A stretch of 64,000 nucleotides of DNA from Taurinivorans muris. GTDB taxonomy: Bacteria > Desulfobacterota > Desulfovibrionia > Desulfovibrionales > Desulfovibrionaceae. Below, in pieces: positions 1 through 64,000 of the stretch. Positions within the stretch are counted from its first letter, which is position 1; every line of letters begins with the position of its first letter. The stretch is from the NCBI RefSeq assembly GCF_025232395.1, contig NZ_CP065938.1, positions 806,001 through 870,000 of the forward strand, written 5' to 3'. The notes under the pieces are model-generated. The model saw only the letters and a program-made list of their open reading frames with translations. It searched no databases and was not told where the DNA came from. The translations under genes and the position numbers were made by a program.

Positions 1-1444
1 TCCGACTATGGGCACAAAAGGTTCCGCCGCAGGCGGCGGGCTTTCCCAATGCATTCCTTTAACGCAATATTCCCTCGGATTTACGGGCGACATCAATGCC
101 GTCACCAATGCACACAACCTCGCCATGACCGCGCTTACCGCCCGCATGCAGCATGAAAGAAATTATGATGATGAAACGCTGCTCCGACTGAGCAAAAAAA
201 GCCGCCTCAACATCGACCCGAAACGTATCAATATCGGCTTTGTCATTGATTTTTGCTGCCAATCCCTGCGCAATATCATTATCGGTCTTGGCGGCGCCAA
301 AGACGGCTTCACCATGGAATCCCATTTCGATATCTCTGTCGCTTCCGAAATTATGGGGATTTTAGCGATATGCAACGATTTAAAAGACATGCGCGAACGT
401 ATGGGAAAAATCATTGTCGCTTATGATAAATACGGCAAACCGGTCACAACACGCGATTTACAGGTTGACGGCGCAATGACGGCTTGGCTTGTTGACGCCA
501 TTAAACCAAATATCATACAAAGCCTTGAAGGACAGCCCGTTTTCGTGCATGCAGGACCTTTCGCCAATATTTCCGTCGGGCAAAATTCCATTATCGCCGA
601 TAAGGTTTCCCTCAAACTCAACGATTATCATATTACGGAGTCCGGCTTCGGCGCCGACATCGGCTATGAAAAAATGTGGAACTTAAAATGCCATTACAGC
701 AAGCTCGCCCCTGACGCCGTTGTCATTGTCGCGACAGTGAGAGCATTGAAAAGCCATGGCGGAGCGCCTGAATTTGTCGCAGGACGTCCGATGCCCGAAG
801 AATATAAACATGAAAATATCGAATATGTCGAAAAAGGAACGCAAAACCTGCTTCACCATATCAACATCGTCAAACAATCCGGCATAAAACCCGTTGTTTG
901 TATCAATGCGTTCGTAGCCGACACACAAGCGGAAATAGCGAAGATTAAAGAGTTATGCGAAAAAGACGGCGTGAGAGTAGCCGTTTCCAACCACTGGGCA
1001 GAAGGCGGAAACGGAGCTTTGGAACTTGCCGATGCCGTTATCGACGCCTGTGAAGATAAAAATTCCTTTACCCCGCTTTATCAATGGGATATGCCCATAA
1101 CAGACAGAATTCATACCATTGCGAAAAATGTTTACGGCGCAGGCGCTGTTGAAATCGCCCCCGCTGCGAAAGAAAAAATCGCAGAATTTGAAAAACAGTA
1201 TGATACGAAAGAACTTGGACTTTGCATGGTCAAAACAAGTCTTTCCCTTTCCGACAATCCGAAACTTAAAGGGGTTCCGAAAGACTGGACTCTGAAAATC
1301 CGAGATGTCCGCTATTATGGCGGAGCAGGTTTTGTCGTCCCTGTTTCCGGTGATATCAGCCTTATGCCCGGCACCGGCTCAAATCCCGCGTTCACAAAAA
1401 TCGATGTCAACACGGAAACAGGCAAAGTCTACGGAATTTTCTAA
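1..1444 (+). CDS. fhs: Formate-tetrahydrofolate ligase (5' end outside window)
   Basis: This enzyme joins formate to tetrahydrofolate with ATP to give 10-formyl-THF, feeding purine synthesis and one-carbon metabolism in the cytoplasm. The reading frame is open from the left edge (first whole codon at base 2). The visible ~480 residues begin at a family block (KGSAAGGG, then FTGD) that normally lies about 90-100 residues into the ~555-590 residue protein. The P-loop-containing N-terminus is therefore missing because of the window edge, not because of truncation. Downstream, ESGFGADIGYEKM and KSHGGAP are also family blocks, and the C-terminal PGTGSNPAF segment is intact. The first ATG at base 8 is internal and not the true start. 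The next gene follows 12 bases later on the same strand. The identification is secure. The physiological direction of the reaction cannot be told from sequence. Confidence 0.95.
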   Translation, partial: PTMGTKGSAAGGGLSQCIPLTQYSLGFTGDINAVTNAHNLAMTALTARMQHERNYDDETLLRLSKKSRLNIDPKRINIGFVIDFCCQSLRNIIIGLGGAKDGFTMESHFDISVASEIMGILAICNDLKDMRERMGKIIVAYDKYGKPVTTRDLQVDGAMTAWLVDAIKPNIIQSLEGQPVFVHAGPFANISVGQNSIIADKVSLKLNDYHITESGFGADIGYEKMWNLKCHYSKLAPDAVVIVATVRALKSHGGAPEFVAGRPMPEEYKHENIEYVEKGTQNLLHHINIVKQSGIKPVVCINAFVADTQAEIAKIKELCEKDGVRVAVSNHWAEGGNGALELADAVIDACEDKNSFTPLYQWDMPITDRIHTIAKNVYGAGAVEIAPAAKEKIAEFEKQYDTKELGLCMVKTSLSLSDNPKLKGVPKDWTLKIRDVRYYGGAGFVVPVSGDISLMPGTGSNPAFTKIDVNTETGKVYGIF

Positions 1445-1456
1445 CATGGGCCCGAC

Positions 1457-2758
1457 ATGTCCGAATTTCAATTTTTAAACATATATTCAGGAACTCCTCC
1501 TCAAGGAAAAGCAGGCTCGAATTCAGAGCCTGCCCTTTGGAATGTCTATCTCAATAAAGAAGAAAATGCCTACCTTATCCAAAAACTTGACGGGAATAAT
1601 AAACCGACAGCGGAAAAATACAAAATATCCCCGACCTATTTCGGAATAAATTTCAGACAAGTCAACAATTCCGAACTGAAACATGCTGTCGATAAAAATC
1701 TCGGTCAACTTGGCGTTGACAAAGAAAAAAACGAATCTTTTTTGGATTCCCTTTTCAGCAGCCGTTCCGCTTTCAGCGCCACAGTGCAAAAATCAAAAAA
1801 CGGGAAGAAAAAAACAGGGGAATTTGCCTTTCAAACAGGAAAAGAAAATCAGCAAAGCCAACGCAAAAAAACAGACAGCGCCCCTGCCGGCAATGTGCCT
1901 GACAAAAAAGTAACCAACGAATTTCAATTCAATCTCGGTGCGCAGTCAGCCGAAAAGGCAAGCCGGAATGATAAATCGGCTATAAGGGATTTTGGTCTTG
2001 AAACACTTCCAAACCCGGAAGAAATGGAAAAAATGCTCCGGAAAGAAAACGCCCAAGGAACAATAAACCGGGAAAATACAACAAATTCTGCAAGCAATTT
2101 TTCAGAACAAGAAAACGAAGAAAAAATCCCCCTGATCAATCAAGAAAAAAAGAGCACCACCGAACACGGCAGTTCCATTGACCCTATTCCTTCAATAAAA
2201 AAAATCGCAGAACACGAAGAAATCCATAACGCTCCCGCATCCATTGCAAAACAAAGCCCCGCGGCGTCCAAAACAAAAGCCGTAGACGCCATTACAAAAA
2301 CAGAAGAAGCATTGCTTCCTGCAAAAGGCGGTGCTTTGTCCATTTCTGAAAAAGCTCAAAAATTAGACACCGGCATGCGTGCGGAATTTCAAGTGAGCAT
2401 GAACCATTGGAATTCTGCAAAAAAAAATCTCGCTCTGCGGCATTTTAATGAACTCATCAGCAGACAAGCAGATTTTGTTCCCGCGCATAAGCATATGTTT
2501 ACCGATTTTGCCATCCAGCTTAGGAAAATCAACCAGCATGAGCTCGCCCTCAGCTCCGCAACCCGCTGCACAAAACTGAGCCCTGACGACAGCCATGCAT
2601 TTTTCAATGTTTCAAGGCTCTATTATGAACTCGGACGGTACGATGAAGCAAATCGCTTTATTGACGGCGCTCTCGAACTTGAAAGCAATCTGGAACCTGC
2701 CCTCCGCCTGTCGGATGTGATAAAAGAATGCATGCGCCGGAAAGCGAAAAATAGATAA
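1457..2758 (+). CDS. TPR protein with Lys/Glu-rich linker (paralogue of the 40651-41430 gene)
   Basis: This is a 433-residue protein with three parts. An N-terminal domain of about 90 residues comes first. A long, low-complexity, charged linker (about residues 105-300, rich in K, E, N and Q) follows. The C-terminal ~130 residues are tetratricopeptide-like helices. The TPR end carries HKHMFTDFAIQLRK, closely matched by HKHLFNEFGINLRK in the protein encoded at 40651-41430. The N-terminal domains also share an IQ-x-L/I-[ND]-x-N-x2-PT pattern. No signal peptide or membrane segment is visible, so it is probably a cytoplasmic scaffold. It starts 12 bases after fhs without a strong ribosome binding site, which suggests translation within the same transcript. 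I do not know its function; TPR regions usually bind other proteins. Confidence 0.75.
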   Translation: MSEFQFLNIYSGTPPQGKAGSNSEPALWNVYLNKEENAYLIQKLDGNNKPTAEKYKISPTYFGINFRQVNNSELKHAVDKNLGQLGVDKEKNESFLDSLFSSRSAFSATVQKSKNGKKKTGEFAFQTGKENQQSQRKKTDSAPAGNVPDKKVTNEFQFNLGAQSAEKASRNDKSAIRDFGLETLPNPEEMEKMLRKENAQGTINRENTTNSASNFSEQENEEKIPLINQEKKSTTEHGSSIDPIPSIKKIAEHEEIHNAPASIAKQSPAASKTKAVDAITKTEEALLPAKGGALSISEKAQKLDTGMRAEFQVSMNHWNSAKKNLALRHFNELISRQADFVPAHKHMFTDFAIQLRKINQHELALSSATRCTKLSPDDSHAFFNVSRLYYELGRYDEANRFIDGALELESNLEPALRLSDVIKECMRRKAKNR

Positions 2759-2782
2759 AACAAAGATAAAGAGGATTCAAAC

Positions 2783-3556
2783 ATGAAAAAAAATATGGTC
2801 TATCTAGCAACAGGAATTGTATTTTTCATTTTTGCTGTCTGTATCGCCTATGTTTTCACCGAACCGACAAAATCACAGGAACAACAGGAAGCAGCCCTGC
2901 AAGAGCAGGACGCTTCCCGACTGAATACCCAAGATACCGAAAAAGCGATGCCTTCTGCCGATTCGCTTGTTTTTAACGCTCAAAACAATACCGCCCAAAT
3001 CACAACACCGCCGGCGGAAGAAAACACAGAAGAGGAAAATATACAAAAAACGGCTGAAACAGCGGCAAATCCGGAAACCCCTCCCGCCCTTGCGGAACAA
3101 ACACAAAAAAATGATGGCAAACCAAGCCCCGCTGCTCCTGCTTCCGGAGAAAAGCACCTTAAAGAACCAAAACAAACAGTGCAGGACAAACTTCCCGTGC
3201 CTTTTATTGCGGACTCTTTAAAAACCCGCACAGTTTTGGAACCAAAGAAAAATGCGAATACTATCGTTTACACGGAACTTATGATGGACGGCAACCGCGT
3301 AGGGCTTGTTTTTGAGGGGGATAAACCCATAAAGCCAAAAACATTCCGCCTCGGCAATCCTGACCGTGTCGTAGTCGATATTGAGGGATACTGGATTTTA
3401 AAACTTCCTCAGCTTATCAGCAACCGTATGGTGAAAAATATCCGTTCCAGCGCCCAAAGGGATAAGACGAGAATTGTTTTTGATTTGAAAACGCCGGTTT
3501 CTTCTTCCTTATTATACAGGATACACAGCAGAAAATACCAATTGGTTTTTAAATAA
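2783..3556 (+). CDS. Membrane-anchored AMIN-domain protein
   Basis: A 257-residue protein. Residues 5-27 form one hydrophobic segment after a short Lys-rich start, giving an inner-membrane anchor with the rest in the periplasm. A Pro/Glu/Ala/Thr-rich linker (about residues 30-140) follows. The last ~95 residues match the AMIN fold: short beta strands around RVGLVFEGDKPIKP, DRVVVDIEG and KTRIVFDL. AMIN domains target periplasmic proteins, such as AmiC amidases and secretin partners, to peptidoglycan or septal sites. No amidase domain follows, so this is probably an adaptor and not an enzyme. GAGG precedes the ATG by nine bases. Its stop lies one base before mtnA, so the two are probably co-transcribed even though their functions look unrelated. 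Confidence 0.75.
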   Translation: MKKNMVYLATGIVFFIFAVCIAYVFTEPTKSQEQQEAALQEQDASRLNTQDTEKAMPSADSLVFNAQNNTAQITTPPAEENTEEENIQKTAETAANPETPPALAEQTQKNDGKPSPAAPASGEKHLKEPKQTVQDKLPVPFIADSLKTRTVLEPKKNANTIVYTELMMDGNRVGLVFEGDKPIKPKTFRLGNPDRVVVDIEGYWILKLPQLISNRMVKNIRSSAQRDKTRIVFDLKTPVSSSLLYRIHSRKYQLVFK

Positions 3557-3557
3557 T

Positions 3558-4682
3558 ATGCGTATTCAAAACAAACATTACACAAGCATTTGGCTGACCG
3601 ATGAAGATGAATTGCAGATTATTGACCAAACCAAACTTCCTTATCAATTTGAAATAGCTACTTTAAAAAGCAATTCCGATGTTTGCCGGGCCATTTCTTC
3701 CATGCAGGTCCGAGGTGCCGGTCTTATCGGCGTGACGGCGGGGTACGGAGTCTATCTTATTGCAAAAAATTTTCCGAAACAAAAAAATTGGAAACAGTAT
3801 ATGCGGGAGGAATGTGACAAACTTTTAAAAACCCGGCCTACTGCGAAAAATTTATCCTATGCGTTGGAACAGCAAACAAAAATTTGGCAAAATGCCGCAC
3901 ATGACGAAGCATTGCCGAAGCTAAGGAAAAAAGCGCTGGAACTTGCCCGGGAAGACATTGATTTTTGTAAACGCATCGGCGAACACGGAAAAGAAATCAT
4001 TGCGAAAATCGCCCAAAGGAAAAACGGGCAGCCGGTCAATATCCTTACCCATTGCAACGCAGGCTGGCTGGCGTTCACGGATTACGGCTCCGCCCTTTCT
4101 CCTGTTTACACCGCCTTTAATGAAAATATTCCCGTGCATGTTTTTGTCGATGAAACAAGACCGAGAAACCAAGGCGCAAGCTTAACGGCTTTTGAACTTG
4201 CCGAACAGGACGTTCCCCATACCCTCATCGCCGACAATGTGGGCGGACATCTGATGCAGCACGGCATGGTCGACCTTGTGCTTGTCGGTGCCGACAGAGT
4301 CACGCGCAGCGGCGATACCGCCAATAAAATCGGAACATACCTCAAGGCGCTTGCCGCCCACGACAACCATGTGCCTTTTTACGTCGCCCTGCCCTCTTCA
4401 ACCTTTGATTTCTCCCTTTATGACGGAGTGAAAGAAATAGTGATTGAAGAAAGAAATGCGCGGGAAACCGAATATGTCACAGGCTATTACCATAATGCCG
4501 ATAAGGAAAAACTGATACAGGAAGTAAGAATTTGCCCGGAAAAAACCAAAGGACTCAACTTTGCGTTCGATGTCACCCCCCATACGCTCATCACCGGGCT
4601 TATCACGGAACGCGGTATTACGGAAGCTAATGAAAAGGCGATTTCAACCCTTTATCCGGAAGCAAAAAAATTTATTCAATGA
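3558..4682 (+). CDS. mtnA: S-methyl-5-thioribose-1-phosphate isomerase
   Basis: MtnA converts 5-methylthioribose-1-phosphate to 5-methylthioribulose-1-phosphate in methylthioadenosine recycling; the family also accepts 5-deoxyribose-1-phosphate. The 374-residue protein has the usual length. It shows the N-terminal MQVRGAGLIGVTAGYG block, the catalytic-cysteine motif ILTHCNAG, the DETRPRNQGA block and the catalytic-aspartate motif VGADRV followed by NKIGTY. These separate it from eIF2B-type regulatory homologues. The ATG lies one base after the preceding stop, and its own stop overlaps the aldolase start (ATGA), so translation is probably coupled. It belongs to a three-gene module with the aldolase and mtnP. 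Confidence 0.95.
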   Translation: MRIQNKHYTSIWLTDEDELQIIDQTKLPYQFEIATLKSNSDVCRAISSMQVRGAGLIGVTAGYGVYLIAKNFPKQKNWKQYMREECDKLLKTRPTAKNLSYALEQQTKIWQNAAHDEALPKLRKKALELAREDIDFCKRIGEHGKEIIAKIAQRKNGQPVNILTHCNAGWLAFTDYGSALSPVYTAFNENIPVHVFVDETRPRNQGASLTAFELAEQDVPHTLIADNVGGHLMQHGMVDLVLVGADRVTRSGDTANKIGTYLKALAAHDNHVPFYVALPSSTFDFSLYDGVKEIVIEERNARETEYVTGYYHNADKEKLIQEVRICPEKTKGLNFAFDVTPHTLITGLITERGITEANEKAISTLYPEAKKFIQ

Positions 4683-5371
4683 AAACGCAAGAGCAAAACA
4701 AAATTTTACCTGCTGACGGATATATAAAATTCCAATGCAAGCACACGCACGCAGTATGGAATAGTGAAGCTTTGCCCGTTACCGCAGCGTTCATGGCACG
4801 GTTTGAAGAAGCTGACGCTTTTAGAACGGAAGTTTTCGACCAAGGCTTTATCGGAATATATGAAAATGGAATCGGGTACGGCAACCTTTCTTTCCGCTAT
4901 GGAGAAAATTTCGTAATCACCGCCAGCGCAACAGGCGGAGCCAGAGAACTCGGCATTGACGGTTATACTTTTGTGAACAAGGTTGAACTTTCCCAAAACA
5001 CCGTGCACAGCCTGGGACCGCTTCCGGCAAGTTCCGAAACCATGTCCCATGCAGGCGTATATCTTGAAAGTCCCCTTGCGAATTATGTTTTACATATTCA
5101 TAATAATCTGCTATTCAATATATTGAAAGAAAAAAATGCCTTATCCACATCAGCAAATATTGCATACGGCACTGTTGAAATGGCGGAAGCGATACGCACT
5201 ATTGTAAAGCGAAATCTTTCTGAAGCGATTATTGTTATGCACGGACATGAAGAAGGTATTTTAATCTACGGAATGAGCCTTGCTCATCTCAAATCGCAAC
5301 TTGTTTTTTTATGCCAAGAAGCGAAAAACGAACTATGCGCCCAATGCAAAAAAGGAGGACATAATGGTTAA
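4679..5371 (+). CDS. Class II aldolase/adducin-fold protein, probable 5-(methylthio)ribulose-1-phosphate aldolase
   Basis: This 230-residue protein has the class II (zinc) aldolase signature. GNLSFRYG near residue 68 is the phosphate-binding region. E120 in the PASSE motif sits where the catalytic acid of fuculose-1-phosphate aldolase lies. H139 and H141 (HIH), plus a later His in HGHEEG (H188 or H190), are the expected zinc ligands. Its position between mtnA and mtnP, overlapping both, suggests it cleaves methylthioribulose-1-phosphate (and perhaps 5-deoxyribulose-1-phosphate) to dihydroxyacetone phosphate and an aldehyde. That would be the DHAP-shunt route described for Rhodospirillum rubrum and some E. 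coli. The alternative is a dehydratase (MtnB, same fold), but no mtnC, mtnD or mtnK lies nearby. The fold is confident; the substrate is inferred from context. The N-terminal 50 residues are divergent. Confidence 0.7.
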   Translation: MKTQEQNKILPADGYIKFQCKHTHAVWNSEALPVTAAFMARFEEADAFRTEVFDQGFIGIYENGIGYGNLSFRYGENFVITASATGGARELGIDGYTFVNKVELSQNTVHSLGPLPASSETMSHAGVYLESPLANYVLHIHNNLLFNILKEKNALSTSANIAYGTVEMAEAIRTIVKRNLSEAIIVMHGHEEGILIYGMSLAHLKSQLVFLCQEAKNELCAQCKKGGHNG

Positions 5372-6119
5372 GATTGCCATCATCGGCGGCAGCGGATTAG
5401 AAAAATCAAGCCTTATCCAATCCGTTTCCACAAAGGAAACGGAAACAAAATGGGGAACCCCCTCTTCTCCCATTACGGAAGGAATATTGAACGGTGTGCC
5501 TGTGGCTTTTTTATCAAGACACGGCTATGATCATTCCATTCCGCCAACCCAGGTGAACAACCGTGCAAATATCGCAGCATTGAAAGAAATAGGCTGCACC
5601 CATATTTTAAGCAGCACGGCGGTCGGCTCGCTGAGGGAAGAAATCCACCCGGGACATCTTGTTATTCCCGACCAATTCATTGATTTTACAAAGCATAGAA
5701 TTTGCACATACCATGAAACATTTAGCGACGGTATCAAACACTTAAGCATTGCCGATCCTTTCAATGAAAGCCTCAGGCAAGACCTTATCCATGTCTGCGA
5801 AAAACTTAAATTCGAGCACCACAAACAGGCGACTGTGGTAACCATTGAAGGTCCCCGTTTTTCAACTCGGGCAGAATCCCAAATGTTCAGAATTTTAGGT
5901 GCAGACATCATCAACATGAGTATCGCGCCTGAAGCCATTTTGGCTGCCGAACTCGGCATTCCCTATGCAACCATCGCTATGAGCACGGATTACGATGCAT
6001 GGCGCGAAAACATCGCCCCTGTATCTTGGGAAGAAATCAAAGAAGTTATGAAAGCAAATACGCAAAAAGTACAACAAGTTTTTGCAGAAATTGTTTCTCT
6101 TATCGCTTCACATCAATAA
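5364..6119 (+). CDS. mtnP: 5'-methylthioadenosine phosphorylase
   Basis: MtnP phosphorolyses 5'-methylthioadenosine (and often 5'-deoxyadenosine) to adenine and the sugar-1-phosphate used by MtnA. The start at 5364 is chosen because AAAGGAGG precedes it by a few bases and the protein then begins MVKIAIIGGSGLE, as in the family. The 251-residue product shows the phosphate-binding GGSG and SRHG motifs, IEGPRFSTRAES, and INMSIAPEA. TDYDAW near the end carries the paired aspartates that favour adenine over hypoxanthine or guanine. It overlaps the aldolase stop by eight bases. Desulfovibrionaceae use many radical SAM enzymes, so 5'-deoxyadenosine is a likely second substrate; this is inference. 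Confidence 0.92.
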   Translation: MVKIAIIGGSGLEKSSLIQSVSTKETETKWGTPSSPITEGILNGVPVAFLSRHGYDHSIPPTQVNNRANIAALKEIGCTHILSSTAVGSLREEIHPGHLVIPDQFIDFTKHRICTYHETFSDGIKHLSIADPFNESLRQDLIHVCEKLKFEHHKQATVVTIEGPRFSTRAESQMFRILGADIINMSIAPEAILAAELGIPYATIAMSTDYDAWRENIAPVSWEEIKEVMKANTQKVQQVFAEIVSLIASHQ

Positions 6120-6149
6120 CAACATATTCTTACACTTTGGAGGTTGGCA

Positions 6150-7355
6150 GTGAAAATTAGCCTTACTAGTCAAATGTTGCTTGCATTATTCGCAGGCTGT
6201 ATCTGTGGTCTCGTTGTTCCGCATTTAGGTATTGACCCAAGTTATTTCAAACCGTTAGGTGATATTTTTATCAACCTCATCAAAATGCTTGTCGTTCCCC
6301 TTGTTTTTGCGACACTGGTAGCTGGCGCCGCCGCTGTCGGTGATGTGAGCAGACTTGGAAAAATTGCGATAAAAAGCCTTATCTATTATACGGTGACAAC
6401 GGTTTTCGCTGTTTCAATCGGCTTAATCGTAGCCAATATTTTGCAGCCCGGAAGCGGTGTTGAAATCAGCCAAAATGCAAGCAATACCATTTCCGTTGCC
6501 CCTCCTTCCCTTCTTTCCGTTTTTATGGGTATCATTCCGACAAACCCCGTAAAATCAATGACCGACGGAAATATGCTTCAAATTATTTTCTTTGCGGTTT
6601 TCCTTGGGGTCGCCATCAGTTCCCTCGGCTCAAAACATAACCATATCCATCAATTCTTTGACAGCCTTGCAGAAGCCATGCTCAAGCTTACCTCCATGGT
6701 CATGATGTATGCCCCTATCGGTGTTTTCGGTTTGCTTACCTATACGGTCGGAACTTACGGCGCAGAAGTTTTACTGCCGCTTCTCAAACTCATCATGGTA
6801 ATGTTTGTCGCCTGCATCATTCATATTTGCATCATTTATCTTCCTTGCATCAAGTATTCAGGCGTTCCTTTAAAAAAATTCTTTAAGGAACTCACTTCGA
6901 CTATCTTGGTTGCGTTTTCCAGCGCGTCCAGCGCCGCAGCCCTTTCCAGCAACTTGCAGAGCGTCCAGCGCTTAGGCGCTTCCCGTCCGGTATCCAGTTT
7001 CCTCATTCCTCTCGGAAACACTATCAATATGGACGGCACGGCTATCTATATGGGTGTCTGCTCCATTTTCGCAGCGACATTCTTCGGCATAGACCTTACT
7101 TTCGACAAGCAAATCCTTATCGTTATCATTGCCATGCTCGCTTCTGTCGGCACAATGGGTGTTCCGGGCGCAGGCGTGATCATGATTTCCATGGTCTTCA
7201 CCCAAGTCGGCATTCCCTTGGAAGCTATCGCCCTTATTGCAGGCATCGACCGTGTTCTTGATATGATGAGAACAACCCTCAACGTTCTTGGTGACGCAAC
7301 AGGCGCTCTTACTGTTTCAAAAGCGGAAAACGATATGCACCCTATTCAGGAATAA
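6150..7355 (+). CDS. Dicarboxylate/amino acid:cation symporter (DAACS family)
   Basis: A 401-residue polytopic inner-membrane protein of the glutamate/dicarboxylate symporter family (GltP/DctA/SstT type). It takes up C4-dicarboxylates or acidic/neutral amino acids with Na+ or H+. Visible hallmarks are the serine-rich re-entrant loop (FSSASSAAALSS), the cation/substrate motif NTINMDGTAIY, and the second hairpin around GVPGAGVIM. The GTG at 6150 is chosen because GGAGG (6139-6143) lies six bases upstream; a TTG at 6144 touches that site and is less likely. A strong hairpin terminator follows. Subfamily motifs are not clear enough to name the substrate. It may be a separate unit from the mtn genes, which end 30 bases before. 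Confidence 0.88.
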   Translation: MKISLTSQMLLALFAGCICGLVVPHLGIDPSYFKPLGDIFINLIKMLVVPLVFATLVAGAAAVGDVSRLGKIAIKSLIYYTVTTVFAVSIGLIVANILQPGSGVEISQNASNTISVAPPSLLSVFMGIIPTNPVKSMTDGNMLQIIFFAVFLGVAISSLGSKHNHIHQFFDSLAEAMLKLTSMVMMYAPIGVFGLLTYTVGTYGAEVLLPLLKLIMVMFVACIIHICIIYLPCIKYSGVPLKKFFKELTSTILVAFSSASSAAALSSNLQSVQRLGASRPVSSFLIPLGNTINMDGTAIYMGVCSIFAATFFGIDLTFDKQILIVIIAMLASVGTMGVPGAGVIMISMVFTQVGIPLEAIALIAGIDRVLDMMRTTLNVLGDATGALTVSKAENDMHPIQE

Positions 7356-7357
7356 AT

Positions 7358-7407
7358 AAAACATCTCCCTTATCGGTTCACGTCCTGATAGGGGAGATGT
7401 TTTATTT
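7358..7407. terminator. Rho-independent terminator after the symporter gene
   Basis: Arms AAAACATCTCCC (7358-7369) and GGGAGATGTTTT (7392-7403) pair perfectly, and the inner TATCGG/CCTGATA stretches extend the stem. A T-rich tail follows. The A-run on the 5' side means it could also act on the other strand. Confidence 0.85.
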
Positions 7408-7460
7408 TAAACTTCATGTAACACATAAGCAGATTTTCCTATTTTTTACAGGCAGTTCCT

Positions 7461-9509
7461 ATGTTAAAAAACATTTATATCCATATCGGCAACTTTGCCA
7501 CAAATTTCGCTCTACGCCGTTTTTGCCGTCAACACGAAACACTTCTTGCAAAAAACAATACACATTACATCGCACTGCACGACTTATTTCCGGAACTGCC
7601 TGATTTCACACATACCCCGGCATGGTATCATGAACTGTGGATTCATGAAAAAATAAAAAAACACTTTGCCCACATAACTTTTCCGACTGAACAAGAAATC
7701 AATGCCCAACTGGAAAAATTCATCCGGCACAACAAAACGGAAAATATTATTCTTATTTTGCAGGGAAACCTTCTACCAAACTATTTCCCCGCCCTTCTTT
7801 TGCTGAAGAAAACATTTACGACAGCACAATTCCATATCGAAGAAAACAGCATAGTCTTAGAGCGTGAATTGGAATGTGCATACAATGTCAACCTGCTTGA
7901 TCTGCGTGGTTTCATTCTAAAACTAAATGATTACAACTCACTGGCATTTATCAATTCTCTTAATTTAAAAGTAACTTATTCGAAACACTCTTCTTCTTTG
8001 CAATCCCTTTTGAATGCAAGTACCGCCCAACATGTTTTTTCTCATGAAATCGACTGCTTAAAACGGTTCTTGACATTTATTCATATCCCCTGCAGCCATG
8101 ACTATTTTTTTCCAAACACATTCCATCCGAAAATTCTTGCCTTTATCATCGCCCTGAAAGAATGCATATCCAATGATTTTATAAATTTTTACAATGAAAA
8201 CAAGCTATTGGAATATCAACAAAAAGAAAACAACCTTTTTACATATTGCCATGAGATTGATGTAAAAGAAATAAAAAATTTTGAAAGAAACGCAACTCCT
8301 CCCGTTACAAACACAGCCGTACACTATACGGACTGCAGAGACAGTTCTCTTAGAATTGATTTTAAAAACGCGTGTGAAATAGCAAAACTGCTTAGCCCCA
8401 TTATGCGTCAATTTCTTTTAAAAAATGTCGATAACGAATATGTTCCCTATTTGCCTTATTCAAGTAAAATCGCCTACGCGGCTCTTTTGCTTGCGGAACA
8501 CATGATTGATGAAAAAAAAGCCAAAGAGCTGCTGCAAACAACAAAAGGAAGAATTAACACCGGCACGGAAAAATACAGCAAAAATCCGCTGTTAACCGTT
8601 TATACCCCAACCTATAACCATAAAGAATATATAAAACAATGCATTGAAAGCATTTTAGCCCAAAAAACCAAATATCCGTTCAAACATTTGATTATTGACG
8701 ATGCATCAACAGACGGAACACAGGAAATACTGAAAAAATACGCTCAGAAATATGAACATATCGAATTGATATTGCATAAGAAAAACAACATGCAACTGGC
8801 ATTTCATCATTTCCCGCAAAATGCGGCAACAAAATATGTCGCATGGTGTGACGGCGATGATTTTTATCTTGATGAACATAAACTGGAAGAACAAATTGAA
8901 ATTATGGAAAATAATCCTGATTACGGGCTTTGTTTTCATAGAACCTATCATTTATATGAGGACGAACACTGCATAAAAAAAATCCACCCCCAAGACTCCA
9001 TGCTTCCGAACGGAGTGCAAAAATACTATTTACCGCAAGATATCATTGTCACCAATTTACTCCAATCAAGTTCGGCGATGTATCGCTGGCTTTATGCGGA
9101 TTCTCTTCCTTGCCATGCCGCAATAAATGTTTCGCCCATGGACTGGGCGCTCAATATTCTGCATGCCCACAAAAATAAAATAGGCTTTATCAATAAACCT
9201 ATGAGCATATACCGAAGGCATAAAAAAGCCTATTACTATGAAACAGAAGTCAATATCGCGAAACACGTCATCAAAGGCTGCCCCAGAGAAATAAAATTTT
9301 GCACCACTATCGATAAAGCGACCAATTATCAATACCATGACCTTTTCCTAAAAAAAATGGCCATAATACTTGATACGTTTTACAACGATATCGATATCGT
9401 CGATTTTGACAAAGAACAATACAGCAAGATAAAGCACGATTTGGAAGAACGATTCCCGCATATCATAAAAGAAGTGAAAGTTTTTTTAAACAAATACGAC
9501 CAACAATGA
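7461..9509 (+). CDS. Glycosyltransferase, C-terminal GT2 domain with unrecognised N-terminal half
   Basis: A 682-residue cytoplasmic-looking protein. From about residue 376 it has a GT-A fold family 2 domain: VYTPTYNHKEY, then LIIDDASTDGT, and the metal/nucleotide-binding WCDGDDF near residue 460. Family 2 enzymes move sugars from nucleotide donors, here probably onto LPS, flagellin or another surface glycan. The first ~370 residues match nothing I recognise. They start MLKNIYIHIG, which is reminiscent of sulfotransferase-like or glycan-processing proteins, but the usual motifs cannot be confirmed. The gene is clearly richer in A+T than its neighbours and stands alone between a terminator and 244 bases without a gene (9510-9753, where I see nothing). 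This fits acquisition by transfer. Confidence 0.8.
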   Translation: MLKNIYIHIGNFATNFALRRFCRQHETLLAKNNTHYIALHDLFPELPDFTHTPAWYHELWIHEKIKKHFAHITFPTEQEINAQLEKFIRHNKTENIILILQGNLLPNYFPALLLLKKTFTTAQFHIEENSIVLERELECAYNVNLLDLRGFILKLNDYNSLAFINSLNLKVTYSKHSSSLQSLLNASTAQHVFSHEIDCLKRFLTFIHIPCSHDYFFPNTFHPKILAFIIALKECISNDFINFYNENKLLEYQQKENNLFTYCHEIDVKEIKNFERNATPPVTNTAVHYTDCRDSSLRIDFKNACEIAKLLSPIMRQFLLKNVDNEYVPYLPYSSKIAYAALLLAEHMIDEKKAKELLQTTKGRINTGTEKYSKNPLLTVYTPTYNHKEYIKQCIESILAQKTKYPFKHLIIDDASTDGTQEILKKYAQKYEHIELILHKKNNMQLAFHHFPQNAATKYVAWCDGDDFYLDEHKLEEQIEIMENNPDYGLCFHRTYHLYEDEHCIKKIHPQDSMLPNGVQKYYLPQDIIVTNLLQSSSAMYRWLYADSLPCHAAINVSPMDWALNILHAHKNKIGFINKPMSIYRRHKKAYYYETEVNIAKHVIKGCPREIKFCTTIDKATNYQYHDLFLKKMAIILDTFYNDIDIVDFDKEQYSKIKHDLEERFPHIIKEVKVFLNKYDQQ

Positions 9510-9753
9510 ACCATTTAAAATATCATGCTTTTTCCTTTTAAAATAAACGTTGATTTTCTCTTTTTTTATTTCTACAAGCCTGTCTACCAAATTATCAATA
9601 CACGCTGTAAACAGCATTGCCCTTTCCGCACCATAGAAGAAACAATACGGATACGAAAACTATACGCTGCCGTCAATTAAAACCATACAGTCAATTATCG
9701 GTTTTCCAGCTGTTTTCAGTACCTGTTTTTATAATTCTGATATCAAAATTCTT

Positions 9754-10230
9754 TTAGTTCACTTCCACAAAATTGCGGGTATCTTCAATAGGCTTGTTGA
9801 CTTTATACACCGGCGTCATAACATTGGGAAGCCCTGACACGCTGTTGTAAACCACCAGCCGCCAGCGGTAAACAGTGCTCATAGTATGCGGAAACACGGT
9901 AAAACCAAAATCCTGCGCCCGTACTCCGCCCCAAACTTCTTCGGGGATTCTCGCATATTTTTCAGCAGGCACAAAAGGACAGCCGATACAGTCTTCAGCA
10001 GCCGCCTCAAGCTCCAAAGAAAAAGCCTGCACGTTTTCAAGAGCGCCGACAATGCTTCCCTGCACCGTAAGCGTGCCCTCGCTGTTATAAGTCACAAAAA
10101 CATTCTGCAAACTGAACAGCTGATTTATTTTCTGCGGCAGGGGGTCTCCCTTTTTCCCGCAAGAAACCAAACAAAAAAGACATACGATACAGCAAAGGGA
10201 GAATAGTTTTTTCATACTGTGCCCGATCAT
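9754..10230 (-). CDS. Lipoprotein with LptM-like N-terminus
   Basis: This gene encodes a ~158-residue lipoprotein. A hydrophobic signal ends in the lipobox LVSC, directly followed by GKKGDPLP. That lipid-anchored Cys-G-x-KG-x-PLP pattern is typical of LptM/YifL-like small lipoproteins. The mature part is longer than LptM: about 130 residues of probable beta structure (fibronectin type III-like spacing of VTY, LTVQG, FSLELE and YRWRLVVY). The ATG at 10230 is preferred because its ATGA overlaps the mutS stop, suggesting coupled translation; an ATG at 10215 would give a shorter signal peptide. It is the last gene of the HIT-lapA-mutS run. Its function is unknown; an outer-membrane location is inferred. 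Confidence 0.72.
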   Translation of the reverse strand: MIGHSMKKLFSLCCIVCLFCLVSCGKKGDPLPQKINQLFSLQNVFVTYNSEGTLTVQGSIVGALENVQAFSLELEAAAEDCIGCPFVPAEKYARIPEEVWGGVRAQDFGFTVFPHTMSTVYRWRLVVYNSVSGLPNVMTPVYKVNKPIEDTRNFVEVN

Positions 10231-12929
10231 AATTTTTCTTTCCATTCAAAAAGCAAACGCATGCAATCAAGAGGTGTCAGCGTGTTCAAATTGATTTCAG
10301 CCAATTCTTTTAAAATAGGATTTTCCTTCAAAGCATTTTCAACAAGTTCGGCAGTATTTGCCACGGTTTCCCGTTCCTTATGAAAAGCGTTGGTTTTATC
10401 CTCAGAATTTTCAAAATCCGCCACCCCCGGAAGCAAAACCCGCTCCACCCGCTTTTCTGATTTTTCTTTATTTTCTTCAAGCAAAACAAGAAGTTCTTTC
10501 GCCCTGTGCACCACATGGGCGGGCACGCCTGCGAGCCTCGCAACCTCGATTCCATAACTCTTGTCGGCAGGTCCTGGAATGAGCTTACGCAAAAAAACAA
10601 TATCGTTATTCCATTCCTTTATGGCGATATTCATATTGAATATACCGGAAAACTTGTTTTCAAGGGCTGTCAATTCATGGTAATGAGTTGCGAAAAGCGT
10701 GCGGACCTGCCCGTTGGCACGTTTTAAAAGTTCTTCCATAACAGCCCAAGCAAGAGCCAAACCGTCAAAAGTGCTTGTTCCACGGCCTATTTCATCTAAA
10801 ATAACGAAACTTTTCTTCGTCGCCTGTCTTAAAATCCGTGCCGTTTCCATCATTTCAACCATGAAGGTACTTTGCCCTTGGCTGATATTGTCAGACGCTC
10901 CGACCCGGGAAAAAATCCTGTCCACTATGCCGATCTTGGCAAACGCGGCAGGAACAAAAGCCCCCATCTGCGCCAGCATGCAAATAAGTGCGGATTGACG
11001 GAGCACCGTTGATTTACCCGCCATATTCGGACCTGTGATCAAAAGCAAGCGTTTCTTTTCATTGACAATCAAATCATTGGGAATGAAATGCGACTTGCCG
11101 ATAACAGCCTCGACAACCGGGTGACGGCCGTCCTTGATTTCAATATCGTTGCCTTCATCCAGCACAGGCTTGGTCCATTCCTTCTTGCGGGCGCATTCAG
11201 CCAAAGCCTGCCAATAATCGATTTGAGCGATAAGTCCCGCCATAAACAAAAGTCTGGGACGTTCTTCCGCAATTTTCACGCGCAATTCCTGAAACAAACG
11301 ATATTCCAATTCATTGCGCTTTTCAGAAGCGGAAATCAATTTGCTTTCCAATTCTTTCAATTCCGGCGTGACAAAACGTTCCGCATTGACCAAACTCTGC
11401 CGGCGTTCAAAATAATCGGGCACGGGCTGCTGCTGGGCTCTGCTCAATTCAAAATAATAGCCGAAAACACGGTTATACCCCATTTTCAGCTTGGGTAAAT
11501 CGGATTTTTCCTGCTCATGCGCCAAAAGTGCCTGCAAACGGGACTCTCCGTGTTCCATGATGTCAATCAATTCATCAAGTTCGGCATGATAACCGGCTTT
11601 GAAAAGCATGCCTTCCGTAATTTGCTGCGGAACAACATCAAGCAGCGATTCGGATAAAAGCGTATGAATATCGGCACAACTGTCCCATTTTTTCAGCAAA
11701 CGCCCCAAACCCTCCGGAACATTTTCAAACGTCAGGCTCTTGTCCGTGGGAAGCGCACCGTCTTCCTGCCGCAAAACATTAAAAATATCGGAAAGAAAAG
11801 CCAAACTATCCCGTAAGGCTAAAAAATCTTTGGGTAAAAACCTGTTTACGCTGATTCGGGTCGACAGCCTTTCCAAATCATAAATTTTTCCTAAGAAACC
11901 GCGCAATGCCTGCAATTTTTTGGGATTATCGAAAAAATGGCTTACGACATCTTGGTGTACAAGAATCCGGGCGATATCTTTATACGGATACCGCAAACGC
12001 TCTTCCAACAATCTTCCGCCCATCGGGGTTTGGCAAAAATCCAGCTCATGCCAGAGCGTTCCGATGCCTTTCTTGCCGTCATAACGCCGGAAAATCTCCA
12101 AATTCCTCTCGGTCACTTCGTCAATCACCATGAATTTGCCCATATCCAAAGGCTCAAAGGCGCTCAAATAAGAAGGAACATATTTTTGCGTCTGCTCAAG
12201 ATATGCCACAATAGCCCCGCATACCCGGACAAGCGCGGGCTTCCTTTCCAAGCCCAAAGCGGAAAGTTCCTGTACCTTTTGCACATCGAGAATACGCTTT
12301 TCCGAACGTTTTAAATCAAAATGGCTGGCAGCATTCAAATAAACCAGCTGAACAGCCCCGTTGATTTTGACAAGTTCCGGAATTTCCATACCGGAAGCGA
12401 CGAGCAATTCTTTCGGATCAACCTTATACACCCATTGCCAAAGCTCGCTTTCCTTGGAAACCTGCACACCCGTCCAAGCTCCCGTCGAAACATCAAGCCA
12501 CGCGAAAGCCCCCGCATTTTCCTGCCAAAAAGCCGCACCTAAAAAGGTATGCAGTTTTGATTCCAAATTCGCATCGTCAATAACGGTGCCGGCGGTCAAA
12601 ATCTTGGTTACTTCACGTTTCACCAAGCCTTTGGCTGTCTTAGGGTCTTCCACTTGGTCACAAATGGCGACCTTGTATCCCTTTTCCACCATTTGACTGA
12701 AATAGGCATCAGCGGCATGCCAAGGAATGCCGCACATGGGAACAAATTCCCCCTTATGTCTGCTGGTGAGGGCTAACTGCAGTTCCTTAGCCGCAATTTC
12801 CGCATCATGGAAAAAAAGCTCATAAAAATCCCCCATGCGGTAAAAAAGAATAGTATCGGGATAATCTTCTTTTATCCTTAAATACTGTTCATACATGGGG
12901 GTAAGTTTAAAATTTTCCGGCAACTGCAT
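10227..12929 (-). CDS. mutS: DNA mismatch repair protein MutS
   Basis: MutS recognises mismatches and small loops and recruits MutL. The 900-residue protein has the full architecture. The N-terminal mismatch-binding domain contains FYRMGDFYELF, whose Phe-x-Glu inserts at the mismatch. Connector, lever and clamp domains follow. The C-terminal ATPase has Walker A TGPNMAGKST, Walker B FVILDEIGRGTST and FATHYHEL. The length suits MutS1, not MutS2 (no Smr domain). It sits five bases downstream of the lapA-like gene and overlaps the lipoprotein start by four bases, so these are probably one transcript. No mutL is in the window. Confidence 0.97.
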   Translation of the reverse strand: MQLPENFKLTPMYEQYLRIKEDYPDTILFYRMGDFYELFFHDAEIAAKELQLALTSRHKGEFVPMCGIPWHAADAYFSQMVEKGYKVAICDQVEDPKTAKGLVKREVTKILTAGTVIDDANLESKLHTFLGAAFWQENAGAFAWLDVSTGAWTGVQVSKESELWQWVYKVDPKELLVASGMEIPELVKINGAVQLVYLNAASHFDLKRSEKRILDVQKVQELSALGLERKPALVRVCGAIVAYLEQTQKYVPSYLSAFEPLDMGKFMVIDEVTERNLEIFRRYDGKKGIGTLWHELDFCQTPMGGRLLEERLRYPYKDIARILVHQDVVSHFFDNPKKLQALRGFLGKIYDLERLSTRISVNRFLPKDFLALRDSLAFLSDIFNVLRQEDGALPTDKSLTFENVPEGLGRLLKKWDSCADIHTLLSESLLDVVPQQITEGMLFKAGYHAELDELIDIMEHGESRLQALLAHEQEKSDLPKLKMGYNRVFGYYFELSRAQQQPVPDYFERRQSLVNAERFVTPELKELESKLISASEKRNELEYRLFQELRVKIAEERPRLLFMAGLIAQIDYWQALAECARKKEWTKPVLDEGNDIEIKDGRHPVVEAVIGKSHFIPNDLIVNEKKRLLLITGPNMAGKSTVLRQSALICMLAQMGAFVPAAFAKIGIVDRIFSRVGASDNISQGQSTFMVEMMETARILRQATKKSFVILDEIGRGTSTFDGLALAWAVMEELLKRANGQVRTLFATHYHELTALENKFSGIFNMNIAIKEWNNDIVFLRKLIPGPADKSYGIEVARLAGVPAHVVHRAKELLVLLEENKEKSEKRVERVLLPGVADFENSEDKTNAFHKERETVANTAELVENALKENPILKELAEINLNTLTPLDCMRLLFEWKEKL

Positions 12930-12934
12930 AAACG

Positions 12935-13339
12935 TTATTCAGAGGCGCGCAAAACAGAATCCAAACGTTTTTCGGTTGCTTCAAGTTCCGCTTTCAGTTT
13001 ATTTTCAGATTCCGCATGTTTTGTCTGCAATGCATTCAGCTCGGATTCCACTTTTGAAAGTTTCTTTTCCAATACATTGGCGCGGCGGCGGGCTGACATG
13101 GCTCTTGAACTCAGCGTCACCCTGTCCCACATAAGCATGAGAAGCACGATGAACGCTCCGAGAGCAAAGCAAATCAGCATAACGGAGTACAAAGGAAGCG
13201 GAATAGTTTCAATAGGGTCAATAAGAAGCAAATCAAGTTTTAAAACAACAGGATCCGCAAATGATGCCTGGTTTTGCACAAAAAACATCATCACGACAAA
13301 AAAGATGAGGACCAATAAGAATACTTTTAAATAACGCAT
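12935..13339 (-). CDS. LapA-family (DUF1049) inner-membrane protein
   Basis: A 134-residue protein with two transmembrane helices. The first is at about residues 3-21 and the second around residues 45-68, ahead of a cytoplasmic coiled coil rich in K, E and A (about residues 85-134). This is the LapA topology. In E. coli, LapA pairs with LapB to control lipopolysaccharide assembly through FtsH/LpxC; no LapB-like gene is adjacent here. The ATG at 13339 is used because AGGAG lies six bases before it; a GTG six bases further upstream would fall inside that site. It lies between the HIT gene and mutS. Confidence 0.75.
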   Translation of the reverse strand: MRYLKVFLLVLIFFVVMMFFVQNQASFADPVVLKLDLLLIDPIETIPLPLYSVMLICFALGAFIVLLMLMWDRVTLSSRAMSARRRANVLEKKLSKVESELNALQTKHAESENKLKAELEATEKRLDSVLRASE

Positions 13340-13379
13340 AACCACTCCTACAACGTTATCACGATATGGTAAAAAAACA

Positions 13380-13883
13380 TTAATCCATTATTTCTTTAAA
13401 AGCAAGAGCAAAAGTTTTTTGCATAGTTTCAAGCCGTTCCGGGATAAGCCGAACATCTGCGACAACGGCAATAAACTGGGAATCCCCTTCCCACCTTGGC
13501 ACCAAATGCGCATGCAAATGGTCGGCAATGCCAGCTCCCGCCGCTTTTCCCAAGTTTATCCCCATATTGATGCCGTCCGGACGGCAAACCCTGCGTATCG
13601 CTTTGCACGAAAGGCTTATTATCTCCATGAGCTCATTGCGCTCCTCTTCCGACAGCTCCGTAATATCCATGCAATGCCTGAAAGGAATGACCATAAGATG
13701 TCCTGCCGCATAAGGATACCGGTTCAGCATGACGAAAACCCGCCCGCCTTTATAAACGACGAGCCGCTTTTCATCTTCTTCGGTCAATTCAGGATTAAAA
13801 CTGTTCAGACAAAACACACAACCGTTGTTTTCCTTTTTTGAGAGAATATATTCCATTCTCCACGGCGCCCACATATTTTGCAT
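13380..13883 (-). CDS. HIT-family nucleotide hydrolase/phosphorylase
   Basis: A 167-residue histidine triad protein. The triad HLHAHLVPRW near the C-terminus provides the nucleophilic histidine, and GGRVFVMLNRYPYAAGHLMVIP is the conserved upstream strand-loop region. The start MQNMWAPWRMEYI is typical of the Ap4A-phosphorylase-like HIT subgroup in this phylum, and GGAGG sits six bases before the ATG at 13883. Reading further upstream gives only a hydrophobic, AT-rich extension without a ribosome site. HIT proteins act on dinucleoside polyphosphates or nucleoside phosphoramidates; the substrate is not determined. CVFC near residue 20 and a later HC resemble the zinc-binding site of some HIT enzymes. 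Confidence 0.85.
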   Translation of the reverse strand: MQNMWAPWRMEYILSKKENNGCVFCLNSFNPELTEEDEKRLVVYKGGRVFVMLNRYPYAAGHLMVIPFRHCMDITELSEEERNELMEIISLSCKAIRRVCRPDGINMGINLGKAAGAGIADHLHAHLVPRWEGDSQFIAVVADVRLIPERLETMQKTFALAFKEIMD

Positions 13884-13902
13884 AACACCTCCAACAAAAA
13901 CG

Positions 13903-13932
13903 CTTATAGCATAAACCGCCATAAAAATAAAT
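13903..13932 (-). promoter_or_regulatory. Candidate sigma-70 promoter for the HIT-lapA-mutS transcript
   Basis: On the minus strand an extended -10 (TGC then TATAAG) lies at 13903-13911. A weak -35 (TTTATT) is 17 bases upstream. The element is about 20 bases before the HIT start codon. Prediction only. Confidence 0.45.
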
Positions 13933-14005
13933 TGTGAAAAGCTTGACAAGATAAAAAAAAATAGCCATTGAATAAAAAAATCCAAGAAAAAGGAATAATA
14001 GTTTC

Positions 14006-14293
14006 ATGGCTGAGTCACAAGTAACAATTAAAGGAAGCATAGTTCCCCTTTCATTCAATGCCGCAAAATGCAAAGTTGCCCTCAGGACGGTTTCAAATGG
14101 CGAGGAAGTGGAATATCCCATTCTCTCAAAAGGGGCGGGAATAGATTTTGTTGACATGGTGAGCAATTTCGTCAGCGCAAAATGTATGCTTCAAGAATGC
14201 AGCGAAGAAAGCTGCACCAAAATCCATGTTTGTTCCTATACTGTTTTGGATGAACTTGATGAGAACGATTTGTTCAGCCCTGTCCATGAATAA
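14006..14293 (+). CDS. Small Cys-rich protein of unknown function
   Basis: A 95-residue protein with no signal peptide or membrane segment. The first ~55 residues suggest a small beta fold (VTIKGSIVPLSF, CKVALRTVS). The second half carries four cysteines (C60, C65, C70, C76), with one more at C22, and an acidic tail. The spacing could suit metal or Fe-S binding, but it is not a standard zinc ribbon. AAGGA lies about ten bases before the ATG. It ends 11 bases before the response regulator and may share its transcript. I do not recognise a named family. Reading frame, codon use and position support a real gene. Confidence 0.65.
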   Translation: MAESQVTIKGSIVPLSFNAAKCKVALRTVSNGEEVEYPILSKGAGIDFVDMVSNFVSAKCMLQECSEESCTKIHVCSYTVLDELDENDLFSPVHE

Positions 14294-14304
14294 GACTGCT
14301 TATC

Positions 14305-14976
14305 ATGAGAATTTTAGTTGTTGAAGATGACATTTCCTTAAACAGGCTTATCTGCGAAAAACTAAAAAAAGACCATTATTCTGTTGATTCCTGCCATTTA
14401 GGCAATGAGGCTCTTCCCTATATCGACGGCGCCGAATATGATTTAATCATTCTGGATATCATGCTTCCCCATATGGACGGTTTGGAAATCCTCTCCGCAC
14501 TTCGCAAAAAAAACAATTTGACGCCTGTTTTGCTTCTCACCGCAAAAGACAGCATTGACGACAAGGTCAAAGGACTTGACTTAGGCGCAGACGATTACAT
14601 GGCGAAACCCTTCGCTTTTGAAGAATTATCCGCCCGTATCCGGGTTCTCATCCGCAGAAATTCAAAGCAAGCCCAACATATTTATCAAATCGCGGACCTT
14701 GTTCTTGACGACAAGACCAAAACAGTCACACGCAAAAATTCGCCCGTTTCCTTATCCTCAAAAGAATATACGCTTCTTTTCTATATGCTGCTGCACAAAG
14801 GGCAGGTTTTATCCCGTGACACACTGAATCAGCATATCTGGAATTACGATTACGACGGAAGCTCCAATATCATTGATGTTTATATCCGTTACCTGCGGAA
14901 AAAAATCGACGAAGGACATGAAATAAAACTTATCCATACCATACGCGGACAAGGATATGTCATCCGTGAAGAATGA
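14305..14976 (+). CDS. OmpR/PhoB-family response regulator
   Basis: A 223-residue two-domain regulator. The receiver domain (1-~120) has the acidic pair E7/D8/D9, the phospho-acceptor D51 (LDIMLPHMDG), LLTAKDS and the conserved lysine in YMAKPF. The C-terminal winged-helix effector (about 130-223) ends with the usual RYLRKKID and TIRGQGYVI. Its sensor kinase follows and overlaps it by 20 bases. The downstream genes encode secreted PepSY proteins, and the most likely target is the intergenic region before the first of these, where TTGTCTA direct repeats occur. Regulators of this type often respond to cell-envelope, metal or peptide stress; the signal here is unknown. Confidence 0.93.
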   Translation: MRILVVEDDISLNRLICEKLKKDHYSVDSCHLGNEALPYIDGAEYDLIILDIMLPHMDGLEILSALRKKNNLTPVLLLTAKDSIDDKVKGLDLGADDYMAKPFAFEELSARIRVLIRRNSKQAQHIYQIADLVLDDKTKTVTRKNSPVSLSSKEYTLLFYMLLHKGQVLSRDTLNQHIWNYDYDGSSNIIDVYIRYLRKKIDEGHEIKLIHTIRGQGYVIREE

Positions 14977-16321
14977 GATTTTTTCCATGGGCATAAAAAG
15001 CAAGCTGACCATTCTTATCAGTATCAGCATTTTTTCGCTTGTTTTCATGTTTTTGACGCTGCTTCTCATCGCGGGAAAAGAACAAAAAGAAACCGCGATA
15101 AAAAACCAGCTTATCGCAGCCATTGAAGAAAACGCCCAAAAGATACGTTTTCGCAACAACATATTTGTATTCAATCCGATTTATTTTTTACAGGACAATA
15201 TCTACACTTCGCTGTATGATGAAGAAAAAGAATTCATTTATGGCGAAATACCGGAAAATTTTCCTTTCTATACGGATTTCACAATAAACACACTCAAAAA
15301 AACTGAACATTTTTATGTTTATGATATCCAGAAAGAAGTGCAGGGAAAGAAACTTTTTGTCCGGGGCGTAATCTCCATCGCTTCCGCAAGGCAAACATTC
15401 AGCATACTTTTTTTCACCATTCTTGCTTTTTTGCCTTTGATCGCGCTTTTGACCATTGTTTTAGCCCGTGTATTCATTGACAAATCTTTTAAACCCATTG
15501 AACACATCATTGCCACTGCGCAGGAAATCCAAAACAAGAAAAATTTTTCCCTGCGCATAGGTCTGCCCGGTAAATCCCATGATGAGATCCATGCTCTCGC
15601 CCAAACCTTTGACACATTATTTGAAGCGACAGAACAAGCTTTTATCAAAGAAAAACAATTCACTTCCAACGCCTCCCATGAAATCCGCACACCTGTCAGC
15701 GTAATTATCGCCCAATGCGAACTTGCGCTTGAAACTGAACAAAACAAAGAAAATCAAAAAGCGCTCGGCACCATTTTATGGAACGCCAAAAAAATTTCAC
15801 AGCTCACAAGCCAATTGCTTTTGCTCAGCAAAGCGGAGCAAAATGCCGACATACTGGAACGTGAAAAAATAAATATCAGCGAACTTTTTGAAATTATTGC
15901 GGAACAGCAGCAGGAAATTGCAAAGGAAAAAGGTCTTGATTTTTCCTATTCCGTTGAAAATTCAATCTTTTTCCATGGCGACCCCGCGCTTTTGACAAGC
16001 GCTTTAATCAATCTTTTCTCCAATGCCATACGCTACAACAAAAAGCACGGAAAAATCAATTTTTCGCTCAGCCAAGGCAAGAACTTCATCCATGCCAAAA
16101 TTTCAGATACGGGAATCGGCATTTCAGAGCAAGATCTGCCCAAGATTTGGGAACGTTTTTATCAGGCGGATAAAGCACGCAATAAAAAAGAATATATCGG
16201 TTTCGGTTTAGGTCTGCCTTTAGTAAAATGGATTATTGAAGCCCATCAAGGAAAAATAAGCATTTCTTCCGCTTTGGGCAAAGGAACCATAGCCCGCTTC
16301 ACGCTTCCAAAAAATATATAA
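14957..16321 (+). CDS. Membrane sensor histidine kinase
   Basis: The cognate kinase of the preceding regulator, 454 residues from the ATG at 14957. In-frame starts at 14966 (GTG) and 14987 (ATG, giving MGIKSKL) are also possible, and none has a strong ribosome site. Order of parts: transmembrane helix (about residues 16-36); periplasmic sensor of about 100 residues; second helix (about 150-172); HAMP; dimerisation box with H241 (SHEIRTP); and an ATPase with N box (NLFSNAIRYN), G1 (DTGIGIS), F box (WERFYQ) and G2 (GFGLGLPL). All catalytic motifs are intact. The periplasmic domain matches nothing I can name. Its neighbours suggest it senses a periplasmic or envelope condition tied to the PepSY proteins. 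Confidence 0.92.
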   Translation: MSSVKNEIFSMGIKSKLTILISISIFSLVFMFLTLLLIAGKEQKETAIKNQLIAAIEENAQKIRFRNNIFVFNPIYFLQDNIYTSLYDEEKEFIYGEIPENFPFYTDFTINTLKKTEHFYVYDIQKEVQGKKLFVRGVISIASARQTFSILFFTILAFLPLIALLTIVLARVFIDKSFKPIEHIIATAQEIQNKKNFSLRIGLPGKSHDEIHALAQTFDTLFEATEQAFIKEKQFTSNASHEIRTPVSVIIAQCELALETEQNKENQKALGTILWNAKKISQLTSQLLLLSKAEQNADILEREKINISELFEIIAEQQQEIAKEKGLDFSYSVENSIFFHGDPALLTSALINLFSNAIRYNKKHGKINFSLSQGKNFIHAKISDTGIGISEQDLPKIWERFYQADKARNKKEYIGFGLGLPLVKWIIEAHQGKISISSALGKGTIARFTLPKNI

Positions 16322-16364
16322 AAAAAAAATTCATTTTTTAATTTTCTTTTAATCTTTCTTTCAT

Positions 16365-16394
16365 ATTGTCTAGTCATGGACAATGAGTTGTCTA
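16365..16394. promoter_or_regulatory. Candidate response-regulator operator upstream of PepSY gene
   Basis: TTGTCTA occurs twice as direct repeats (16366-16372 and 16388-16394), 22 bases apart, about two helical turns. The first also forms the inverted pair ATTGTC (16365) / GACAAT (16379). OmpR-family regulators commonly bind tandem direct repeats. It lies 67 bases before the PepSY start codon, in an otherwise AT-rich gap (16322-16460). Confidence 0.4.
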
Positions 16395-16460
16395 AAAAAA
16401 TAACTGTTCCTCCCACACGGAAAATCACATACACATAACGGAACAGGTAAGGAGAAAATT

Positions 16461-16991
16461 ATGAAAAAATCAACAATCATCACTTCATTATCATTTGCAG
16501 CTGCGTTACTTGTCATGGGAACTTCAACAGCATTGGCGGAAATCAGCCCGGACCAAGCAAAAGAAATTGCGCTGAAACACGCAGGAGTAAACCCGAATGA
16601 AGCGACCATGCTCAAAATCGAAAAAGATTTTGACGACGGCATCACCGAATACGAAATTGAGTTTTGGAAAAACGGCACGGAATACGATTACACAATCAAT
16701 GCTGACACAGGTAAAATCATTAAAAACAAACAAGAAATGAAACATCGCAACAACGCTATGCACAATCAACAAAATCAAAATCAATATATCGGCGAGCAAA
16801 AAGCGGCTGATATCGCATTAAAACATGCCAACCTCACAGAAAAACAAACCCGCCGTTTGCATTGCACACAAAAATTCGATGACGGCAGACAAATCTACGA
16901 TGTGAAATTTTGGAAAGAATACACGGAATATGAATACGAAATCGATGCATTGACCGGTGAAATCATCGAATTTGAAATTGACGAAAAATAA
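16461..16991 (+). CDS. Secreted protein with two PepSY repeats
   Basis: A 176-residue periplasmic protein. A Sec signal peptide occupies residues 1-26 (Lys-rich start, hydrophobic core, cleavage after ALA). Two PepSY domains follow (about 30-90 and 110-175). Each has the pattern of a helix (AKEIALKHAGV / AADIALKHANL), then LKIEKDFDDG-type strands, then a YEIEFW-type strand, and an acidic (I/L)(N/D)AxTGxII end. PepSY domains are thought to inhibit or bind proteases or otherwise act in the envelope; stand-alone ones are poorly understood. AAGGAG lies before the ATG. The gene follows a two-component pair, a common arrangement for PepSY genes. A hairpin terminator follows, so it may be expressed separately from the zinc-ribbon gene. 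Confidence 0.88.
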   Translation: MKKSTIITSLSFAAALLVMGTSTALAEISPDQAKEIALKHAGVNPNEATMLKIEKDFDDGITEYEIEFWKNGTEYDYTINADTGKIIKNKQEMKHRNNAMHNQQNQNQYIGEQKAADIALKHANLTEKQTRRLHCTQKFDDGRQIYDVKFWKEYTEYEYEIDALTGEIIEFEIDEK

Positions 16992-16999
16992 GCTGTCAC

Positions 17000-17031
17000 A
17001 AAACCTTTGCGGGATACCCCGCAAAGGTTTT
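17000..17031 (+). terminator. Hairpin terminator after the first PepSY gene
   Basis: Perfect 14-base arms (17000-17013 and 17018-17031) with a 4-base loop and a CTTTGCGGG core. The 3' arm ends in TTTT and only a short T-run follows, so termination may be partial. Confidence 0.7.
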
Positions 17032-17062
17032 CATGCATCATACCGATTATACGAGGAATATT

Positions 17063-17416
17063 ATGTTCAAATCCGTCAAACGAAGCTATTACTGCGAAAA
17101 CTGCAATCAGGAAACGTATTTGGATTTCAAAAACAAAAAAAATTGCCCGAAATGCAAATCAAATCTTATTCCGCTAAACTGCAGCCAAGAAGAATTTCAG
17201 GAATACTCACCGGAAGAAAAGGAAATCATTATTGAATCAAGCCTATTGCAGGAACGCACCAAAAACAAACACTTGCAGTGCGCAATAAAAAATCCTAAAC
17301 TAAGCCCTGAAGAACAAATTCAAAAAATAGCCAATGATGTCACAGTGATAAAATGGAGCATACTTGGCTTTGCAGGCATTTGCGTTCTTATCTATCTTTT
17401 TGAAGAATTTCTCTAA
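17063..17416 (+). CDS. Zinc-ribbon protein with C-terminal membrane anchor
   Basis: A 117-residue protein. Near its N-terminus is a four-cysteine zinc ribbon (CENC, then 15 residues later CPKC). A charged helical middle follows. The last ~25 residues form one hydrophobic segment (WSILGFAGICVLIYLF), so the zinc ribbon should face the cytoplasm as in a tail-anchored protein. The start at 17063 is preferred over the upstream in-frame ATG at 17033 because GAGGA precedes it and the upstream ATG lies just beyond the terminator stem. It sits between the two PepSY genes. No named family is recognised; it is a candidate accessory of the PepSY/two-component locus. Confidence 0.68.
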   Translation: MFKSVKRSYYCENCNQETYLDFKNKKNCPKCKSNLIPLNCSQEEFQEYSPEEKEIIIESSLLQERTKNKHLQCAIKNPKLSPEEQIQKIANDVTVIKWSILGFAGICVLIYLFEEFL

Positions 17417-17442
17417 CATGCAAAATAAAAACAAATAACCCT

Positions 17443-17970
17443 ATGAAAAACAAAATTTATGCGCTTTTTTTACTGTTTTTGTCTTCTTTGCCCCATTTTG
17501 CCCATGCAGAACAAAGCGAAGGAACAACCATGGAAGAAGCGAAGCAAATTGCCTTAACCCACGCCCGACTGAAAGAAGATGAAATCCATTCCCTCAAAAT
17601 CGAAAAAGAATTTGACGGCAATATCCTGCAATATGAAATAGAATTTTACAAAGATGATATTGAATATGAATATGCCGTCAACATTGAAAACGGAAAAATC
17701 ATACAATACAGTTATGAAAAAAACAGTGCGTCCATAACGCCGTTTCAGCCTGATAACGCAATTTTGCCCATACGAAAAATAAAGGAAATTGCTTTATCCC
17801 ATGCGAAAATCAAAGGGGACGAAGCTCATTTCATAAAAATTTCTCAAGAAATTAAACGTGGTTACAACATATATACATTAAAATTCATACATGACGACCT
17901 TGAATACAACTATGCAATCAATGCTGTGAACGGCGAACTGATCGAATATAAAGTCAAGGATTACCGTTAA
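17443..17970 (+). CDS. Second secreted double-PepSY protein
   Basis: A 175-residue paralogue of the 16461 gene product. It has a signal peptide (residues 1-22, cleavage after AHA) and two PepSY repeats (about 28-85 and 105-172). The repeats have the same helix/strand layout: AKQIALTHARL with YEIEFY, and IKEIALSHAKI with YTLKFI, each ending in a [VI]N-x-[EV]NGxI/L motif. The two proteins share the domain plan but differ enough to be old duplicates. Charge is mixed and no cysteines remain after the signal. It may buffer or chaperone a periplasmic target sensed by the kinase upstream; this is inference. It ends at a bidirectional terminator shared with greA. Confidence 0.85.
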   Translation: MKNKIYALFLLFLSSLPHFAHAEQSEGTTMEEAKQIALTHARLKEDEIHSLKIEKEFDGNILQYEIEFYKDDIEYEYAVNIENGKIIQYSYEKNSASITPFQPDNAILPIRKIKEIALSHAKIKGDEAHFIKISQEIKRGYNIYTLKFIHDDLEYNYAINAVNGELIEYKVKDYR

Positions 17971-17992
17971 AACAAAAGATTACTATTAAAAC

Positions 17993-18020
17993 AAAAAAGC
18001 CGAGTAAACCCGGCTTTTTT
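17993..18020. terminator. Bidirectional terminator between PepSY gene and greA
   Basis: AAAAAAGCCG (17993-18002) pairs perfectly with CGGCTTTTTT (18011-18020) around an 8-base loop. A- and T-runs on both flanks allow use from either direction for the converging genes. Confidence 0.9.
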
Positions 18021-18040
18021 GTTTTAATGGCGAAATAATT

Positions 18041-18517
18041 TTACGCACCACGAAATTCAATAGACAAAATTTCATAGGTAACACGGCCTTTCGGAATATC
18101 AATGGTGATTTCCTCGCCTTCTTCGTGTCCAAGCAAGGCACTGCCGACAGGGGAACTGATAGAAATGGAGCCTGACGCAAAATCGGCTTCATCGGGACCA
18201 AGCAGGGTAAATTCTTTTTCTTCATCGGTATCAATATCAACAACTCTCACCGTTGCGCCAAAAATAACCTTATTGCCGCTCAGCGTATTTAAATCCACAA
18301 CATTGAAAGCCGATAATTTTGATTCAATATAATTAATGCGGGCTTCTAAAAAACCTTGGCGTTCACGAGCAGCATCATATCCAGCATTTTCTTTTAAATC
18401 ACCTTCTTCTCGTGCTTCTTTAATCGCTTGAATCACAATAGGACGTTCCTTTTTTAAGCGATCAAGCTCTTGTTCAAGTTTTTGATAGCCTTGTACGGAA
18501 ATTGGAGTGTTACTCAT
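18041..18517 (-). CDS. greA: Transcription elongation factor GreA
   Basis: GreA enters the secondary channel of RNA polymerase and stimulates cleavage of backtracked RNA. The 158-residue protein has the N-terminal coiled coil (about residues 8-75) with acidic tip residues, EAREEGDLKENAGYDAARERQ, which is diagnostic. The C-terminal FKBP-like domain ends in GRVTYEILSI. The start at 18517 follows AAGGA and begins MSNTPISVQGYQKLEQEL. An in-frame extension to 18583 lies in the 5' leader and is not coding. It has its own strong promoter. Confidence 0.96.
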   Translation of the reverse strand: MSNTPISVQGYQKLEQELDRLKKERPIVIQAIKEAREEGDLKENAGYDAARERQGFLEARINYIESKLSAFNVVDLNTLSGNKVIFGATVRVVDIDTDEEKEFTLLGPDEADFASGSISISSPVGSALLGHEEGEEITIDIPKGRVTYEILSIEFRGA

Positions 18518-18596
18518 GATAATATCCTTAAAAATAAAAATAAAAAACACCCAACATCTGCTAAAATGCGGGGCGTTACACACAACGTGAAGATTT

Positions 18597-18625
18597 CTTA
18601 TAGCCTATTTCAAGGATACAGTCAA
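18597..18625 (-). promoter_or_regulatory. Sigma-70 promoter of greA
   Basis: On the minus strand TTGACT (18620-18625), a 17-base spacer and TATAAG (18597-18602), a near-consensus promoter. It leaves a leader of roughly 70 bases before greA. Confidence 0.75.
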
Positions 18626-18670
18626 GGAAAAGCAAAAAAGAAAAACATTTCTCAATACCATATTAATCGC

Positions 18671-18698
18671 TTGCCAAATTGAAACAAGTTGCTACAAT
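18671..18698 (+). promoter_or_regulatory. Candidate promoter abutting the radical SAM gene
   Basis: TTGCCA (18671-18676), 16-base spacer, TACAAT (18693-18698). The ATG at 18705 lies only seven bases after the start of the -10's last base, and no ribosome binding site is present, so the message would be leaderless or nearly so. Confidence 0.5.
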
Positions 18699-18704
18699 TT
18701 TTTC

Positions 18705-19679
18705 ATGAAATCACATTATCTTTATTATTCCTTTGATGCATGGCTCAAAAACAGGCATAAGGCGAAAGTACAAAAAATTTCCCTTGACGCCCATGCAGGC
18801 TGCCCCAACAGGGACGGTACCATTCAATACGGAGGCTGCACGTTCTGCAATGCGGACGGCTCCGGTTCCGGGCTTATGCAAAAAGGACTGAGCCTTACCA
18901 AACAATGGGAATACTGGCTCAATAAATTCAGCAAATCAGACAGGCTCAAAAACACAAAAAATTTTCTCGCCTATATGCAGTCCTATTCCAATACTTACGG
19001 CTGTCTTGAAAAATTGGAAAAAATGACAACAGAACTGGCAAGTTTGGAAAAATGCGCCGGATTTTCCATCGGCACCCGTCCCGACTGCATTGATGAAGAA
19101 AAGCTCCGGCTTTTGGCTTCGCTGCCCTTTCAAACAAAATGGATAGAATTCGGCATACAATCCATGCACGACGAAACCCTCAAGCGCATACGCAGGGGGC
19201 ATTCCGTGCAATGCTCGGTGGACGCCATAACACGTTCACGCAAGTACAATCTCAATGTCTGCGTCCATCTTATGGCGGGGCTTCCAGACGAAACAAAGGA
19301 AGATTTTCTTGATACGGTGAGGGAAGTGTGCAAACTTCCCGTTCAAGGCATAAAACTCCATGGGCTGTATGTTTGCAAAAACACACAGCTCGCAAAAGAT
19401 TATCGTGCAAATGCCTATACGCCTATGGAACAGGAAGACTACATCAGACTCATTTGCGACGCATTATGCATTATTCCCTCAAATATCGCCATTCACAGAC
19501 TTACTGCTGATTGCCATGATGAGGAACTCATCGCTCCCGAATGGGCGAAACTCAAAGGGCATATCGTTCGGGGCATTGAAGGGCTTCTTTTTCATGAAGG
19601 AAAATGGCAAGGCTGCAAAAATGATGTTCCTTTTGAAAATCCCTATACAGCCTTATACAAAAAACTGGAACGGTTATGA
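18705..19679 (+). CDS. YhcC-type radical SAM protein (TIGR01212 family)
   Basis: A 324-residue member of the YhcC branch of radical SAM enzymes. The cluster cysteines are C33, C45 and C48 (HAGCPNRDG ... GGCTFC), with the long C-x11-C-x2-C spacing of this branch, unlike the usual CxxxCxxC. GTRPDC, ELGIQS-like EFGIQSMHD and GIKLHGLYV are further family blocks. It should bind [4Fe-4S] and SAM, produce 5'-deoxyadenosine, and so supply a substrate for the MtnP module. The substrate of YhcC proteins is not known to me with certainty. The start matches the family N-terminus although no ribosome site precedes it (see the promoter entry). Confidence 0.88.
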   Translation: MKSHYLYYSFDAWLKNRHKAKVQKISLDAHAGCPNRDGTIQYGGCTFCNADGSGSGLMQKGLSLTKQWEYWLNKFSKSDRLKNTKNFLAYMQSYSNTYGCLEKLEKMTTELASLEKCAGFSIGTRPDCIDEEKLRLLASLPFQTKWIEFGIQSMHDETLKRIRRGHSVQCSVDAITRSRKYNLNVCVHLMAGLPDETKEDFLDTVREVCKLPVQGIKLHGLYVCKNTQLAKDYRANAYTPMEQEDYIRLICDALCIIPSNIAIHRLTADCHDEELIAPEWAKLKGHIVRGIEGLLFHEGKWQGCKNDVPFENPYTALYKKLERL

Positions 19680-19727
19680 TGAAATCCGCCTGCCGTACAG
19701 GTGTTTTTTATGCTAAAGCGGCAAAAA

Positions 19728-19758
19728 AAAGACTTACCATTTTGCATGATAAGTCTTT
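19728..19758 (-). terminator. Terminator of the tRNA-Arg transcript
   Basis: On the minus strand AAAGACTTA (19750-19758) pairs with TAAGTCTTT (19728-19736), followed by a run of T (A-run at 19723-19730 on the plus strand). It lies just downstream of the tRNA. Confidence 0.85.
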
Positions 19759-19766
19759 GAAATAAA

Positions 19767-19843
19767 TGGCGTGCCTGACAGGAATCGAACCTGTGGCCTT
19801 AAACTCCGGAGGTTTACGCTCTATCCAACTGAGCTACAAGCAC
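19767..19843 (-). tRNA. tRNA-Arg, anticodon CCG
   Basis: The minus strand folds into a full cloverleaf of 77 nt with encoded CCA. The 7-bp acceptor is GTGCTTG/CAGGCAC with one G-T pair. The D stem is GCTC/GAGC and the anticodon stem TAAAC/GTTTA around loop CTCCGGA, so the anticodon is CCG, reading CGG. The variable loop has five bases (AGGCC). The T stem is ACAGG/CCTGT with loop TTCGATT. The discriminator is G. It is isolated from other RNA genes and lies between the radical SAM gene and the cobalamin operon. No integrated element is visible at its 3' end. Confidence 0.97.
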
Positions 19844-19966
19844 GCAAGGCAACCAATATGCTCTAAAAATAATTTTTTGTCAAACAACAAAACGGCAATA
19901 AATTGCCATTTGACGAATAAAATCCTCTATGCAATAATATCGCATACTTCAGCAAACAGGAAAGAT

Positions 19967-20677
19967 ATGAAACTTGGAAAATTATACGGGGTGGGCATAG
20001 GGTCCGGCAATCCGGAATATTTGACGCTGCGCGCCTGCAAAATTCTAAAAGAAGCGGACACGGTCTTTACAGTAATTTCCCAAAATGCAAGCGACAGCGT
20101 TTCCAAATCTGTTGTTGAATATGTCAAGCCCCAAGGAAAAATCGAACTTTTAATTTTCAGTATGGCAAAAAACAAAACCGACCGGGAAAACCAAGTTGCC
20201 GCTAACGCCAATAAAATTCTGGAAGAATTGGAACAAGGCAAAAATGTCGCCTTTGCAACACTCGGCGATGCCATGACTTACAGCACTTTCGGTTATGTCT
20301 ATAAAATCATAAAGGAAAAACACCCCGATATATCAATCGAAATCATTCCGGGAATAAACTCATTCACAACCCTTTCAGCCATAAGCCAAAAAGTTTTGGC
20401 GGAAAACCGCCAAACCCTCCATGTCGTTCCATCCTTTAAAGAAGAAGACATTGAAAAAATCGAATTTCCGGAAAATTCCACCACGATTTTATTAAAAACC
20501 TACCGAACACGGGAAACGCTTCTAAAACGCCTGCAAAAAGAAAAGGAAAAACATCCCGGGCTTGAAATCATTTACGGCGAACATCTTGGCTTGGAGAGTG
20601 AACGCTTGGCTTTTTCCTTGGAAGAAATCAAAACGATTCCGGAAACATACCTTTCAATGATCATGGTGAAAAAATAA
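19967..20677 (+). CDS. cbiL: Precorrin-2/cobalt-factor II C20-methyltransferase
   Basis: A 236-residue tetrapyrrole methylase that adds the C20 methyl group to (cobalt-)precorrin-2 using SAM. Family motifs are LYGVGIGSGNPEYLTLRA at the N-terminus, the GDAMTYSTFGY loop, and the EIIPGINSF segment. The start at 19967 is set by GGAAAG just before ATG. Frame extension upstream would run through the tRNA and is not coding. It opens a run of seven cobalamin genes on one strand. CbiD and CbiG downstream show the anaerobic, early-cobalt route, so the substrate is probably cobalt-factor II. The 123-base leader holds no cobalamin riboswitch that I can find. Confidence 0.93.
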   Translation: MKLGKLYGVGIGSGNPEYLTLRACKILKEADTVFTVISQNASDSVSKSVVEYVKPQGKIELLIFSMAKNKTDRENQVAANANKILEELEQGKNVAFATLGDAMTYSTFGYVYKIIKEKHPDISIEIIPGINSFTTLSAISQKVLAENRQTLHVVPSFKEEDIEKIEFPENSTTILLKTYRTRETLLKRLQKEKEKHPGLEIIYGEHLGLESERLAFSLEEIKTIPETYLSMIMVKK

Positions 20678-21330
20678 TGGGCATACAATGGACCTTATCG
20701 GCAGGCGAAATCGAAAAAGAAAGTTTTCGCATAATTTTTGAAGAAACCCAAAATACGCCCCTTGCAAAACTTCCTCCCGCGGAATGGAAAATCGCAAGAA
20801 GGCTTATCCACACAACAGCGGATCTGCATATCGCCGACACCTTGGTCTTTTCCGGTAATCCCATTAAAGCCGGCATTGAAGCCCTTTTATCCGCAAGCCC
20901 TATTTTTTGCGATTCCAAAATGATACGCTCTGGACTGTCCATGCAGAAACTGCAATCCATTAATCCCGATTATTCCGAAACGCACTTGCTCTGTTCCATA
21001 AGCGACAGCGATGTTATTGAAAAAGCCCAAAAAGAGAATAGGACACGGGCCCTTTGCTCCGTGGAGAAAAATAAGGACAAACTCGACAATGCCATTGTGC
21101 TGATCGGCAACGCCCCTCTTGCTCTTGCCCAAATATGCCAATATGTTTTAGACGGACTGGTAAAACCCGCCCTTATTGTCGGCATGCCTGTCGGTTTTGT
21201 CAATGTCGTGGAATCAAAAGAACTTTTAACCCAATGCCCCGTCCCTTACATTTCCCTTTTAGGCAGACGCGGAGGCAGCGCCTTAGCTGTGACAACCCTG
21301 CATGCCATTATGGAAAATATTTTAAAATAA
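20677..21330 (+). CDS. cbiC: Cobalt-precorrin-8 methylmutase
   Basis: CbiC moves the C11 methyl to C12, giving cobyrinate. The 217-residue protein has the catalytic-histidine motif RLIHTTADL at residues 43-51, the GNAPLALAQ stretch and the VGMPVGFVNVVESKE block, ending in GRRGGSALAVTTLHA. All are typical of the precorrin-8X methylmutase family. Its ATG overlaps the cbiL stop by one base (TAATG). N-terminal residues 1-20 align with the family start, so no extension is needed. It is followed four bases later by cbiD. Confidence 0.95.
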   Translation: MGIQWTLSAGEIEKESFRIIFEETQNTPLAKLPPAEWKIARRLIHTTADLHIADTLVFSGNPIKAGIEALLSASPIFCDSKMIRSGLSMQKLQSINPDYSETHLLCSISDSDVIEKAQKENRTRALCSVEKNKDKLDNAIVLIGNAPLALAQICQYVLDGLVKPALIVGMPVGFVNVVESKELLTQCPVPYISLLGRRGGSALAVTTLHAIMENILK

Positions 21331-21334
21331 CAGT

Positions 21335-22477
21335 ATGAAAAAGCATGCTCAAAATTTACGTTACGGATATTCGACAGGAGCGTGCCTTTCCGCCCTTGGC
21401 TGCGCGTTATGGAAATTTTTGCGACAAAAAAAGCGCCCGCAGCAAATAAACATCACGTTTTTGGACGGACAGGAAAAAGAGCTGCCCCTTATTTCGGATA
21501 AGCTCGGCCAAGGTATCCTGCAAATCCGAAAAGACGGCGGAGACGACCCCGACTGCACGCATTCAGCAGTGTTATCGGCAAGTCTTTTTCAAAGTTCCCT
21601 TGAAAACGCGCAAAAGGAAGATTATATCCTTTCCGTCGGAAACGACACGCTTATTCTGCATGCCACCCACGGCATAGGACTTTGCACACGCAAGGGGCTT
21701 GACTGCGAAGAGGGAAAATGGGCGATCAATGTCAATCCCCGCAAAATGCTTATGCTTAATCTGCAAAAATACGGCATGGGACAAAGCCCAAACTCTCAAA
21801 TCTGGCAGCTCAATATCGGTGTTGAAAACGGAGAGGAACTGGCGAAAAAAACCCTCAACGCCAAACTCGGCGTTATCGGCGGAATTTCCATTTTAGGAAC
21901 AACGGGGCACGTCAAGCCTTTCAGCCATGACGCTTATGTTCAAACCATCCGCATATGTGTACGCACAGCCAAATCGGAACAAAGTTCGCATATTGTTTTC
22001 GGCACGGGCGCAAGAAGCTTGAGCAATGCAAAAAAATTTTATCCGTACCTGCCTGAGAACAATTTCATCCCCATTGCGGATTTCATAGGCAAAAGTCTTG
22101 AAATAGCAAAAGAAGAAGGCATTTTGGAAATAAGCGTTGCCTGCATGGCGGGAAAACTCTGCAAATACGCAAGCAAACAATTTTACACCCATGCCAGCAA
22201 GGAAGAACAGGATTTATCCCTGCTTTTCCAACAAATCAAAGAACTCGGCTTTACGGAAAACGATATGACGGACATGAATTGGCACTATGCAAAGTCCGTG
22301 CGTGAAGCCCTCCATTCTTTTTCTGCAAACGCACAAAAACAAATATTGCAAGCACTTGCAAAAAAAGCGCTTGCATTTTTTCAATCAATTCATTCCGCGG
22401 CATATTTTCATTTGCTCCTTTGCGATTTTGACGGTACTATTCTTTTCACATTGCATAGCGGGAAAAAACATGCCTAA
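21335..22477 (+). CDS. cbiD: Cobalt-precorrin-5B C1-methyltransferase
   Basis: CbiD methylates C1 during the anaerobic corrin ring contraction; it replaces CobF of the aerobic route. The 380-residue protein opens with LRYGYSTGACLSA, a family signature. It also shows the KDGGDDPDCTH segment, GLCTRKGL and the SILGTTGHVKPFSHDAY block. The C-terminal hydrophobic strand followed by DFDGTI resembles the normal CbiD ending (a strand followed by D-x-D/E-G) and is not a HAD phosphatase domain. Its stop overlaps the next start by eight bases. Confidence 0.95.
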   Translation: MKKHAQNLRYGYSTGACLSALGCALWKFLRQKKRPQQINITFLDGQEKELPLISDKLGQGILQIRKDGGDDPDCTHSAVLSASLFQSSLENAQKEDYILSVGNDTLILHATHGIGLCTRKGLDCEEGKWAINVNPRKMLMLNLQKYGMGQSPNSQIWQLNIGVENGEELAKKTLNAKLGVIGGISILGTTGHVKPFSHDAYVQTIRICVRTAKSEQSSHIVFGTGARSLSNAKKFYPYLPENNFIPIADFIGKSLEIAKEEGILEISVACMAGKLCKYASKQFYTHASKEEQDLSLLFQQIKELGFTENDMTDMNWHYAKSVREALHSFSANAQKQILQALAKKALAFFQSIHSAAYFHLLLCDFDGTILFTLHSGKKHA

Positions 22478-23741
22478 ACAAGATAAGCCCATAACCATTT
22501 ATTCTTGCGGAATTGATTTCAGTCTATCAGAAACGCTTCTTGAACATATAAACAATGCTGACCATATTTACGGCTCAAAAAAGCTCTTAGCCCTTCTTCC
22601 CAAACACCATGCGCAGGAAAGCGCCATTGCCGCAAACGCAAAAGAACAGGCAAAAGAAATCCTATCCCTTGCAAAAACAAAGAAAATACTTGTCTTATGC
22701 AGCGGCGACAGCCTATACCACGGCTTTGGCTCCACCCTGCTCAAACTTGCGCCTCCGCACAAGACCGACAAACTCTTCAATATCATTCCCAATATTACCG
22801 CATTCCAAGCCCTTTGCGCAAAGCTCAGCCTAGCATGGCAAGACGCGGAACTTTTTACAGCCCATTTTCAGGAAGAATTGCCCTTACGGAAACTAAGCGG
22901 CGCACAACTGGCTTTCATTTACGGCGGAACAAAATTCCCTGCCCCTCTCATTGCAAAGGAAATCATCGGATTTTCTCCCAAGCAAAAAAAACGCCCCGGT
23001 GTGTTCGCCGAAGAACTCGGAACAGAAAATGAACGAATAGTAAAAGCTCCCCTTGAAAAAATTGCAATGCTTTCTGCTGCCCCAAACTCCATTCTTGTGC
23101 TTTTACCCTTTGAAAATAAAGAAAAAAATTCGCTTATACGGCAAAAAGAAGTCGGAATCACCCTCGGACTGAATGATGAAATTTTCCTCAAAGAAAATCA
23201 CTTGATAACGCCTGCCGATTGCCGGGCTGTCATTCTTTCACGTTTGCAGCTGGAAAAAGAAGGAGTTTTTTGGGATTTGGGAGCCGGCAGCGGCGCTGTC
23301 GGACTTGAAGCCGCGGGTCTGACCGATATGCAGATTTTCAGCGTTGAAAAAAATGAAAAACGTTTTGAACAAATAAAAAAGAACAAGCAACATCTGGGAA
23401 TTACTAATTATACGCCCATTCTCGGTGACATAACCGACATTGTTCCGACGCTTCCCCAAGCGGACAGAATATTCATCGGGGGCGGAGGAAAAAACCTGCC
23501 GGCAATTTTAGACAGCTGCATAAAATACGGCAAAAAAAATGCAATTATCCTCGTAAGCTGCGTCACTTTGGAAACATTTCATGCATTATACGGATACGAT
23601 AAGCTGACACGCATTGATTTATTAAAAATCGACATCGGTTCGGAACAGGAAATTGCAAAAACGTATCAACATTTCAAACAAAAAAACACATTGTATCTCT
23701 TTATTTTCAAAAACCAAAATCAGGATTGTTTATGCCAGTGA
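22470..23741 (+). CDS. cbiET: CbiE-CbiT fusion (cobalt-precorrin-7 C5/-6B C15 methyltransferase)
   Basis: A 423-residue fusion. Residues 1 to ~215 are CbiE, a tetrapyrrole methylase: YSCGIDFSLSETLLEHI, the CSGDSLYHGFGS loop, then IIPNITAFQ. From ~225 on is CbiT, a Rossmann methyltransferase with FWDLGAGSGAVGLEAA as the SAM-binding motif, then VEKNEKRFEQI and DRIFIGGGG. Together they methylate C5 and C15 and decarboxylate the C12 acetate, as CobL does in the aerobic pathway. The ATG at 22470 overlaps the cbiD stop; an apparent upstream extension reads through cbiD in another frame. CbiE-CbiT fusion is known in several phyla. Confidence 0.93.
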   Translation: MPKQDKPITIYSCGIDFSLSETLLEHINNADHIYGSKKLLALLPKHHAQESAIAANAKEQAKEILSLAKTKKILVLCSGDSLYHGFGSTLLKLAPPHKTDKLFNIIPNITAFQALCAKLSLAWQDAELFTAHFQEELPLRKLSGAQLAFIYGGTKFPAPLIAKEIIGFSPKQKKRPGVFAEELGTENERIVKAPLEKIAMLSAAPNSILVLLPFENKEKNSLIRQKEVGITLGLNDEIFLKENHLITPADCRAVILSRLQLEKEGVFWDLGAGSGAVGLEAAGLTDMQIFSVEKNEKRFEQIKKNKQHLGITNYTPILGDITDIVPTLPQADRIFIGGGGKNLPAILDSCIKYGKKNAIILVSCVTLETFHALYGYDKLTRIDLLKIDIGSEQEIAKTYQHFKQKNTLYLFIFKNQNQDCLCQ

Positions 23742-26305
23742 TTCAAATAGTCGGAGCAGGACCCGGAGCGGAAGACCTCATCACCGTACGGGGTATGCGG
23801 GTCTTGGAAAGGGCGGACTTCGTCCTATATGCGGGTTCGCTTGTCAATCCCGAAATTTTGTCCTATTGCGGAAAAGACTGCATAATAAAAGACAGTTCTT
23901 CCATGAACTTGGAAGAACAAGTTGAAATAATGTGCGCCTATGCAAAGCAAGGAAAAAATGTTGTCCGCCTGCATACCGGCGACCCCTCGCTTTTCGGGGC
24001 GATTAACGAACAAATCAGGCTGTTGAAGCAATACGGCATAGCAATTAAAATCATTCCGGGCGTAAGCAGCGTTTTTGCCGCCGCCGCCGAACTTGGCATT
24101 GAACTGACCGCTCCGCAAATAAGCCAAAGCGTTGTCCTGACCCGAACAGCAGGACGTACCCCAATGCCTGAAAAAGAAAAGGCAAGTGATTTTGCCAAAA
24201 CCGGCGCAACGCTCGTATTTTTTCTCAGCACCGGCAACATTGCGGAACTTATGCAAGATTTGCATGTGAACGGCGGACTTCCGCTTGATACCCCCGCCGC
24301 CGTCGTCTACCGGGCGACATGGGAAGAACAGCAAATCCTACACGGAACGCTGGAAGATATTGCCCAAAAAGCCGATAATGCCGGTTTTGGACGCCAAGCC
24401 CTTATTTTTGTTGGAAAAACCTTGCAAGGCAATGACAACGCCGCCGCATCAAAACTGTATGCGAAAGATTTTTCCCATGGTTACAGAAATTTTTTACCTC
24501 GGGAACAATTTCACGGAAATTGCGTCCTTTACGCTTTCAGCAAACAAGGTTTGGCGAAAGCAAAAGAAATCATGCAAGGGCTTCCTTGCACCCTCTATTC
24601 CGTTTATGAGGATGAAAAAGCTCTGCCCATTGAACAAAACAAAATCCAAGCGCTTGTGCAAAGCCTATGGTCGGAATTTGACGCGCATGTTTTCATAGGA
24701 GCTACCGGCATTGCCGTGCGGTGCATCGCCCCGTGCCTTACGGGCAAAAGCCTTGACCCTGCCGTCGTTGCCTGTACCGATACGGGAAATTATGTCACGA
24801 GCCTTGTTTCGGGGCATATCGGCGGAGCAAACAGGCTTGCGCGAAAAATCGCCCGTATCACAGGCGGACAAGCGTGCATAAGCACTGCCACAGACACGCA
24901 CGGGCTTACGGGTATTGATGAAATCGCCATGTTTGAACAAGCAAGAATGTTAAATCCCCAAGCGATCAAAAGCGTAAATTCAGCCTTGCTCCATAACAAA
25001 GAATTGTTATTTATCGGCAATAAAGAAATATTTGACAAATATTTTGCCAACACAGCAGTTCGGCATGCAGCGGAAAATCCTGACAATCTTCCCTGCATAT
25101 ATTGGGACGACACGCCCCAAAAATATCACAAAGAAACGGAGCTTTGCATTGAAACAAAAGCGTTTGTGCTTGGCATAGGCTGTAAAAAAAATACGGCACC
25201 GGAACTTCTGCAAAAAGCGCTTGAACAATTTTTACAGGAACATTCCCTGACAAAAGCCCATATTGCGAAAATCACTTCCTGCACATTAAAGCAAAAAGAA
25301 GAAGCAATTCTCGAATTAGCCCGCTCCTTGAACGTCCCTCTCGAATTTTTTACGGAAGAAGAACTTGATGGCATTGCCGTTCCTAATCCTTCCGATAGCG
25401 TGGAACAGAAAATCGGCACGAAATCGGTTGCGGAGGCTTCCTGCCTGCTCGGCGCTTTTCGCGCAAAACGCCTTTATGCGGAAAAAAGCCGCTATGAAAA
25501 CAGCGTCACGTTCGCCCTCGCCCGTTTGCCCCATGCGGAAAATACGGCGCAAGCCGTCATAAGCGTTGTGGGACTCGGCTCAGGCTCACACGAACATATC
25601 ACCCCCGAAGCGATGGACTGTATCAAAACCTGCGATATCATCGCAGGCTATGCGCCCTATATTGATTTTATCCGCACTTTAATCGGCAATAAACCCGTTA
25701 TCCAAAACGGCATGACAGGTGAGATGAAGCGCTGCGAAGCCGCCATGCAAGAAGCCGCAAAAGGCAAACATGTTTGCATGGTTTGTTCCGGCGACCCCGG
25801 AATTTTGGCAATGGCGGGGTTAATTTTGGAATTGCGAAAGAATACGGCGGAATTTCAAAATATAGACATACAGATTCATGCGGGCGTAACCGCCGCCAAT
25901 ATTGCCGCAGCAAGCCTCGGCGCGCCGCTGCAAAACGGTTTTTGCCTCATCAGCCTTTCCGATTTGCTTGTTTCCAAAGAAGAAGTTTTGCAAAATCTGC
26001 TTGCCGCGGCAAAAAGCGCCCTGCCGATCAGCCTTTATAATCCCGCAGGAAAAAAACGCCGGGAACTGCTCCATAAAGCGATTGAAATTTTCATTACGGA
26101 ACGCGGAAAAAGCACATTGTGCGCTTATGTGAAAAATGCCGGACGTGAAACGGAAACAAAATGGATAGGCACGCTTCAGGAGCTTCCGTTTGATGAAATC
26201 GATATGTCCACCCTCGTCATTATCGGCAGCGAAAGAACACAGTTTGACGGAAAATACCTCTATGAAGCCAGAGGATACATGGACAAATACGGCAATAAGG
26301 AATAA
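23732..26305 (+). CDS. cbiFGH: CbiF-CbiG-CbiH triple fusion
   Basis: One uninterrupted 857-residue protein with three cobalamin enzymes in a row. Residues 1-~240: CbiF, C11-methyltransferase (VGAGPGAEDLITVRG, TGDPSLFGA, IIPGVSSVFAAAA). Residues ~241-600: CbiG, which opens the delta-lactone of cobalt-precorrin-5A (FIGATGIAVRCIAP, VSGHIGGANRLAR, VLGIGCKKNT). Residues ~606-857: CbiH, C17-methyltransferase and ring contraction (VVGLGSGSHEHITPEA, CSGDPGILAMAG, HAGVTAANIAAA). It covers the consecutive steps around ring contraction, so channelling is plausible. AGGA (22-25 of the same line as the start) lies six bases before the ATG at 23732, which overlaps the cbiT stop by ten bases. CbiG-CbiH fusions are familiar; the added CbiF is less so. 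Confidence 0.92.
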   Translation: MPVIQIVGAGPGAEDLITVRGMRVLERADFVLYAGSLVNPEILSYCGKDCIIKDSSSMNLEEQVEIMCAYAKQGKNVVRLHTGDPSLFGAINEQIRLLKQYGIAIKIIPGVSSVFAAAAELGIELTAPQISQSVVLTRTAGRTPMPEKEKASDFAKTGATLVFFLSTGNIAELMQDLHVNGGLPLDTPAAVVYRATWEEQQILHGTLEDIAQKADNAGFGRQALIFVGKTLQGNDNAAASKLYAKDFSHGYRNFLPREQFHGNCVLYAFSKQGLAKAKEIMQGLPCTLYSVYEDEKALPIEQNKIQALVQSLWSEFDAHVFIGATGIAVRCIAPCLTGKSLDPAVVACTDTGNYVTSLVSGHIGGANRLARKIARITGGQACISTATDTHGLTGIDEIAMFEQARMLNPQAIKSVNSALLHNKELLFIGNKEIFDKYFANTAVRHAAENPDNLPCIYWDDTPQKYHKETELCIETKAFVLGIGCKKNTAPELLQKALEQFLQEHSLTKAHIAKITSCTLKQKEEAILELARSLNVPLEFFTEEELDGIAVPNPSDSVEQKIGTKSVAEASCLLGAFRAKRLYAEKSRYENSVTFALARLPHAENTAQAVISVVGLGSGSHEHITPEAMDCIKTCDIIAGYAPYIDFIRTLIGNKPVIQNGMTGEMKRCEAAMQEAAKGKHVCMVCSGDPGILAMAGLILELRKNTAEFQNIDIQIHAGVTAANIAAASLGAPLQNGFCLISLSDLLVSKEEVLQNLLAAAKSALPISLYNPAGKKRRELLHKAIEIFITERGKSTLCAYVKNAGRETETKWIGTLQELPFDEIDMSTLVIIGSERTQFDGKYLYEARGYMDKYGNKE

Positions 26306-26309
26306 AATC

Positions 26310-27725
26310 ATGTTTTCTGCATTTTGCCTCACAGCCCCAAATTCCGGGTCGGGAAAAACAACGCTTTCCATAGGGCTCATGCGCCTTTTGGCAAAAAAAA
26401 ATGCCGTGCAGGCTTTTAAATGCGGACCTGATTATATCGATACGTCCTATCACAACACCGCAAGTTTCCGGACTTCCTATAATCTCGACACATGGCTTAT
26501 GGGAGAAGAGGAAGTACAGGCTGTTTTTCAGGACAAGACAAAAAACTGCGATATAGCCATAATTGAAGGAGTAATGGGTTTATTTGACGGAAAATTTCAA
26601 AAAAAAGCGGAAACAAAACGGAAAATTCCGTCAATACCGGGAAGCACAGCCCATATTGCGCAAATTTTATCCCTGCCCCTTATCATGGTTATTGACTGTA
26701 AAGGCATGGCACAGTCAATCAGCGCCGTAGTGCGCGGTTTTTATGAGCAAAGCAAAGAATACGGGCTTAACCTTGCAGGAATTATAGCCAATAATGTCGG
26801 CAGTGAAAAACATTATGCCATGCTCAAAGAAAGCCTTGAAACATGGAACTTGCCTCCGCTTTTAGGTTATCTTCCCAAAAATTCGACCGCTTCCTTTAAA
26901 GAAAGACAACTCGGATTATCCCATATTTTCCGGACAAATCCGAACCTTGAAAAAAATATTGACGAACTTGCGGCAATATTGTCGGAACACATCGATATTG
27001 AAAAACTGTTATCTGTGACACAATATGCGCCTCCCTCTTTTGACATTCCGGCACGCCCCATAAAAACAAGCTTGAAAATCAGCAAAGCCCCTAAAATCGG
27101 CATTGCGTATGACGAAGCCTTTTGCTTTTATTACCCGCAAAATATTGAAGCGTTAAAACGCATGGGCTATGCGTGCAGTTTCTTTTCGCCTCTTAAAGAC
27201 AAAAAACTTCCAAATGTTGAAGCGCTTTATTTTGGCGGAGGCTTTCCTGAAATTTATGCGGAAAAACTCAGCAAAAACACACAGCTTCGCACCGAAATAA
27301 AAAATTTTGCGGAAGATTACGGCGATATTTTCGCCGAATGCGGCGGCTATATGTATCTTTGCTCTTCTTTGAAAATAAAATCGGACACAAAATCGAAAAC
27401 AAAAAAAGAAACCGTTCCCGCACAGAAAGTCACAGAACAGGCAAAGACAAAACAATATCCTCTCTGCAATGTTTTTCAAGCAACCGCAACCATGGGGAAC
27501 AAGCTCCGCTCATTAGGTTACAGGGAAGGAATATTCTTGGAAAAACCTTTTTTTTGGCAAAACGGGCAAAAAACTTTTCACGGGCACGAGTTTCACTGGT
27601 CAGACATTGAACTGCATGCAAAATACGACCCGTTTCTGGAAGTCAATCAAAAACCATTTGGCATACGCTATAAAAACGTTTTCGCCTCGTATATGCATTT
27701 TTACTTCGCACATCTTTTAACCTGA
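26310..27725 (+). CDS. cbiA: Cobyrinate a,c-diamide synthase
   Basis: CbiA/CobB amidates the a and c carboxylates of cobyrinate using glutamine and ATP. The 471-residue protein has an N-terminal P-loop (TAPNSGSGKTT) and the CGPDYID and EGVMGLFDG motifs. The C-terminal class I glutamine-amidotransferase domain holds the nucleophile in AECGGYMYL and the active-site His/Glu region in HGHEFHWS. Between about residues 350 and 375 lies a Lys/Thr-rich insert that I do not expect in the family; it is probably a surface loop after the nucleophile elbow. AAGGA precedes the ATG at 26310, four bases after the preceding stop. Confidence 0.94.
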   Translation: MFSAFCLTAPNSGSGKTTLSIGLMRLLAKKNAVQAFKCGPDYIDTSYHNTASFRTSYNLDTWLMGEEEVQAVFQDKTKNCDIAIIEGVMGLFDGKFQKKAETKRKIPSIPGSTAHIAQILSLPLIMVIDCKGMAQSISAVVRGFYEQSKEYGLNLAGIIANNVGSEKHYAMLKESLETWNLPPLLGYLPKNSTASFKERQLGLSHIFRTNPNLEKNIDELAAILSEHIDIEKLLSVTQYAPPSFDIPARPIKTSLKISKAPKIGIAYDEAFCFYYPQNIEALKRMGYACSFFSPLKDKKLPNVEALYFGGGFPEIYAEKLSKNTQLRTEIKNFAEDYGDIFAECGGYMYLCSSLKIKSDTKSKTKKETVPAQKVTEQAKTKQYPLCNVFQATATMGNKLRSLGYREGIFLEKPFFWQNGQKTFHGHEFHWSDIELHAKYDPFLEVNQKPFGIRYKNVFASYMHFYFAHLLT

Positions 27726-27735
27726 AGGAATCTTT

Positions 27736-30468
27736 GTGAATAAAAACTTGCTCTTGCAACAAAGCCATGGCGGAGATTTTTACCATTGGAACAAAGAAAC
27801 AGGAATTGACCCAAATACGCTCCTTGATTTCAGCGTCAATGTCCGCCCTGACGGCATGCCTGACTTTTTAAAATCAAGCATCATCAAAAATATCAACAAC
27901 CTTGCCCGGTACCCAAGCCCTCATGCCGAGGAACTTAAAGAACTTTGTGCCAAAAACCATGGATTGGAGCCTGATAATTTTGTTTTCGGAAACGGAAGCA
28001 ACGAACTTTTTCAAGCCCTTTGCGCGGCTCTTTTTGAAGAAAAGTACCGCACAGCCTATATTGCGGAACCCGCTTTCAGTGAATACCGTTTTTCCCTTGA
28101 AAAAGCCGGTATCGAGGCAAAAACGCTCATTTTTTGTCTCAGTCCGCAAATCTGTGCGGAACATGCGGAACATTTTGACTTTTCAAACGATACTATCCAG
28201 GAAGAACAGCATGAAATCAACCGGAAAATAGATAATGCCATTTCCGCTCTTCCTGCAAACAGCCTTGTTTTTCTTGCCAATCCTGCCAATCCTTCCGGAT
28301 TTCTCATAAAAAACAATAAACTCATGCAAATCATCGCCAAGCACAAAGACCGCTTTTTTGTTCTTGACGAAGCGTTTATCGAATACAGCGGAGAAGAAAG
28401 CCTGCTTGATACGTTTAGCAAACAAACCTTTCCCCCTAATCTTATCATAGTCCGTTCTCTCACGAAGTTTTACGCGCTGGCGGGCATACGCCTCGGTTAC
28501 CTCGCCTGCAATGAAAAACTCGCCAGTAAAATTCAAAACAAGCTCCCTGCATGGAATGTGAACAGCTTTGCCATAGCCCTTGCGAAAACACTTTTCACGC
28601 AAAAAGAACAGGTTCAAGCAGACAGCCAAAAAACAAAACAACAAAATTTTGAGCGAAAGCTTGATTTATATCAAAAGCTTTCACAAATCAACGGTATTAA
28701 ACTTTATGCTTCCTGGGCGAATTATATCCTTTTTTCCTTAGAGCGAAATTGCCCGCATTTTTGGCAAAACTTATTGACAAAACATCATATTTCCATTCGT
28801 AACTGTGCGAATTATTTAGGATTGGAAAATAAGAATTGTTACCGTGCCGCGGTTCGCTTTCCTGCTGAACATACCAAATTATGCAATGCGATTGCCAATA
28901 TTTTGCACAACAGCCCCATTCGGGAAAAAAAGAAAAAACCGAGCCTCATGCTTTTGGGAACGTCCTCAAATGCGGGAAAAAGTGTATTGACAGCAGGATT
29001 TTGCCGCATTTTCACACAAGACGGCTACACCGTCCGCCCTTTCAAAGCCCAAAACATGTCACTCAATTCCGGAGTTACGGTTAAAGGCGAAGAAATGGGC
29101 AGAGCGCAAATAGTGCAGGCAAAAGCCTGCAATGCGGAACCTGACAGCAAAATGAACCCCATTTTATTAAAACCGCAAACAGATATGGGCTCGCAGATTA
29201 TTGCGCTCGGCAAACCAATCGGCACCGCCCTCGCCCGCGATTATTACGAAAAAAAATCGGAACTGTGGGAAATTGCGGCAAAAGCCTATGACGAACTGGC
29301 GGAAGAAGCGGATATCATGGTGTTGGAAGGCGCCGGAAGCCCTGCGGAAATCAACCTCAAAGCACATGATATTGTCAATCTCAAAATGGCGGAATATGCA
29401 CAGGCTTCAACTCTTCTTGTTGGCGATATCGACAGAGGGGGCGTTTATGCCTCCTTTCTCGGAACATGGCAAACGTTCACTGCGCAAGAGGAAAAACTTT
29501 TCACCGGTTTCCTTGTGAACCGTTTTCGAGGGGACAGCTCCCTTTTAGCCCCCGCCCATGAGTATTTGGAAAACATCACCGGCAAAAAAGTTCTCGGCGT
29601 CATTCCATTTATTAAAGACATCGCGCTTCCTGAAGAAGATATGGCAGGTGCTTTATGGAACGCCCCAAAAATCGTCCAAGAGAAAATTCCCGATTATGCT
29701 GATAAAAACAGAAAGCTCGATATTGCTCTTATCATGTTCGGAAAAATTTCCAATCACACGGATTTTGAACCGCTTGCCTTAGAAAAACACTGCCTTGTCC
29801 GTCCGGTATACTCCGTACACGACATAGGTTCCCCGGACCTCATCATATTAGGCGGTTCAAAAAGCGTCGCAGCCGATTTGGAAGAATTGAAACGAAACGG
29901 CTTATTTGACAAAATTCTCGAATTGGCAAAAAGCGCTTTCATCCTTGGAATTTGCGGAGGACTGCAAATGCTCGGCAAGGAAATTTTGGACCCGGAACAT
30001 ATAGAAACGGAAAAAGAACGGACGGAAGGCTTCAATCTTTTACCCCTCAGTTCCACCTTCCATAAGGAAAAACAATTGACGCTCGTGGAAAATGTTAGAT
30101 GTCCCTTGGAAGGCTCCGTCTGCGGTTACGAAATCCACCATGGAAAAAGCGAAGAACTGCCCGGCACGACAAAACAAATTCAGGGATATTTTCTTGACAG
30201 CGAACAAAACATTTATGGTTATACGTGTGAAAACGTTTGGGCGTCCTATATCCATGGACTTTTTGACAATGATGTTTTCCGTCTGAATTTCATTAATCAT
30301 GTCCGTGCTTTTAAAGGACTAAACCCCGTTTCCGACTATACGCCTTACACGCTTGAAACATCGCTCAACAAACTTGCGGACGTAATCAGAAAACATGTTG
30401 ACATGGACGCCATTTACCAAAGCATGGGACTTGCTTCCAAAAAGCGGGGGCAGAATAATGCCATATGA
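27736..30468 (+). CDS. CobD-CbiP fusion (threonine-phosphate decarboxylase + cobyric acid synthase)
   Basis: A 910-residue fusion. Residues 1-~392 form a PLP aminotransferase-fold enzyme of the CobD/CobC type, with NPANPSG, D211 in VLDEAF and the PLP lysine K244 in SLTKFYALAG. It would make (R)-1-amino-2-propanol phosphate for the nucleotide-loop linker. From ~402 on is cobyric acid synthase (CbiP/CobQ): GTSSNAGKS, KAQNMSLNSG, VLEGAGSPAEINL, DIDRGGVYAS, and an amidotransferase domain with nucleophile ICGGLQMLG and YEIHHG. It makes the last four amidations. The products meet at the next step (CbiB), which may explain the fusion. The start is GTG, with GAAGGA six bases upstream. Confidence 0.9.
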   Translation: MNKNLLLQQSHGGDFYHWNKETGIDPNTLLDFSVNVRPDGMPDFLKSSIIKNINNLARYPSPHAEELKELCAKNHGLEPDNFVFGNGSNELFQALCAALFEEKYRTAYIAEPAFSEYRFSLEKAGIEAKTLIFCLSPQICAEHAEHFDFSNDTIQEEQHEINRKIDNAISALPANSLVFLANPANPSGFLIKNNKLMQIIAKHKDRFFVLDEAFIEYSGEESLLDTFSKQTFPPNLIIVRSLTKFYALAGIRLGYLACNEKLASKIQNKLPAWNVNSFAIALAKTLFTQKEQVQADSQKTKQQNFERKLDLYQKLSQINGIKLYASWANYILFSLERNCPHFWQNLLTKHHISIRNCANYLGLENKNCYRAAVRFPAEHTKLCNAIANILHNSPIREKKKKPSLMLLGTSSNAGKSVLTAGFCRIFTQDGYTVRPFKAQNMSLNSGVTVKGEEMGRAQIVQAKACNAEPDSKMNPILLKPQTDMGSQIIALGKPIGTALARDYYEKKSELWEIAAKAYDELAEEADIMVLEGAGSPAEINLKAHDIVNLKMAEYAQASTLLVGDIDRGGVYASFLGTWQTFTAQEEKLFTGFLVNRFRGDSSLLAPAHEYLENITGKKVLGVIPFIKDIALPEEDMAGALWNAPKIVQEKIPDYADKNRKLDIALIMFGKISNHTDFEPLALEKHCLVRPVYSVHDIGSPDLIILGGSKSVAADLEELKRNGLFDKILELAKSAFILGICGGLQMLGKEILDPEHIETEKERTEGFNLLPLSSTFHKEKQLTLVENVRCPLEGSVCGYEIHHGKSEELPGTTKQIQGYFLDSEQNIYGYTCENVWASYIHGLFDNDVFRLNFINHVRAFKGLNPVSDYTPYTLETSLNKLADVIRKHVDMDAIYQSMGLASKKRGQNNAI

Positions 30469-30549
30469 AACATGCATAGTTGAAAATCAGTTCGCCGTGT
30501 TCGGACCGGCATAAAATGCTGCGGCAAATTTTTAATGGTATCAAAAACC

Positions 30550-30574
30550 AAAAAGGGCGGTAACGCCCTTTTTT
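30550..30574. terminator. Bidirectional terminator between cobalamin operon and the SQD1-like gene
   Basis: AAAAGGGCG (30551-30559) pairs with CGCCCTTTT (30564-30572) around a 4-base loop, with A- and T-runs outside. It separates converging genes. Confidence 0.88.
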
Positions 30575-31758
30575 CAGTTCAGTATTTTCTTTTCAATTTC
30601 TTTGTTCCAGTAGGAGTGGCAGGGAATTTTACCGATATCGCACCTATCCTTGTATTTTTCCGCAATTTCTTTTATTTCCGTAAGCAAAGAGGTTTCAAGC
30701 TTATGCGGGTTCAAGCCAAGCTCCAAGAAACAGGCGTTGGAAACATCCAAATCATTTTCCTTATCTTCGTTTCGCGGATTGGGAATATAAGCAATTTCAG
30801 CACCGGTCAGTTTGCTGACTATCTGAGCCAAATCACGCACCCTATGGGTTTCCGTGATTTGATTTCTGATACAAACCCTTTCCCCGTTTTGAGGAGGATT
30901 TTCAACAGAAAGCTGCAAACATTTCACGGTATCCTGAATATGAATGAACCCTCTTGTCTGACCGCCTGTTCCATGCACGGACAGAGGATATTTCAAAACT
31001 GCCTGCAATAAAAATCTGTTCAGAACCGTGCCGTAGTCTCCGTCATAATCAAATCTGTTGATCAGCTGCTCACTTAAAACGGTTTCTTTTGTTTGCGTTC
31101 CCCAAACAACACCTTGATGCAAATCAGTAATGCGCAATTTGTCATTTTTCGCATAATAATAAAATAAAAGCTGATCCAGCGTCTTTGTCATGTGATAGAC
31201 ACTGCCGGGATTGGCAGGATAAAGGATTTCCTGTTTCAGCTTCGTATCGCCCGCTTGAATTTCAACAGGAAGATACCCTTCCGGAATAACCATACCATGC
31301 GAGGTATACCCGTATACCCCCATTGTTCCAAGGTGGATGAGGTGTATATTCAAACCTGAACTTGTGATGGCGACCAAGATATTGTGCGTGGCGGCGATAT
31401 TGTTATTCACAGTATACCGTTTTGTTTCGGGATTTTTCATTGAATAAGGGGCTGAACGCTGTTCCGCGAAATGAATTACCGTATCAGGCCGATACTCCAT
31501 AAAAAGTTGAAGCAGCGCCTCGTAATTTTGAGCAATATCAAGCATTCTGAACTGGATTTCTTTGCCGGAAATTTCTTTCCAAGCTTTGATACGGTCGTAT
31601 ATTGAAAAAATAGGAGTAAGGGACTCTATTCCCAATTCAATGTCTATTTTGCGTCTGGAAAAATTGTCGACAATTAAAATTTCATGCCCTAAATTTGAAA
31701 GATGCAATGCTGTGGGCCAACCGCAAAAACCATCACCGCCAAAAACAATAATTCTCAT
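30574..31758 (-). CDS. UDP-sulfoquinovose synthase homologue (SQD1/SqdB/Agl3-like)
   Basis: A 394-residue short-chain-dehydrogenase-fold enzyme. It resembles plant SQD1 over its full length: GGDGFCGWPTALHLS (NAD-binding), LTPIFSIYDRI, HFAEQRSAPYSM, LGTMGVYG with T145, Y188-H-M-T-K192 as the catalytic Tyr-Lys pair, DLHQGVVWG, and GTGGQTRGFIHI. SQD1 converts UDP-glucose plus sulfite into UDP-sulfoquinovose. The same sugar is used in sulfolipids and, through Agl3 in Sulfolobus, in protein glycans. No SqdX/SQD2 glycosyltransferase is adjacent. It lies 131 bases downstream of the flagellar genes on the same strand and has its own GAGG ribosome site. Subfamily membership is strong; the actual product (sulfonated or not) is inferred. 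Confidence 0.82.
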   Translation of the reverse strand: MRIIVFGGDGFCGWPTALHLSNLGHEILIVDNFSRRKIDIELGIESLTPIFSIYDRIKAWKEISGKEIQFRMLDIAQNYEALLQLFMEYRPDTVIHFAEQRSAPYSMKNPETKRYTVNNNIAATHNILVAITSSGLNIHLIHLGTMGVYGYTSHGMVIPEGYLPVEIQAGDTKLKQEILYPANPGSVYHMTKTLDQLLFYYYAKNDKLRITDLHQGVVWGTQTKETVLSEQLINRFDYDGDYGTVLNRFLLQAVLKYPLSVHGTGGQTRGFIHIQDTVKCLQLSVENPPQNGERVCIRNQITETHRVRDLAQIVSKLTGAEIAYIPNPRNEDKENDLDVSNACFLELGLNPHKLETSLLTEIKEIAEKYKDRCDIGKIPCHSYWNKEIEKKILN

Positions 31759-31889
31759 AAAAACCTCAATGCTGAAAAATATGGTACCATTATCATGTTA
31801 CCCCGTTCAATCACAATCAATCCTTGTGTTTTCACCAACAACACGCAGATACCTTATGAAAACCCGTTTCCCTCAAAAACAAGTTTTTC

Positions 31890-32108
31890 TTATTTCGGAT
31901 AATGAATATCTTTTCCGTATTGTTCCAATATGTACTGGTTGATAATCCGCATATCGTCGTTGAGCCAACGCCGGATGATGCGGATAGTGTTATCCATGTT
32001 CCGTTCCCCGAGCGTCACGATATCATTTTTTATTCCCGTAAGGCGCTGCTGATATTCCCTTACGCTTTCTTTGCGTTTTTCCTCATTTTTTTCCGGCATT
32101 GCACTCAT
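31890..32108 (-). CDS. Small protein repeating the FliF C-terminal motif
   Basis: A 72-residue charged helical protein directly behind fliF (8 bases), with AGAGG before its ATG. Residues 34-51 read GERNMDNTIRIIRRWLND. The last residues of FliF next door read AERNMDQTLRLMRRWMQQ, the region that in FliF docks onto the N-terminal domain of FliG. FliF keeps its own copy, so this is neither a frameshifted tail nor a misread stop. It has no membrane segment or signal. In related bacteria the gene behind fliF is usually fliG, which is absent here. It could bind FliG in competition with FliF, or be a remnant of a second fliF. Function is unknown. Confidence 0.7.
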   Translation of the reverse strand: MSAMPEKNEEKRKESVREYQQRLTGIKNDIVTLGERNMDNTIRIIRRWLNDDMRIINQYILEQYGKDIHYPK

Positions 32109-32116
32109 ATCAACCT

Positions 32117-33793
32117 CTAAGCAGCCTTGATTTCCTTTTTATCCTGCTGCATCCAGCGGCGCATCAAGCGAAGGGTTTGATCCATATTCCTTTCCGCAAG
32201 CTGCAGCGCGCTTCCTTTGACTTCATCCAGTGTTGCAAGAGGGCTGAGCCCGTATAAATCTTCTTCCGTTTCGCTTTCAATAGACAAGGATTGTCTTGCC
32301 CGTTCGGCAGCTTCTTTCGCTTCTTTTTCCTGTGCTTCATACAAGGCATATTGTTCTTCGGCGGAAGGCAAGCCTTCCAAGCCTTCAAGCACTTCCCCGG
32401 CTTCCACTTTCGGACGGATAAGGGTCAAAATTGCAGGGCGGACAACAAGCATGATGAAGACGAAAAGGAGCAAAGCCGTAAGCAGAGGAGTTCCCATTGT
32501 CCTTGCAAATTCCATAAGCAGTTCGATCGCGGTAGGTTCGACAGGAACAACGCTATCGCCGAACGCCATATTGCTTACTTCAACGGTATCGCCGCGTGCG
32601 ATATCAATACCCACGGCGTTTGCGACCAATTGTTTAATTTGGTTGAGTTCTTCCTCCGTGCGGGGAACATATTCCCAAACGCCGAGTTCATTTTTGGCAT
32701 AATACCCGTCAACGGCGACAGCAACAGTCAAACGGCGGACACTGCCCTTATCGGTAATGATGTTCTGTTCTTCCTTATTGATTTCATAGTTGGTCAAACG
32801 TTCTTCACGGTTGCCGTCCTGCGTGCTCAAGGAATTGCCAAGCCCGTCCCCGCGGAAGTTGATATCGGCGGCATCGGCGCCGAGGTTGGCACGTCCGGAT
32901 TGCTGTTCTTCCGTTCTTTGTTCGGAACGCACAACCTGGCTTTCGGGGTCGAAAATTTCGCGGCGGATGGTGCGCTGGCTAAAATCGATGTCTGCGCTTA
33001 CTTTAGCGATAAGCTTACCCATGCCAAGCACAGGCGCCAGCAATTCCTGTATTCTTCGTTCAAGATTTGCTTCATAACGCAGGCGGTAATCAAGCTGGGT
33101 GTCGTTTACTCCGCCCTCTTCCTTGGGAGCATAAAGAGCCTTGCCGTTATTGTCGGAAATGGACACATTGAAAGATTCCAAACCTTCCACGGACATTGTC
33201 AATAAATTGACCATTGCATCAATTTCTTTCTTCTCGAAACGCTTTCCGGGTTCTTTCAAACGCAAAATGACCGATGCTGACGGTTCTTGCTGTTCTTCGA
33301 TAAAAAGGCTTTTTTCAGGAATGACAAGGTGAACCCTCGCGCTTTCCACATTCGGAAATTCTGATAACGTTCTCGCAAGTTCGCCTTGCAGCGCTCTTTG
33401 ATAATTGATACGCTGCACAAAATCCGTTTGCCCCATTTGCACGGTATCAAAAATTTCAAAGCCGATTCCTTGTCCCACCAAATTTCCTTCACCTGCAATC
33501 TGAATGCGCAATGAATGCACCATGGAATCAGGAACCATGACGGCAGTGCCGTTTTCTGCAAGCTCGTAAGGCACATTATTTGTTTTTAAAATATTGACGA
33601 CACGGTTTGCGTCTTCTGCAGAAAGATTCGTATAAAGGGTTTGAAAATTAGGACGGGTCGCCCAAATAGTGAAAATTGTCAAAACGGCAACAACAAAAGC
33701 AAAACCTGCTCCTATCATGATTTTTTGGTTTAAAGTGAATTTACCCCAAAAATTCTTTGCTTTTTCTATGTTTTTTTCAACTATCGGATGCAT
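32117..33793 (-). CDS. fliF: Flagellar MS-ring protein FliF
   Basis: FliF builds the MS ring in the inner membrane, the base of the flagellum. The 558-residue protein has a first transmembrane helix (about residues 26-47) and the YscJ-like ring-building domains (LYTNLSAEDANRVVNILK and RINYQRALQGELARTLSE). A variable periplasmic region follows with EEQQSGRANLGADAADINFRG-type sequence, then a second transmembrane helix near residue 445. The cytoplasmic tail ends in the FliG-binding helix AERNMDQTLRLMRRWM. It is the fourth gene of the flgB operon. Its tail is repeated by the small gene just downstream. Confidence 0.96.
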   Translation of the reverse strand: MHPIVEKNIEKAKNFWGKFTLNQKIMIGAGFAFVVAVLTIFTIWATRPNFQTLYTNLSAEDANRVVNILKTNNVPYELAENGTAVMVPDSMVHSLRIQIAGEGNLVGQGIGFEIFDTVQMGQTDFVQRINYQRALQGELARTLSEFPNVESARVHLVIPEKSLFIEEQQEPSASVILRLKEPGKRFEKKEIDAMVNLLTMSVEGLESFNVSISDNNGKALYAPKEEGGVNDTQLDYRLRYEANLERRIQELLAPVLGMGKLIAKVSADIDFSQRTIRREIFDPESQVVRSEQRTEEQQSGRANLGADAADINFRGDGLGNSLSTQDGNREERLTNYEINKEEQNIITDKGSVRRLTVAVAVDGYYAKNELGVWEYVPRTEEELNQIKQLVANAVGIDIARGDTVEVSNMAFGDSVVPVEPTAIELLMEFARTMGTPLLTALLLFVFIMLVVRPAILTLIRPKVEAGEVLEGLEGLPSAEEQYALYEAQEKEAKEAAERARQSLSIESETEEDLYGLSPLATLDEVKGSALQLAERNMDQTLRLMRRWMQQDKKEIKAA

Positions 33794-33813
33794 ACCAAAC
33801 CCCTAAACGTCAA

Positions 33814-34152
33814 TTAGAATTGTAATTTGCTCATCTCTTTATAGGCTTCAATAACCTTATTGCGAACAGCGGAAGTAAGGTTCATGGCAACACTCGCCTT
33901 TTGCATGCTGATCATAAGCTCATGAACATTTTGCGTTTCACCTGAAGCAAAAGATGTTATCATATCATTTTTTGCCTGCTGCAAATTATTTACTTCTTTT
34001 ATGGATTCTGTCAAGGTTTCGCCAAAAGATTTTTGTACGGTAGGAATTTCCCTCTGCAAATTGACCGTTGATTTCGCCACGCTTTTTTGTGTGGACTGGA
34101 AATCTGCCAATGCCTTATTATATGCAACTAATCCTGTCATTGGAATACTCAT
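33814..34152 (-). CDS. fliE: Flagellar hook-basal body protein FliE
   Basis: FliE joins the MS ring to the proximal rod and is exported early. The 112-residue protein has the usual size, an N-terminal segment (VAYNKALADFQ) and the conserved C-terminal block MISMQKASVAMNLTSAVRNKVIEAYKE that fits the rod helix. It lacks a Sec signal, as expected for type III export. It lies between flgC and fliF with short gaps (12 and 20 bases), in the standard basal-body order. Confidence 0.95.
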   Translation of the reverse strand: MSIPMTGLVAYNKALADFQSTQKSVAKSTVNLQREIPTVQKSFGETLTESIKEVNNLQQAKNDMITSFASGETQNVHELMISMQKASVAMNLTSAVRNKVIEAYKEMSKLQF

Positions 34153-34164
34153 GTCAAACCCCTA

Positions 34165-34605
34165 TTATTTGCCTATTTCTAAAGCTTTTGTATACATGGC
34201 TTTAATTGTATCGATAGCTGTCGTGTTTGCGTCATAATTTCTTTGTGCCGTCATCATCATCGCCATCTCTTCAACAACGTTGATATCCGGATAAAGCACA
34301 TAGCCCTCTTCGTCGGCATCCGGATGCCCCGGTTCGTACACACGTTTATTCGGACGGGAATCTGTCGCAATACCGACAACTTTCACGCCTTTCACCTGTC
34401 TGTCCAAAGCGGTTTCCATGTGTTTTCCGAAAGGATTGTCAAGGTCGCTCACTTCCTTTACGACCGCTTTTCTGCGGTATGGCCCGATATCGCCCGGCAT
34501 ACGCGTTGTTTTTGCGTTCGCAAGGTTCATTGCCGTAATATTCAATTGAGTTCTTTCAGCGCTTAATCCTGATGCACTCACATCCAATGCTGTCATGAAA
34601 TCCAT
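34165..34605 (-). CDS. flgC: Flagellar proximal rod protein FlgC
   Basis: A 146-residue rod protein. The N-terminal block is DVSASGLSAERTQLNITAMNLANA, a flagellar rod/hook signature. The C-terminal block VNVVEEMAMMMTAQRNYDANTTAIDTIKAM forms the partner helix. YVLYPDINVVEEM is also typical of FlgC. It is exported by the flagellar type III system without a cleaved signal. It sits 12 bases after flgB. Confidence 0.96.
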   Translation of the reverse strand: MDFMTALDVSASGLSAERTQLNITAMNLANAKTTRMPGDIGPYRRKAVVKEVSDLDNPFGKHMETALDRQVKGVKVVGIATDSRPNKRVYEPGHPDADEEGYVLYPDINVVEEMAMMMTAQRNYDANTTAIDTIKAMYTKALEIGK

Positions 34606-34617
34606 AATGCCACCCTA

Positions 34618-35031
34618 TTATACCTTTGATGCTTCCGTTATGATTGATTTCAAAGAATCATAACCGCTTTTCGTAACTTGGGACAATGTTGTATATTGCA
34701 AATTGTTTTTAGCCATTTTTACCATTTCCTTATCGATATTCACACGGTCTTCACCATGAGCGCGCCTTGGCATGAAACGTTTGAGCCAATCGGCATTAAA
34801 TGTTTTACTGTCAAAAACTGACGGAATATGCTCGGAACTGGTGCGGGAAATCTTACCTTTCGCGTCCAAATTCAAGGCTTGTTGCAGTTCTTTTTCAAAT
34901 GTGAGTTCTAAAGGCTTATAGTTTGGAGTATTTACGTTCGTTATGTTACCCATGATCACGTTTTGACGCTGCAATTGCATGTCCATTACACGGCTGACCA
35001 ACTGCATATGGTCTTGATCTAAACTTTTCAT
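34618..35031 (-). CDS. flgB: Flagellar proximal rod protein FlgB
   Basis: A 137-residue rod protein and the first gene of the basal-body operon. It shows the rod motif RQNVIMGNITNVNTPNYKPLELTFE and a C-terminal helix with VDKEMVKMAKNNLQYTTLSQV-type sequence (here NIDKEMVKMAKNNL). The start at 35031 is used because GGAGGTTA precedes it; an ATG at 35043 overlaps that site. A sigma-54-type promoter lies about 30-47 bases upstream. Confidence 0.95.
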   Translation of the reverse strand: MKSLDQDHMQLVSRVMDMQLQRQNVIMGNITNVNTPNYKPLELTFEKELQQALNLDAKGKISRTSSEHIPSVFDSKTFNADWLKRFMPRRAHGEDRVNIDKEMVKMAKNNLQYTTLSQVTKSGYDSLKSIITEASKV

Positions 35032-35059
35032 ATTAACCTCCATTACCTATGCCCAAGTA

Positions 35060-35078
35060 TTAGCACAGACCATGCCAA
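35060..35078 (-). promoter_or_regulatory. Sigma-54 promoter of the flgB operon
   Basis: Minus strand TTGGCATGGTCTGTGCTAA. The invariant GG and GC are separated by ten bases, matching -24/-12 elements, with only two mismatches to TTGGCACG-N4-TTGC. The predicted start is near 35051, about 20 bases before the flgB ATG. Early flagellar genes in Desulfovibrio are known to depend on RpoN. An activator site was not identified. Confidence 0.72.
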
Positions 35079-35234
35079 ACATGAATTTTATTTATAATTC
35101 AATATATTATAGGGATATTTTATATAAATTGCCTGCAACATCCCTGTCAGAAAAGACATTTTTTTGACTTACGGATTTTCTTGCAAGCAAACAGAAAATA
35201 ATTATAATAAACAAAACGCCTTCGGAGGAAAAGA

Positions 35235-35663
35235 ATGCTCAATCCCGACTTTGCACAACCGAATATCATTTATACCCATCACGTTTCTTATGGGGAAACA
35301 GATGCCATGGGTGTTGTTTATTATGCGGAATACGCCCATATTTTTGAACGCGCCCGCACAGCTTACGGACACGCGGCAAATTTTCCATACAAAAATATGG
35401 AAGAACGCGGAATAATGCTTCCGGCTTCCGAGCTCGTCATAAAATACAAAAAACCGGCGCGTTATGATGATGTGATCAATGTCCGTATTGCTGTTTCCGA
35501 ATGGAAAAATGCTTCCCTACGGTTTGAATATGAAATTTACAACGAAGATTTCAGCCAAATTCTGACAACAGGCTCAACCTTGCATGCCTGCACCAACACG
35601 CAGGGAAAACCGATCAGGATTCCCGCTTGGCTTAAAGAAGCATTCACAACGGGAATACGATAA
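35235..35663 (+). CDS. YbgC/FadM-type acyl-CoA thioesterase
   Basis: A 142-residue single hot-dog-fold thioesterase. The catalytic motif is YGETDAMGVVYYAEYAHIFE, with the nucleophilic aspartate in ETDAMG. ELVIKYKKPARYDD, a mid-protein strand, is also conserved. YbgC proteins hydrolyse short-chain or 4-hydroxybenzoyl-type acyl-CoAs and are often linked to Tol-Pal, but no tol genes are nearby. GGAGG lies before the ATG at 35235. It is transcribed away from flgB and ends at a strong terminator. Confidence 0.88.
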   Translation: MLNPDFAQPNIIYTHHVSYGETDAMGVVYYAEYAHIFERARTAYGHAANFPYKNMEERGIMLPASELVIKYKKPARYDDVINVRIAVSEWKNASLRFEYEIYNEDFSQILTTGSTLHACTNTQGKPIRIPAWLKEAFTTGIR

Positions 35664-35664
35664 A

Positions 35665-35700
35665 AAAACCCACCCGCTGTTCACTGGGCGGGTGGGTTTT
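35665..35700. terminator. Bidirectional terminator between thioesterase gene and ppk1
   Basis: Arms AAAACCCACCCGC (near 35665-35677) and GCGGGTGGGTTTT (35688-35700) pair perfectly around a short loop, in a GC-rich stem with A and T flanks. It serves both converging genes. Confidence 0.9.
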
Positions 35701-35721
35701 CACTGCTTTCCAAGAGAATTT

Positions 35722-37779
35722 CTATTTCATAAAAACTTCCTGCGAATTGACAGGCGCTTCATTTTTCTTTGGCAAAACACGATGATACCGTTTTTTTGCT
35801 TTTAACTCGCGGGCTTTTGAAGTATCTTTTAAAATTATCCCGATAATTCCGTTGATTTTTTCTTTAATAGCTTTATTTTCAACAGGACAACAAATTTCAA
35901 TGCGGTTTTCCGTATTTCTTGTCATCATGTCCCCGGAAGAAATATACATGATTTGCTCTTCGCCAACACCGAAGGAATACATTCTGGAATGTTCCAAAAA
36001 TCTTCCCACAATGCTGATAACTTTGATATTGGCTGTAAAATCGGGAACTTTGGGAACAAGGCAGCAAATTCCGCGTATGATAAGCGTTACCGGCACATTG
36101 TGCTGTGAAGCTTTTATCAAGGCACCCATAATTTCCAAGTCTGTGAAAGAATTGCATTTAATGGAAATTTTTGCAGGTTCTCCCCTGTCGGCTTTAGCGA
36201 TTTCATTTTCGATACGGGCGAGAATATTTTGCTTGAAACCAAACGGGGCTATCCATAATTTCGCATATTCCCCTTCAAAATTATTGACTGCCATATTTTT
36301 GAAGAAATTATCGGCATCCGCGCCAATCGTTTCGTCGGCGGTAACAATATTGAAATCCGTATAAATACGGCTTGTCTTTTCGTTATAGTTACCGGTTCCG
36401 ACATGGGTGATATAACGGATCGAACCTTTTTCCTGATACGTAATCATGCAAATTTTCGAATGGACTTTATACCTGTCAGCCCCGTAAATCACTTTACAGC
36501 CTGCTTCTTCAAAACGCTGCGCCCATTCGATATTGTTTTCCTCGTCAAAACGAGCTCTAAGTTCCATTAAAATAGTGACTTCCTTACCGTTTTCAGCTGC
36601 TTCAATCAGATAATTGGCTAATTGGGAATCTTTTGCTATGCGGTATAACGTGATCTTAATGCTTTGCACCCGCTCATCAAGCGCCGCTTGTTTTATCAAA
36701 TTCAAAAACGGGCGCATGCTGTCATAAGGATAATGGAAAAATAAATCCTGTTTGAAAATCCTGTCCGCAAGCTTTTTATCACGGGCAAGTTCAATATCCT
36801 CTTTAGGTTTAAACGGCGTAAAGACCAATTTTTCTTTAAGTTCCGCACTGACCATATCTTCCAAAGCAAAGGCGAAAGACATATTGATAGGAGCTTTTGA
36901 ATAGAAAAGCTGTTTTTCGGAGATATCCAAATGCTTTAAAAAATACATTACGAAGAACTTGCTCATTTTTTTCTGAAATTCAAGACGCACGGGAGCAAGC
37001 TTGGAACGCCCTTTCATCAATTTTTTCATATATTGGCGATAATCCAATGAATCATCGTCATTCAGTTCATATTCAACTTCAATATCCGCATTTCGGGTTA
37101 CGCTAAGAACGGTTGCGTCCTGCACTTTATACATGGTAAAAATTTCATCGGCGAAAGACTCGATGACATTCTCAAGCAAAACATATGTATTTTCAGTATC
37201 TTCCAAAGGAACAAGACGGTTAATCAAATTGGGAACAGGAATAATTCCAATGAATTTACTGTCTTTTTTTCCAGAAATCTCTACGCCGACATACAATTTT
37301 TTATTCTGCAAAAAAGGAAAAGGATGCCACACATCTATAACTTGCGGAGACAATAAGGGAAAAATGTTCTTTTTATAATACTTTTTCAGTTTCTTTTTTT
37401 CGTCTTGCGACAATTCCTTTACTTGCTTGATAACAACCCCTTTTTCTTCAAGCTCGAAAACGGTTTGGTCGTAAACAGTGTCACGTTTCGCATAAAGCTT
37501 TTTTGTAATCCTGAAAATTCCGTCAAGCTGTTCCTGCGCCGTTAAATTTGTCTTATTATCAATATATTTTTTAAAGAATTTAACATAATTAGACAATATT
37601 CCTACCCTAACCATGTAAAACTCATCTAAATTGGTCGTAAAAATCGATAAAAACTTCAACCGTTCGATTAAAGGATTACCGCTTCTTATGCATGCTTCTT
37701 CAAGCACGCGTTCATTGAATTTCAACCAGGAATATTCCCGGTTGTCGTAACAAATGAATTTATTGTTCTTCGTTTCCAT
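35722..37779 (-). CDS. ppk1: Polyphosphate kinase 1
   Basis: PPK1 makes long polyphosphate chains from ATP, reversibly. The 685-residue protein starts at 37779 after GGGGGAGGA and shows YDNREYSWLKFNERVLEEA, typical of the N-terminal domain. The two catalytic histidines lie in VHSKICMI and THVGTGNYNEKTSRIYTD, the phospholipase-D-like motifs. The C-terminal domain includes ISSGDMMTRN, where related enzymes have SSADWMxRNL; the tryptophan is replaced. It lies 20 bases after the ppx stop, so both are probably made from one message. Confidence 0.95.
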   Translation of the reverse strand: METKNNKFICYDNREYSWLKFNERVLEEACIRSGNPLIERLKFLSIFTTNLDEFYMVRVGILSNYVKFFKKYIDNKTNLTAQEQLDGIFRITKKLYAKRDTVYDQTVFELEEKGVVIKQVKELSQDEKKKLKKYYKKNIFPLLSPQVIDVWHPFPFLQNKKLYVGVEISGKKDSKFIGIIPVPNLINRLVPLEDTENTYVLLENVIESFADEIFTMYKVQDATVLSVTRNADIEVEYELNDDDSLDYRQYMKKLMKGRSKLAPVRLEFQKKMSKFFVMYFLKHLDISEKQLFYSKAPINMSFAFALEDMVSAELKEKLVFTPFKPKEDIELARDKKLADRIFKQDLFFHYPYDSMRPFLNLIKQAALDERVQSIKITLYRIAKDSQLANYLIEAAENGKEVTILMELRARFDEENNIEWAQRFEEAGCKVIYGADRYKVHSKICMITYQEKGSIRYITHVGTGNYNEKTSRIYTDFNIVTADETIGADADNFFKNMAVNNFEGEYAKLWIAPFGFKQNILARIENEIAKADRGEPAKISIKCNSFTDLEIMGALIKASQHNVPVTLIIRGICCLVPKVPDFTANIKVISIVGRFLEHSRMYSFGVGEEQIMYISSGDMMTRNTENRIEICCPVENKAIKEKINGIIGIILKDTSKARELKAKKRYHRVLPKKNEAPVNSQEVFMK

Positions 37780-37799
37780 GTCCTCCCCCGTAAATGTTG

Positions 37800-38771
37800 T
37801 CACATTTCGCTGGTATTAGCGTCCTCAATAAAATCTTCCCGTGTTTCATCAACCGCTTTTCTTTTCTCTTCAGCCAGTTGATGCACAACCTTATCCCAAA
37901 AATACCCGTCGCGGATACCGTTTTTACTGATAGTTATGCGTTGAATGCCAAAATGTTTGACAATTTCATTTAAAATGATTATCCCTCCGCAAAATGAAAA
38001 AATACGTTCAGGAACAACTTTGTACACAGCCTTATATTCCAAACTGTCATCGCTGCATAAGCGTTTCATTATATGTTTTAAATTGGTATCGGTAAAACTT
38101 CTTTCTTTGGACGGCACTTCAAAAAATTCTTTCGTGACATCCAAAACCGCTCTTGCGGTGCCTCCGATAGCATAAAGCTCCGCATATTTTTTACGTTCCC
38201 AATCAAGCTTTTCCAAAGCTTTTCTTGTAACTTTCCGCATTTTTTTCATTTCTTTTTTGGTAGCGGCTATGTTTTTCACATATTTGTTTTGCAAATTCAA
38301 ACTGCCGATAGGAATACTCGTCAAATATTTTATTTTTTTATTTTCAAAAACGACCAATTCCGTACTTCCACCGCCAATATCAATGGTAACACCGTCATTG
38401 ATGTCATAATACCGTTTTATCGCGACAAATCCCAAACGAGCCTCTTCGCTTCCCGCAAGAATTTCAGGAGCCATTCCGGTCCGGATTTTTATCTGTTCCG
38501 TCACCTCTTCGCGATTTTTGATATTTCGCAAAGAAGCGGTGGCAAAAAGCGCATACCCTTTTGCAGGCGAATTTTGAATGATGATTTTGAATTTATTCAA
38601 AACAGTGCACGCCTTGCTTATACCCTCCTGCGTTAAAATTCCGTTCCTGGTATAGGAAGCCAAACCTGCCATAACTTTCTTATTCGTCAGCAGCTTTATT
38701 TTTTCCCCGTCGTATTTGAAAATCGATAAACGGATACTGTTGGAACCTAAATCAATAATTGCATAAACCAT
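37800..38771 (-). CDS. ppx: Ppx/GppA-family exopolyphosphatase
   Basis: A 323-residue member of the Ppx/GppA family, which removes terminal phosphates from polyphosphate or hydrolyses pppGpp. The actin-like fold gives AIIDLGSNSIRLSIF, ATASLRNIKNR, DIGGGSTEL and AIGGTARA. It lacks the C-terminal HD domain of long Ppx enzymes, being of the short form. It heads the ppx-ppk1 pair, which lets synthesis and breakdown of polyphosphate be set together. Whether polyP or pppGpp is its main substrate cannot be told. Confidence 0.9.
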   Translation of the reverse strand: MVYAIIDLGSNSIRLSIFKYDGEKIKLLTNKKVMAGLASYTRNGILTQEGISKACTVLNKFKIIIQNSPAKGYALFATASLRNIKNREEVTEQIKIRTGMAPEILAGSEEARLGFVAIKRYYDINDGVTIDIGGGSTELVVFENKKIKYLTSIPIGSLNLQNKYVKNIAATKKEMKKMRKVTRKALEKLDWERKKYAELYAIGGTARAVLDVTKEFFEVPSKERSFTDTNLKHIMKRLCSDDSLEYKAVYKVVPERIFSFCGGIIILNEIVKHFGIQRITISKNGIRDGYFWDKVVHQLAEEKRKAVDETREDFIEDANTSEM

Positions 38772-38788
38772 ACATAGTCCTTAAGATA

Positions 38789-38817
38789 CCTATACGCTTT
38801 TTTTTTTAATTTGGCAA
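38789..38817 (-). promoter_or_regulatory. Sigma-70 promoter of ppx-ppk1
   Basis: Minus strand TTGCCA (38812-38817), a 17-base spacer with ten consecutive A, then TATAGG (38789-38794). An A-tract spacer can alter promoter strength. It lies about 18 bases before the ppx start. Confidence 0.6.
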
Positions 38818-38827
38818 CAAATTCCAT

Positions 38828-38855
38828 AAAAAAAGCAGAGTTTTCCCTGCTTTTA
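38828..38855 (-). terminator. Terminator downstream of recJ
   Basis: On the minus strand AAAAGCAG (38847-38854) pairs with CTGCTTTT (38830-38838 region), followed by a T-run. It closes the long leftward block that ends with recJ. Confidence 0.8.
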
Positions 38856-38933
38856 TTCTTCGCGATTTTTTCCTGAACCAATCATATGTTCATAACATGC
38901 CGTTAAATTTCATATTTCATAAAACAGGCTCAA

Positions 38934-40649
38934 CTAATCGATAAAATTCCAATGCTTGATTTTTATAGGTTCTTCCAAGTTGGAATGCACGTCAAGATTA
39001 AGCACAAATAAAACCTGCATGCGCCGTCCTACGGCATTTTCCTCAAAATTATGGGCTTGTCCCCACATTTTCACCTGGATTGTTGTTTTGGTGCTTTCAT
39101 CATATAAGGTCAGCCGGACATGATTTTTTAAATATCCGTAAAAATATGCCTGCTTGATGATAAGCTCCGGAGAAAGGAAAACGGGTTCCCTATTGGATAT
39201 GCCAAAGGGCTGCAAAGAAGCTATTTCCCGCTTAAAATGATAATCAACAGCTTCACAGAAGGAAAGTTCCCCGTCATAATAAACAATTTCCTCAAAACCG
39301 TCCGTGCCGTATTCCTTATTCAGATAAGCACAGAAACATTCTTGAAACGCTTGAAAATTCTTATCTTCAACACGAACGCCCGCCGCCATTTGATGGCCGC
39401 CGAAACTATTTAAAAATTCAGCACAATGGGCTATGGCTTCATGCAAATTAATAGCATCGATACTTCTTGCTGACGCTTTCCACATATCGCCGTCTTTGCA
39501 AAAAACAAAAGCGGGCTTGTAATACTTTTCCACTAAACGGGAAGCGATTATTCCGACAATACCCTGATTCCATTCTTCTTTTGCCACAAAAATCGCAGGA
39601 GAACACTCTTGAGCCCTTGCCTGCTCCAACGCCTCTTTTATCATTTCTTTTTCTTCTTGCTTGCGGTCTTCATTATATTTGTCAAGTACCGCAACAATTT
39701 CTTTCACTTCTTCAACATCCTTTGACATCAGAAGCTTCACCGCCATCGAAGCTTCCGCCATTCTGCCCGCCGCATTGATTCTGGGAGCAAGAGCGAAAAC
39801 GATTTGCCGTGTGGTGAGAGGGTCCTTGCTGTTCATTCTTGAAACATGTTTCAAAGCCGCAAAGCCCAAGCGCCGGGCTTCATTCAGCAAAAGCATGCCG
39901 TTTTTCACTAGTATGCGGTTTTGTTCAATTAATGGAACCATATCGGAAAGCGTTCCAAAAGCCACTAAATCAAGCACTTCCCGCATATCCATCTTAGGCT
40001 TGCCGCAAGCCTTGGATAAAAGCCTGTTGACTTCCGCCATAAGAAAAAATGCGACCCCTACCCCGGCAAGTTCGGAACAAGGACAATCCGCCAATTTGGG
40101 ATTGCAAAGCACATGGGCGCGGGGCAAAGAGTCCTGCGGCAAATGGTGGTCGGACACGATAACCGTAAACCCGAGTTCGTTAGCCCGTTCCACGGCTTTA
40201 AAATCAGAAATGCCGCAGTCAACGGTCAGTAAAACCGTTGCGCCTTGTTCCGCAAGCTTTTCCAGATACGATTCATTCAATCCGTAGCCTTCGGAAATGC
40301 GTTCGGGCAAATGCCATAAAGGGTCGAAACCGTAATAGCGCAAAACTTCCAAAACAACGCAAACGCCGGTAATGCCGTCGACATCGTAATCACCCCAAAC
40401 GACAATTTTTTTTCCCGCAAGAAGCGCATTTGCAATGCATTTTGCCCCTTCAGCAATACCGGGCCATTTTTCAGGCAAGGCAAGATACCGCAAATGCGGG
40501 CTTAAAAAAGCGGCGATTTCATCGTGTTTAATATTCCGTTCCTGCAATATGGACGCAAGGCGAGAAGAAATTCCCAGTTGTTCAATAAGAGAAGCGGGAA
40601 TTTCATACTCAGAATGTGCGGCTTGCTTTTTCCATATCACTTTTCGCAT
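38934..40649 (-). CDS. recJ: Single-stranded-DNA exonuclease RecJ
   Basis: RecJ degrades single-stranded DNA 5'-3' in recombination and mismatch repair. The 571-residue protein has the DHH-family metal motifs WGDYDVDGITG, LLTVDCGISD and VSDHHLP, then LAGVGVAF. GTLSDMVPL follows, and the DHHA1 motif is SFGGHQMAAGVRV. A C-terminal OB fold is present. The ATG at 40649 follows the TPR stop by one base (TGATATG), so it is preferred over a TTG at 40676 inside the TPR gene. It is the last gene of its run and is followed by a terminator. Confidence 0.95.
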   Translation of the reverse strand: MRKVIWKKQAAHSEYEIPASLIEQLGISSRLASILQERNIKHDEIAAFLSPHLRYLALPEKWPGIAEGAKCIANALLAGKKIVVWGDYDVDGITGVCVVLEVLRYYGFDPLWHLPERISEGYGLNESYLEKLAEQGATVLLTVDCGISDFKAVERANELGFTVIVSDHHLPQDSLPRAHVLCNPKLADCPCSELAGVGVAFFLMAEVNRLLSKACGKPKMDMREVLDLVAFGTLSDMVPLIEQNRILVKNGMLLLNEARRLGFAALKHVSRMNSKDPLTTRQIVFALAPRINAAGRMAEASMAVKLLMSKDVEEVKEIVAVLDKYNEDRKQEEKEMIKEALEQARAQECSPAIFVAKEEWNQGIVGIIASRLVEKYYKPAFVFCKDGDMWKASARSIDAINLHEAIAHCAEFLNSFGGHQMAAGVRVEDKNFQAFQECFCAYLNKEYGTDGFEEIVYYDGELSFCEAVDYHFKREIASLQPFGISNREPVFLSPELIIKQAYFYGYLKNHVRLTLYDESTKTTIQVKMWGQAHNFEENAVGRRMQVLFVLNLDVHSNLEEPIKIKHWNFID

Positions 40650-40650
40650 A

Positions 40651-41430
40651 TCAAATATATTCTTGCACTTGCTCAAACTGCTTTTCGTTGATTAAATTTT
40701 TGTTTTTCAGCCAATTGATAAATTTCACCGCAATTTCATTTTTAGGGGAAATCTGCAAAGCGAGCGCCAAGGCGTTGAAGCATTCTTCATATTCCTTTTG
40801 CTCCAAATGCACGCGGGCTAAATTGATAAAAAGGTTTTCATCGGTTTTGTTCAGCGCCAAAGCGCGGTTGTAATATTCGGTCGCTTGGCTGTACATTTTC
40901 GATTTGCGCAAATTTATTCCGAATTCATTGAACAAATGCTTATGTTCTTCGGAATACGCACCTTCGAGATTAACCAAACGGTCGAAAATATTTTTCGCTT
41001 TTTCCGTATCGCCCCTTTCCAAATAGGTCAAACCAATACCAAAGTTTGCGCGCACATTTCCCACATCGATTTTCAATGCATGATTGTATTCAAATTCCGC
41101 ACTGAAAATCTCACCGTTTTTTCTCGCGGCATCGGCACTGTCAAGCGTATCGCTCAATTCCTTCATTTTCGGATACACGGTACTTGCGTAAAATTCCGGT
41201 TCCGGAGAATATTTTTCAAGCAGCACCTCTTTTGTAATGGTCTTTTTCACCCCTGTCGGAACATAATTGGCATTGATAGACTGCACAACGATGGATTCGT
41301 CCTCTTGTTCCTCGACAAACCAAAAAATCTTGGAAACCGTCTTACGTGTCGTCGTTCCTGTTCCCACTTTTTTTACTTCCTGTGAAGAAAAAACCCCATA
41401 AATCCTATCTTGTTTGAATGCTTCTGACAT
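40651..41430 (-). CDS. TPR protein (paralogue of the 1457-2758 gene)
   Basis: A 259-residue cytoplasmic protein. Its N-terminal ~95 residues (IYGVFSSQEV, then IVVQSINANYVPTGVKK) form a small domain shared with the protein at 1457-2758. About five TPR-like helix pairs follow (NGEIFSAEFEYNHALKIDV, GDTEKAKNIFDRL, HKHLFNEFGINLRK, YSQATEYYNRALALN, YEECFNALALALQIS). The start at 41430 is chosen because GGGG and GGAG sites precede it and the protein then begins MSEAFKQDRI. It is coupled to recJ. A TPR gene between pyrF and recJ is familiar from Desulfovibrio. Its role is not known to me. Confidence 0.78.
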   Translation of the reverse strand: MSEAFKQDRIYGVFSSQEVKKVGTGTTTRKTVSKIFWFVEEQEDESIVVQSINANYVPTGVKKTITKEVLLEKYSPEPEFYASTVYPKMKELSDTLDSADAARKNGEIFSAEFEYNHALKIDVGNVRANFGIGLTYLERGDTEKAKNIFDRLVNLEGAYSEEHKHLFNEFGINLRKSKMYSQATEYYNRALALNKTDENLFINLARVHLEQKEYEECFNALALALQISPKNEIAVKFINWLKNKNLINEKQFEQVQEYI

Positions 41431-41440
41431 CTCCGATCCC

Positions 41441-42145
41441 CTATTTATTAAGTTCTTCCAATGCTTCATTCATTTCAGTATTGATAACAACCGCAACACT
41501 TCTCGGGTCTTTTGCCCTTGTTATCGGCCTGCCCACGACAAGATAATCGGAACCTGCCGCCACGGCTTTGCGGGGAGTCATTATTCTGCGCTGGTCATCG
41601 CCCGCGCCGTTTTCATCCAAGCGGATTCCGGGAGTCAAGCATTTGATTTGCGGTGCGATTTTCTTTATTTTTTCCACTTCATGCCCGGAACAGACAATGC
41701 CATGCATACCCCATTCACAGGCGCCCTTCGCCAAAAGTCCCACAAGATCCGAAAGGGTTCCGTCATATCCTATCAGTTCCCCTTCCGCAAAACTTGTCAA
41801 AACCGAAACACCAAAAATCTTCATTGCTTCCCCATGAGTGCGGCTCACTTCCAAAGCGGCTTCGCACATGCGCCTGCCGCCGGACAAGTGAACGGTCAGC
41901 AAATCTGCGCCTGCCTGACACGCCGACTGCGCTGCGCCTTTCACCGTATTAGGAATGTCATAGAGTTTTAAATCAAGAAAAACATTAAAGCCTATTGCTT
42001 TAAACTTTTGCACGATTTGCGGACCTTCGGCAATAAAGAGTTCCAGTCCCACCTTCACCCAAGGCACAACACCCTGTATTTTTTCTGCAAGATCATAGGC
42101 GTCGCCGGCCTTGTCAAAATCCAACGCAACAATAAGTTCAGCCAT
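41441..42145 (-). CDS. pyrF: Orotidine 5'-phosphate decarboxylase
   Basis: PyrF performs the last step of UMP synthesis. The 234-residue TIM-barrel protein has VALDFDK at the N-terminus and the catalytic Asp-Lys array in FLDLKLYDIPNTVKGA (the usual DxKxxD core). LTVHLSGG follows, then TPGIR and a closing YLVVGRPI phosphate site. Length and motif order are normal for the bacterial family. It lies between gmk and the TPR gene with short gaps. Confidence 0.96.
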   Translation of the reverse strand: MAELIVALDFDKAGDAYDLAEKIQGVVPWVKVGLELFIAEGPQIVQKFKAIGFNVFLDLKLYDIPNTVKGAAQSACQAGADLLTVHLSGGRRMCEAALEVSRTHGEAMKIFGVSVLTSFAEGELIGYDGTLSDLVGLLAKGACEWGMHGIVCSGHEVEKIKKIAPQIKCLTPGIRLDENGAGDDQRRIMTPRKAVAAGSDYLVVGRPITRAKDPRSVAVVINTEMNEALEELNK

Positions 42146-42153
42146 AGTATCCT

Positions 42154-42762
42154 CTATTTTTCAAGAACAGATTTTAATAATTGCGGAAAAAGTTTCGGAT
42201 TGAGCGTGCAGGAAAGATAGAAAGCACGCAATTCATCATACGCCGTATCCAAATCATCATTGACAATCCAAGCTTCAAACCAATGGGAACCTTCAATTTC
42301 ACCTTGGGCGTTCTTCATCCGCCGCTCAATGGTTTCTGCGCTGTCCGTACCGCGTTTTTCAAGACGTTCCCGCAAAACGGTTAAAGACGGAGGAAAAACA
42401 AAAACAAACCTCGCACGGGGCAAAGAAAGGGACAATTGAGCGGCACCTTGTATATCTATGTCAAATAACATATCTTTTCCCTGTTCAAGTTTTTCAAGAA
42501 CCGGTTTTAAAGGCGTGCCGTAATAATTTCCGTGCACAACAGCCCATTCTGCAAATTCATTATTGCGGATTTTTTCTTCAAAATCTTCCTTTGTCACGAA
42601 ACAATAATGAACACCGTCGATTTCACCCTGCCGGGGGGCTCTCGTCGTGCAGGAAACGGAAAACGCCAAATCAAATTCCGCACAAAGCTTTTTAGCCAGC
42701 GTACTTTTCCCCGCCCCTGACGGAGCACATAAAACAAAAGGAACACCTTGCCTTTTCACCAT
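42154..42762 (-). CDS. gmk: Guanylate kinase
   Basis: Gmk phosphorylates GMP to GDP. The 202-residue protein has the P-loop LCAPSGAGKSTLAKKL, the GMP-binding SCTTRAPRQGEIDGVHY and the lid region with RGTDSAETIERRM. It follows yicC and remA, an order that is widespread in bacteria. An 86-base gap separates it from remA. It is probably part of the long leftward transcript. Confidence 0.97.
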   Translation of the reverse strand: MVKRQGVPFVLCAPSGAGKSTLAKKLCAEFDLAFSVSCTTRAPRQGEIDGVHYCFVTKEDFEEKIRNNEFAEWAVVHGNYYGTPLKPVLEKLEQGKDMLFDIDIQGAAQLSLSLPRARFVFVFPPSLTVLRERLEKRGTDSAETIERRMKNAQGEIEGSHWFEAWIVNDDLDTAYDELRAFYLSCTLNPKLFPQLLKSVLEK

Positions 42763-42848
42763 TTCATCATTCCCTATTCAGCGACAATAAAATATTTGCA
42801 AAATGTTATCCGAACTCAAGCCTAAAATCAATTTAAAAATACCAATGC

Positions 42849-43154
42849 TTATTTTTTCTCGGCTGGCTCTTCCTGCTGTTCAGAAAAACCCTGTCCCGCC
42901 CCGTCCTGTTTTGTTGCGAAAATACGCTGACTCATGGTTTCAGCTCCGACGGAGGATAAAAGGACATGATTGGAATCAAGCACAATGATGGCGCGGGTTT
43001 TTTTCCCTTGGGTCGCGTCAATGAGTCTGCCGTCGTTTTTAGCATCTTCACGAAGCCTGCGCATGGGCGAAGATGCAGGATTTAAAATTGCGACAACGCG
43101 TGAAGCGATGACAAAATTACCATTCCCGATACGGATAAGGCTTTCTTTTTGCAT
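42849..43154 (-). CDS. remA: RemA-like DUF370 regulatory protein
   Basis: A 101-residue protein of the extracellular matrix regulator RemA family (DUF370). [24 protein letters not shown] is the characteristic N-terminal block, and [26 protein letters not shown] carries the second conserved region. In Bacillus, RemA rings bind DNA and activate matrix genes; in other phyla the gene simply accompanies yicC and gmk. A Glu/Gln-rich C-terminal tail of about 25 residues is added. Whether it binds DNA here is not shown. Confidence 0.85.
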
Positions 43155-43163
43155 ACCTTCCCC

Positions 43164-44048
43164 TCACTCCAGATTTTGGACCTGCTCACGGCATTTTTCA
43201 AGCTCGTTCTTATAATCGACGACAATCGCAGACACGGAAAAATCCTGCACTTTATTCCCGCACGTATTGATTTCCCTAAAGCATTCCTGCAAGGTAAAAT
43301 CAAGTTTTCTTCCTGCGTCCTCGGCATTGTCCAAAAGTTCGGACAAACGCTTCATATGGGCTTCCAAACGGGTGCATTCCTCACTCACATCCAATTTATC
43401 CGCCATAAGCGCGATTTCCTGCAAGAACCTGCTCTCGTCAAGAACAGCTTCCATGCGCTGCAAAATTTCCTGAACCCGTTCACGCACCGCTTGAAAACGG
43501 TTTTCCTTCACTTCGGGGGCCATGCTGTTTATTTGCGCAAGCCACCCGCCCATTTTCTCAAAACGGTTTTCAAGGTCGGTTTTTAAAGCCTTCGCCTCTT
43601 CTTCGCGCGAAGCATTCCAATCCATTAAAGCCGTAAGCAGGCTTTCTTGGGCGAACTCCACCAATTCTTCGCTTGCTTCTTCCTCGTTCCCAAGCCAAAG
43701 AGTCGGAATTTTCAATAGGCTGTTATAATCGATTTGATAGACTTCGTCCCGTTTCTCAGCTAAATTTTTCAATTCCGCCAACATGGCGTCAGCTTGCGCA
43801 TGGTCAAAGGAAACAAGCCCTTTTTGGTTTATTTCCTGCAAAGTGAAAGAAATTTCAACACGTCCGCGGGCGGCATGCTGACGCGCAGTTTTTTCAAAAC
43901 GGCTTTCAAAAGGCCGCAGCAAAGCGGGCAGTTTCCATTTAATATCCAAAAATCTGCCGTTCACACTGCGGATTTCACAAATGAGAGAATACCGTTCATT
44001 ATGCCGGACCGAACGTCCAAAGCCGGTCATACTGCGTAAAATTTTCAT
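43164..44048 (-). CDS. YicC-family endoribonuclease
   Basis: A 294-residue YicC protein. The N-terminal SMTGFGR motif and IRSVNGRFLDIKWKLP are typical, as is the C-terminal block with EALMADKLDVSEECTRLEAHM-like sequence followed by GRKLDFTLQECFREINT. YicC proteins are reported to be endoribonucleases in Gram-negative bacteria. The product may process or degrade small RNAs. It is followed by remA and gmk in the usual order. Confidence 0.9.
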   Translation of the reverse strand: MKILRSMTGFGRSVRHNERYSLICEIRSVNGRFLDIKWKLPALLRPFESRFEKTARQHAARGRVEISFTLQEINQKGLVSFDHAQADAMLAELKNLAEKRDEVYQIDYNSLLKIPTLWLGNEEEASEELVEFAQESLLTALMDWNASREEEAKALKTDLENRFEKMGGWLAQINSMAPEVKENRFQAVRERVQEILQRMEAVLDESRFLQEIALMADKLDVSEECTRLEAHMKRLSELLDNAEDAGRKLDFTLQECFREINTCGNKVQDFSVSAIVVDYKNELEKCREQVQNLE

Positions 44049-44075
44049 AAATTATCCTTAGTTCGCCTTTTATCA

Positions 44076-45356
44076 TCAGTTATTGATTTGTTCCACATAA
44101 AGCACGGAGTTTTCAACACGGACAGGCTTTACGGCAAGCAGTTCACGGGTTTGAGGAGCGTTTTCAAGGCGGCACGCAACATAAAACTCATTCCAGCCGC
44201 TTTTTGTACCCACATCCAAACTTAGACGCATTTCTTTTTTTTCAAGCATAGCAGACAAAAAATGCTCTTTCTTTGCTTCAATTTCAGCCCGGACTTTTTG
44301 GGCATGCTCTTGTTTCACATGTTTTTCAAGCTGTCCCTGCAAATTTTCCGCCTTTGTCCCTTTTCTTGCGGAAAAAGGAAAAACATGGGCGTAGGTAAAC
44401 GGCAAAGCCTTAACCAAAGCGAGCGTTTCAGCCAATTCCGCTTCCGTTTCGGCAGGAAATCCCATTAAAAAATCGGCACCGAGCCCGAACGTGTTCCAAA
44501 ATGATTTAATCTTGCTGATTTGCTCCGCCATGTATTCAGGCGTATAATGCTCTCTTCCCATTCTTTGCAGAACACCGGGCGAACCGCTTTGCAGAGACAA
44601 GTGCAGATGCGGGCAAAGCAAAGAACTTTCCGCCAATGTTTCAAGCCCCTCATCATTCAATTGCGCCGGCTCCAAGGAACTGAGCCTGATTCTCGCCCTT
44701 CCTTTCCATTCAGCCCCGAATTCACGTTCAACCCTACGCAAAAAACCCCAAAAATCAAGCTTGTCAGCGGAATATTGACGCAAATTAATTCCGGAAATCA
44801 TAATTTCACAAAATCCCGCCTCAAGCAAGCGCCCAAGTTCTGCCAAACTCTCCTTTAAAGGACGGGAACGCGCCTTGCCCCTTGTATACGGCACAATGCA
44901 ATACGTGCAAAAATGGGAACAACCGTCCTGAATTTTTAAAACCGGACGGGAACGGGTAAAACCTTGTATGGAAAAATCGGGATAAACAGTATTTTTTTCC
45001 GTCAATTCCCGCGGCAGTTCAAAAGGGTGATAATGCAGCAAGTTCCATTTCGCCGTCTGGCTTATGCAGGCAAGCACATTTTCAAAACAAAAGTCCTCCG
45101 GTTCCGCACTGGCGGCACAACCTGTGACAATGACTTTTGTCCGGGGCGTTTCCCGCAGAATTTTCCGCACCATTTGCCGTGCGTCCGCAACACCCTGCGC
45201 GGTCACGGCACAGCCGGACAGCAAAATCAAATCCGGAATTTCATCTTTTTCAAAAATTTCCCTCGCTCCAAATCCCTGCCAATATTCCCGTACGGACTGG
45301 GATTCATATTGGTTGACTTTGCACCCGTAGGTCAAAATCTGAAAACTAAAACTCAT
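44076..45356 (-). CDS. mtaB: tRNA t6A37 methylthiotransferase MtaB
   Basis: MtaB adds a methylthio group to t6A37 in tRNAs, using two [4Fe-4S] clusters and SAM. The 426-residue protein has the UPF0004 domain with TYGCKVNQYES (typical for the MtaB branch), then SGCAVTAQG and TGCAA. The radical SAM site CSHFCTYC follows, then VPYTRGKARSRP and a C-terminal TRAM-like region. The TYGCKVNQ form separates it from MiaB and RimO. It overlaps the upstream SH3/NlpC gene by 11 bases. Confidence 0.92.
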   Translation of the reverse strand: MSFSFQILTYGCKVNQYESQSVREYWQGFGAREIFEKDEIPDLILLSGCAVTAQGVADARQMVRKILRETPRTKVIVTGCAASAEPEDFCFENVLACISQTAKWNLLHYHPFELPRELTEKNTVYPDFSIQGFTRSRPVLKIQDGCSHFCTYCIVPYTRGKARSRPLKESLAELGRLLEAGFCEIMISGINLRQYSADKLDFWGFLRRVEREFGAEWKGRARIRLSSLEPAQLNDEGLETLAESSLLCPHLHLSLQSGSPGVLQRMGREHYTPEYMAEQISKIKSFWNTFGLGADFLMGFPAETEAELAETLALVKALPFTYAHVFPFSARKGTKAENLQGQLEKHVKQEHAQKVRAEIEAKKEHFLSAMLEKKEMRLSLDVGTKSGWNEFYVACRLENAPQTRELLAVKPVRVENSVLYVEQINN

Positions 45357-46683
45357 CGTCTTTTCCCAGAATTGTCAGCGACTGCACTCTTGACATCAGA
45401 CTGCTGTCGAAGCCCTCCAGTTCCTCGCCCGCATAGAGGGTCGTAATAACCGTTTTCCCGACGATGAAGCGTCCGAATTCATCAATACGTATCCCCCACA
45501 TATTGTGCAGCATCACGGCCTTGTTTTCAAACTGTCCCACATATAAACCGATATGCCCGGGAAGATAGAGCACTGTTTGGAACGGAACCGCCTGCGCGCG
45601 GATACGCTCTTCTTTTTCCTTATCGGATAAATCCGTCAGCATGATGCGCTGCCCCGCTTTCGCCTGCTGTGCGGAGTTGCGGGGAAGCCAGATTCCGAAA
45701 GGCGTAAACAAATCCTGCAGCGTGGAAGAACAATCGCGGTTATTGTACATTCCGCCCCAACCGTATACATTTCCCATAAGCTGTTCCGATAAGCGGGCGA
45801 CTTCGCCGGCTGTCAACACCAGAGGCATTTTTACCGCAGCGTCTTTTGAAATATGGCAATGCTCGATGCGGGCTTCGCCGTATTCGCTGCGCAGCGGCAC
45901 GGCAACGGTGTATCCATAGGGATTTTCAGCAACCAAAGGAAACACGGAACCTAAAGAAACAGATTCCTGCAGAACGGAACTTTTCACCAAAGCGTTATCT
46001 TTTGTCACGGCAACATAATCTGCCGCATTTTTCCACAAATCCTCCGTTTCGGACGAGGTAAAGGCAATATGTTCGCTATGCGCCCAGCCGCTGGCGTTTG
46101 CCGCTTCCACATAATACCATGCATGGTCGTAGGAAAGATGAAAAACCTTTACCGCCGTTCCTGTTTTCAAAATTGAATTTTGAAACATATCGAAAGGATA
46201 GGCTTGTCCCGGTTTTTTGGGATTGATAAAATAAGGTTTATCCGTGGGAGCCAGACGCAAACTTGTGTCTTTTATGACCAAAGCGTTTTTGGCAACGGAA
46301 GGGAAACGCTCATATTGCGCATTATGAGCCAAGTTTTGATATTCTTTGTCAGACCAGCGGTGCAAATTTTCAGCATAACCGCGCTTTTCACCTGCAACCT
46401 GAACATAAGAACGGAAAAAAGCCAAATTTCCCGCATACGGTTTGTTCTGTTTCCAGGCGGCTGTGAAATGTTTTTTAAATTTCGCATAATTTTTTTGCTG
46501 TTCCTGAGCATCCAGCAAAACACGTTCCGCAAAAGGCAATGTATCCGCAAAAACCATCGGTGATTGCGAAATCTTTTTTTCATCGGCGACAAAAACGACA
46601 CTGTCCACCGGAATTTTTTTCTGTCCGCAAGCGGTTACGGAAAGCAGACATGACAACACCAAAACATACCGAAAAATTCTCAT
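45346..46683 (-). CDS. SH3/NlpC-P60 lipoprotein (cell-wall endopeptidase)
   Basis: A 445-residue lipoprotein. A signal peptide ends in the lipobox SVTAC (residues 15-19, Gly-Gln-Lys follow). The middle contains SH3-like cell-wall binding segments (LVIKDTSLRLAPTDKP; AVKVFHLSYDHAWYYVEAANASGWA). The C-terminal half is an NlpC/P60 domain with the catalytic Cys in YNNRDCSSTLQDL and His in LPGHIGLYVG. It resembles the SH3_6/SH3_7-NlpC proteins that cleave peptidoglycan stem peptides. GGAGG precedes the ATG at 46683. It overlaps mtaB downstream and follows recD2. Confidence 0.88.
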   Translation of the reverse strand: MRIFRYVLVLSCLLSVTACGQKKIPVDSVVFVADEKKISQSPMVFADTLPFAERVLLDAQEQQKNYAKFKKHFTAAWKQNKPYAGNLAFFRSYVQVAGEKRGYAENLHRWSDKEYQNLAHNAQYERFPSVAKNALVIKDTSLRLAPTDKPYFINPKKPGQAYPFDMFQNSILKTGTAVKVFHLSYDHAWYYVEAANASGWAHSEHIAFTSSETEDLWKNAADYVAVTKDNALVKSSVLQESVSLGSVFPLVAENPYGYTVAVPLRSEYGEARIEHCHISKDAAVKMPLVLTAGEVARLSEQLMGNVYGWGGMYNNRDCSSTLQDLFTPFGIWLPRNSAQQAKAGQRIMLTDLSDKEKEERIRAQAVPFQTVLYLPGHIGLYVGQFENKAVMLHNMWGIRIDEFGRFIVGKTVITTLYAGEELEGFDSSLMSRVQSLTILGKDDEF

Positions 46684-46693
46684 TTTTCCTCCA

Positions 46694-49018
46694 TTATTCA
46701 TAATCGTCATAAAAAATTATTTCCTCATCTATCGGCTGTAAAAACTCAATATCATCATAATTATCGGAAACATCCTGATTTCGTTCTTCTCTTTTATCCA
46801 TTGCAAAAGGAAGCATATCCGCACGCAATAAACGTTCGTCACAAGCCAGTCGCTTAGCAAGCCAAGTATAGCGCTTTCTGATTTTATTATTTTTCACTCC
46901 CATGGCAAGTGCTTTCATTTGCCCCACAAGCACGACCATTTTCTTTCCTCTTGTCACAGCCGTATAAATGAGATTTCTTTCGAGCATTACGAAATGCTGC
47001 ATTAAAAGAGGGATGATGACAACCGGATATTCGGCTCCCTGTGATTTATGGATTGTAATGGCATAGGCAGGCACGACTTCGTCCAGTTCTTCAAAAGCAT
47101 AGACGACATTGCGTTCATCAAAACGGATAACAAGCTCCCTGTCTTCGGCATTTATGATAATGATGGAACCGATATCGCCGTTGAAAACATCCTTATCATA
47201 ATTATTCCTGATTTGCATGACCTTATCATTCAATTTAAAAACCTTGTCGCCCCGAACAATTTGCAACATGCTGGGATTGAGGGCTTTTTGCAGCTCTTTG
47301 TTCAGGTTCTGCGTTCCCGTGCTGCCTTTTGTCATGGGACAAAGCACTTGTATTTCTTCCGGCGAAAAACCGAATTTACGGGGTATTCTGTTTTTCACCA
47401 AATCAACGATGAGATTTGCGCATTCTTCGCCGCCCTCTTGTTTGAACATAAAGAAATCAGTCCTCAGACCGGAACGCAGATAAGGCAGTTCCCCCTTGTT
47501 GATCAAGTGAGCATTGCAAATAATATCGCTTTCAGCCGCTTGTCTGAACACTTCGACCAATTCGACAACCGGCACGGTTCCGGAAGCGATAATGTCACGC
47601 AGCACATTTCCGGGACCGACAGAAGGCAGTTGGTTGACATCTCCGACCAAAATAAGCGTCGTTCCCATAGGGGCGGCTTTAATTAAATGATACATGAGCA
47701 TGGTGTCCATCATGGACGCTTCATCGACAACAAGCAAAGAACAAGCCAAAGGATTGTTTTCGTTCCTTCCAAACCCTTCTTCTTTCGGGCTGAATTCAAG
47801 TAAACGGTGTATGGTTTTCGCTTCAACCCCGCTTGTTTCCGTCATGCGCTTTGCGGCTCGCCCTGTCGGCGCCGCAAGCAATACCTTTGCTCCCGCGGAC
47901 TGGAAAACTTTGATAATGGCATTTAAAATCGTTGTCTTTCCGGTTCCCGGACCGCCCGTAAGCACCATTATTTTCGACCGCACGGCAGTATTCACGGCAT
48001 TGAGCTGTTCTTCCGCCAATTCGATATTCATTTTGGCAAGCACGGCATCTATGCTTTTTTCGGCGTTTTTAAAACAAACGGTACGGGGAGAATTTAATAA
48101 GCGTTTCAAATAAAAAGCGATTTTTGTTTCATACACATGATGTCTGTATAGATAAACGCCCTTATGGTCGTCCAGCTCGTCAAGAACGATACGCTCTTCC
48201 TTTTCCAAATTCAGAAGCGCTTTCGCCACAAGATTGCTGTCGATGTTCAATTCGCCGGAAGTTCTTTCGACAAGCTTGTCTTCGGGATAATAAATATGCC
48301 CCTCTCCGGAAAGTTCCATCAAAGTATACAAAAGCCCCGCTTCCGCCCGCAATAAACTGTTACTGTCAAAACCGAGTTTCATGGCGAGCATGTCAGCCGT
48401 GTGGAAACCGATGCCAAAAACGTCCATTGCCAAACGGTAAGGGTTTTCTTTCACAATATCGAGAGCATGCTTTTCATAGTGCTTATAAATCCTAAACGCA
48501 AAAGACGCTCCGATACCGTGCTCCTGCAAAAAAACCATCAATTCCCGAACCCCCTGATGTTCCGCCCATGAAATTTTCACAGCAGTCAGACGTTTCTGCC
48601 CAAAACGGGGAATTTCAAGCAATTTATCAGGCTCGTTATCTAAAATATTGAACGTATCGCCGCCAAACCGGGAAACGATTTTTTCCGCCCATTTGGGACC
48701 GATTCCGCGGATACAGCCTGAAGCCAAAAAAGCGCGTATCCCCTCGGCAGAAGACGGGCGTTCTTCGACATAACTTTCCATTTGCAGCTGCCGTCCGAAT
48801 TTCGGATGAACGATATACTGGCCTTTTGCCTTGATCTGCGTTCCCGTTTGCGGATTTTGCATGGTTCCGACCAATGTTTCAAGATCAAGCTTCTTTTCCG
48901 GACGCAAGCGAAAAATCGTATAGCCATTTTCTTCATTATGAAAAACTATACGCTCGATACTGCCCCGTATTTCAACGGCGTTGCCGGAAGAAAAAGTGCC
49001 TTGAACCTGCCTGCCCAT
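46694..49018 (-). CDS. recD2: RecD2-type DNA helicase
   Basis: A 774-residue SF1B 5'-3' helicase. The long N-terminal region, with the helix-hairpin-helix-like segment GCIRGIGPKWAEKIV, marks RecD2, which acts without RecBC. Helicase motifs are VLTGGPGTGKTT (motif I), LVVDEASMMD (II), LVGDVNQLPSVG (III) and AYAITIHKSQGAEYP (V/VI region). RecD2 takes part in replication-fork and mismatch-related repair. Its start overlaps the aroC stop by one base. Confidence 0.95.
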   Translation of the reverse strand: MGRQVQGTFSSGNAVEIRGSIERIVFHNEENGYTIFRLRPEKKLDLETLVGTMQNPQTGTQIKAKGQYIVHPKFGRQLQMESYVEERPSSAEGIRAFLASGCIRGIGPKWAEKIVSRFGGDTFNILDNEPDKLLEIPRFGQKRLTAVKISWAEHQGVRELMVFLQEHGIGASFAFRIYKHYEKHALDIVKENPYRLAMDVFGIGFHTADMLAMKLGFDSNSLLRAEAGLLYTLMELSGEGHIYYPEDKLVERTSGELNIDSNLVAKALLNLEKEERIVLDELDDHKGVYLYRHHVYETKIAFYLKRLLNSPRTVCFKNAEKSIDAVLAKMNIELAEEQLNAVNTAVRSKIMVLTGGPGTGKTTILNAIIKVFQSAGAKVLLAAPTGRAAKRMTETSGVEAKTIHRLLEFSPKEEGFGRNENNPLACSLLVVDEASMMDTMLMYHLIKAAPMGTTLILVGDVNQLPSVGPGNVLRDIIASGTVPVVELVEVFRQAAESDIICNAHLINKGELPYLRSGLRTDFFMFKQEGGEECANLIVDLVKNRIPRKFGFSPEEIQVLCPMTKGSTGTQNLNKELQKALNPSMLQIVRGDKVFKLNDKVMQIRNNYDKDVFNGDIGSIIIINAEDRELVIRFDERNVVYAFEELDEVVPAYAITIHKSQGAEYPVVIIPLLMQHFVMLERNLIYTAVTRGKKMVVLVGQMKALAMGVKNNKIRKRYTWLAKRLACDERLLRADMLPFAMDKREERNQDVSDNYDDIEFLQPIDEEIIFYDDYE

Positions 49019-50115
49019 TATGAAATTCCATTATTTTCCATACGTTTTTGCAATAGGACCATATCCATAAGCGTTATCGCAGCCATTGCCTTAAGAACGG
49101 GGACAATGCGGGGAATGGCACAAATATCATGTCTGCCCCCAATGGACAGCACAATATTTTCACCTTGCTTTGAAACGGTTTTTTGCTCCTTAGCGACCGA
49201 AGGAATAGGCTTCACATATGCCCGCGCAATAATGGGCTGTCCGTTTGAAATACCGCCCTCGATACCGCCCGCATGATTGGACGCATAACAAAGGTTTCCC
49301 TCATCATCATACTGCAAACCGTCATTATTTTTTGAGCCGCGGCTCGCGGCGACAGCTGTTCCGTCACCGATTTCAACAGCCTTAACCGCCCCAACCCCCA
49401 TGAGGGCATAACTCAAACAAGCATCCAGCTTTTGAAAGACAGGCTCTCCAAGCCCTGCCGGAACACCATGAGCTTCAATGCAAACAACACCGCCAAGCGT
49501 ATCCAAATCCTTACGGACTTCCTCGATACGTTTTTGCCAATGATTGACCACTTCGACATTGGGCGCGAAAAATTGCCTTTCACCGCAGGAAGATAAAGAA
49601 ATTTCACCGAAATCTTTCGCATAAATGCCGTCTATGGCTTCCGTATAGGCAAAAATTTCAATACCGATTTTTTTTAAATAAAGCTGGGCAAGTGCTCCGC
49701 CCACAACACGGGCAATGGTTTCACGTCCGGAAGAACGCCCTCCGCCTCTCGGGTCGCGAAACCCGTATTTCATATCATAGCCCCTGTCGGCATGTCCGGG
49801 TCTGTAACTGTCTGCAAGTTTTGAATAATCCTGTGACTTCTGATTTGTGTTTTCAATAAAAAACGCAAAGGGTGTTCCGGTTGTCCGTCCTTCGTAAACG
49901 CCCGATAAAATTTTTATTTTATCCGCTTCATTCCTTGTGGTTCCCGCCGCACCGGCAAACGCATTGTTCGGTTTGCGCTTGTCAAGTTCAGCCTGGATAA
50001 ATCCTTCATCAACCTCAATTCCGGCAGGACAGCCGTCAATGACTCCGCCTATGCCCGGACCGTGGGACTCCCCGAAAGAAGTCAATCGAAAAAGAGAACC
50101 GAAAGTATTGAACAT
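49018..50115 (-). CDS. aroC: Chorismate synthase
   Basis: AroC converts 5-enolpyruvylshikimate-3-phosphate to chorismate using reduced FMN. The 365-residue protein carries GESHGPGIGGVIDGCPAG at its start, the RPGHADRGYDMKYG block, and the RGGGRSSGRETIARVVGGALA block that binds FMN. VASRGSKNND follows, and near the C-terminus GGIEGGISNGQPI and RHDICAIPRIVPV. All family signatures are present. It sits between aroK and recD2 as part of a leftward block. Confidence 0.97.
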   Translation of the reverse strand: MFNTFGSLFRLTSFGESHGPGIGGVIDGCPAGIEVDEGFIQAELDKRKPNNAFAGAAGTTRNEADKIKILSGVYEGRTTGTPFAFFIENTNQKSQDYSKLADSYRPGHADRGYDMKYGFRDPRGGGRSSGRETIARVVGGALAQLYLKKIGIEIFAYTEAIDGIYAKDFGEISLSSCGERQFFAPNVEVVNHWQKRIEEVRKDLDTLGGVVCIEAHGVPAGLGEPVFQKLDACLSYALMGVGAVKAVEIGDGTAVAASRGSKNNDGLQYDDEGNLCYASNHAGGIEGGISNGQPIIARAYVKPIPSVAKEQKTVSKQGENIVLSIGGRHDICAIPRIVPVLKAMAAITLMDMVLLQKRMENNGIS

Positions 50116-50144
50116 ATATCACCCGCAACGTTTTTATAAACCGA

Positions 50145-50675
50145 TTATTTCAAAAAATCCGCATACTGTTTAAGAACCAAGTCCGCTTCCCGTTCCAAGC
50201 CCTCATGCTGCTGCAAACGGTAATGGCAAGCCTCAAGATATAAGGACAACCGTGCACTGTGAAGTTCGCTCATTTCTTCCGCAAGGCTCTTATCCGTGAA
50301 AGCGGGACGCTGATCTTTCTTCAAATCCCTGTTCAGCCGCTGCACAAGCTCTTGCACGGGAACGTCAAGAAACACCGTAAAAAAAGATTGTTTCAGACAT
50401 AGTCTGTTCTTTTCCCGTAAAACAATCCCGCCGCCGCAGGATACGACGGCTTGCGATTGCGGCATTTCCGAAAGGATTTCCTCTTCCCTCTGCCGAAAAG
50501 CTTCCCAGCCGTTTTGAGCGACAAACTCTGCAATGCTTCGCTTTTCCTTATTTTTAAACACCTCGTCAGTATCGAAAAAAGCGAAATCAAGCTTCTTGGC
50601 AAGAAATGTTCCAAGGGAAGTTTTTCCGCTTCCGCGTAAACCGATAAGAGCTAAACTTTTAAATGCATGCATCAT
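50145..50675 (-). CDS. aroK: Shikimate kinase
   Basis: AroK phosphorylates shikimate, two steps before chorismate synthase, whose gene follows 29 bases later. The 176-residue protein has the P-loop LIGLRGSGKTSLG, the DTDEVF magnesium/shikimate site, and VSCGGGIVLREKN. R-x-P-like ADxR residues occur in the lid (RDLKKDQRPAF). The start at 50675 (or the ATG three bases later) fits the family. The frame stays open to 50741 but that stretch is AT-rich leader. Two aro genes together with recD2 is a mixed operon. Confidence 0.93.
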   Translation of the reverse strand: MMHAFKSLALIGLRGSGKTSLGTFLAKKLDFAFFDTDEVFKNKEKRSIAEFVAQNGWEAFRQREEEILSEMPQSQAVVSCGGGIVLREKNRLCLKQSFFTVFLDVPVQELVQRLNRDLKKDQRPAFTDKSLAEEMSELHSARLSLYLEACHYRLQQHEGLEREADLVLKQYADFLK

Positions 50676-50764
50676 AATCCGTATCTGAAAAAATTTTGTG
50701 AAAAAAATATTACTAAAAAGATTATCGTATAGCAAGTTCAAAGAATTTTAAAAAAATTTTAAAG

Positions 50765-50790
50765 AAAAAAGGAGCAAATGCTCCTTTTTT
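50765..50790 (-). terminator. Terminator downstream of the NlpC lipoprotein gene
   Basis: AAAAAAGGAGC (50765-50775) pairs with GCTCCTTTTTT (50780-50790) around AAAT. The perfect stem with A/T tails can work on both strands; on the minus strand it ends the gene at 50802-51344. Confidence 0.88.
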
Positions 50791-50801
50791 CTTTAAGTGT
50801 G

Positions 50802-51344
50802 TTATGATCCCTGCGCAAACCGCGGCACGACAACACGCCGTCCGTACATGAAACGCTCTCCCCACCAAGAACCGTCAAGAGGTTCAAGCTTCACCCGGCT
50901 TCTCGCATTAGGGGAATGGATAAATTTATTGTTGCCCGCATAAAGCCCTGTATGCAAGCCGTTAGGGGAATTACGGGTGCGAAAAACAACAATGTCACCG
51001 GCTCTCAAATTATTTCTTCCGATTTTTTGCCCTACTTTCGCCTGTGAGGTCGTAACGCGAGGAATATTGATGCCATGCTGCTTATACGCCCAGTAAATAA
51101 GCCCTGAACAATCGAAACCGGTACGGGGGGATTCGCCGCCAAGCCTGTAACGCTGTCCTATCTGCGTTGCGGCTGTGCGCACGACCTGATTGCTGATTTG
51201 CGAATAATTCGCACTATCAGAACCTAAAGAAAAAAGCGTGTTGTCTTGCCTGCCTACGGCAAAATTCAGATTAGGCAAGCAGCCTGCCAGAAAAAACAGG
51301 CACAAACCCAACAGCAATAAAATATTTCCAAACGGTTTTAACAT
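50802..51344 (-). CDS. NlpC/P60 family lipoprotein
   Basis: A 180-residue small cell-wall endopeptidase. The lipoprotein signal ends in the lipobox LAGC near residue 22. The NlpC/P60 domain (about residues 52-175) has the catalytic Cys in GFDCSGLIYWAY, then the partner His in LHTGLYAG and FIHSPNA, with the RAGDIVVF strand between. It resembles MepS/Spr-like D,L-endopeptidases. No further domain is present. It is transcribed away from the hydrogenase operon, with which it shares an intergenic control region. Confidence 0.9.
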   Translation of the reverse strand: MLKPFGNILLLLGLCLFFLAGCLPNLNFAVGRQDNTLFSLGSDSANYSQISNQVVRTAATQIGQRYRLGGESPRTGFDCSGLIYWAYKQHGINIPRVTTSQAKVGQKIGRNNLRAGDIVVFRTRNSPNGLHTGLYAGNNKFIHSPNARSRVKLEPLDGSWWGERFMYGRRVVVPRFAQGS

Positions 51345-51414
51345 AAAAGAACCTTTCGCTTATCCCGAAACTTTTTGTATACGCTCCCAAAAAAGAATGC
51401 AACGTATTTCCGAG

Positions 51415-51452
51415 GGCTGCGGACCAACGCTTTTTGCATTCCGCCCGCAGCC
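51415..51452. other. GC-rich stem-loop in the nlpC/cooM intergenic region
   Basis: GGCTGCGG (51415-51422) pairs with CCGCAGCC (51445-51452) over a 22-base loop. An outer TTCC/GGAA pairing follows after three unpaired bases. It lies 90 bases before the cooM promoter, and outside any ORF, in the 272-base gap 51345-51616. On the minus strand it would fall in the nlpC leader. Confidence 0.5.
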
Positions 51453-51541
51453 GAAGGAAACTCTTTGCGACAATTCCCCATTATTTTTCTTATCGTATGA
51501 AATCGAAATAAATTTAGTTTAACTTATTTATAACATACTTC

Positions 51542-51571
51542 TTGACAACATCTTTTTTTAAGGACTACAAA
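51542..51571 (+). promoter_or_regulatory. Sigma-70 promoter of the coo operon
   Basis: TTGACA (51542-51547), 18-base spacer, TACAAA (51566-51571). The -35 is perfect and the -10 moderate. It leaves a leader of about 40 bases. I see no CooA-type TGTCA-N6-CGACA site next to it. Confidence 0.6.
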
Positions 51572-51616
51572 ATTTAAAAAATCATATCATAACTTTTTAC
51601 GGGGAATAGGAAACAG

Positions 51617-54600
51617 ATGTTGTCAACAGCAATTATTCAATCTTTTCTTTATGTAGGTATCATTATCAGCTTAGGCGGTTTAATACTTGCTTCACGTTTA
51701 TCCAAAACGTATCTCGCGTTTTTAGGCTTATGCATTGCTGACATCGGCTATGTCTGCATTGGTTTGTCGATACCAAACGATTCCGCATACATAGGAAGCA
51801 TTGCATTAATGAGTTTCAATGCCGTTGCGCGGCTTGCGGCTTTAATTGCTTTAATAAGAATGGCAAAAGTCAGCCGGGCATTGAAACTGCCCCTTGCCGG
51901 AATAGCAAAAGAACTCCCTTATTCTTCTGTTGTTTTCGCTCTCGCTCTTTTCAGCGCCATTGAAATATCTCCTTTCTTCACCCCTGACGCAAAACACCAT
52001 ATCCTTTACGGCGCCATACTCCTTGGCGACCCGCTCCATATTTCAAGCTACGGAATAGCGGTGCTTGTCACGCTGATCAACATCGCCAAACTTGTGATGA
52101 CTCTTTTCATTGTCCATTCTCTCTTCCAAGGAAATTCCTATTCCCATAAAACGGAAAACGCATGGAACGATTTCAAAACAAGCCCGCTTTTGCTTCATCT
52201 CTTCTTTGCGGTTCTTGTTATTTTCGGATTAGGTTCCCATGAATTTATCCATTACCTGACAACAACATATGCACAAAATACTTTCAGCCAGCAATTCCCC
52301 GATTTTACGCTGACATGGAAAACAGAAACCCTTATCCTTTATATGGGTGCGGCGCTTGTTCTTGCCGGCGGTTTCATTCTTCCCAGCTTGCGCAAACCGC
52401 TTGCTTTTGTCATTGCCGCCGTTTCTTTCATCTTCGCCGCGCTTGACCATTCAGGCTCCGCCCTTTCTTATTTCTTTGCCGTTCTTTCCGGATTTATGGC
52501 AATGATCATCACCCTTTATTCCTTTGGATACATCAAACATAACGAAACAAGCTATTATGCCTTGCTCCTTTTGATGTTCGCTTCCATTTTAGGATTACTG
52601 ACAAGCGAAAATTCAGGTTCTTTCTTTGTTTTTTGGGAAATCATGACGTTAAGCTCCTATGTCCTTGTCGCTTTCGACGATACTCCAAAAGCGCATTATG
52701 CGGCAAAAAAATATTTTCTCATGTCCGGCATCGGGGCGGTGATCATGCTTCCTGCTTTGCTTATGCTGCAGCTGCACAATGCACAGGAACTATATGCCCT
52801 GCTCACAGCCAAAGAAGCAATAAACGTGTTTCTTTACGTCTGCCTTATCGCTCTGTTCATCGGCTTTGGCGTTAAAGCCGGTGTTTTTCCATTCCATTCA
52901 TGGCTTCCCGACGCCCACCCCGCCGCGCCTTCCTCTGTTTCCGCTCCTCTTTCCGGTATTCTTACCAAAACGGGCTTATATGGAATGCTCTTTTTCTTTT
53001 CAACGTTTTTAGGGTTCGGACTTTTACAAAATTCCCTCGTCTGCCCATTCTTCAAACTCCCCTCAATAGGCGTCGTCCTTATCCTTTTGGGCATTATCAC
53101 CATGTTTTACGGGGAGATCAAAGCCTACCAAGCAATAGAAATCAAACGCCTTTTCGCCTATTCCACCATCGGGCAGATCGGTGAGATTTGCATGACACTG
53201 GGCGTTTTCTCCTATCTTGCGACGACAGGGGCATTATTCCACATTTTCAACCATGCGGTCATGAAAGATTTGATATTCCTTTGCACAGGCGTTTTCATTC
53301 TCCGTTCCGGATTCACCAAAATCGAAGATTTGAAAGGGCTCGGAAAAGTAATGCCTTTTACCGCCAGCTGCATGGTTATCGGCTTGCTTTCCATTTTGGG
53401 TCTGCCCCCTTTGGCAGGCTTCAACAGCAAATTCATCATGCTTTTGGGTTTGGCGGAATACAGCCCTTATTTAGCAGCCCTCATGCTTCTTGCAAGCTTC
53501 ATCGGCTGTGTGTACTATACAAGAATCATCCGTATCCTTGTTTTTGAAAAATACACCGGACCGCAAGTTGCCGACGCCACTCCCGCAATGAAGGCAGCCT
53601 TGGGCGCACTTGCTTTCCTCTGCGTCCTTTTCGGAATTTATCCGGAACTTGTTCTCAATACGCTCATAGCTCCGGTAACCGATCTTATCGCAGACAAAGG
53701 CGGTTTCAACCTTTCCGGTCAAGGTCTTGACCTTGTCAGCCTGACCACGGTCACATGGAAAAGCCCCGCCCTTATTATCGTACTCGGAGCGGTTTTACCT
53801 GTCATTCTGCGCAAAAATCCCATGCAAAGCGGTATCGCAAGCGTTTTCGTGCTTGGTTTCGCAAGCGTTGCTTTGCTTGTGACCATGGGTCAATATGACA
53901 CCCTGTCCTGCATTTTTGCACTCGGCATCACAGTAATCGGAGCGACAACAGCTTGCTATTCCATTGGATATTTGGAACATAACCACGCCCAATGGCGTTA
54001 TTACGCATCTTTCCTCTGCATGTGCGGCGGTTTGGTCGGCGTTGCGACTTCCTCGAATTTGTTCAGCTTTTTCTTCTTCTGGGAAATCATGAGTTCGTGG
54101 ACTTTGTATTTTGTCATTATTCATGAAGAAACCCGTGAATCCCTTTGGGAAGGCTTTAAATATTTCCTCTTCAATATGATTGGGGCGGGTTTCCTCTTCC
54201 TTGGCGTGATTTTAACCGTTCATTGGCTCGGAACTGCCGATTTTGCAGAAATGAAAAACAGCTTCACCCAACTGGACGCAGGAAAAGTCACCGTGCTTTT
54301 TGCACTGCTGACCATCGGCTTCCTCATGAAAGCCGCCCAGCTTCCTTTCCGTATCGATGTGCAAATGCACCCGGCAACGGCACCAACCCCCGTATCCGGC
54401 TACATTTCTTCGGTACTGCTGAAAAGCGCGCTTTTCGGGCTTGCGAAACTTTTCTTGGTATTCGGCGGAATAAGCCTTTTCGCAGAACATATCAACCTTG
54501 CCTATCTCAGTGAAATCTCACTGTATATCGGTGCGGTAACTATCGTTATGGCTGCTTCGTTCGCAGTTTTGCAAAGCGATATAAAACTTGTGCTTATCTA

Positions 54601-55381
54601 TTCAACAGTAAGCCAGCTCGGTTATATGGTCGTCGGCATTTCCCTCGGCACTTCGCTTGGAGTGGCGGGAGGCATTTTACATCTTGTCAACCACCTTTTC
54701 TTTAAGGATTTATTGTTCCTTGTTGCCGGTGTCATTATCGCCCAAACCCATATTTATTCCATGGACAAAATGGGCGGACTGGGATTGAAAATGCCTAAAA
54801 CGCTTGCTCTGTTCGCCATTGGTGCTGTCTGTGTCATCGGCTTGCCGCCAAGCAACGGCTTCACCTCAAAATGGATTATTTACCATGCGCTTATGGAACA
54901 AGGCTATGTGCTTCCTGCTATTTTATCCTTGATAGGCAGCGTGCTCACCCTTGCCTATATGACGAAATTCCTGCACAGCGTTTTCTTGGGACAAGTGAAA
55001 CCAAGCATGGAAACTGTCCATGAAGCGCCGAAAACCATGCTTATCCCCATGGCATTGTTATCCCTTGGCTGTATCGTCACCAGCGTATTCCCCGGCTTCG
55101 TTCTGCTCGCCATTAACAAAATATTGCTCAGTGCGGGATTACAGCCTTTGGATGTCGCTCCTTGGGGTATCAACTCCGGAAAGGGCGCTTGGAATGCGAC
55201 GCTTACGGCAATTCTGTTCTTCATTGTTTGGTATATCGGGCAGAAAGTTCTGCGCAAGTTCAGTAAGCAGGAACGGCAAACAGCTATTTATACCTGCGGT
55301 ATTCCTGCCGAAAACTTCGCTCCGTCAACTTCACAAGACATATACAGCACGAAAATCCTATTCGGCACTGAAAATAAATAA
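51617..55381 (+). CDS. cooM: CooM-like double antiporter subunit of an energy-converting hydrogenase
   Basis: A 1254-residue polytopic membrane protein with about 30 helices. It contains two complete NuoL/M/N-type (proton_antipo_M) modules in tandem: the first with FWEIMTLSSY near residue 340 and KAGVFPFHSWLPDAHPAAPS, the second with FFFWEIMSSW near residue 820 and KAAQLPF-x-MHPATAPTPVSG. About 200 extra hydrophobic residues precede the first. The key Glu (WEIM) and the Lys of KAG/KAA, used for ion pumping, are kept in both modules. CooM of Rhodospirillum rubrum and D. vulgaris has this length. It couples ferredoxin-linked proton reduction to ion export. It is the first gene of the operon. 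Confidence 0.9.
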   Translation: MLSTAIIQSFLYVGIIISLGGLILASRLSKTYLAFLGLCIADIGYVCIGLSIPNDSAYIGSIALMSFNAVARLAALIALIRMAKVSRALKLPLAGIAKELPYSSVVFALALFSAIEISPFFTPDAKHHILYGAILLGDPLHISSYGIAVLVTLINIAKLVMTLFIVHSLFQGNSYSHKTENAWNDFKTSPLLLHLFFAVLVIFGLGSHEFIHYLTTTYAQNTFSQQFPDFTLTWKTETLILYMGAALVLAGGFILPSLRKPLAFVIAAVSFIFAALDHSGSALSYFFAVLSGFMAMIITLYSFGYIKHNETSYYALLLLMFASILGLLTSENSGSFFVFWEIMTLSSYVLVAFDDTPKAHYAAKKYFLMSGIGAVIMLPALLMLQLHNAQELYALLTAKEAINVFLYVCLIALFIGFGVKAGVFPFHSWLPDAHPAAPSSVSAPLSGILTKTGLYGMLFFFSTFLGFGLLQNSLVCPFFKLPSIGVVLILLGIITMFYGEIKAYQAIEIKRLFAYSTIGQIGEICMTLGVFSYLATTGALFHIFNHAVMKDLIFLCTGVFILRSGFTKIEDLKGLGKVMPFTASCMVIGLLSILGLPPLAGFNSKFIMLLGLAEYSPYLAALMLLASFIGCVYYTRIIRILVFEKYTGPQVADATPAMKAALGALAFLCVLFGIYPELVLNTLIAPVTDLIADKGGFNLSGQGLDLVSLTTVTWKSPALIIVLGAVLPVILRKNPMQSGIASVFVLGFASVALLVTMGQYDTLSCIFALGITVIGATTACYSIGYLEHNHAQWRYYASFLCMCGGLVGVATSSNLFSFFFFWEIMSSWTLYFVIIHEETRESLWEGFKYFLFNMIGAGFLFLGVILTVHWLGTADFAEMKNSFTQLDAGKVTVLFALLTIGFLMKAAQLPFRIDVQMHPATAPTPVSGYISSVLLKSALFGLAKLFLVFGGISLFAEHINLAYLSEISLYIGAVTIVMAASFAVLQSDIKLVLIYSTVSQLGYMVVGISLGTSLGVAGGILHLVNHLFFKDLLFLVAGVIIAQTHIYSMDKMGGLGLKMPKTLALFAIGAVCVIGLPPSNGFTSKWIIYHALMEQGYVLPAILSLIGSVLTLAYMTKFLHSVFLGQVKPSMETVHEAPKTMLIPMALLSLGCIVTSVFPGFVLLAINKILLSAGLQPLDVAPWGINSGKGAWNATLTAILFFIVWYIGQKVLRKFSKQERQTAIYTCGIPAENFAPSTSQDIYSTKILFGTENK

Positions 55382-55393
55382 GGGAGAAGAACC

Positions 55394-56374
55394 ATGCAGG
55401 ATAACTATTCATACTTAGCTTTTCTTGGAGTTGCAGTATTCAATCTCCTTATTTTTCCGGGAGGCTTGTTCGCGCTCGGCTTGGGCGTCCTTTTCAAAGG
55501 TTTGGACAGAAAAATCGAAGCGCGCTTGCAGCGGCGCGTCGGACCGCCGGTCATCCAGCCTCTTATCGATATTGTGAAGCTTTCCGGCAAGGAAGCGATG
55601 ATTCCTGAAACAGCCCAGCGTCCTTTGTTCCAATCCGCGCCGCTTCTCGGTTTTGTCGGAATGGCGGTTTGCGCTTCATTGCTGCCCATTCCGGGGGTAT
55701 CGCAGGGATTGCCTTACATGGGTGATATGCTGGTCTATTTTTATTTGCTGCAATTACCAGCCGTAGCCCTCATGATTGCGGGTTCTTCCTCAAGCTCCCC
55801 TTTTGGAACGCTTGGCTTTTCACGGGAAATGACATTGATGTTCGCCTATGAAATTCCGCTTTTGATGATAATACTCGCCATCGCCATGAAAGTGGGCGGT
55901 GATAATTTTGCGGAATTTTCTCTGATGAATATTATCAATTATCAGGAACAAAACGGACAGTTCATCACAAATTGGGTGATGCTTCCCGCTTTTTTCGCCT
56001 ATCTTTTCTTCCTTCCCGGCACAACAGGCGTGCCTCCTTTCGACATTCCGGAAGCGGAAACGGAAATCGTCGAAGGTCCGCTTCTTGAATATTCAGGAAT
56101 AAGCTTAGCCTTTTTCCAGCTTACCGGCGCAATCAAAAGCATCGTTGTTTTGGGATTTGGCGTTGTTGTTTTCTTTCCTATGACTTTAGGGGATAATATC
56201 CTTGTGAACATTTTGTGGTTCGCCCTCAAATGCTTTATCCTCATGCTCGTTTCCTGCACTTTTGTAAAGTCTGCAACCGGCAGGTTCAGAATTGAACAGG
56301 CATTTGGTTTTTATCTTAAAATTCCCGCACTTTTGGCAGCAATAAGCCTTATCTTGGTATGGCTTGATTTTTAG
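55394..56374 (+). CDS. cooK: CooK, NuoH-like membrane subunit
   Basis: A 326-residue membrane subunit of about eight helices that links the hydrogenase peripheral arm to the antiporter, homologous to NuoH/HyfC/EchB. Characteristic features are ARLQRRVGPPVIQPLIDIVKL (matching the NuoH R-x-GP-x-x-GLxQ-x-DxxK block), the FAYEIPLL segment and PPFDIPEAETEIVEGPLLEYSG, with several carboxylates that belong to the quinone/ion channel in complex I. GGGAGAA precedes the ATG. It follows cooM by 12 bases. Confidence 0.92.
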   Translation: MQDNYSYLAFLGVAVFNLLIFPGGLFALGLGVLFKGLDRKIEARLQRRVGPPVIQPLIDIVKLSGKEAMIPETAQRPLFQSAPLLGFVGMAVCASLLPIPGVSQGLPYMGDMLVYFYLLQLPAVALMIAGSSSSSPFGTLGFSREMTLMFAYEIPLLMIILAIAMKVGGDNFAEFSLMNIINYQEQNGQFITNWVMLPAFFAYLFFLPGTTGVPPFDIPEAETEIVEGPLLEYSGISLAFFQLTGAIKSIVVLGFGVVVFFPMTLGDNILVNILWFALKCFILMLVSCTFVKSATGRFRIEQAFGFYLKIPALLAAISLILVWLDF

Positions 56375-56382
56375 GAGTTGAT

Positions 56383-56853
56383 ATGAGTTTCTTAAATAAT
56401 TTGGCAACAAAATCACCTTGGCTTTTCAGGATAAACGCAGGGTCCTGCAACGGCTGCGACGTGGAACTTGCAACAACGGCGTTCATTCCCCGTTTCGACG
56501 TTGAACGGCTTGGCTGCAAATATTGCGGAAGCCCCCGCCATGCGGATATTGTTCTGATAACCGGACCTTTGACAATAAGAATAAAAGATCAAGTGCTCAA
56601 AGTTTGGAATGAAATTCCCGAACCGAAAGTCACTGTCGCTGTGGGCATTTGTCCTATTTCCGGCGGTGTTTTCAAAGAAGGGCACAGCATTCAGGGACCG
56701 CTTGACAAATATTTGCCGATCGACGTGAATATTCCGGGTTGCCCTCCGCGCCCTCAGGCCATTATGGAAGGGGTATTGCTTGCGAAAGAAATTTGGCTGA
56801 AACGTATTGAAGAAGCGAAACGCAAAGGAGTTCGCCGTGTTCAGATTTCTTAG
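56383..56853 (+). CDS. cooL: CooL, [NiFe] hydrogenase small subunit
   Basis: A 156-residue NuoB-like small subunit with a single [4Fe-4S] cluster. The ligands are C22 and C25 (GSCNGCDVE), C90 (GICPISGG) and C120 (GCPPRP), the proximal N2-type pattern. Unlike the long small subunits of uptake hydrogenases, no Tat signal is present, so it faces the cytoplasm with the large subunit CooH. TAGGAG precedes the ATG. Its last 17 bases overlap the small Fe-S-motif ORF that starts at GTG 56837. Confidence 0.95.
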   Translation: MSFLNNLATKSPWLFRINAGSCNGCDVELATTAFIPRFDVERLGCKYCGSPRHADIVLITGPLTIRIKDQVLKVWNEIPEPKVTVAVGICPISGGVFKEGHSIQGPLDKYLPIDVNIPGCPPRPQAIMEGVLLAKEIWLKRIEEAKRKGVRRVQIS

Positions 56854-57031
56854 AAAAATACCGGCGGGAAAAAAACTGCCGAAAGCAAGAATTTTTCTAA
56901 CCAAGCTGAAACAATTTATTTCACCAGATGATGCTGCAACAAAAGCGTGCCGCCGCTGCGGAACCTGCAAACATCTTTGCAGCTATATGAAAACAACTAA
57001 AAAAGGATCTCGTGATGTTCAAATTTCTTAA
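56837..57031 (+). CDS. Small Fe-S-motif protein between cooL and cooX
   Basis: A 64-residue ORF starting at GTG 56837, with AAAGGAG six bases upstream. It is basic (many K/R) and holds one 4Fe-4S-type motif: C38-RR-C41-GT-C44-KHL-C48. Its N-terminus (MFRFLRKI) resembles the CooX start (MFKFLKIL), and its C-terminus (KKGSRDVQIS) resembles the CooL end (RKGVRRVQIS). It overlaps each neighbour by 17 bases, with near-identical DNA at the two junctions. This points to a local duplication of the cooL/cooX junction. It is either a real extra electron-transfer or assembly protein or a truncated CooX copy. Ribosome site, frame and cysteines favour a real gene. Confidence 0.6.
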   Translation: MFRFLRKIPAGKKLPKARIFLTKLKQFISPDDAATKACRRCGTCKHLCSYMKTTKKGSRDVQIS

Positions 57032-57545
57032 AATATTAATAAGAAATATTTTTCAAGGACCTGCAACAGAAGCATTTCCTTTGGCGCCTGCTCCCACTCC
57101 AGACAGATTTCGCGGACGGGTAAGCATAAATCCGGATTTGTGCGTGGGCTGCGGAATTTGCAAACACGTCTGCACAGGCGGTGCCATCAATATAAGCCCG
57201 AGCGATGATAAAACAGGTTACCATTACACTGTATGGTACAATTCCTGCTGTCTTTGCGGATCATGCAGGTATTACTGCCCGACCAACGCCATTTCAATAG
57301 TCAATAACTGGCATAACTCCCATTTTCAGGAAGAAAAATATAAAATGGCGGAAACCCATTTTATCCCCTATATGCATTGCGAAGGCTGCGGTGCTCCCAT
57401 GCGCGTCTTACCTCCCCATATCGCAGCGAAAATTTATGCGCACAGCCCTGTTGACGTAAATAAAATCATCAAACTTTGCCCAAGCTGCCGGCAAATTGCC
57501 ACAGCGGAACAGCAAGGAGAACTCCATGAATCAAAACCAGAATAA
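57015..57545 (+). CDS. cooX: CooX, two-cluster polyferredoxin subunit
   Basis: A 176-residue NuoI-like subunit that brings electrons to the hydrogenase. Its two 4Fe-4S motifs are CVGCGICKHVC (C43-C53) and CCLCGSCRYYCP (near residue 78-89). A later C-x2-C pair (HCEGCGAP and LCPSCRQ) is extra and might bind metal. AAAAGGA precedes the ATG at 57015 by seven bases; a GTG three bases upstream is less well placed. It overlaps the small Fe-S ORF before it and cooU after it (20 bases). Confidence 0.92.
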   Translation: MFKFLKILIRNIFQGPATEAFPLAPAPTPDRFRGRVSINPDLCVGCGICKHVCTGGAINISPSDDKTGYHYTVWYNSCCLCGSCRYYCPTNAISIVNNWHNSHFQEEKYKMAETHFIPYMHCEGCGAPMRVLPPHIAAKIYAHSPVDVNKIIKLCPSCRQIATAEQQGELHESKPE

Positions 57546-58170
57546 AACAATAGAAACCATAAAGGAAACTTTTGAACGGACCGATTTTCCAAACCTTGTT
57601 TGGACTTCCAACCATTATAACAATTTCTACGCATGGCTCAAACTTAAAAATCCCGCCGACCTGCCAAAAGCGGCAGAACTTCTGCAAAGCCTCGATGCCC
57701 GTTTATGCACGGTCACTGCTTACTCCGAAGACCGTTCGCTTGAAGCGAACCGCCGTGCGATAGCCTACCATTTCGCCATTAAAAGCGTTCTGTTTTGCGT
57801 CACCATACAAATTTACGATGAGGAAACCTTGGAACCGCTGAAGGTTCCTTCCATTACCCCGTATTTCAGAAATGCCGATTGGAATGAACGGGAATTTATG
57901 GAAATGTATGACATACAAATCATTGACCACCCGAATCCGAAACGTTTATTTTTGGATGAACGCCTTGATAAAGGTATCATGACAAAGCTTATTCCGTTTT
58001 CTTCCATGGTACACGGCACAGGAAGCAAAAACCTTTGGGAACAAGTCATGCTTGAAAAAATAGGGTATGTGCCTGAAAGCTTTAAACAATCATTTAAAGA
58101 ACCCGCCTTTACCAAGGTAGAGGAAACCAAACTTGACGCTCCAAAGCCTCAAACCGAAGAAAAGGAATAA
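57526..58170 (+). CDS. cooU: CooU, NuoC-like subunit
   Basis: A 214-residue homologue of the 30-kDa NuoC/HyfG N-terminal subunit, which packs against the large subunit and carries no cofactor. The conserved NuoC block appears as PYFRNADWNEREFMEMYDIQIIDHPNPKRLFLDE (core WNEREFMEMYDI), preceded by the RAIAYHFAI... strands. The start at 57526 follows AAGGAG and begins MNQNQNKTIET; the ORF stays open for ten further codons inside cooX. The C-terminal ~20 residues are K/E/P-rich. It ends two bases before cooH. Confidence 0.9.
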   Translation: MNQNQNKTIETIKETFERTDFPNLVWTSNHYNNFYAWLKLKNPADLPKAAELLQSLDARLCTVTAYSEDRSLEANRRAIAYHFAIKSVLFCVTIQIYDEETLEPLKVPSITPYFRNADWNEREFMEMYDIQIIDHPNPKRLFLDERLDKGIMTKLIPFSSMVHGTGSKNLWEQVMLEKIGYVPESFKQSFKEPAFTKVEETKLDAPKPQTEEKE

Positions 58171-58172
58171 TT

Positions 58173-59276
58173 ATGGAAAATACACCTCTTGAAACCAAAA
58201 GCTTTTCCCTTCCTTTAGGCCCTATCCATGTCGCCCTTGAAGAACCGATGTATTTTAAACTCGACCTTGAAGGGGAAAGAGTGAAACATGTTGAAATCAC
58301 TTCCGGACACGTCCACCGCGGTATGGAACTTTTAGCCACCAAACGGAACTTCTTTCAGAATGTGGTTTTGGTGGAACGTGTTTGCTCCCTTTGTTCCAAC
58401 AGCCACCCGCTGACCTATTGTTTGGCAATTGAAAATTTGGCAGGCATCAAAGTTTCCCCGAAAGCCCAAGCCCTGCGTATTTTAGCGGAAGAAATAAAAC
58501 GTACCGCCTCCCACCTTTTCAACGTTGCCATTTTAGCCCATGTCATCGGTTACAAATCACTTTTCATGCACATGATGGAAGTCAGGGAAATCATGCAGGA
58601 CGTGAAAGAAACCGTTTATGGAAACCGCATGGACATAGCTGCCAACTGCATTGGCGGCGTAAAATATTCCATCAACACCGAGCTTCTTGATTTTGTTGAA
58701 AAAAGTATTGTACGGACAGAAAACCATATCAAAGAACTTGTCGATATTTACGCAAGCGACAAAATGATTTTGGCACGTACCAAAAATGTCGGACGCATAT
58801 CCGCCGAAGACGTGATCAAATACGGATTGGTCGGACCTGTTGCCCGCGGCAGCAACGTCAATATCGATACCAGACGCGACGCCCCTTACCTTATTTACGA
58901 CCAATTGGATTTTGACGTTATCACTGAAACGGGCTGTGACGTTCACGCAAGAGCGATGGTCCGCCTTAGGGAAACACTGGAATCAATAAAAATCATCAAA
59001 CAGCTTATCCGCAATATTCCGGAGGAAGGAAATCTGAGCGTTTTGCTTCCGCACATCAAAGCCGGAGAAGCCATGGCACGCTCCGAAGCTCCCAGAGGCG
59101 AACTTTTTTATTACGTCCACACAGACGGAACGGATATGCCGTTGCGCTTGAAATGGCGTGTTCCGTCCTATATGAACTGGGAAGCCTTGGAAGTAATGAT
59201 GAAAGACTGCGAAGTTGCGGACGTTTCCCTTATTGTCAACAGTATCGACCCTTGTGTTTCCTGCACAGAGCGATAA
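58173..59276 (+). CDS. cooH: CooH, [NiFe] hydrogenase large subunit
   Basis: A 367-residue large subunit. The [NiFe] ligands are C71 and C74 (ERVCSLCSNSH) and C361 and C364 (DPCVSCTER). GHVHRGMELLATKRNF is the usual preceding block of group 4 hydrogenases and NuoD. The protein ends three residues after the last cysteine ligand, so there is no C-terminal peptide to be cleaved by a maturation protease, as described for CooH. The SH partner residue and R-rich P-loop-like EIKRTASHLFN region are conserved. It is the catalytic subunit, evolving or oxidising H2 in the cytoplasm. Confidence 0.95.
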   Translation: MENTPLETKSFSLPLGPIHVALEEPMYFKLDLEGERVKHVEITSGHVHRGMELLATKRNFFQNVVLVERVCSLCSNSHPLTYCLAIENLAGIKVSPKAQALRILAEEIKRTASHLFNVAILAHVIGYKSLFMHMMEVREIMQDVKETVYGNRMDIAANCIGGVKYSINTELLDFVEKSIVRTENHIKELVDIYASDKMILARTKNVGRISAEDVIKYGLVGPVARGSNVNIDTRRDAPYLIYDQLDFDVITETGCDVHARAMVRLRETLESIKIIKQLIRNIPEEGNLSVLLPHIKAGEAMARSEAPRGELFYYVHTDGTDMPLRLKWRVPSYMNWEALEVMMKDCEVADVSLIVNSIDPCVSCTER

Positions 59277-59277
59277 T

Positions 59278-59646
59278 ATGCACGAAACGGTCATTGCTTC
59301 TTCTTTGCTCAAAATCATTACGGAAGAAACAGCAAAACAGCATAAAAACCTTTATGTGGATGAAATCCACTTGAAAATAGGCTTATTAAACTGCATAGAA
59401 GCACAAACGGTTCAGGGTTGCTTTGAAATCTTGGCAGAAAACACCAGAGCCGAACATGCGAAAATGATAATCGAACGCTTGCCCCTGCAAGGTTTCTGCA
59501 ATGATTGTCAAAAAAACATAAGCATAACGAAAAGGCATTTTGTCTGCCCATTATGCCAAAGCGGCAATGTTGACTGGCAAGGCGGCAATGAAATGCAAAT
59601 AACCTCTATAAAAGTACACGAAAAAAAAGAAGAGGAAAAAGAATAA
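59278..59646 (+). CDS. hypA: Hydrogenase nickel-insertion protein HypA
   Basis: HypA, with HypB, delivers Ni to hydrogenase large subunits. The 122-residue protein starts M-H-E, the conserved Ni-binding N-terminus, so the ATG at 59278 (one base after cooH) is the right start. A zinc site is made by CNDC and CPLC. The C-terminal ~12 residues are a Lys/Glu tail. It is encoded inside the coo operon, which ties maturation to expression of this hydrogenase. Confidence 0.92.
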   Translation: MHETVIASSLLKIITEETAKQHKNLYVDEIHLKIGLLNCIEAQTVQGCFEILAENTRAEHAKMIIERLPLQGFCNDCQKNISITKRHFVCPLCQSGNVDWQGGNEMQITSIKVHEKKEEEKE

Positions 59647-59647
59647 G

Positions 59648-60250
59648 ATGTCACAACAATATATTATTTATGCCGATTCCGACAAATGCCGCGGTTGTAA
59701 AAAATGCGAATTAGCCTGCATTGCATCCCATAACGGCGTCACCATTAAAGAAGCAGCGAAACTGCGCAAAGACCATGAACCGCGTGTTCACGTTGTAAAA
59801 ACCGATACGCTCAAAATGCCCGTTCAATGCCGCCAATGCGAGGAAGCTCCCTGCGCGCTCATTTGTCCGACCCACGCCCTTGTTCAGGATGACAGGGGAA
59901 AAGTTGTCATGCGCACCGAATTTTGCGCAGGCTGCGGGCTTTGCGTCATGGCTTGCCCCTATGGTGCAATCAGCAGGACCTTTGTGGAAATCACGGAAGA
60001 TGAAAAAACACGCCTTGCGCGAAAGGACCCCCGCCTTATTTCTGTTCGCTGCGACCTTTGCGAACAATGGAGAGCCAGTGAAGGCAAAGAAGTCAGCGCA
60101 TGCGTTGAAGCATGCGCATTCGGGGCGCTTCGTATGATGCCCTTAGAAGAATACAGAGCCCTCATGCACGGTGAAGCGCTCTCCCATACCGCACTTGAAA
60201 AGGAAGCCCCAAGTAATTCCGCCCTCTCCGAATCTAAACCGGAACAATAA
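59648..60250 (+). CDS. cooF: CooF, 4Fe-4S electron-transfer protein
   Basis: A 200-residue polyferredoxin of the CooF/HycB/DMSO reductase B type. Four cysteine groups are present: CRGCKKCELAC, CRQCEEAPCALICP, CAGCGLCVMACP and the group CDLCEQW ... CVEACAF, which together bind up to four [4Fe-4S] clusters. In R. rubrum CooF carries electrons from CO dehydrogenase (CooS) to CooH; here no cooS gene follows and the donor is open. The ATG lies one base after hypA. The last ~40 residues are a low-complexity, acidic tail. It is followed by a terminator. Confidence 0.92.
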   Translation: MSQQYIIYADSDKCRGCKKCELACIASHNGVTIKEAAKLRKDHEPRVHVVKTDTLKMPVQCRQCEEAPCALICPTHALVQDDRGKVVMRTEFCAGCGLCVMACPYGAISRTFVEITEDEKTRLARKDPRLISVRCDLCEQWRASEGKEVSACVEACAFGALRMMPLEEYRALMHGEALSHTALEKEAPSNSALSESKPEQ

Positions 60251-60281
60251 TATTGTATAAAACATCGAAAAAAGATAAAAG

Positions 60282-60309
60282 AAGATACAAGTTCCTTGTA
60301 TCTTTTTTT
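60282..60309 (+). terminator. Terminator of the coo operon
   Basis: AAGATACAAG (60282-60291) pairs with CTTGTATCTT (60295-60304) over a 3-base loop, followed by seven T. It lies 32 bases after cooF. Confidence 0.88.
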
Positions 60310-60945
60310 ATAACTTCAGCACCCAACCCCCCGCCAAACAGGCGGAAATATATGCAGACACATGAGCGTCTTCCTTTAGTATGGACGATACATCAATCAA
60401 AAGGCGAACAATGCCGGATAGACGACAGCCAAGATTTATCCCGTACGAACCGGCATTGCAGGTCATGTGATGATTGCACCCGACTTTCGATACCGAAAAC
60501 CACACAAGATAAAAAACGATACAATTTGCGGCAACGCTGTGCCTAAAAGAAAATTTCCATAATAGCCCGCATTGGCAAAATCTTCATGCCGTTATCTATT
60601 GTTCCCAAATTCAGTCTATCCCCGTTTAAGGAATATTAAAAAATTCTCTCATGCTCTTTGATAGCCATGCCAATCTACCATATCAATATGGAAACAGACA
60701 TTAAAATACTAACGGCTTCCATGCAAATTAATAAAAACAAAGCGAATGTCCCATACTAACTAAAAAAACAGTACACTCGGTTTGCGGGTGATAAGAACAA
60801 ATAAAGCAAAATCACGTGAGCAACTTGTGAAAATAATACGATTGGCTAATACATTCAAAACACCTCAAAGCATAAACCCGTACCATGCCCTTTCACAATC
60901 GAAACAATATGCCTGCACAGCGGGCAGCTTTTTTGAGACAACAAT
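60310..60945. other. Gene-poor stretch after the coo operon
   Basis: No ORF here is convincing. Two short open frames (60352-60546 plus and 60308-60505 minus) lack a ribosome site, a recognised domain and a consistent codon bias. A small CCGCC/GGCGG hairpin lies at 60331-60345, and the first ~230 bases are richer in GC than the rest. A weak CTGC/GCAG hairpin followed by six T lies near 60912-60935. It may contain a decayed gene or an untranslated RNA. I cannot support either. Confidence 0.5.
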
Positions 60946-60953
60946 TTAACAAT

Positions 60954-61031
60954 TTTGTAAAACAAATCCAGAACATAAACATTTCTAGTTTTTTACATTT
61001 TTGTAAAAATTATATTAAATATTTTTACAAA
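60954..61031. promoter_or_regulatory. Clustered TTTGTAAAA motifs upstream of the glutamate-synthase-like gene
   Basis: TTTGTAAAA occurs at 60954-60962 and 61000-61008, and its complement at 61023-61031. TTTTTACA/TGTAAAAA form an inverted repeat at 60990-61009 with a 4-base spacer. A second, larger palindrome has perfect 11-base arms TTTGTAAAAAT (61000-61010) and ATTTTTACAAA (61021-61031), with centres in register with the DNA helix. It lies 80-185 bases upstream of the promoter's -35 element. These look like sites for a dimeric regulator. Confidence 0.5.
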
Positions 61032-61110
61032 TAAAATCAAAGCATTATAGAATAAATTGTTTCAATATTTATTGATTTTACTTTTTTGCAATTTTTTTAA
61101 CATTTTTTTC

Positions 61111-61139
61111 TTGCCTTTTCACACGGAAAAACGTATATT
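61111..61139 (+). promoter_or_regulatory. Sigma-70 promoter of the glutamate-synthase-like gene
   Basis: TTGCCT (61111-61116), 17-base spacer, TATATT (61134-61139). It lies 39 bases before the start codon, which has AAGGAG in front. Confidence 0.65.
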
Positions 61140-61178
61140 TATTTTTATAAAAATTACAAAATTGTCAAGGAGTTTTTT

Positions 61179-62813
61179 ATGTCCCAATTGAAGAACAATG
61201 ATGTCCTAGGAACGACCAACCGAGGCAATATTTGCGAATCCGGTTTATGCTCCTTATGCAGGGCTGACTGTCAAGGAAAATGCGAAACATGGCTCGGCGC
61301 AATGAAAGGTCGCGATATGCTCTATCCACGTGATTTCGGCTTTGTCACTGCCGGTTCTGACAACACGAACCCGCAAGGCGTATCTTACAATGCCATCAAA
61401 ATCCAAGGCAATCTTTATGGTGCCAAAGGTGCCGACCAAAAAATCGCCAAAAAAGGCGATACGCTCTTTACCGATGTAAATCTTGAAACAAAAATTGGAC
61501 AGAAAAAACAAATCACCTGCAAATATCCGGTCATGACCGGTGCATTGGGCTCAACGTTCGTCGCCGCCAAATATTGGAATTCTTTTGCCACGGGATGCGC
61601 TTTATGTGGCGTTCCCGTCGTTGTCGGCGAAAACGTGGTGGGGGTTGACAAGAAAGCGGAAATTGTCAACGGACGTATCAAAAAAGCTCCTGAACTTGAA
61701 AGACGCATTGACGGTTATTTAAGATACAGCGAAGGCTACGGCGCCATTATTGTACAATTAAATGTTGAAGATGCGAGAAACGGCGTTGCCGAATATGTCG
61801 CTGAAAAATATGCGGACAAAGTCATTATTGAATTGAAATGGGGACAAGGCGCAAAAAATATCGGCGGCGAAATCCAAGTCAATGATATTGAATATGCCAA
61901 ATTCCTCAAACAGCGCGGTTACCTGGTCGATCCCGACCCGACCTTACCCGAAGTGCAAGCCGCCTATAAAGCCGGCGCCGTGAGCCATTTTGCCCGCCAC
62001 AGCCGTTTGGGCTATACAGCCTTCACCAATACGGACCAGGTACGCAAGAATTTCGCTTCCCAAGTAAGCTATCTGCGCAAATTAGGTTTTAAAGCAGTTT
62101 CTTTGAAAACCGGCTCATACGGCATGGAAGCCCTCGCACTTGCGCTTCGTCTTGCCAGCGACTGCAAACTCGACCTCCTGACTATTGACGGTTCAAGTGG
62201 CGGTACAGGAATGAGTCCATGGGATATGATGGAAAACTGGGGCGTTCCGAGCATTCTTTTACATTCAAAAGTACATGAATATGCAAGCCTTTTAGCCGCA
62301 AACGGCAAAAAAGTTCCGGACCTCGCCCTTGCCGGCGGCTTTGCAAAATCAAGCCAAATATTCAAAGGACTCGCCCTTTGCGCTCCTTATGCGAAACTTA
62401 TCTGTATGGGACGCGCCATGATGATCCCCGGTTTCTTAGGCGCCAATATTGAGGGAGCCCTCCACCCTGAACGCCGCGCAGAAGTTTCCGGAAACTGGGA
62501 TAATTTGCCGAAAACCGTCAGCGAACTGGGCTCAACAGCCGAAACGATTTTTGCAGGCTATCATGCTCTCGAAGCAAAACTCGGCAAATCCGAAATGAAG
62601 AAAATCCCTTATGGCGCAATCGCCATGTGGACAAACCTCGACCGTATCGCCGCAGGTTTGCAGCAGCTTATGGCAGGCGCCCGTAAATTCAATATGTCAG
62701 AAATCGCAAGAACGGATATTGCAACCATTAACCGTGAAACGGAAAAAGAAACAGGCATTCCGTTCATCACGGAAGTTAATGACGAAACAGCAAAAAATAT
62801 TCTTCTTGCTTAA
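61179..62813 (+). CDS. FMN-binding glutamate-synthase-like protein
   Basis: A 544-residue protein related to the FMN-binding (central synthase) domain of glutamate synthase. It shows the FMN-phosphate site in TIDGSSGGTGMSPWDMMENWG, the following strand PSILLH, and KTGSYGMEALALALRLASD before it. LALAGGFAKSSQIFKGLALCAPY resembles the second FMN-contact region, and GQGAKNIGGEIQVND matches the family. The N-terminal 35 residues hold five cysteines (C19, C24, C27, C31, C35) in a pattern that could bind an Fe-S cluster. The glutaminase domain of GltB is absent. It might make glutamate from NH3 with reduced ferredoxin, as proposed for archaeal short forms, or do another FMN reaction. The function is not certain. 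Confidence 0.82.
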   Translation: MSQLKNNDVLGTTNRGNICESGLCSLCRADCQGKCETWLGAMKGRDMLYPRDFGFVTAGSDNTNPQGVSYNAIKIQGNLYGAKGADQKIAKKGDTLFTDVNLETKIGQKKQITCKYPVMTGALGSTFVAAKYWNSFATGCALCGVPVVVGENVVGVDKKAEIVNGRIKKAPELERRIDGYLRYSEGYGAIIVQLNVEDARNGVAEYVAEKYADKVIIELKWGQGAKNIGGEIQVNDIEYAKFLKQRGYLVDPDPTLPEVQAAYKAGAVSHFARHSRLGYTAFTNTDQVRKNFASQVSYLRKLGFKAVSLKTGSYGMEALALALRLASDCKLDLLTIDGSSGGTGMSPWDMMENWGVPSILLHSKVHEYASLLAANGKKVPDLALAGGFAKSSQIFKGLALCAPYAKLICMGRAMMIPGFLGANIEGALHPERRAEVSGNWDNLPKTVSELGSTAETIFAGYHALEAKLGKSEMKKIPYGAIAMWTNLDRIAAGLQQLMAGARKFNMSEIARTDIATINRETEKETGIPFITEVNDETAKNILLA

Positions 62814-62829
62814 TCAGTAACGTATAATG

Positions 62830-62869
62830 CGAATAAAAAAGTCACTCTATCGAGTGACTTTTTTATTCG
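62830..62869. terminator. Strong bidirectional terminator
   Basis: Arms of 18 bases (62830-62847 and 62852-62869) pair perfectly around TATC, with a GTCACTC core and T-run. It separates the converging glutamate-synthase-like gene and the tctC-like gene. Confidence 0.92.
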
Positions 62870-62882
62870 TTATTTGCTATCT

Positions 62883-63857
62883 TCACTTTTTCTTTTGTGA
62901 ATAATGCAAACCCAATGATTTTGATAACTCTTCATAAAATTTAAATTCATCCTGCAAAAACGTATCGGCAGCTTCAGGAGGCAGCCATGAAATGATTTCA
63001 TAGTTTTCTTTCGCTGTTTGCAAAGTTCTCGGGTTTTTCAAAGCCTGCTCGCTCGCCTTTGCCAATACCTCGACAATCTCCTGAGGCGTATCCTTATGGA
63101 CAACAAGAACCCGCCAGCTTGTTTGGCTGAAATCATAGCCTTTTTCTTTCAACGTCGGCACATCAGGAAGCATTTCAAGCCGATTTTCCGCAAACGTCGC
63201 AAGGGGAATAAAATCGCCGCGTTTAATATAACGCATAATATCGGGCGGATGGCTGATCAACGCATCGGTTTCGCCAATCAAACAATCAATGGTTCCTCTG
63301 ACCGGACCATCGGGCTGTTCCACAAGCTTAACATCCAGCTTAGCCAAATCGTTAATAAAATGCGTCATACCGATATGCAGGGAGCTTGGAAAATTCGTCA
63401 GCCCGATACTTGCCTTGCCCGGATTTTTCTTCGCATATTCGATGAATTCATCAAAAGTTTTAAAAGGCGCATTTTTTCCTGCAACAAAAAGAATCGGCAG
63501 AAGGGTCGCCCGTCCGACGGCTTTGAAATCTTCCGGTCTGTATGCCGGACGAACCATATTGGGCATTAGAACCATAGGTCCCATCGCCGCAAAAAAAACC
63601 GTATAACCGTCAGGTTTTCCTTTTAAAACCGCTTGTGCGGCTTTTCCCCGCAAACCGTATTCAAACTTCACAGGCACATTCAAAAGTTCAGAAAGTTCCT
63701 CATTATATGCTTCGCTCAGCACATCATACGGAGTCGGTTCAAAAGGATGATAAACCGTAATTGTCTGATCGGGATATTTTTCCGCGTACGCATTCGGTAC
63801 CAAGACCAAAGCACAAACAAAAATCATAATGCTAACAAAAGAAAAATGTTTCTTCAT
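62883..63857 (-). CDS. TctC/Bug-family solute-binding protein
   Basis: A 324-residue periplasmic binding protein of the tripartite tricarboxylate transporter (TTT) family. A signal peptide (residues 1-25, cleavage after NAYA) is followed by YPDQTITVYHPFEPTPYDV. Then come KGKPDGYTVFF and later ASIGLTNFPSSLHIG and VRGTIDCLIGETDALISHP. The usual Bug motif order is kept; the ligand (often a carboxylate or sulfonate) is not. AAAGGAG precedes the ATG at 63857, and the ORF continues six codons upstream. No TctA/TctB membrane subunits lie downstream, where the terminator and the convergent gene begin, so they may be upstream of the window edge or elsewhere. Confidence 0.88.
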   Translation of the reverse strand: MKKHFSFVSIMIFVCALVLVPNAYAEKYPDQTITVYHPFEPTPYDVLSEAYNEELSELLNVPVKFEYGLRGKAAQAVLKGKPDGYTVFFAAMGPMVLMPNMVRPAYRPEDFKAVGRATLLPILFVAGKNAPFKTFDEFIEYAKKNPGKASIGLTNFPSSLHIGMTHFINDLAKLDVKLVEQPDGPVRGTIDCLIGETDALISHPPDIMRYIKRGDFIPLATFAENRLEMLPDVPTLKEKGYDFSQTSWRVLVVHKDTPQEIVEVLAKASEQALKNPRTLQTAKENYEIISWLPPEAADTFLQDEFKFYEELSKSLGLHYSQKKK

Positions 63858-63875
63858 TTTCTTCTCCTTTAGCAA

Positions 63876-64000
63876 TTACATCCACCTTGTCAAAGAATGC
63901 AGCAAAACAACGCTCGGATTAAAGAAAACATAACTTTCACAAACCAAATCATCATCCAATGAATAATGTTTCTGATGCCACATAACGACCGGAATCTCTC
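63876..64000 (-). CDS. 3' end of an unidentified gene (continues beyond the window)
   Basis: On the minus strand a frame is open from the right edge to a TAA at 63876-63878, giving the last 40 residues of a protein (begins EIPVVMWHQKHYSL, ends LLHSLTRWM). It stops 18 bases before the tctC-like start, with that gene's ribosome site in the gap, so the two probably share a transcript. The short piece could suit the C-terminus of a UTRA-type (GntR) regulator, but this is only a guess. The other two minus-strand frames contain stops in this stretch. Confidence 0.5.
   Translation of the reverse strand, partial: EIPVVMWHQKHYSLDDDLVCESYVFFNPSVVLLHSLTRWM

Follow-up and report, generated by a model that had tools for sequence, protein, structure and literature searches.

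Natural half-ferredoxins, described in 2025, are reported to be rare proteins, so far known from thermophilic anaerobes only and of untested function, and they have been proposed as the ancestor of all bacterial ferredoxins (PMC12648291). The small ORF reported here resembles these proteins ('semidoxins', protodoxin PD1; PMC12648291) in that an anaerobe carries one [4Fe-4S]-type motif of four cysteines on a protein of very small size; in this feature, a single [4Fe-4S] cysteine motif in a protein of 29-80 aa, the family to which it belongs agrees with them. There are differences in size and setting: the described half-ferredoxins are of ~30 aa, come from thermophiles and were modelled with a beta-alpha-beta half fold (PMC12648291), whereas the family of the small ORF reaches from 29 to 80 aa with a basic N-terminal stretch, is found in Desulfovibrionaceae within a defined enzyme operon, and shows helices only in low-confidence AlphaFold models.

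That enzyme is the Coo hydrogenase, the proton-pumping group 4 complex encoded by cooMKLXUH, which has been described as hexameric in passages of work on D. vulgaris (PMC545781) and Rubrivivax (PMC4257681). In those passages the order cooMKLXUH-hypA-cooF is that found here, and no gene between cooL and cooX is named in them (PMC545781, PMC4257681). The original prediction that such a protein had not been described agrees with the literature searched, from which no description was recovered, subscription papers and current annotations lying outside the scope of the search. The adjoining gene encodes a 2[4Fe-4S] subunit of the CooX / NuoI / EchF type, which the small protein resembles in having a basic N-terminal stretch followed by CxxCGxCxHxC; the small protein differs from it in having one motif instead of two and no C-terminal CxxC..CxxC domain, and the CooX type is not its closest sequence by profile.

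A small ORF between cooL and cooX

The window, a stretch of 64,000 nt from the mouse-gut bacterium Taurinivorans muris, contains a complete Coo operon in the order cooM-K-L-X-U-H-hypA-cooF, with its membrane subunits, its NuoB-, NuoI-, NuoC- and NuoD-like subunits, HypA and CooF all represented, within which the small ORF and its signals are placed as follows:

51617..55381, + strand: cooM-like membrane subunit, 1254 aa (orthologues in other genomes)
55394..56374, + strand: cooK (ORF list and operon comparison)
56383..56853, + strand: cooL, NuoB-like small subunit (PF01058)
56824..56830, + strand: AAAGGAG, ribosome-binding site of the small ORF, within the 3' end of cooL (read directly)
56837..57031, + strand: small one-motif Fe-S ORF, 64 aa, GTG start, flanked by cooL and cooX
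56948..56980, + strand: codons of the CRRCGTCKHLC motif, whose four cysteines are shared by all of 20 aligned relatives
57015..57545, + strand: cooX, NuoI-like 2[4Fe-4S] subunit with C-terminal CxxC..CxxC (domain search)
57529..58170, + strand: cooU (PF00329)
58173..59276, + strand: cooH, catalytic large subunit (PF00346)
59278..59646, + strand: hypA (PF01155)
59648..60250, + strand: cooF-like polyferredoxin (domain search and operon comparison)

The extra GTG-started ORF with a ribosome site and one Fe-S motif, as originally predicted, can be read directly at 56837-57031; its translation, MFRFLRKIPAGKKLPKARIFLTKLKQFISPDDAATKACRRCGTCKHLCSYMKTTKKGSRDVQIS (64 aa), has a single C-x2-C-x2-C-x3-C motif (CRRCGTCKHLC) and, as cooL runs to 56853 and cooX begins at 57015, the predicted overlaps of 17 nt with each neighbour are exact. 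An alternative TTG start at 56807 is also open and gives 74 aa, the ribosome site belonging to the GTG at 56837. Codon use in the frame of the ORF exceeds that of composition-matched stop-free shuffles (p=0.003), is low amongst real gene pieces in the window (6th percentile), and by chance an equally long open core of like composition would be expected in ~4% of cases. That the ORF is real, and more than a chance frame, follows mainly from 22 other genomes, in which an ORF of this kind recurs at the corresponding position. No Pfam or NCBIfam model matched the protein above its cut-off, the best Fe-S match being Fer4_4 at 12.3 bits against a curated cut-off of 24, which leaves it outside Pfam Fer4.

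For the window species there is one sequence of this site; the contig of the same-species MAG UBA8003, which has been assigned to Taurinivorans muris at >98% identity (PMC10507020), ends inside cooX. No promoter or terminator at the locus scored above shuffles, and no match was found in plasmid records. The C-terminal CxxC..CxxC pair of CooX (57378-57491, codons 122-158) is invariant in 115 of 115 CooX sequences and may bind zinc or another metal. Some 0.9 kb downstream of cooF lies a gene (61179-62813) whose 544-aa product contains the glutamate-synthase core domain PF01645 and is unmatched in the operon flanks of 20 other genomes.

Distribution and selection amongst the Desulfovibrionaceae

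A CooL search of 288 Desulfovibrionaceae genomes allowed 115 cooL-cooX junctions to be read, 92 of which have no small ORF and gaps of -17 to +27 nt or, in one case, of 63 nt. The 23 junctions with the ORF are those of the window genome and of 22 genomes from one other genus (g52), where the cooL-cooX gap of 132-246 nt is occupied by a co-oriented short ORF of 29-80 aa, mostly 53-80 aa, with the C-x2-C-x2-C-x3-C motif; at one of the 23 (L136) the frame is broken by unknown bases. The small ORFs start and stop within -17 to +17 nt of their neighbours' ends, usually within a few bases, and in carriers sequence resembling a ribosome site is found twice, once where cooL ends and once where the small ORF ends ahead of cooX. 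An exception is L119, whose 29 aa begin with an ATG lying 41 nt downstream, unless a TTG at +17 is used. This shortest member (L119:570-656; 37 aa from the upstream TTG) is near the reported half-ferredoxins in size, and its motif, CGKCAVCHHVC, lacks the glycine that normally follows the second cysteine. The 63-nt gap is that of a g52 non-carrier (L098), has no motif ORF, and is possibly the remnant of a lost small gene.

Amongst congeners the ORF is absent from all three with a readable junction, where cooL directly overlaps cooX by the same 17 nt (one more congener, in which cooL was not matched, and the broken UBA8003 stand outside the count); the small ORF is therefore dispensable for a Coo hydrogenase. 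A profile search of 395 genomes of the phylum gave strong matches in Desulfovibrionaceae alone, with no member outside the family, and two more distant coo-type junctions have no small ORF. Within the 288 family genomes all strong profile matches are these cooL-cooX ORFs, and the next-best are motifs in large proteins, which from motif and size we take to be GlpC/HdrC-like Fer4_8 motifs in large oxidoreductases; these share CxxCGxCxxxC with the small protein but lie inside frames of ~430-1250 aa. The profile used to test the window ORF was made from g52 members alone, with the window genome left out, and it ranks the small ORF first in the window genome (33.4 bits, E=1.2e-7), followed by a motif in a 1224-aa frame at 22.7 bits.

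Twenty aligned members have four invariant cysteines and a near-invariant Gly, the remainder being variable and usually including a basic N-terminal stretch. In g52, the one genus that the dN/dS analysis covers, seven pooled pairs give a dN/dS of 0.13 for the motif (p=2e-7), indicating strong purifying selection, and of 0.69 for the fast-evolving flanks (p=0.017), indicating weak selection; within single clusters the small ORF has a higher rate than cooX and cooL, mostly with values well below 1. The original prediction had made its case depend on the ORF being intact in close relatives and on its cysteines being conserved: the first point is divided, with the ORF absent from the three readable congeners and present in 22 more distant genomes, and the second is borne out by the invariance of the four cysteines in the more distant carriers. 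Judged by sequence the small ORFs are one small protein family; the motif is short, so convergence between the window ORF and those of g52 may have played a part. Because 22 other sampled species share a similar gene at this position, and because selection keeps its cysteines, the small ORF is probably a real, so far undescribed accessory part of the Coo hydrogenase.

Origin of the insert and of its junctions

The near-identity of the two junctions that had been pointed out is due to a direct repeat of 37 nt, with 76% identity and a spacing of 178 nt:

56824..56860, + strand: first junction copy (cooL end and small ORF start), 76% identical to 57002-57038
57002..57038, + strand: second junction copy (small ORF end and cooX start; repeat comparison)

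In a tree of CooL and CooX together the 22 g52 carriers fall within one part of 48 rows, mixed with non-carriers, and the window operon stands alone amongst non-carriers; the carrier state needs at least 6 changes on this tree, fewer than in 500 of 500 label shuffles (mean 21). Given three readable congeners without it, the ORF was either gained separately here, by insertion or transfer, or repeatedly lost elsewhere, the sequences being compatible with a separate insertion with duplication of the junction, with a transfer, and with an old presence followed by many losses. It is conceivable, with the odds somewhat against it, that the small gene arose separately in the window genome and in g52 with the local junction duplicated each time, an origin that would be compatible with the explanation we prefer. 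Junction style is lineage-specific (-17/-17 in the window genome, near 0 in g52) and on both sides of the insert matches each lineage's own cooL/cooX junction, and the window carrier is nested amongst non-carriers; yet the motif signature is common to both beyond the cysteines, CRRCGTCKHLCSYM compared with CRRCGTCRHVCSLL.

Role of the small protein

The reading that we favour, with a probability of roughly 55%, is that of a real small Fe-S protein, known to date only from the cooL-cooX position of Coo (group 4, energy-converting) operons in the Desulfovibrionaceae, which serves as an optional relay or docking piece. Most likely the family is an accessory of the Coo hydrogenase, a 'half-ferredoxin' with one cluster; the fuller proposal, that a natural half-ferredoxin, a present-day single-motif Fe-S protein under selection and with a known partner complex, serves an energy-converting hydrogenase as an additional, optional subunit and has been gained and lost amongst the Desulfovibrionaceae, is tentative and falls a little short of an even chance. 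The small protein would be made through translational coupling with cooL and cooX, its basic N-terminal helix would dock it on the complex or the membrane, and its C-x2-C-x2-C-x3-C loop would bind one [4Fe-4S] cluster, whether by itself, in a homodimer or with a partner to complete it. AlphaFold predictions from two alignments are of low confidence (pLDDT 58 and 62), and both have a helix at the N terminus, a Cys loop and a further helix. An ordinary ferredoxin lends the fourth cysteine of a motif of this kind to its other cluster, and this points to a homodimer, or to a ligand from a partner, in the small protein. It would sit at the CooX/CooL end of the complex, beside these subunits on the path between soluble donors (CooF, ferredoxin) and CooH, and would there be an additional relay for electrons or a docking piece, in either case optional.

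The idea that it replaces a lost ligand of a CooX cluster was rejected, because CooX retains its cluster cysteines in carriers, save for one cysteine in one genome; since the identical full operon order is also found in 11 carriers and 9 non-carriers, the small protein would be an addition to CooX. The main rival likewise has a real small Fe-S protein and makes of it a factor that helps in assembly or delivers clusters, or else a redox or oxygen sensor, for CooX/CooL. In keeping with such a role the protein is small, basic, poorly conserved beyond its motif, optional amongst species and encoded between two subunits bearing relay clusters, but we regard this role as unlikely; the results fit a relay equally well, and the junctions imply that CooL and CooX assemble without the small protein in most species.

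It is less probable still, and decidedly so, that the ORF is a degenerate tandem duplicate of the junction and the beginning of cooX, which stays open by chance or is retained although it has no function. The 37-nt junction repeat at 76% and the congeners without the ORF would fit such a history, as would the 27 nt round the motif, which are 81% identical to motif 1 of cooX with 3 of 500 shuffles equally good; however, the codon use of the ORF is coding-like, a counterpart is under selection at the same site elsewhere, and the g52 small proteins, not CooX, are closest to it. CooX of the window genome is not amongst the matches of the g52-only profile at E<=10, and BLOSUM scores of the small ORF are 45-81 to the g52 small proteins, most of which exceed its score of 53 to its own CooX. 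The truncated CooX copy that had been suggested is disfavoured by these profile and pairwise scores; CooX is not the closest relative, and there is one CxxCxxCxxxC motif instead of two. The idea that the entire ORF was copied from cooX or cooL was also rejected, as at the DNA level cooX shares just the 27-nt motif stretch with it outside the duplicated junction and cooL shares nothing.

A strong RNA hairpin is predicted at 56836-56914, covering the small ORF's start (-21.1 kcal/mol, 20-nt arms 85% complementary), a region that folds better than 200 of 200 shuffles (z=-3.8) and that could tie translation of the small ORF to the completion of cooL by ribosomes. It is very improbable, in spite of this folding, that the insert acts as an RNA or spacer, with the hairpin tuning translation of cooX and the peptide incidental, since codon-level selection in relatives is focused on the cysteine motif, an Rfam search of the locus matched no family, and the insert differs in length amongst relatives, from 132 to 246 nt, yet keeps frame and motif.

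If the small ORF does encode an optional relay or docking piece, then a selected one-motif Fe-S protein is fixed within a defined hydrogenase operon, which would give the half-ferredoxin a testable job. Furthermore, its mixed presence across closely related Coo operons would constitute a natural experiment on an extra relay piece in a complex-I-like enzyme.
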